Virus record (IMG/VR): IMGVR_UViG_3300010885_036424
Coordinates: 1 to 24,112 of that record
Length of the DNA stretch: 24,112 nucleotides
Direction: 5' to 3' (one strand)
DNA from: a virus
Shown here: in pieces, positions 1-24,112 of the stretch
Numbering within the stretch: the first letter of the stretch is position 1
How the letters are laid out: each line of letters opens with the position of its first letter
The notes under the pieces: model-generated
The model's database searches: none
Told to the model about the DNA's origin: nothing
Seen by the model: only the letters and a program-made list of their open reading frames with translations
Program-made: the position numbers and the translations under genes

Positions 1-6
1 AACAAA

Positions 7-237
7 ATGAACAAAATGAACCCCAAGACTGTTTCTGATTACATTGCTCTATTCACTGCTGTTAAAGAAAAGTATGGTGATATTAAAGTTATGAATGTTG
101 TTTCTGATTATATTGATGACCGTGATGAAATGAGAGATGAGTTTTGTGATATTATGATTTCTTCTGGTTCTAAGTCTTTAATTAAAGGTGATCATTATTT
201 GAATGATGAAACTATTTTAGTTCTTGTTACTGATTGA
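7..237 (+). CDS. Hypothetical small acidic protein (76 aa)
   Basis: Open frame of 76 codons ending in TGA at 235-237. I do not recognise the family. The product is acidic and rich in Asp and Glu, without a signal peptide or membrane segment, and the short segment VSDYI occurs twice (near residues 9 and 32). The first ATG (7) and a second ATG (16) are both possible starts. Because the two codons before position 7 are also open, the real start may lie outside the window. It looks like one of the small orphan genes common in the hyperplastic regions of T4-like cyanophages. Function unknown; that it is coding is only moderately supported. Confidence 0.5.
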   Translation: MNKMNPKTVSDYIALFTAVKEKYGDIKVMNVVSDYIDDRDEMRDEFCDIMISSGSKSLIKGDHYLNDETILVLVTD

Positions 238-260
238 TTACTAACTACTAACACACTATT

Positions 261-404
261 ATGAACAACACTCTTTCTCAACGTATGGAAAAGGCATTCC
301 TTACTCAGTGCTTTATTCTAATCAATGATGTACAAGTTCCAACTAAAGAGTTCATTCCTTATCGTAAGACTTTATGGACACCAAAGACTATAAGTTCTAG
401 GTGA
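261..404 (+). CDS. Hypothetical micro-protein (47 aa), possibly truncated
   Basis: An ATG-to-TGA frame of 47 codons lies 23 nt after the previous ORF on the same strand. The translation starts MNNTLSQRMEKAF and ends TPKTISSR. No family is recognised and there is no clear ribosome binding site in the spacer. The charged, mixed composition is compatible with a folded small protein, and it may be the surviving N-terminal part of a longer gene, because the sequence after 404 turns directly into non-coding repeats. It is too short to be sure that it is translated. Confidence 0.35.
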   Translation: MNNTLSQRMEKAFLTQCFILINDVQVPTKEFIPYRKTLWTPKTISSR

Positions 405-500
405 TTTATGTTGATTTAGTTAACATTTCTTAACTGAATTAAATGTATTAAAAAACATATAAGATGGAATGTGCTAGTATGGTATAAATGTGTCATATTA

Positions 501-660
501 TACAGTTATATGATGTATTATAGTGTTATGTGTGTTATCTTGAAGTAATGCTATTTCTTATAGTGTTATGTGTGTTATCTTGAAGTAATGCTATTTCTTA
601 TAGTGTTATGTGATGTATTATAGTGTTATGTGTGTTATCTTGAAGTAATGCTATTTCTTA
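501..660 (+). repeat. Tandem repeat, 40-bp unit made of 10-bp modules
   Basis: Three identical 40-bp units lie at 521-560, 561-600 and 621-660. Each is composed of four 10-bp blocks: TAGTGTTATG, TGTGTTATCT, TGAAGTAATG, CTATTTCTTA. Between units two and three sits a 20-bp hybrid (601-620) joining the first block to TGATGTATTA. The same TGATGTATTA block also precedes the first unit (511-520). The block length is close to one helical turn. No ORF uses the array. Perfect identity of the units points to recent expansion or active homogenisation. Confidence 0.95.
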
Positions 661-1092
661 TAGTCATCTAAGCCCGTTAATTATAATAACACAGCACTGT
701 ATAATAACACTCTAGTTCTCCACAGGTACATAAGATAACCTAGTATTTGCAATGCTTTATAAGAAACGACCTGGGGAAAACTATCATAAATCTGGGGAAA
801 ACTATCATAAATCTGTGTAAAAGCAAAACTATTATAAATAATAACATCTAAGATATTCATAGAGCAGCACTTGAACTCTCCTACGGGACCAAGAGGTAAC
901 AATCTGACAGGGTAGACGAGATACTTTATATGATAACAAGAGGGAGTTAGTACACGGTCTCCGGCGCAATAAAATCGTTGATATAACTAGATTGTATCAG
1001 TAATCAGTTTCAAATTAGAATACAATAACTATTCATTTGAATTCAGTTGAGATTAACACCTTAAAGTATAACAAAAGACCAATGCAGGTCTT
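661..1092. other. Gene-poor stretch between repeat arrays
   Basis: No convincing gene is seen on either strand. The only longer frame, on the minus strand across 681-902, reads through the 21-bp tandem repeat and has no family resemblance. The stretch contains that duplication (771-812), a perfect T4-type late promoter motif TATAAATA (833-840) with no gene close downstream, and a short sequence resembling the 3' end of a tRNA (871-891). Confidence 0.6.
771..812 (+). repeat. 21-bp tandem duplication
   Basis: Two adjacent identical 21-bp copies (771-791 and 792-812) begin CTGGGGAAAACTATC and end ATAAAT. A diverged third copy follows at about 813-839, starting CTGTGTAAAAGC and ending ATTATAAAT. 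The repeat length is a multiple of three, but no plus-strand ORF covers it. Confidence 0.9.
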
Positions 1093-1224
1093 ATGATAAC
1101 TCTTTTCTTAAAGTATAAAGAAATGGGTGATTTTGTTGTATGTAATATTATTCGTTTATATGATACCCTGGGTATAGTTGACATTTCCTTCAAGCAGTGC
1201 TATGCTATTCGTGTTGCACAGTAG
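1093..1224 (+). CDS. Putative micro-protein (43 aa) overlapping a repeat array
   Basis: An ATG-to-TAG frame of 43 codons. The translation starts MITLFLKYKEMGDFVV and contains the segment YDTLGIVDISFKQC. The second half is encoded by the first copy of the repeat array (the palindrome ATACCCTGGGTAT encodes part of DTLGI). Another short ATG frame (1225-1314, 29 codons, starting MTVTVIRHK) begins directly after its stop codon. Later repeat copies keep recognisable amino-acid similarity in the same frame (SI.CKxCC, TVTVRHHKVF) but contain stop codons, so the array may derive from duplicated and decaying copies of such a gene. No family is recognised. Confidence 0.35.
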   Translation: MITLFLKYKEMGDFVVCNIIRLYDTLGIVDISFKQCYAIRVAQ

Positions 1225-1720
1225 ATGACAGTTACCGTCATTCGTCATAAAATATTTACATTAGACAGAGTTCGTCTATTACTGTGCGGTCGCTTCGTGT
1301 ATAATGACCTCTAAGTGCTTCGTGTATGATACCCTGGGTATAGTTAGCATTTTGTGTAAACGGTGCTGTTAGAATGCCTCACAGCAGTTGCTGACAGTTA
1401 CTGTAAGGCACCATAAAGTATTCTTATATGCTATACCAGTTCTTTATACAACCATCGAAACATCTTCGTTTATTCATACCCTGGGTATAGTTAGCATTTC
1501 GTGCAAACAGTGCTGTTAGTAACTATGCCGCACCAGTTCTTTATGCTTACCCTGGGTATAGTTTGTAAATATAATCAAACAGTTGTGATTAACAGTTATT
1601 ATAAGATTTCGTTTATTGTATACCCTGGGTATAGTTTATAATTATAATCAAACAATACTGATAGTTATTAAAATATTGTTTCGTCTATTATAATAAAACA
1701 GCACTGTTTGACAGTTATAT
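1151..1720 (+). repeat. Degenerate repeat array with five 13-bp near-palindromes
   Basis: The near-palindrome ATACCCTGGGTAT occurs at 1163-1175, 1329-1341, 1476-1488 and 1620-1632, with a one-base variant at 1547-1559. The spacings are 166, 147, 71 and 73 bp, the last two close to half of 147. Copies are preceded by TTCGTTTAT-like sequence and followed by AGTTAGCATTTCGTGCAAAC-like sequence and then CAGTGCTGTTAG or its variants. A related unit lacking the palindrome lies near 1679-1720, with ACAGCACTG, the inverse of the CAGTGCTGT element. The array may be decayed coding duplications, a protein-binding array (replication origin or recombination site), or a structured RNA region. Confidence 0.8.
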
Positions 1721-1740
1721 TCTGCGTTGTTTGGTTCTTA

Positions 1741-1974
1741 TTGGTAACCGATGCTTAAAGGGTTTCTAAGGGTCTAAAAGCTAATTTGAAGGGTCCCTGT
1801 AACCTACAAACCTTTGAAAACGCTTGAACATATACACATCAAAGAAAAAAAAATTCCAGGATTTAGAAATCTATAAAAAGGTTTATGAGCATATAAAAAA
1901 AATGCCCATAAAAAAAATCTCACAAAAAGTCAAAAACACTATATAAAAAGAAACACCCCCCATCAGAAGAATAA
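1741..1974. other. A-tract-rich leader without a recognisable gene
   Basis: Non-coding stretch between the repeat array and the next ORF. It holds three AAGGGT direct repeats (near 1758-1795), then several A7-A9 tracts (about 1850-1930) of the type that bends DNA. No clear -35/-10 pair was found. The only ribosome-binding-like sequence before the ORF at 1975 is a weak AGAAG. Confidence 0.5.
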
Positions 1975-2127
1975 ATGAAATTAGAATTTGACGATTACGA
2001 GAAGGACATTTTACTAGAAACCATTCAACATAGATTAGATACGGATAAGATATTGATAATCAATAATTCGCTTCGAGAAGAATTAAAAGACCTTCTGAGA
2101 AAAGTAGAAGAAGATGAATACTTATAA
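1975..2127 (+). CDS. Hypothetical small acidic protein (50 aa)
   Basis: A 50-codon frame from ATG to TAA, with product MKLEFDDYEKDILL through KVEEDEYL. It is highly charged and predicted helical (LREELKDLLRKVEED), without membrane segments. It resembles in style the tiny acidic proteins found near the structural modules of T4-like cyanophages, but I cannot assign a function. Its end overlaps the next gene by 14 nt in another frame, which supports both being genuinely translated as a coupled pair. Confidence 0.6.
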   Translation: MKLEFDDYEKDILLETIQHRLDTDKILIINNSLREELKDLLRKVEEDEYL

Positions 2128-2278
2128 TATAAGAGTAAAGGGGGAGAGTATATTATCACAGGTTCCTCAGAAAGATTTACAGGATAATCTGAAACTTATC
2201 AGAGGTCTTGTATGGACCTCTGGTGGTTGTGATGAAGATATTGAGGTAGTATCAAATAAAAAGAACATATTGCAATAA
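2114..2278 (+). CDS. Cyanophage-type conserved hypothetical protein (54 aa)
   Basis: A 54-codon frame starting inside the previous gene (14-nt overlap, different frame), with AGAAG just upstream of the ATG as a weak binding site. The product begins MNTYNIRVKGESILSQ and has the central segment LIRGLVWTSGGCDEDIEVV. The pattern RGLVWTSGG followed by acidic residues is, from memory, typical of a small protein conserved in marine T4-like phages; its function is unknown. The fold is probably a short beta-hairpin followed by a helix and a strand. The downstream sigma70-type promoter begins within its last codons. Confidence 0.7.
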   Translation: MNTYNIRVKGESILSQVPQKDLQDNLKLIRGLVWTSGGCDEDIEVVSNKKNILQ

Positions 2279-2298
2279 ATCAATTGCGGTGATATAAT
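2270..2298 (+). promoter_or_regulatory. Sigma70-type promoter with extended -10
   Basis: TTGCAA (2270-2275), a 17-bp spacer, then a perfect TATAAT (2293-2298) preceded by TGA, giving the extended -10 TGnTATAAT. Transcription would start near 2305, about 29 nt before the TTG start of the glycosyltransferase-like gene. This is the form of an early or host-polymerase promoter, not a T4 late promoter. Confidence 0.65.
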
Positions 2299-2333
2299 TA
2301 GACAGACCAAACAAAATTATTGGAGTTATTACT

Positions 2334-3086
2334 TTGGCGAAAGGTTTTACAGTAAAGGCAAAGGCGCCCGGAAGCACATCTTCAGAGGGAGAATTTAATT
2401 TAGCAGAAACACGACAATCAATTCAAGGAAAGTCAATAGTATTTTGTCTTCCTGGTCGTGGAGTATCATATACTTATTTGAAAAGTTTTGTTCAATTATG
2501 TTTTGATATAGTACAAGCAGGAGCAAGCATTCAGATTTCACAAGATTATTCATCGATGGTAAATTTTGCCCGATGTAAGTGTTTGGGAGCAAATGTTCTC
2601 AGGGGACCAAAGCAAGTACCTTGGGATGGAAAGTTAAAGTATGATTATCAATTATGGATTGATAGTGATATTGTATTTGATGTAGAGAAGTTCTATCGTC
2701 TTGTGGCTATGGATAAGGACATCGCAGCAGGATGGTATTGTACAGAAGATGGACAAACTACTTCAGTTGCTCATTGGTTGGATGAAGAGGATTTTAGAGG
2801 TAATGGGGGAGTAATGAATCACGAAACCTTAGAAACTATGAGCAAACGTCGCAAACCATTCACAGTAGATTATACTGGATTTGGATGGGTATTGATTAAG
2901 AATGGAGTATTTGAGAATCTCGAATATCCTTGGTTTGCACCTAAGATGCAAGTATTTGAATCTGGTGAGGTTCAAGATATGTGTGGCGAGGATGTCTCAT
3001 TCTGTCTAGATGCAAAAGAAGCAGGTTATGAGATTTGGTGTGATCCACAGATTCGTGTAGGACATGAAAAGACTAGAGTACTCTGA
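2334..3086 (+). CDS. Glycosyltransferase-like protein (GT-A type, 250 aa)
   Basis: Probable nucleotide-sugar glycosyltransferase. A Rossmann-like start, KSIVFCLPGRGVSYTYLKSF, lies near residues 33-52. WIDSD at 108-112 is a DxD-type motif that in GT-A enzymes binds the metal and the sugar nucleotide. Later come CGEDVSFC (217-224), comparable to the acidic catalytic segment of the fold, and GHEK (243-246), whose His could be the usual C-terminal metal ligand. The start is TTG, chosen because GGAG lies 8 nt upstream and there is no in-frame ATG before the domain. There is no signal peptide or membrane segment. T4-like cyanophages carry related genes that may modify virion or host glycans; the substrate cannot be told. 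It has its own promoter upstream and a terminator downstream, so it is an independent transcription unit. Confidence 0.7.
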   Translation: MAKGFTVKAKAPGSTSSEGEFNLAETRQSIQGKSIVFCLPGRGVSYTYLKSFVQLCFDIVQAGASIQISQDYSSMVNFARCKCLGANVLRGPKQVPWDGKLKYDYQLWIDSDIVFDVEKFYRLVAMDKDIAAGWYCTEDGQTTSVAHWLDEEDFRGNGGVMNHETLETMSKRRKPFTVDYTGFGWVLIKNGVFENLEYPWFAPKMQVFESGEVQDMCGEDVSFCLDAKEAGYEIWCDPQIRVGHEKTRVL

Positions 3087-3107
3087 GTTATACTTCTCAG
3101 ATAATTC

Positions 3108-3136
3108 TTGACCTTTTCGAATGATTAAACTATAAT
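3108..3136 (+). promoter_or_regulatory. Sigma70-type promoter nested in a terminator
   Basis: TTGACC (3108-3113), a 17-bp spacer and a perfect TATAAT (3131-3136). The predicted start near 3143 falls inside the left arm of the terminator hairpin at 3135-3172. Transcripts from here would therefore lack most of that arm and escape termination. It would drive the 44-aa gene at 3249 and possibly speD. Confidence 0.65.
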
Positions 3137-3176
3137 ACCTCTATAAGATTATTGAAAGTCTTATGGAGGTATTTTT
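3135..3176 (+). terminator. Intrinsic terminator after the glycosyltransferase-like gene
   Basis: A 14-bp stem with one G-U pair (ATACCTCTATAAGA at 3135-3148 with TCTTATGGAGGTAT at 3159-3172), a 10-nt loop and a following T-run (TTTT at 3173-3176). It sits 48 nt after the stop codon of the upstream gene. Confidence 0.8.
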
Positions 3177-3248
3177 ATAATTATTATAATCTTATAAAAA
3201 TCGCGCTAAAATCCGTTAATTGAATTATGAAGGAGAGCAATTAAAACA

Positions 3249-3383
3249 ATGGCAATAAACAAAAAAGATGCAAATCTTGATGGTAGACCAAAGAATACTA
3301 TTCAAGGATCAGGAAAGAATACAAAATTCTCAAAGACAAGTAGAAATGGTGCTAAGAAGAAATATAGAGGACAAGGACGTTAA
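3249..3383 (+). CDS. Small basic conserved hypothetical protein (44 aa)
   Basis: A 44-codon frame with a good AAGGAGAG binding site 13-19 nt upstream. The product, MAINKKDANLDGRPKN through AKKKYRGQGR, is strongly basic, rich in Lys, Arg, Gly and Asn and probably unstructured, so nucleic-acid binding is possible. Small proteins of this pattern (MAINKKDANLDGRP start, RGQGR end) are, from memory, recurrent in marine T4-like phages; no function is established. It is the first gene after the nested sigma70-type promoter. Confidence 0.75.
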   Translation: MAINKKDANLDGRPKNTIQGSGKNTKFSKTSRNGAKKKYRGQGR

Positions 3384-3388
3384 TGTTT

Positions 3389-3396
3389 AATAAATA
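3389..3396 (+). promoter_or_regulatory. Possible T4-type late promoter
   Basis: AATAAATA matches the NATAAATA late-promoter form reported for T4-like cyanophages (TATAAATA in T4). It lies between the small basic gene and speD, about 33 nt before the speD ATG. The motif is weak evidence in DNA this AT-rich. Confidence 0.3.
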
Positions 3397-3428
3397 AATT
3401 TTTAATTTAAATATTGGAACAGTTCTCT

Positions 3429-3755
3429 ATGGGCACACACCTCTTATTGGAGGTATATAATGTGGAATATAATATTTTAAATAACGAAATGCCTCTTTTG
3501 GAAATAATCAAAAGAGGCATTTCTCGTGCTAATATGACTATTTTAAATATCTTTACTCATAAATTTGAACCACAAGGTCTCACAATCGTAATTGCATTAG
3601 CGGAAAGTCATTTTTCGGCACATACTTGGCCAGAAAGAGGATGTATTGCAATTGATATCTATACTTGTGGAGATGGGAATCCAAAATTGATTGCTATAGA
3701 ATTACTCAAATACTTAAATTCTTATAATTATAAGATTAAAACATTAAATCGTTAA
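3429..3755 (+). CDS. speD: S-adenosylmethionine decarboxylase (SpeD), phage-borne
   Basis: Makes decarboxylated AdoMet, the aminopropyl donor for spermidine synthesis, in the host cytoplasm. At 108 residues it has the length of the short prokaryotic class. The N-terminus MGTHLLLEVYN matches the family start, so I chose ATG 3429; a TTG at 3414 in the same frame overlaps the GGAAC ribosome-binding stretch. AESHFSAHTWPE holds Ser60, where self-cleavage would create the pyruvoyl cofactor, and His65. Cys80 sits in YTCGDG. The Ser, His+5, Cys+20 spacing matches the Thermotoga maritima enzyme (Ser63, His68, Cys83), so all key residues are present. speD is a known cyanophage auxiliary gene, thought to keep polyamines up for DNA packaging or host translation. 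A perfect 14-bp hairpin lies within the coding sequence (3487-3522). Confidence 0.93.
   Translation: MGTHLLLEVYNVEYNILNNEMPLLEIIKRGISRANMTILNIFTHKFEPQGLTIVIALAESHFSAHTWPERGCIAIDIYTCGDGNPKLIAIELLKYLNSYNYKIKTLNR
3487..3522 (+). promoter_or_regulatory. Perfect 14-bp hairpin inside speD, possible attenuator
   Basis: AAATGCCTCTTTTG (3487-3500) pairs perfectly with CAAAAGAGGCATTT (3509-3522) around an 8-nt loop. It begins 58 nt into speD. Seven nt upstream ends a complete out-of-frame mini-ORF (3460-3480, ATG to TAA, 6 codons, MWNIIF) that has a near-ideal GGAGG binding site at 3449-3453. The arrangement resembles a leader peptide followed by an attenuating hairpin, but the T-run after the stem is poor. 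Confidence 0.45.
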
Positions 3756-3790
3756 ATACAATTGGAGATAGCAACCTCCGTAATAAAAGT

Positions 3791-3813
3791 TCTGTTTTAA
3801 TACTAAAACAGGA
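3791..3813 (+). promoter_or_regulatory. Hairpin covering the ribosome binding site of the next gene
   Basis: CTGTTTTA (3792-3799) pairs with TAAAACAG (3804-3811) around a 4-nt loop, extendable by a U-G pair at 3791/3812. The stem takes in most of AGGAG (3810-3814), the ribosome binding site 6 nt upstream of the ATG at 3821. Folding would hide the site. There is no T-run, so it is not an intrinsic terminator. Confidence 0.5.
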
Positions 3814-3820
3814 GCTAACA

Positions 3821-4072
3821 ATGTCAAATTTAAAAGTAGATAGGGACAAAGAGTATATGCATGATATGTGGGGGACCACTCATCTTGTTACTGATTATAA
3901 ACCAGAATCAACAAAAAGAGTTATTCAGGAATTTTTGAATGACCAAGCACCAAAGCATGATTTAAAGAAACAATCTGATCTTCATGAAATAATTCGTAAC
4001 GATATTGATTATGATGATTGGGAATATGGAACTGAACCAAATTATGGAAAATCTTGGAAAAAAGTATTATAG
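3821..4072 (+). CDS. Hypothetical protein (83 aa) upstream of gp25
   Basis: 83 codons with a clear AGGAG ribosome binding site. The product starts MSNLKVDRDKEYMHDMWG and is rich in Asp, Lys and Trp/Tyr, with an acidic aromatic patch (IDYDDWEYGTEP) near residues 62-73. It has no membrane segment or signal peptide. I do not recognise the family. It sits between speD and the baseplate block, 23 nt before gp25, so it may be co-expressed with structural genes as a small virion or assembly protein; that is inference from position only. The hairpin over its binding site suggests translation is damped or switchable. Confidence 0.7.
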   Translation: MSNLKVDRDKEYMHDMWGTTHLVTDYKPESTKRVIQEFLNDQAPKHDLKKQSDLHEIIRNDIDYDDWEYGTEPNYGKSWKKVL

Positions 4073-4095
4073 ATATATAAAAGTACAAAAGTTGA

Positions 4096-4497
4096 ATGGC
4101 AGTAACAATCTCTCGTAGTTTTAAAGACATTAGTTTATCCTTTTCGAGACATCCAGTTACAAATGATATTGTAATTCTCAAAAATGAGGATGCAATTAAA
4201 AGATCCGTGATTAATTTGGTAAGAACTCGTCTTGGTGAGAGATTTTTTAATAATTTATTAGGAACTTCTGTTGATAAATCTCTCTTTGAAATCCAAAACT
4301 CCGACATTACATCATTCTTAGAAGAAGAAATCTCAAATTTATTAAATAATTTTGAGATTAGAATTAAAGTAAAGGATATTACTACAGAATCAGATCCAGA
4401 TAGTAATGATTTAAATATTCGTATATCCTATGACATTATAGGGCAACCATTTCCAAAACAAAATATAGAATTTATCCTACAACCAACTAGAATATAA
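4096..4497 (+). CDS. 25: Baseplate wedge subunit gp25
   Basis: T4 gp25-like (GPW_gp25 family), a baseplate wedge protein that in T4 joins gp6 and gp53 and connects the wedge with the sheath-initiating core. The length of 133 residues equals T4 gp25 (132). The family signature, a basic stretch then a GER motif, is seen as RTRLGERFFNNLLGTS near residues 43-58, and the C-terminus has the expected alternating strands. It starts at ATG 4096 with only a weak binding site. Its stop codon TAA overlaps the gene 6 start by one base (TAATG), so the two are translationally coupled. It opens the contiguous baseplate gene block. Confidence 0.93.
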   Translation: MAVTISRSFKDISLSFSRHPVTNDIVILKNEDAIKRSVINLVRTRLGERFFNNLLGTSVDKSLFEIQNSDITSFLEEEISNLLNNFEIRIKVKDITTESDPDSNDLNIRISYDIIGQPFPKQNIEFILQPTRI

Positions 4498-6365
4498 TGT
4501 CATTTAATCAATTTACAAATTTAGATTTTGCCGATATTAGATCTCAGATTAAAGATTACCTGAGATCTAATACTAATTTTACTGACTTTGATTTTGAAGG
4601 ATCTAATTTTTCAGTATTGATTGATGTTCTTGCTTATAATAGTTATATTACCGCATATAATACTAATATGCAAGCAAATGAATCATTTATTGATTCTGCA
4701 ACATTAAGAGAAAATGTAGTTTCTCTTGCAAGAAATATTGGATATGTTCCTAGATCCAAGAGAGCATCACAATCAAAAATATCATTCACAGTAAATACTA
4801 ATAATATAAACTCTAGAACAATAACCCTCAAAGCAGGAATTGTATCTTTAGGTGCAATTGAATCTGGAAACTATATATTTTCCATCCCATCAGATATTAC
4901 TGTATCTGTTGATGATTTTAGAGTTGCAAATTTTGAAAATATATCAATATATGAAGGATCATATCTTACTAAAACTTTTACAGTTGATAATGCTCTAGTA
5001 AATCAAAAGTATATTATAGATAATTCAAATATTGATACGACTACAATTAATGTAAATGTAACTAATACTGCAAATGAAAAATATTCACTTTATGAGAATA
5101 TTTTAAATATTGATAAAAATTCTAAAGTATTTTTAATTCAAGAAATTGATGATGAAAAATATCAAATTATTTTTGGAGATGATTTGCTTGGAAAGAAACC
5201 AAAAAATCAAAGTACAATAAAAGTTTCTTATATTGTAACAAATGGAAAGGATGCAAATGGAGCATCCAATTTTACTTTCTCTGGAACTTTAGTTGATAAT
5301 AATGGAACTAGCATTACATCTGACATTTCTCCCATAACTACCATAATATCCTCCCAAAATGGTGATGATATAGAATCAATAGATTCTATCAAATATCTTG
5401 CACCGAGGGTCTATGCTTCTCAATATAGGGCAGTCACAGCAAATGATTATAGAGCTTTGATTCCATACCTATATCCCAATGTCGATTCTGTAACTGCATA
5501 CGGTGGAGATGAATTAAATCCACCAGAATATGGAAAAGTTTTTATATCAATAAAACCAAGAAATGGTAATTTTTTATCACAAATTACGAAGAACGACATT
5601 AAGAAAAAATTAAAACAATATAGTATTGCTGGTATTAAACCAGAAATTATAGATTTGAAATATCTTTATGTTGAATTGGATACCACAATATATTATAATA
5701 AATCATTTACTTCCGATCCAATTTTACTTAAAAATTCAGTTACAAATTCATTAAATTCATACTCAAAATCCACAGATGTGAATAGTTTTGGTGGGAGATT
5801 TAAGTATAGTAAAATAAATACTTTAATTGATAATACAAATAAAGCAATTACATCAAATATTACAAAGATTAAAATAAGAAGAGATTTGCAGCCATTATTT
5901 AATACATTTGCAACATATGAATTGTGTTTTGGTAATAAATTTCACCAAAAAACAAATAACCATAGCATCAAATCTTCTGGATTTATTACAAGTGAATTTA
6001 CAGAAACTGTATATGTTACTGACATTCCAAGTACAAAAACAAATGGTAAATTAATACTATTCAAACTTGTAGATAATCTTCCAGTTGTAGTAAAAAATGA
6101 TGCAGGTACTATTGACTACTCTCTGGGAGAAATTATACTATCAGTAATTAATATTACATCCACTTCCCTTCAATCTGGAGTTATTCAAATTGAAGCAGTT
6201 CCAGAATCAAATGATGTAATTGCACTAAAGGATTTGTATCTTCAAATAGACATCTCAAATAGTGTGGTAAATACTATAGAAGATACAATTGAATCTGGAG
6301 AAAATACTTCAGCTACTCTATATACTTCAACATCAAGTTACTTAAACGGACCATATATTAGATAA
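4497..6365 (+). CDS. 6: Baseplate wedge subunit gp6
   Basis: T4 gp6-like (baseplate J family), the protein that dimerises between wedges and forms the inner ring of the baseplate. Length is 622 residues against about 660 in T4. The family hallmark lies at residues 57-90, with NMQANESFIDSATLRENVV followed by LARNIGYVPRS, preceded by a helix typical of the N-terminal dimer region (FADIRSQIKDYLRSNTNF). GDDLLGKKP and NGKDANGA near 228-255 and FGGRFKYSKINTLID near 430-445 also fit. The start overlaps the gp25 stop, and the stop (6363-6365) directly touches the start of the giant gene. A perfect 13-bp hairpin lies in its first 80 nt. Confidence 0.93.
   Translation: MSFNQFTNLDFADIRSQIKDYLRSNTNFTDFDFEGSNFSVLIDVLAYNSYITAYNTNMQANESFIDSATLRENVVSLARNIGYVPRSKRASQSKISFTVNTNNINSRTITLKAGIVSLGAIESGNYIFSIPSDITVSVDDFRVANFENISIYEGSYLTKTFTVDNALVNQKYIIDNSNIDTTTINVNVTNTANEKYSLYENILNIDKNSKVFLIQEIDDEKYQIIFGDDLLGKKPKNQSTIKVSYIVTNGKDANGASNFTFSGTLVDNNGTSITSDISPITTIISSQNGDDIESIDSIKYLAPRVYASQYRAVTANDYRALIPYLYPNVDSVTAYGGDELNPPEYGKVFISIKPRNGNFLSQITKNDIKKKLKQYSIAGIKPEIIDLKYLYVELDTTIYYNKSFTSDPILLKNSVTNSLNSYSKSTDVNSFGGRFKYSKINTLIDNTNKAITSNITKIKIRRDLQPLFNTFATYELCFGNKFHQKTNNHSIKSSGFITSEFTETVYVTDIPSTKTNGKLILFKLVDNLPVVVKNDAGTIDYSLGEIILSVINITSTSLQSGVIQIEAVPESNDVIALKDLYLQIDISNSVVNTIEDTIESGENTSATLYTSTSSYLNGPYIR
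4535..4572 (+). promoter_or_regulatory. Perfect 13-bp hairpin at the start of gene 6
   Basis: TATTAGATCTCAG (4535-4547) pairs exactly with CTGAGATCTAATA (4560-4572) around a 12-nt loop, starting 38 nt after the gene 6 ATG. There is no T-run, so it is not a classical terminator. A structure here could slow ribosomes or tune gp6 against gp25. It may also simply reflect the repeated DIRS..LRSNT coding, although 13 matching pairs are unlikely by chance alone. Confidence 0.5.
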
Positions 6366-9300
6366 ATGTCTGAAATTAAAAGAGTTAAAATCAATCACAT
6401 CCTAGATTCTCAAATTCCAGAGTTTCTTAATGAAGATTCTCCTCTATTTAAAGAGTTTCTGAATCAATATTATATTTCACAAGAACACCAAACTGGTATT
6501 GTTGATTTATCAAATAACTTACCAAAATATAAAAGTATTGATAATTTAAATAACGAAACTCTAATTGATATTGGTCTTAAATCTCAGTTAGTATCATCTA
6601 TTTTACCATTCGATGATACTATTAATGTTTCTCATACAATTGGATTTCCAGATAATTATGGATTATTAAAAATTGATAATGAAATTATTACATATACCTC
6701 AAAAACTAAAACTTCCTTTATTGGTTGTGTTCGTGGATTTAGTGGAATTGAAAGTTTCACCAATAATAATGATCCAGAATTTTTGACATTTTCTTCCACA
6801 TCCGAAGAAGATCACATTGAAGGTTCTATTGTAAATAATTTAAATTTCACATTCTTTTTTGAATTTTTTAAAAAATTCAAATATCAATTTTTACCTGGTT
6901 TCGAAGAAAGGAATTTTACTTCTGGAGTTTCTATTCAAAATATTTTATCAAAAGCAAAAGATTTCTATACATCAAAAGGAACCGACCAATCGTTTAATAT
7001 CCTATTCAAAGTTCTTTTTGGTGCAGAAGTAGAAATAATTAAGCCTCAGGATTATATGTTGAGGCCATCTGATAATAATTATTTCATAACAAAAAATATA
7101 TTAGTAGAAAAAATTTCCGGAGGAGATCCCCTTTTATTACCTGGATCTACACTCTATCAAGATATTATTGGTGTAGGTACTGCATCTGCATCAATTTATA
7201 ATGTCGAATATAGACCAATACAAGGAAAAGATTTATATGAAATATCTCTTGACAAATCTTCATTTATTGGATCATTCGAATCAACAGGAACAACAAAAAT
7301 AATCGAGAATACTTCACTCGAATCGACAGTATTGAATGTTGATTCTACAGTTGGATTCGCATATTCAGGAACAGTATATGCAAACAGCAATTATGGAAAT
7401 ATACTTATACAATATACCGACAAAACAAATACACAGTTATTGAATATTACTGGACTAACGCATGAATTGAATTTTGGAAATCAAATTTACGAAAATAAAT
7501 TAGCATATTCATATATTGAGTCCAATATAACTTCTCCAATCGAATTTAGAGTTATTAATGTAATTGGAGATATTGATTTCAGCAAATCTTCGAATTTGAG
7601 AAAGGGAGATAAAATATCATTAAGTTCATTTGGAAAAAATATTTCAGATAACTATAAATTTACAAGTTGGATTTATAACATTCCAACACACCACAACATC
7701 AGTTCTATCGAAATCATATCAGAACTTACATATAGAATACATTTGAAAGATGATGTAAATTTTTATGTAAATGAAAAAATTTATATAATAGATGGAGAAT
7801 CTCAAATTGAAGGAACAATCACACAAGTTAACGATGGAATTGTTATATCTACTGGAAGTAATTTAGATTTAAATAAAATTAATAGCATCAGAAGAACTCT
7901 TTCAAAAGCAAATTCGGATATTTTTCCCGAGGTATCCTCAATATGTGCATCTATACAAAATACATACATTGATAAAGAAGAAGAATATTTATATGTAACT
8001 TGTTCTGGACTTCCTGATTATAAACTAAGTTGTACTTCAACTATAGGTATTATTACTTCTGTTGGTTCAGGAACATCTATTTTTATTTTACCAGATCATA
8101 ATTTCCTAACTGGAGATAAAATTTATTATAAATCCAATTCCAGTGAAATTTCAACTGGAATATACTTTTCTACAAAAATAAGTAACAACGAAATTAAATT
8201 ATCTTACAGTAATGGAGATATTTTTGAAAAAAAATATATTAAAATTAATAATAAAATCACATCAGATCAAGCCAATAGACTTGGTTATGAAAATAAAACC
8301 ATTAAAGATCAAAGATTATTAAAAAAATTCAAATTAAATGATAATATTGAATATTTTGATAATCCAACAAAAAGAACAACATTTAATAGATCCGTTGGTC
8401 TTTTGGTAAATGGAGTAGAAATATATTCTCCATCATTATTTGATGAAAATATCTACTATGGAATGTTAGATTCCATTATCGTTACAAATTCTGGAAAAGA
8501 TTACGATGTAATAAATGCCCCAAGTGTTATTATTAATGATTCTTCTGGATCTGGAGCAAAGGCACATCTAGCAATTTCTGGTTCCGTAAAAGAAGTAAAG
8601 GTAAATTATCCTGGTATTGGATATGACAGAAAACCAAAAATAACAATCGTTGGTGGAAATGGAAATGGTGCTGTATTAGAATCCAATTTAGTAAAATCAA
8701 AAATTGTTTCTAGTTTCAAATCAAATAATACATACACAAATCCATTTACAGATACGATCACATTTTTAAATAATCATAATTTTGATGATAACGAAGAAGT
8801 AATTTATTCATCAAATGGAAATACAAATGTTCCTGGATTAATCAACAAATCAAATTATTTTATACAAAACATAACACAAAACTCAGTAAAACTATATGGA
8901 TCAAAAAATGATTCTATAGTTGGTATCAATACGATAAACATTACTGGAATTAGTTCTGGGTTCCATCAATTGAGTACTCTAAATTCAAAAAATACTATAA
9001 CAAAAATATATGTAAAGAATGAAGGAGAGAATTATTCAAATAGATTAGTTAAAATATCTTCCAATCCACATCCAAATTTTGATTTTAGTGTGATATCCGG
9101 AATCAATACCGCAGATAATTATGTTTTTGCAAAAAATCACGGATTTAAAAATGGAGATTACGTAAGATACTTACACACAGATACTTCCATAATTGGTTTA
9201 TCTACTAATATAGAGTATCAAGTAACAGTAGTAGATCAAAATAAATTCAAATTATCTGATGCTGGAATAGGAAATACATCCACTAATCAGAATTATTTAA

Positions 9301-12300
9301 ATAAAAAATATGTTCAATTTGATTCTTTTGGTATAGGAACTCATACATTTTACTATCCACCTATAGAAATTAATATAGAAACAGTATCTGGAATTGGTTC
9401 TACTGCCATCGTTTCTCCATTATTAACTCCTGTAATTTTGGGTTCTATTGAGAGTGTTTATATTGAAGATGGTGGGGTCTCCTATGGTTGTTCCGATATA
9501 ATTAATTTTCATAGAAGACCAAATGTTGGTTTATCTTCAATTAGTTCTGCTATATTGAAACCTGTAATTATAGATGGTCGTATTTCTGATGTTCAAGTTA
9601 TATTTGGTGGTAGTGGATATGATAATGGAACTGAAATAATAGTATATGGAAATGGAAAATATGCGGATTTGAAGCCCATAATACAAGGAGGATCAATCAT
9701 ATCAATAAACATTGAAGATAGTGGAATTGGTTATACATATCCAGATACAGTATTAAGTGCAATACGAAGAGGAGTTGATTTAAAATTTGTAGCAAATGTT
9801 TTTGAATGGAAAATAAATCAAGTCGAACGCAATAAAAAATTAATCGAATCCAATGGAGGAAATGATGAGGCAATTACTCATCCATCAATAGATTCTAGTT
9901 TGGGATTACAACCAATAAATTTTTATCTACCAAAACAACTTAGAGTAAATATTGGAGATAATATTTATGATTCCGATCCATCCAACTATAAACATTCTCC
10001 AATTATAGGTTGGGCATATGATGGAAATCCAATTTATGGACCATACGGATATGTAAATTTAACCGATAAAACAGTTAAATTAATTGAAACTAGCTATGGT
10101 ATGACAAATCAGTATGTTAGTACTCTTAGGCCAGATAAAACTATTTTTGCTCCTGGTTTCTTCATTAATGATTATGAATATAAATCTTCTGGTGATTTGG
10201 ATGAATATAATGGAAGATATTGCACTACTCCGGAATATCCTTATGGGACGTATGCATACTTTACAACATTTCACTTAGCATCAAATATATTAATTCAAGA
10301 TTATCCATATATTGTTGGGAAAAAATTTAAAGATACTCCATTGATGGAAAATTTCGATCCAAGTTTCTCCCAAGATAAAAATATATCTCAATATAATTTA
10401 ATTAGAAACTTTAGTAATCATTATATAGATTCTACTAATTCTGGATATGAAATTCTTGAGAAAATTTCCCCGAAACTAAATCAAGAATTTAGAGTAACTG
10501 AAATAAAAAAATCTGGAATTTCTTCAATTTTTATTGATTCTGCTGGAATAAATTATTCGGTTGATGATGTTATTGGATTTGTAGAATCAAATGAAGGTAC
10601 TGGAGTAAGTGCTCAAATTTCCAGAATAAATGGAAAAAATATTTCAAATCTTACTATTGGAGTAACTACTTTTGATGATGTTATATTTTATTTAAAAGAA
10701 ACTAGTTCAAATAATATAGTTGGTATAACTTCTTCCATTCATAATTTCACCGATGGTGATAAAATTATAATTTCTGGAATATCTACAATTACACTTTCCC
10801 AATTAGAGGGAACAAAAACTATTTTTGTTAATCAAAATACAACTGGATTGACTACAGATATCCAGAATGTATCCGCAACTGGAATATCAACTTTTATTGA
10901 AGTTAAAGATATATTTGGATTCCAAGTTAATGATTCAATTGGAATAGGATCTGAAAGTATGATTATCACTGGTATAGTTCCAGAAAAATCATATTTATTA
11001 GTAAATAGATCAAATAGTGGAGGAATTCACAGTGTAGGTATAGAAAGTGTAAAACTTCTCACTAATAAATTTGAATTTTATGAACAAAAACCCATTGGAT
11101 ATGTAATTCCAGAAAATAAAACAATATATTTTGACCCAACAAATACAATTGGGTATGGGCAAAGTGGTTCTACTTATTCTGTTGTTGGTATTGGATCGAG
11201 TACAATAAATCCAAGATTTGTTCCATCTAGATCAATTTATATACAAAATCACAAATATTATACTGGACAGCCTTTAATTTACAATTATTCTGCTGGTGCA
11301 GGTATAAGTGCATATTCAGAAGAAGATTCTTCTATTATAAAATTAGAAAATAATCAAATCATTTATGCGGTAAATATTGGGGATAATTTACTTGGAATTT
11401 CTACATTAGGATATACTACTTCTGTAGGAATTGGAACTACATTAAATTCTTTAGTATTTTTATATAATTCTACAGTTGGTTATTCTCATTCACTCACAAC
11501 ACATTATCCAATAATTACAGGAAAAGTTCAGAATTATGCTGGAATTATAACTACTTCAGAACCACATAATCTTGAGAATGGAGATAAAATTAGATTTACA
11601 ATTCTTCCTTCACGAGAAGAAATAGTTAAATTTAGATATGATGCAAAAAATAAAAAAATAACTACCGATTTAATTGGAATTACGACAGATTTAGTCTCAA
11701 TTGGATCATCGTCTAATATTAATATTGTTAATAACTCACTAAAGACTGGAGATAAAGTAATTTATTATTCTGGAGGTAGTGCAATTGGAGGACTGGTAGA
11801 TAAATCAATATATTACATATTAAAACAAAATCCCGATAAAATTCAATTGTCAAAATATGCATATGATGCATCCGTTGGAATTTCTATATCCTTTACTTCT
11901 GTTGGTGTTGGAACTCATAATATTGCACTAATAAATCCACCAATTTCATTCTCGAAGGGAAATATAATTACATTTGATATATCAGATTATTCTTTAACTG
12001 ATATGAAATTGGAATTTTATAGGGATCAAAATTTCCAAAAGAAATTTGAAATAGACAAAAAACAAACCACACCATTAGCAATTAATAGAAGTAATGTTGG
12101 ATCAGTTTCTGTACACACAAACCAAAGAGACGTGCCAAGTTTATTATATTATAATTTCATTCCAACTTCCCACGAAGATATTGATAAATTTAGCATATCA
12201 TATGATGCTGAAGTTGTTGGAAACAATAAAATAGACATTAGATCAAGTATTCTATCTTCCGATCAAAATATTATATCAATTGGGGAAACATCATTTAAAT

Positions 12301-15300
12301 TTAATCTAAATCAAAAACCAGAATACATTTCATATACTCAATCTTCTGGTGTATCTTCAGTATTTTATGATACAGACTCAAAGAATGCAACTGGTTTAAT
12401 ATCAAAGATAAGAGTAAATTCTAGTGGAAAATCATATACATCATTGCCGCAGATTACTTCAATAGTAAGTACATCTGGAAGTGGAGCAGTTTTATATGCA
12501 GTTTCTGATGAAATTGGAAAAATCACATCAATTGATAGGATAAAAGATGGATTTGATTATCCATCAGATCCAACTATTGTACCACAATTGAGCATACCTG
12601 CAGTTTGCATAATTAAAGATATTGCTAGAATTGGTTATGTTAATGTTTTATCTGGAGGAAATAACTATAATACTCCACCAAAATTAAAAATAATTGGAAA
12701 TAATGAGGTATCATTAACAGCAAAGGCTCAGGGAGGAACAGTAACTGATGTAGAAGTAACAAAAAATACATTCAATTTAAAAAATCCTTTGAGAATTGTT
12801 CCTTATAATAATTCTAATGGATATGAAATATACACAATCAATGCTGATAGTGTTTCTGGAATTGGAACAATAGAATTACTTGATGATTATATCATATATC
12901 CACGAATGACTACTGGATACGGATCTACAGAAACAGTTTTCCCATTTTCAGTTGGAGATGAAATTTTTATCGAGAAGTGTAGATTAACTACAGCAACATC
13001 TGGACTTTCTAATTTTAATTCTAAAGATCATGGATACAGTTTCTTTACTGTTATCGGAGTAAACACAACAAACTATACTATAAACTACAAAATGCCTGAA
13101 ATATCAGGCATCGGATCATTTGGTAATTATAATGATACATTAACTATTGGGTATGTCGTAAACCGAAAGGATATGCCAGAATTTGAAATGGTATTAGAAG
13201 ATGATGCAAAATATTATTCCGGAGAAAGAGTTATTTCGGGATCTACATTTTCAGCAAAGGTAATGGAAAATGGTTGGGATAATGATACCAACCAATTGAG
13301 GTTAATTGATGTACAAGGAACATTAAATATAAACGATAAACTATATGGCGAGAGATCTAAATTAAATGGAACAATTAAATATATAAGTAATTTCTCTTTA
13401 CCTGCTAATCTCACCCCATATAGAGATAAACTTAATGATTTTGGGGATAAAGTTGGATTTTTAAATGACTCGCAACAAAGAATTTCAGATAATAACTATT
13501 ATCAGAAATTTTCATATTCAATCAAAGGAACTATACCATATACAACTTGGAAAGAACCAATCAAGTCTATTATTCACCCATCTGGATTTAAGGAATTCTC
13601 CGATCTGAATGTTATTGGTATAGTAACAACAGGACCATTAAATCTTGGTATTGGTAAATCCACCAATATGAAAGTAAAAACAATAAATATAAATCCAACA
13701 TTATTAGTAAATATCGATAATGTATCTGATTTATTTGTAAAAAATAATTTTGCTATGGTATATGAGGAGGATAAACTCGATGATGGGACAGTAGAAAGAG
13801 TTTATTTCCCAGAAGGAACAGCATTGAGGTCATATACTTTAAATAAAACAAATAAAGTATTAAGAATTGATGATATAAGTGATCAGTTTACAGGAATAAC
13901 AACTACTTTGGGTGGATCGGTTGTTGGATTGTCTTCATTTAAATTAAAAAATAATGGAGATCCAGTTTTTATTAAGGAATTTTCTGCATCAGATGATGCA
14001 ATTGTAAATATAAATTACGATAAATTTAGTATCATAAATCATAATTTTCAATCAGGGCAAGAGATAGTATATAATAATAATTCTGGAACAATTATTGGTA
14101 TTGCAACAACTTCTTATGCAACAGGAACACTTGATATATTAATGAAAGTTGGGGCTGGAATTGGAAGTGCAATATATGAAAATGGTTACAATAATTACAT
14201 ATCTCCATCAAGTATTGTTGGAATCAGTACTACATTAGTTCCTGCTGGACCATCTTCACAATATTTTGGACTTGGTAATTCATTGCCAAGTTCAGTAAAT
14301 ACTGGAATTGGTACGGGTGCATTATTTCAGATTTTAATAACATATAATACCACAACAGGAGTACCAATAGGAACTTCCTTACAGTTGATCGATGGAGGTA
14401 GAGGATATTCGATAGGAGAACAAGTTTCAATTGCTGGAACATATATGGGAGGTTTAACTCCAGCAAATGATTTGCAATTTACTATATCAAAAGTATCTAC
14501 ATCTAGAGCAGGTATTGCAAATACAACATATGTAAGTGTAGCATCTACTTCTAATGGATCTGGGTCTGGAGCATTATTCGATATTACTAGAGACTCAAAT
14601 AAAGATGTTTCGTTAGTAAATGTCGTTTATGGGGGAGTAGGATATGCGTTAACCGATCAAATTATAATTGCCGGATCTGATGTTGGTGGTTCTGATCCAG
14701 CAGATAATATATATCTGTCTCCAACTTTATTAGGAACAAATAAACTTCCATCAAATATATTTGTTCGTAAAATAGATATAAACAATTTCCAAGTTTCTGG
14801 ATTGTCTACGACTTTAAATAATCCTTTTGATTTAACTTCATTTGGATCTGGAACTCAAACATTTAGTTTTAAAAATCCAAATGAAAATGTGATTATTTCT
14901 ATAGATAATATTATCCAAAGTCCAATTCATAGAAAAAATATATTTTTGGGACTTTCAACTTCAGTAGGTATTTCTTCTAATTTAATATATGTTTCTTCTG
15001 GAATTAATTCAATATTTAATAATGATATACTTAAAATAAATGAAGAATATATAAAAATCAATTCTATAGGTATTGGGTCCACCAATGTATTAAATGTAAC
15101 AAGATCATTTATGGGATCAGTCTCATCTGCACATACGGTTGGTTCCGTCGTATCTATACACAAAGGTGACTTTAATATTATTGATGATATTATATATTTT
15201 TCTACCCCACCATATGGACCAGCAATTGCATCATCAGATCCACAATTAATTGCACATTCTTCATTTGGGGGAAGATTATTTTCAAGACAATTAGATGCAT

Positions 15301-18300
15301 ATATTCCATCTGACGAAAATCTAATATTAGACGATATATCTCCTCAATTTACGGGAATAGCAGCAACTGAATTTGTATTAACATCAAATGGAAATCCAGT
15401 CGTTGGAATTTACACAAATACAAATAGTAGTACAGATATAAACAACAATCCATTCATATTGATTAATAATATTTTTCAAACTCCAGGAATTGACTATACA
15501 GTTGATACTTCCAATAATAATACAATTAAATTCATATCAGGAATTCCAAGTGCAGGAAAAATTGTAAATGTTGCAATAACCACAGGATTTGGATATCAAC
15601 CTCTAATCGGTGCCGCAGCAACAGTTTCGGTATCTGCAGCTGGAACTATCAATTCGATCGCCCTGAATGGCGCTGGAAGTGGATATAGGACCCCTCCAGT
15701 AATAAGTATAGCATCTACTGTAGGGTCTGGAGCAACAATTACATCAACAGTTGGGTTTGGTGGAACAATTACTTCATTAATAATAGAAAATGGAGGAATT
15801 GGATATACATTCACATCATTACCATCTGTAATTGTGGATATCCCTCTACCTTATAGTAATTTGAGTATTGCATACACTGGAGGTTCTTCTGGTAATGGAA
15901 TGGGAGCAAAAGTATCCGTTCAAGTTGGATCTGGATCTAGTATTATTCAATTTTTTATGAATGAACCAGGAATTGGTTATAAAACTGGTGATATATTATC
16001 TGTAGTTGGTTTAACTACAGATCCAAATTCAGGATCGTCATTTAGTGAATTTACCATGACTGTACTTGAGACACTAACTGATAAATTTAGTGGATTTTTT
16101 ACCGGACAGTTTATGTATTTTGATGATTTTTCAAATTATTTTAATGGTTCAAAAACCAAGTTCACATTAACTAAAACTACTTCTGGTATTACCGAAATTG
16201 TAGATTTGAAAAAAAATCCAGGTTCTGATATAGATTTGCAAAATAATTTATTCATATATTTAAATGATATACTACAAATACCAAATGAATCTTATATATT
16301 TTCAGGAAGTAGAATAATATTCACAGAACCACCAAAAAGTGGATCGAAATGTAGCGTCCTATTCTTCATTGGGTCCGTTAGAGATGTAGAAACTATAACT
16401 CCACCAAAAACTATTAAAGAAGGAGATGGTATTCAAATTGGAGAAAATATTTACGATAACTTGGATATTGAACAATTCGAAAGAATAGTCAAAAAAATCG
16501 TATCAAGTGACCAACTCGATACTTACAACTACGATAGTATTGGAATCAATACAGATACAAATAAACAAAGACCACTAAAATGGATAAAACAAAAACAAGA
16601 TAGGATTATAAATGGTTCTTTAGTATCAAAAGCAAGACCAAGTTTAATAGCAACAGTCAGACCAACTACAAAATTAATTAAAAATGTAAATATTGAAGAT
16701 ACTTCGATTTATGTAAATAATGCATTTCCATTATTTACTGCAGTAGATTCATTACCAGAAGAAGATTCTAATGTATTGATAATAGAAAATAGAGATGTAT
16801 TACCAGCAATAGCAACAGCAATAGTTTCTTCTGCTTCTACGATATCTTCAATTGAATTATCAACGGGAGGAATTGGATATGCATATACATCTTCGCCAAT
16901 AGTTGCTATTTCTTCTATTTCTATACAATCGAAGGATCCAATTTTTAATTGGAATAGTTCAATTGGACTATCTACGGATGCTTCTTTATTATCAATAGTA
17001 TATGGAAATCCAATAGTTTCCGTTGGACAGAGTGGAGTTGTTGCAATTACTACAGATGCAAAAAATTACAACTCAATTTCTAATATTGGGTTTGGGAAAA
17101 CTATAAGTTTTAATTCCATTGGGGTCGGTTCTACCAATACCTATATTGCGGTTGGAGAATTTGGAAAAATAGTTACTGCGGTTGGATTTGGTACGACAAT
17201 TTCATCTTGGGTAGAAATGAAAAAGTACGAACAACTGAATTCCATTGGCATTACTCAATATACTGAAAGTTCTTATAATTCTACTTTTAATGATGTAAAA
17301 TATTCATCAACACTAGACAAATGGATTATAGTTGGTGCTGGCGGAAGTATATTCTCTGCTATTGGAATTGGTAGTACTTCATTTTTATTAATGAATTCAA
17401 ACACATCACGAAATTTAAATTCTGTTGCAATTGGAAATCGTACTATAGCAGTTGGTGATAATGGTTTGATTTGTGGTACTCCAAATGCTGATGGAATTTA
17501 TTGGGAAGTTATTCCAAATATAACATCAGATAATTTAAATAAAATCATCTGGACAGGAAATAAGTTTATTATAATTGGGAACAATAATACAATATATACT
17601 TCTACATTTGGAATTTCTTGGGATATAATCGTACCAAATATTAGTGGAGATTTTGTAAATATTGATTATAATGATTATTACAAAATATATCTACTGTTAG
17701 ATTTATCTGGAAATTTATATTATTCCTTTGATTTGCAAATTTGGACATTAAGATCAACATCACAATCAAATATAATACAGGATATTTTATATCTAGATGA
17801 CGTTAAAGCATATACTTTAGTTGGATCTGGAGCAACATCAATTTATTCAATTCCTACTTATAATCTTGCAACTGCAATATCCAATACTACTGCAGGAATA
17901 GTCACTTCAATTTCAATTACAAATCCCGGATTTGGATATAATGAAAATAATTCTCCAAATGTATTGATTGAACAAGACAAATCAATAACTGAACAAATAG
18001 TATCAATTAAAGCAAAGGGAGATTTTGGAATAATTGTTGGTGTGGATACTAGTTTGGGAATTGGATCATCACTTCCACAACTAATATTTCAATTGCAATC
18101 AGAATCTTATGATAATACCACATTAGGAATTGGATATTCATCATTAGATAGTTATGGGATATATTATAGTGGAATATTACCTGGAGATCATTTTGTAATC
18201 TATGATAGTAATGTTCAATGTGGACATGCACTAACTGGTATTACAACTTCCAATAATACAATAACTCGTATTGGAACTGCCTATACATATATCGATGGAG

Positions 18301-18575
18301 TATATTGTGCAGAAGAAGTTCAAAACTCTGGTGTTGGAATCGTGACTGTATTTTGTAAATTCTTACCAGGTCCAGGATATACAAATAAAATAATAGTAAA
18401 TGCGGATGCGTCTAATGGTTTTTATGGAAAATATAGTTGGGGAAAAATATATGATTATCAAAATAGAGGAATTAATTCTCCAAAAAATTTCACAATAAAT
18501 ACAAATGACGGATTGCTTGGTTTATCATCTGCTCCAGATGTAACTAGAACCAGAGGTTTATTTAAAAGTAAATAA
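6366..18575 (+). CDS. Giant virion structural protein (4069 aa), YHYH-like and beta-repeat
   Basis: Probable baseplate-associated structural protein in the syntenic place of T4 gene 7. The N-terminal 240 residues follow a pattern recurrent in T4-like cyanophages: QIPEFLNEDSPLFKEFLNQY (16-35), FLPGFEERNF (177-186), KDFYTSKGTDQSFNILFKVL, then RPSDNNYF. A YHYH-like domain lies at about 1190-1305 (WAYDGNPIYGPYGY at 1216, TPEYPYGTYAYF at about 1287); the usual YHYH tetrapeptide reads YAYF. GxGY-type beta-repeats (SGG.GY, GSGA) occur near 705-775, 1025-1150, 1387-1432, 2012-2133, 2648-2782, 3094-3215, 3494-3519 and 3845-3871. A beta-propeller-like section of BNR/YCF48 type fills about 3551-3832 between two GxGY blocks. 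It has no signal peptide or membrane segment. The ATG directly follows the gp6 stop, without a clear binding site, suggesting coupling. Fibre or decoration roles are inferred. Confidence 0.85.
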   Translation: MSEIKRVKINHILDSQIPEFLNEDSPLFKEFLNQYYISQEHQTGIVDLSNNLPKYKSIDNLNNETLIDIGLKSQLVSSILPFDDTINVSHTIGFPDNYGLLKIDNEIITYTSKTKTSFIGCVRGFSGIESFTNNNDPEFLTFSSTSEEDHIEGSIVNNLNFTFFFEFFKKFKYQFLPGFEERNFTSGVSIQNILSKAKDFYTSKGTDQSFNILFKVLFGAEVEIIKPQDYMLRPSDNNYFITKNILVEKISGGDPLLLPGSTLYQDIIGVGTASASIYNVEYRPIQGKDLYEISLDKSSFIGSFESTGTTKIIENTSLESTVLNVDSTVGFAYSGTVYANSNYGNILIQYTDKTNTQLLNITGLTHELNFGNQIYENKLAYSYIESNITSPIEFRVINVIGDIDFSKSSNLRKGDKISLSSFGKNISDNYKFTSWIYNIPTHHNISSIEIISELTYRIHLKDDVNFYVNEKIYIIDGESQIEGTITQVNDGIVISTGSNLDLNKINSIRRTLSKANSDIFPEVSSICASIQNTYIDKEEEYLYVTCSGLPDYKLSCTSTIGIITSVGSGTSIFILPDHNFLTGDKIYYKSNSSEISTGIYFSTKISNNEIKLSYSNGDIFEKKYIKINNKITSDQANRLGYENKTIKDQRLLKKFKLNDNIEYFDNPTKRTTFNRSVGLLVNGVEIYSPSLFDENIYYGMLDSIIVTNSGKDYDVINAPSVIINDSSGSGAKAHLAISGSVKEVKVNYPGIGYDRKPKITIVGGNGNGAVLESNLVKSKIVSSFKSNNTYTNPFTDTITFLNNHNFDDNEEVIYSSNGNTNVPGLINKSNYFIQNITQNSVKLYGSKNDSIVGINTINITGISSGFHQLSTLNSKNTITKIYVKNEGENYSNRLVKISSNPHPNFDFSVISGINTADNYVFAKNHGFKNGDYVRYLHTDTSIIGLSTNIEYQVTVVDQNKFKLSDAGIGNTSTNQNYLNKKYVQFDSFGIGTHTFYYPPIEINIETVSGIGSTAIVSPLLTPVILGSIESVYIEDGGVSYGCSDIINFHRRPNVGLSSISSAILKPVIIDGRISDVQVIFGGSGYDNGTEIIVYGNGKYADLKPIIQGGSIISINIEDSGIGYTYPDTVLSAIRRGVDLKFVANVFEWKINQVERNKKLIESNGGNDEAITHPSIDSSLGLQPINFYLPKQLRVNIGDNIYDSDPSNYKHSPIIGWAYDGNPIYGPYGYVNLTDKTVKLIETSYGMTNQYVSTLRPDKTIFAPGFFINDYEYKSSGDLDEYNGRYCTTPEYPYGTYAYFTTFHLASNILIQDYPYIVGKKFKDTPLMENFDPSFSQDKNISQYNLIRNFSNHYIDSTNSGYEILEKISPKLNQEFRVTEIKKSGISSIFIDSAGINYSVDDVIGFVESNEGTGVSAQISRINGKNISNLTIGVTTFDDVIFYLKETSSNNIVGITSSIHNFTDGDKIIISGISTITLSQLEGTKTIFVNQNTTGLTTDIQNVSATGISTFIEVKDIFGFQVNDSIGIGSESMIITGIVPEKSYLLVNRSNSGGIHSVGIESVKLLTNKFEFYEQKPIGYVIPENKTIYFDPTNTIGYGQSGSTYSVVGIGSSTINPRFVPSRSIYIQNHKYYTGQPLIYNYSAGAGISAYSEEDSSIIKLENNQIIYAVNIGDNLLGISTLGYTTSVGIGTTLNSLVFLYNSTVGYSHSLTTHYPIITGKVQNYAGIITTSEPHNLENGDKIRFTILPSREEIVKFRYDAKNKKITTDLIGITTDLVSIGSSSNINIVNNSLKTGDKVIYYSGGSAIGGLVDKSIYYILKQNPDKIQLSKYAYDASVGISISFTSVGVGTHNIALINPPISFSKGNIITFDISDYSLTDMKLEFYRDQNFQKKFEIDKKQTTPLAINRSNVGSVSVHTNQRDVPSLLYYNFIPTSHEDIDKFSISYDAEVVGNNKIDIRSSILSSDQNIISIGETSFKFNLNQKPEYISYTQSSGVSSVFYDTDSKNATGLISKIRVNSSGKSYTSLPQITSIVSTSGSGAVLYAVSDEIGKITSIDRIKDGFDYPSDPTIVPQLSIPAVCIIKDIARIGYVNVLSGGNNYNTPPKLKIIGNNEVSLTAKAQGGTVTDVEVTKNTFNLKNPLRIVPYNNSNGYEIYTINADSVSGIGTIELLDDYIIYPRMTTGYGSTETVFPFSVGDEIFIEKCRLTTATSGLSNFNSKDHGYSFFTVIGVNTTNYTINYKMPEISGIGSFGNYNDTLTIGYVVNRKDMPEFEMVLEDDAKYYSGERVISGSTFSAKVMENGWDNDTNQLRLIDVQGTLNINDKLYGERSKLNGTIKYISNFSLPANLTPYRDKLNDFGDKVGFLNDSQQRISDNNYYQKFSYSIKGTIPYTTWKEPIKSIIHPSGFKEFSDLNVIGIVTTGPLNLGIGKSTNMKVKTININPTLLVNIDNVSDLFVKNNFAMVYEEDKLDDGTVERVYFPEGTALRSYTLNKTNKVLRIDDISDQFTGITTTLGGSVVGLSSFKLKNNGDPVFIKEFSASDDAIVNINYDKFSIINHNFQSGQEIVYNNNSGTIIGIATTSYATGTLDILMKVGAGIGSAIYENGYNNYISPSSIVGISTTLVPAGPSSQYFGLGNSLPSSVNTGIGTGALFQILITYNTTTGVPIGTSLQLIDGGRGYSIGEQVSIAGTYMGGLTPANDLQFTISKVSTSRAGIANTTYVSVASTSNGSGSGALFDITRDSNKDVSLVNVVYGGVGYALTDQIIIAGSDVGGSDPADNIYLSPTLLGTNKLPSNIFVRKIDINNFQVSGLSTTLNNPFDLTSFGSGTQTFSFKNPNENVIISIDNIIQSPIHRKNIFLGLSTSVGISSNLIYVSSGINSIFNNDILKINEEYIKINSIGIGSTNVLNVTRSFMGSVSSAHTVGSVVSIHKGDFNIIDDIIYFSTPPYGPAIASSDPQLIAHSSFGGRLFSRQLDAYIPSDENLILDDISPQFTGIAATEFVLTSNGNPVVGIYTNTNSSTDINNNPFILINNIFQTPGIDYTVDTSNNNTIKFISGIPSAGKIVNVAITTGFGYQPLIGAAATVSVSAAGTINSIALNGAGSGYRTPPVISIASTVGSGATITSTVGFGGTITSLIIENGGIGYTFTSLPSVIVDIPLPYSNLSIAYTGGSSGNGMGAKVSVQVGSGSSIIQFFMNEPGIGYKTGDILSVVGLTTDPNSGSSFSEFTMTVLETLTDKFSGFFTGQFMYFDDFSNYFNGSKTKFTLTKTTSGITEIVDLKKNPGSDIDLQNNLFIYLNDILQIPNESYIFSGSRIIFTEPPKSGSKCSVLFFIGSVRDVETITPPKTIKEGDGIQIGENIYDNLDIEQFERIVKKIVSSDQLDTYNYDSIGINTDTNKQRPLKWIKQKQDRIINGSLVSKARPSLIATVRPTTKLIKNVNIEDTSIYVNNAFPLFTAVDSLPEEDSNVLIIENRDVLPAIATAIVSSASTISSIELSTGGIGYAYTSSPIVAISSISIQSKDPIFNWNSSIGLSTDASLLSIVYGNPIVSVGQSGVVAITTDAKNYNSISNIGFGKTISFNSIGVGSTNTYIAVGEFGKIVTAVGFGTTISSWVEMKKYEQLNSIGITQYTESSYNSTFNDVKYSSTLDKWIIVGAGGSIFSAIGIGSTSFLLMNSNTSRNLNSVAIGNRTIAVGDNGLICGTPNADGIYWEVIPNITSDNLNKIIWTGNKFIIIGNNNTIYTSTFGISWDIIVPNISGDFVNIDYNDYYKIYLLLDLSGNLYYSFDLQIWTLRSTSQSNIIQDILYLDDVKAYTLVGSGATSIYSIPTYNLATAISNTTAGIVTSISITNPGFGYNENNSPNVLIEQDKSITEQIVSIKAKGDFGIIVGVDTSLGIGSSLPQLIFQLQSESYDNTTLGIGYSSLDSYGIYYSGILPGDHFVIYDSNVQCGHALTGITTSNNTITRIGTAYTYIDGVYCAEEVQNSGVGIVTVFCKFLPGPGYTNKIIVNADASNGFYGKYSWGKIYDYQNRGINSPKNFTINTNDGLLGLSSAPDVTRTRGLFKSK

Positions 18576-18582
18576 ATAAATA
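18571..18582 (+). promoter_or_regulatory. Possible tandem late promoter motifs before gene 8
   Basis: Two overlapping AATAAATA motifs (18571-18578 and 18575-18582), in register by 4 bp, span the stop codon of the giant gene. They lie 16-20 nt before the gene 8 ATG, a spacing that would give a very short leader. They fit the NATAAATA late form of T4-like cyanophages, but the AT-rich context makes chance matches common. Confidence 0.35.
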
Positions 18583-18597
18583 TAAACTACAAATAAA

Positions 18598-20181
18598 ATG
18601 CCTGCTATTATATCTGACCAATTTAGAATATTGAACGCCGAAAACTTTACTAAAAGTCTTGTTGGAATCGGACAAACATTAAATCGTTATTATACATTTA
18701 TTGGTCAACCAAATTCAACAAATACATTTGCCGGAGGATCTTCTTCTTGGGGAACTGGACCTTCTCCATTGGATGGATTTAAGGAAGAAAATGATATTAA
18801 AGACACGATTATTGCTATGAAACAAGTAACTACGGACGATGTTCGTAGAGTAGTCAGAAAAGTAACTTGGACTGCGGGAACTACGTATGAAATGTACAGG
18901 CACGATTATAATATATACAATAAAACTCCAATAACAAGTCAAGCTAATCTTTATGAAGCAAATTATTATGTAATCAATGAAGATCTTCGAGTTTATATTT
19001 GTCTCCATAATGGAGCAGATCCAGAAAATCAAAAAGGAAGACCTTCATATGATGAACCAAATTTCATAGATTTAGAGCCAAGATCTGCCGGAACTTCTGG
19101 AGATAACTATATCTGGAAATACTTATATACAATCAAACCATCGGAAATTATAAAATTCGATTCAATCGAATTTATTCCAGTTCCAGAAAATTGGGGAGAA
19201 GTTGGTGAAAGTATTTCATCAAAGGCAAATGCCGTAGATGGAAAGATCAATACTGTTATAATTAACCAAAGAGGTGATGGGTATAATCCAACATCATCCA
19301 CATTTACAGATATACCAATACTAGGAAATGGAAGTGGAGGAAAGGTAACGGTAACAACAGATTCCTTTGGTAAAGTTTCAGAAGTTTATATTACTGATGG
19401 CGGAAGTAACTATACATATGGGACTATTAAATTTGAACCGGGAGCTCCTGGAATTACTACTTCATTGAGTAATGTTGGTGTTGGCACTTCATCAATTGCA
19501 TCGTTTGATGTAATTATTCCACCAAAGGGAGGGCATGGATATGATGTCTATAGAGAACTTGGAGCATATCGTGTTTTAATATACTCCAGATATGAAACTT
19601 TAGAATCAAATCCAGATATAATTTCAGGAAATGATTTTGCAAGAATTGGAATTATAAAAAATCCAACAATTTCAGATAGTCAAGTAGAACTTTTAAATAC
19701 ATCAATAGTAAGTGGGTTAAAAGCATTAAAATTCACAGGTTCTGCTACCACTGCTACTACATATGCAGTAGATTCCACAATTACCCAAACAGTTGGATTG
19801 GGTTCTACTGCAATTGGATTTGTCGCTTCTTGGGATAATATTACTGGTGTTCTTAAATATTATCAACCGGTTGGTTTAGCAACAACGTCTGTTGGTTATA
19901 ATATTATAAACTTTACTTCAAGTCCTGTATCTGGAGGAAATCTAACAATATATGGTTCTTCTATGAATGGAACACCAGTACTATCAATTGATTCTGGATT
20001 TAGTGGTATATCCACAACAATAAATAATAGACTATACCAACTTGGAATGACCTTCAACTCTGGAATTGCTTCAGCAGAATTTAATAAAAAGTCTGGAGAA
20101 ATCATATACATAGATAATAGATCAGCAATACCAAGATCTTCCAGTCAAAAAGAAGATATTAAAATTATATTGGAGTTCTAA
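18598..20181 (+). CDS. 8: Baseplate wedge subunit gp8, extended
   Basis: T4 gp8-like protein, which in T4 forms dimers bridging gp7, gp10 and gp6 in the wedge. Matching segments are YYTFIGQP (31-38, compare IFITFGRSEPW in T4), VYICLHNG (132-139, compare VYRCLD) and GDNYIWKYLYTI (168-179, compare GDGYVWEYLFEI). At 527 residues it is much longer than T4 gp8 (334). The extra length follows residue 200 and holds GxGY beta-repeat sequence of the same type as in the giant protein (INQRGDGYNP and ITDGGSNYTYG, residues 219-281). The ATG at 18598 is the only sensible start. No Shine-Dalgarno is seen, but late-promoter-like motifs precede it. It ends 9 nt before the next gene. Confidence 0.88.
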   Translation: MPAIISDQFRILNAENFTKSLVGIGQTLNRYYTFIGQPNSTNTFAGGSSSWGTGPSPLDGFKEENDIKDTIIAMKQVTTDDVRRVVRKVTWTAGTTYEMYRHDYNIYNKTPITSQANLYEANYYVINEDLRVYICLHNGADPENQKGRPSYDEPNFIDLEPRSAGTSGDNYIWKYLYTIKPSEIIKFDSIEFIPVPENWGEVGESISSKANAVDGKINTVIINQRGDGYNPTSSTFTDIPILGNGSGGKVTVTTDSFGKVSEVYITDGGSNYTYGTIKFEPGAPGITTSLSNVGVGTSSIASFDVIIPPKGGHGYDVYRELGAYRVLIYSRYETLESNPDIISGNDFARIGIIKNPTISDSQVELLNTSIVSGLKALKFTGSATTATTYAVDSTITQTVGLGSTAIGFVASWDNITGVLKYYQPVGLATTSVGYNIINFTSSPVSGGNLTIYGSSMNGTPVLSIDSGFSGISTTINNRLYQLGMTFNSGIASAEFNKKSGEIIYIDNRSAIPRSSSQKEDIKIILEF

Positions 20182-20190
20182 AGAAACAAA

Positions 20191-23100
20191 ATGCCACAAA
20201 AAACTAATCTTAATGTATCTCCATATTTTGATGATTTTTCAGATTCAAAAAATTATCAAAAAGTACTTTTTAAGCCGGGAACTCCAATCCAAGCAAGAGA
20301 ATTAACAACTTTACAATCAATATTACAAAATCAAATAGAAAAATTCGGAAATCATTTCTTCAAAGAAGGGGCAATGGTAATTCCGGGTCAAATTGCATAT
20401 GATTCGGAATATACTTGTGTCCAAATTGACGAAACTCATTTGGGTCTTCCTATTTCATTATATCTAGAAAATCTTGTTGGAAAATTAATTCAAGGAGAAA
20501 CGAGTGGGGTAAAGGCGAAGGTAGAAAATTATCTACAAAATAATAGCTCAGATATTACGAATAATACTCTTTATATAAAATATCAAAGTTCTGGAAGTAT
20601 TGATTTCACAACGTCAACTTTTGTGGATGGTGAAAATTTAATACTACTTGAAGATGCTACGTATTCATTATCTACAATTAGGTCTGGGTCTAGTTTTGCA
20701 ACAACTATAATAGCAAATTCCACTTCTGTGGGATCTGCTGCTAAAATTGCCGAAGGTGTATATTTTTTCAGAGGATTTTTTGTAAAAGTAGATTCACAAA
20801 CAGTTATACTAGATTACTATGATAATACCCCATCATATAGAGTTGGTTTATTGATTAATGAAGAAATTGCTGTAGCATCAAATGAATATCAAGATTTATT
20901 TGATAATGCACAAGGGTTTTCAAATTATGCAGCACCAGGAGCTGATAGATTAAAATTAACAACTTCTTTAATTAAAAAATCAATTACTGAATTTAATGAT
21001 GAAAATTTTATTGAATTATTGAGGTTGGAAAATGGAATTTTACAAAAATTTGTTAAGACTACAAACTATAATTTAATTAGAGATGAATTCGCAAGAAGAA
21101 CATATGACGAATCGGGAGATTACTATGTAAAACCATTCGACATCACAGCAAAGGAATGTCTAAATGATAGAATTGGAAATAATGGAATATTTTTTAAAAA
21201 TCAAAAAACAACGCAAGGCAATAATGTATCAAATGATCTTTTGGGACTATCAATAAGTCCAGGAAAGGCATATGTTAGAGGATATGAAGTAGAAACAATT
21301 AATAATACAATAATTGATGTAGAAAAACCAAGGACAACTAATAATGATTATAATCAGGCAATACCATTCAACCTAGGAAGACAAATATTAGTAAATAATG
21401 TTTCTGGTTCTATTTCTATTGGATTTGGATCAAGTTCTTTAGTGAATTTATATCAAGGTAGAACAAGTAATTCTGGAATCTCTTCCGGACCCAAAATAGG
21501 AGTAGCAAGAGTATATGACCTAAAATTAAAGAATATTGCATATATTAATAAAGCAACGCAGTATGAAATGTCTTTATATGACGTACAGACATATACATTG
21601 TTAACATTAAATGCTACTATAACACAATCAGTTCCTGCATTCATTAAAGGAAAAAATAGTGGGGCAAGCGGATATCTAGTTAGTGGAATATCTACTTCCA
21701 ATTTAATATCATTATATCAAGTTTCTGGATCATTTATGCAAGATGAGCAACTTGAAATTAATGGTATAGATAATAGCAGAACAATAATAACATCAAAGGA
21801 TTATAATTTTTCGGACGTTCATCAAATAGTAGGAAATGGAGTAAGTTTTAGTGCAGATCCATTACTTTCCAATCCAATTCTATTAGCATCATCTGGATCT
21901 CAATTTACAATTTCTGCAAACAGTAGTGGAATTAGTACAGTTACTACATCTAATCCTAATTTTTATGTTGGAATTGGAACAGGAGATATAATTTCGTATA
22001 CCAAACAAGGACAAACTGTACCTACTTACAATAAAGTAAATAAAATTAGTGCATCATTAAAAAATATTGAAATAGCAAAATTGCCTTCTGTAACTAATGT
22101 TTGTGATGGAAGTTTGCCTTCTTCATCTATTACAGCAAACGATTTTAAAAAGGTATCACTAGAAGTCACAAATACAACAAAAAATATTAGTTTGTATTCT
22201 AGATTAAACAAAATAAATATATCCAATTTAGATTTAACTGGATCCGATATAGTCATTAGAAAAAGTTACCCAATAACTATATTAAATAATGGTTTTTCTG
22301 GACCATTAGTAACTGATTTAGATTTGACTCTCGAACCATTTGATGAAGAGGATTATAATTTAGCATTTACTGATGGAACAATAGAAGAATTGACTAATCA
22401 AAAATTAGTCCCAACGGGGAGAGATGTAACTCTACAAAATATCAGTCAAGACGGAGATGCAATTTTAACCGTTACATTTAAAAAAATAAATGTTAAAACA
22501 AAGAAAAAAATATTTAATAGATGTTCTTCAATAATTGTTAATAAGTCATCGTTAAAAGGATCTGGAATTGGTTCAACATCATTAAATGATAATTTAACAT
22601 ATAGTCAAATATATGGAACAAGAGTTCAAGATAAAGAAATATCATTAGATGTTCCAGATGTATCGGAAATTGTTGCAATTATCGAATCATCAAATACAAA
22701 TGACCCAACATTACCATTTATACAATTAACAAACTTATCAGCAAATATTTTAAATGCAGCAAAGGGAGAATCAATCGTAGGGCAAACAAGTGGTGCAGTT
22801 GCTATACTAATATCTTCTACGGGAACAAATCAAGTTGATATTGTATATACAAATGAAAATATATTTGCAATAAATGAACCAGTATCTTTTCAAGAATCAA
22901 ATATACAAGCAAATATTTTAGTTTCCTTTCCTGGTGATAAAAATATCAAAGATAATTATATTTTCGATAATGGACAAAGATCTGATTATTTGGATTTTTC
23001 AAGAATTGTTAGAAAATCACAATTCTCACCACCAACTAAAAAAATTAAAATCATTTATAATCATTTTACAATCAATTCTTCGGATACTGGAGATTTTGTT

Positions 23101-24112
23101 GGGGTTAACTCGTACGATAAAGATTTATATCAAAAAAATCTACCAATAGTTGATGGTATAAGAGTATCTGATATTATAGACTGCAGACCAAGAGTATCTC
23201 CATTTAGTGGAACCACAACATCTCCATTTGAATTCCTATCAAGAGAATTCGAATCGACAAATAATTCCTCTACTAATATTTTAGCAAAGGATAAAAATAT
23301 TAATTTATCTTATGATTATTATTTACCAAGAATTGATAGATTATTTTTAGATAAAGATGGTGCATTTATAATCAATAAAGGTGTCCCGTCAGTATCACCA
23401 AAAACTCCAAATGGATTAGATTCTTCACTAGAAATTGCTACGATATACCTTCCTGCTTATATTTTTGATGTTTCTTCTGTTAAAATTGATCTATCATCAC
23501 ATAAAAGATATCGAATGAAAGATATCTCAAGTTTAGATCAAAGATTATCAAATGTTGAATATTATACATCACTATCATTGCTCGAAAGCGATACTCAAAA
23601 TCTATCAATTAGAGATAAAACTACTCAACTTGATAGATTTAAATGTGGTTTCTTTGTAGATAATTTCAAATCATATAATGGTGGAGATATATCCAATCCA
23701 TTATATAGATCCAGTGTAGATATTGCTACTGGAGAATTAAATCCGCAACCATATACTACCAGTATTGATCTTTTGTTGGGAGCAGATTCTGTTATTGGTA
23801 TTGGAACTGCATTAGATCCAAATGTAGATTTGAGATTTGTAAATGATTTAGGAACACCAAATATTAAAAGAGTTGGTGATGTAGTATGTTTAAATTATTC
23901 CGATGTGGAGTATGTAAAAAATAAATTTTCTACTAGAATTGAAAATGTAAATCCATTCAACGTTGTTAATTGGATTGGTTCCATTCAGTTGAGTCCATCT
24001 TCTGATACTTGGATCGAAACTAGGAAGACACAAAAAACTGCAGATATAGAAGGAAGTTACAATTCATTCATTCAACAGTTAGGAGTTGATACAAATACTG
24101 GACTATCTCCAA
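20191..24112 (+). CDS. DUF4815-type virion structural protein, 3' end outside window
   Basis: The frame is open from ATG 20191 to the window end (1307 codons, no stop), so the gene is cut by the window. The N-terminus, MPQKTNLNVSPYFDDF followed by KVLFKPGTPIQARELTTLQS and FGNHFFKEGAMVIPG, is the signature of the DUF4815 family, found next to gp8 in T4-like marine phages. Also seen are LSISPGKAYVRGYEVE (near 353), three GxxSGAxA-type turns (near 101, 486, 863), SSLDQRLSNVEYYTSLSLLE (near 1113) and NPFNVVNWIGSIQLSPSSDT (near 1254). Beta-rich throughout, without membrane segments. It starts 9 nt after the gp8 stop with only a weak upstream GGAG. A baseplate or tail-fibre attachment role is likely; whether it corresponds to T4 gp9 or gp10 is unresolved. 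Confidence 0.87.
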   Translation, partial: MPQKTNLNVSPYFDDFSDSKNYQKVLFKPGTPIQARELTTLQSILQNQIEKFGNHFFKEGAMVIPGQIAYDSEYTCVQIDETHLGLPISLYLENLVGKLIQGETSGVKAKVENYLQNNSSDITNNTLYIKYQSSGSIDFTTSTFVDGENLILLEDATYSLSTIRSGSSFATTIIANSTSVGSAAKIAEGVYFFRGFFVKVDSQTVILDYYDNTPSYRVGLLINEEIAVASNEYQDLFDNAQGFSNYAAPGADRLKLTTSLIKKSITEFNDENFIELLRLENGILQKFVKTTNYNLIRDEFARRTYDESGDYYVKPFDITAKECLNDRIGNNGIFFKNQKTTQGNNVSNDLLGLSISPGKAYVRGYEVETINNTIIDVEKPRTTNNDYNQAIPFNLGRQILVNNVSGSISIGFGSSSLVNLYQGRTSNSGISSGPKIGVARVYDLKLKNIAYINKATQYEMSLYDVQTYTLLTLNATITQSVPAFIKGKNSGASGYLVSGISTSNLISLYQVSGSFMQDEQLEINGIDNSRTIITSKDYNFSDVHQIVGNGVSFSADPLLSNPILLASSGSQFTISANSSGISTVTTSNPNFYVGIGTGDIISYTKQGQTVPTYNKVNKISASLKNIEIAKLPSVTNVCDGSLPSSSITANDFKKVSLEVTNTTKNISLYSRLNKINISNLDLTGSDIVIRKSYPITILNNGFSGPLVTDLDLTLEPFDEEDYNLAFTDGTIEELTNQKLVPTGRDVTLQNISQDGDAILTVTFKKINVKTKKKIFNRCSSIIVNKSSLKGSGIGSTSLNDNLTYSQIYGTRVQDKEISLDVPDVSEIVAIIESSNTNDPTLPFIQLTNLSANILNAAKGESIVGQTSGAVAILISSTGTNQVDIVYTNENIFAINEPVSFQESNIQANILVSFPGDKNIKDNYIFDNGQRSDYLDFSRIVRKSQFSPPTKKIKIIYNHFTINSSDTGDFVGVNSYDKDLYQKNLPIVDGIRVSDIIDCRPRVSPFSGTTTSPFEFLSREFESTNNSSTNILAKDKNINLSYDYYLPRIDRLFLDKDGAFIINKGVPSVSPKTPNGLDSSLEIATIYLPAYIFDVSSVKIDLSSHKRYRMKDISSLDQRLSNVEYYTSLSLLESDTQNLSIRDKTTQLDRFKCGFFVDNFKSYNGGDISNPLYRSSVDIATGELNPQPYTTSIDLLLGADSVIGIGTALDPNVDLRFVNDLGTPNIKRVGDVVCLNYSDVEYVKNKFSTRIENVNPFNVVNWIGSIQLSPSSDTWIETRKTQKTADIEGSYNSFIQQLGVDTNTGLSP

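Follow-up and report, generated by a model that had tools for sequence, protein, structure and literature searches.

An iteron-like repeat array upstream of the baseplate genes of T4-like cyanophages as a candidate part of a phage replication origin

The repeat array and its surroundings

The DNA analysed here (24,112 nucleotides of the virus record IMGVR_UViG_3300010885_036424, hereafter the window) belongs to the genome of a T4-like cyanophage, a 24-kb fragment in which gp25, S-adenosylmethionine decarboxylase and baseplate families were matched. One ORF of 4069 codons occupies positions 6366-18575, and the corresponding position is annotated as the gp7 baseplate/structural protein in S-SSM7 and P-SSM2. 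A preliminary description of this DNA had pointed to a five-copy near-palindrome array at 1151-1720, in a gene-poor region. The region is indeed gene-poor, with a single ORF of at least 60 codons between about 400 and 1975, which encodes 73 aa on the minus strand and spans degenerate DnaA-like boxes. The copy number holds as well: the 13-mer ATACCCTGGGTAT is exact in four units and one base off in another (Table 1), and the 16-mer TACCCTGGGTATAGTT occurs exactly five times (1164, 1330, 1477, 1548 and 1621), with no further occurrence in the 24-kb record. Spacings had been given as near 73 or its double, and the measured ones are 166, 147, 71 and 73. When the region was simulated 2000 times with a Markov model, no 13-mer ever occurred more than twice, and the array of the window is no assembly artefact since an independent contig (L012) carries the same five copies. 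The array lies where it was described, but its outer limits had been drawn too narrowly, the homologous region extending from about 714 to 1832 or beyond. The A+T content of this region is 58-79% in 100-bp steps, nearly equal to that of its neighbourhood. To the left of the DnaA-like boxes, at 498-664, a repeat of about 40-60 bp (TATAGTGTTATGTGTGTTATCTTGAAGTAATGCTATTTCT) is present three times, 85-96% identical to the reference copy.

Table 1. Features of the non-coding region and of the first ORF downstream, in window coordinates
Feature	Position	Strand	Basis or remark
DnaA-box-like 9-mer TTCTCCACA, one mismatch to TTTTCCACA	716..724	+	aligns with perfect boxes in relatives
DnaA-box-like TTTTCCCCA, one mismatch	772..780	-	21-bp direct repeat 771-812; alignment with relatives
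DnaA-box-like TTTTCCCCA, one mismatch	793..801	-	21 bp from the 772 box; alignment
DnaA-box-like TTTTACACA, one mismatch	814..822	-	21 bp past the 793 box; alignment
TTCGT-rich stretch	1140..1740	+	10 on + strand, 0 on -, about 1 expected
Palindromic core, unit 1 (ATACCCTGGGTAT)	1163..1175	.	exact match
Sigma70-type promoter in unit 1 (TTGACA, 17 nt, TATGCT; TG before -10)	1178..1206	+	motif match
Palindromic core, unit 2	1329..1341	.	exact match
Palindromic core, unit 3	1476..1488	.	exact match
Palindromic core, unit 4, first base changed (TTACCC...)	1547..1559	.	sequence match
Palindromic core, unit 5	1620..1632	.	exact match
Sixth, terminal unit without palindrome (GTTTCGTCTATTATAATAAAACAGCACTGTTTGACAGTTATA)	1678..1719	+	PWM match; kept in L006, L014, L043, L052 and others
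Short motif AACCGATGC	1746..1754	+	kept between array and CCE in relatives
CCE (conserved cyanophage element), 58 bp, core GGGTCCCTGTAACCTACAA at 1791-1809	1775..1832	+	top PWM score of the window, 24.6 vs -10.4 for the next
First downstream ORF, 50 aa (MKLEFDDYEKDILLETIQHRLDTDK...)	1975..2127	+	similar DNA in relatives; no Pfam/PHROG match

The first unit differs from the others in carrying a match to a promoter. Among 11 representative arrays, unit 1 reads TTGnnn-17-TATnnT in 10, with a spacing of 18 in the remaining one, and the two hexamers are conserved while the sequence of the spacer varies. Tandem promoters in every unit were considered and rejected, as a convincing -10 is found in unit 1 only.

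The homologous region in related cyanophages

The unit exists elsewhere, which the preliminary description had proposed to check: scanning viral contigs for the 16-mer returned 19 stretches, and the use of the neighbouring glycosyltransferase-like gene as a query brought in many further relatives. One match, in L003, was set aside as due to chance, being single, without an array and in an apparently coding region. A host source of the array was also discarded because bacterial genomes gave only six scattered matches in unrelated taxa. The relatives have this non-coding region too, ahead of the genes that follow it in the window, and its parts come in a fixed order. Its left part consists of DnaA-box-like repeats followed by 2-5 units of 40-75 bp and by a unit devoid of palindrome; its right part consists of AACCGATGC and C-rich DNA, then the CCE, then A+T-rich DNA and, often, a 50-codon ORF. 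The palindromic core is confined to this region across up to 53 kb of array-bearing contigs, all of which are genome fragments, several of them mutually close and hence not independent. As a separate observation, a GIY-YIG nuclease gene (Pfam PF01541) lies directly to the left of the units in L019 (14016-14378, minus strand); an ORF similar to this nuclease is found to the left of the units in L009, and a similar sequence in L038.

The CCE is found family-wide. With a 61-base query, matches were obtained at 322 places in 321 of 50,697 phage records, and every one of these 321 is from a cyanophage. A weight matrix picks out a single clear best site in each genome, among them Syn9, S-SSM5, S-WAM1, S-SM2, S-CAM1 and, weakly, S-PM2; it detects none in the T4 stretches scanned. 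Wherever the gp25 and gp6 baseplate genes are in view, the CCE is upstream of them. It comes as ACTACCCTAACCTACAA or GGGTCCCTGTAACCTACAA, with a coupled change CCTAC/GCTAT/TCTAT. We found no description of it in the largely open-access literature searched.

The arrays also show a pronounced strand bias. In 7.1 kb of arrays, TTCGT occurs 115 times on the plus strand and 4 times on the minus strand, for about 10 expected per strand, an excess of about 11-fold that is restricted to one strand. In P-SSM2, S-BM3 and DSL-LC02, no stretch of the genome is denser in strand-specific TTCGT than the one adjoining the CCE; in S-SSM7 and the IMG genome G013 the densest stretch lies elsewhere.

Conservation of the unit body and of its core

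The units are made of a body, with the consensus TAGTTT..TATTATAATCAAACAGT..TGT, and of a GC-rich palindromic core that differs between phages: TACCCTGGGTA in the window, CTCCCAGGGGGG in L043, CCCACCCCC in L039, CACCCCCCATA in L041 and L052, and TACCTGGGGAT in L038. In core sequences that were chosen and aligned by eye, the mean number of mismatches out of 11 is 1.26 within a phage vs 4.2 between phages, a within-phage likeness that was reached by none of 10,000 permutations. Core identity is 0.97 across the positions of one phage and 0.65 across phages at one position, while the order is reversed for the body (0.63 and 0.74, respectively). A few phages (L006, L007 and L010) mix two core types. 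As first described, the palindrome is more conserved than the remainder of the unit within the phage of the window, but between phages the palindrome is the most variable part.

At the sequence level, the array shares with iterons the multiple copies of a repeat that is homogeneous within its replicon. Copying from repeat to repeat could be thought of as the source of the identical cores, but it is disfavoured by the fact that the unit body follows the array position and not the phage. Plain copying would have evened core and body alike, so a core that varies from phage to phage but hardly within one is better read as pointing to a sequence-specific binding protein of changing specificity.

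DnaA boxes and the conserved element

The sequence TTTTCCACA is the DnaA box of most cyanobacteria (PMC4674748, PMC3480399), and the DnaA of Cyanothece binds it in vitro, according to EMSA and footprinting (PMC4674748). The repeats in the left part of the region are GTTTTCCACAG. In eight array-bearing contigs, TTTTCCACAG is present in dozens of copies, all but about two of which are inside the region, often 21-22 bp apart, and some contigs have up to a dozen perfect boxes. The homologous block is present in the window, where each of the four boxes is one mismatch off, and L009 and L019 have variant boxes (TTCTCCACA) only.

Clusters of these host-type boxes, defined as at least two perfect boxes within 60 bp, were also looked for in 19 complete cyanophage genomes. 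Twelve clusters were found in 10 of the genomes and none in the other nine, and all 12 lie between 5.9 kb upstream and 0.1 kb downstream of the CCE, with none elsewhere, the 6-kb limit around the CCE having been set after inspection of the data. Almost all the clusters are upstream of the CCE, at distances between box and CCE of less than 0.1 to 5.9 kb. If the same boxes were scattered at random, a cluster would be expected in 0.18 genomes, as computed for 16 genomes; the remaining three (S-RSM4, S-CRM01 and P-RSM4) have no cluster. Three of the ten genomes with a cluster (P-SSM7, S-WAM1 and DSL-LC03) came from a box-rich query and are therefore not independent. Among nine genomes chosen blind to the boxes, five have a cluster, which is upstream of the CCE in all five. 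Many isolates have only two or three boxes each. Triplets of near-identical geometry are found in S-PM2 (19231-19264) and S-CAM3 (61247-61281), that of S-PM2 overlapping annotated tRNA genes and spanning the tRNA-Asn/tRNA-Leu junction. Cumulative GC skew was tried as an origin locator and proved uninformative, as it is monotonic along all five near-complete genomes, with no turn at the CCE.

Function of the region

What can be read directly in the sequence is how the region is built and conserved, where the DnaA boxes lie, the match to a promoter and the pattern of the core. The preliminary description had offered two options, a binding array, possibly at an origin, and a family of structured small RNAs. 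The former is favoured by the DnaA-box clusters, the family-wide CCE, the core pattern and the unit-1 promoter, and the latter found no support. We consider that there is about an even chance that a phage replication origin lies at the left border of the baseplate module and that the array is its iteron-like part, to which protein binds. We infer all the functional steps of such an origin, which would be as follows. The left cluster of DnaA boxes would be bound by the host DnaA, or by a substitute in those phages that lack perfect boxes, and a phage DNA-binding protein, with a specificity that depends on the phage, would bind the GC-rich palindromic core of the units. The host RNA polymerase would then start at the sigma70-type promoter of unit 1, and the transcript, on its rightward course through the array to the CCE, would, as happens at T4 origins, open the duplex and might prime synthesis. 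Entry would take place at the CCE and in the A+T-rich DNA that follows it. No initiator protein was found among the adjacent small ORFs, which were scanned without any Pfam or PHROG match in array genomes that are incomplete.

Transcription control would also account for a non-coding position ahead of late genes, and this is the main alternative: the region would control the structural (late) block, with the units as operators of a phage regulator around the unit-1 promoter, and with the CCE as a conserved leader or late-promoter region. The region does precede baseplate genes wherever the annotation is visible, it has a near-consensus promoter in unit 1, and next to the CCE there are TATATAAAA stretches similar to the late promoter NATAAATA (PMC2984593). 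Such a role would, however, leave the DnaA-box clusters and their 21-bp phasing unexplained. It also has to accommodate a good -10 in the first unit only, as well as the small genes, some with a TATATAAAA of their own, that separate the region from the baseplate genes. We regard it as rather unlikely.

The E. coli datA locus offers a model for another role of the boxes, in which the clusters would titrate the host DnaA and thereby halt the replication of the host chromosome, with a separate role for the units. The contigs with up to a dozen perfect boxes would suit a DnaA sponge of this kind, but the two or three boxes of many isolates would not, and neither the linkage to the CCE nor the core pattern would be explained, which makes it improbable. 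A site of recombination, packaging or exclusion, that is, a hot spot or a sequence recognized by a terminase or nuclease of the phage, next to which homing endonucleases insert, seems slightly more improbable still. It would be in keeping with the fast change of the core and with the nuclease sequences to the left of the units in L009, L019 and L038, but T4-type packaging is not known to require a unique site, and nothing ties DnaA boxes to packaging.

Finally, that the units encode a family of structured small RNAs is highly improbable: the 610-nt region does beat shuffled sequences in folding (z of -2.5 on the plus strand and -5.8 on the minus strand), but these whole-region scores were discounted, since repeats that are palindromes necessarily pair with one another, whereas single units fold like shuffles (z of -0.8 to +1.1), Rfam gives no match even at E = 1, and no conserved secondary structure was found. 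The CCE was likewise rejected as a structured RNA, since RNAalifold yields no consensus structure for it, from a set in which some sequences are doubtful matches.

The origin reading matters because T4-like cyanophages are among the commonest viruses of the ocean, and their replication start has so far been the subject of a prediction, that of a single theta origin in Syn9 (PMC2984593). The box clusters suggest that cyanophages use the host DnaA, which goes without mention in the part of the account of T4 origins considered here (PMC3016281). Together, the CCE and the box clusters provide exact coordinates in the isolates Syn9, S-PM2, P-SSM7, S-SM2 and S-SSM5, which place the region near 52.6-53.5 kb in Syn9, at 58.1-58.9 kb in S-SM2 and at 49.3-49.9 kb in S-SSM5. 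The core, which changes from one phage to the next, also lends itself to studying how the binding sites of an origin and their protein change together. Going further, one may tentatively propose, as a possibility that we hold to be rather doubtful, that T4-like cyanophages have one CCE-marked origin locus that hijacks the host DnaA and carries phage-specific iterons of fast turnover. If true, this would be the lytic-phage counterpart of plasmid incompatibility or of the origin warfare between PLE and ICP1.

Comparison with known systems

The region shares with the cyanobacterial oriC the clustered TTTTCCACA boxes (PMC4674748, PMC3480399), but it has no adjacent dnaN or dnaA, it belongs to a phage genome, and it carries the iteron-like units and the CCE in addition. 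With iteron plasmids and with the origins of the Vibrio cholerae PLE and of ICP1, it shares semi-palindromic iterons; known there are also an origin specificity that shifts under attack and GIY-YIG-type nucleases that target origins (PMC8263062). It differs from them in that no Rep/RepA gene was found beside the cyanophage array.

In T4 itself, oriF, or ori(uvsY), also has a promoter followed by an A+T-rich stretch, and it adjoins gene 25 (T4 record), a loose positional parallel to the cyanophage region upstream of gp25. The promoter of oriF is nevertheless a MotA middle promoter, and cyanomyoviruses are devoid of motA and asiA (PMC2984593). Of the known systems, T4 oriE comes closest. In the part of the published account considered here, it combines a repeat cluster of 12-nt iterons kept in related phages, an early-mode promoter of the host type and a baseplate-gene setting (PMC3016281, T4 record). 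T4 has several origins, and the same part of the account is silent on DnaA boxes at oriE and gives the replication role of the oriE iterons as never shown (PMC3016281). The cyanophage region is distinguished from oriE by its palindromic core in units of 40-75 bp, by its DnaA boxes and by the CCE. The GIY-YIG gene beside the units has, in turn, its T4 parallel in segC and segE, which are annotated in the T4 record near oriE and oriF.
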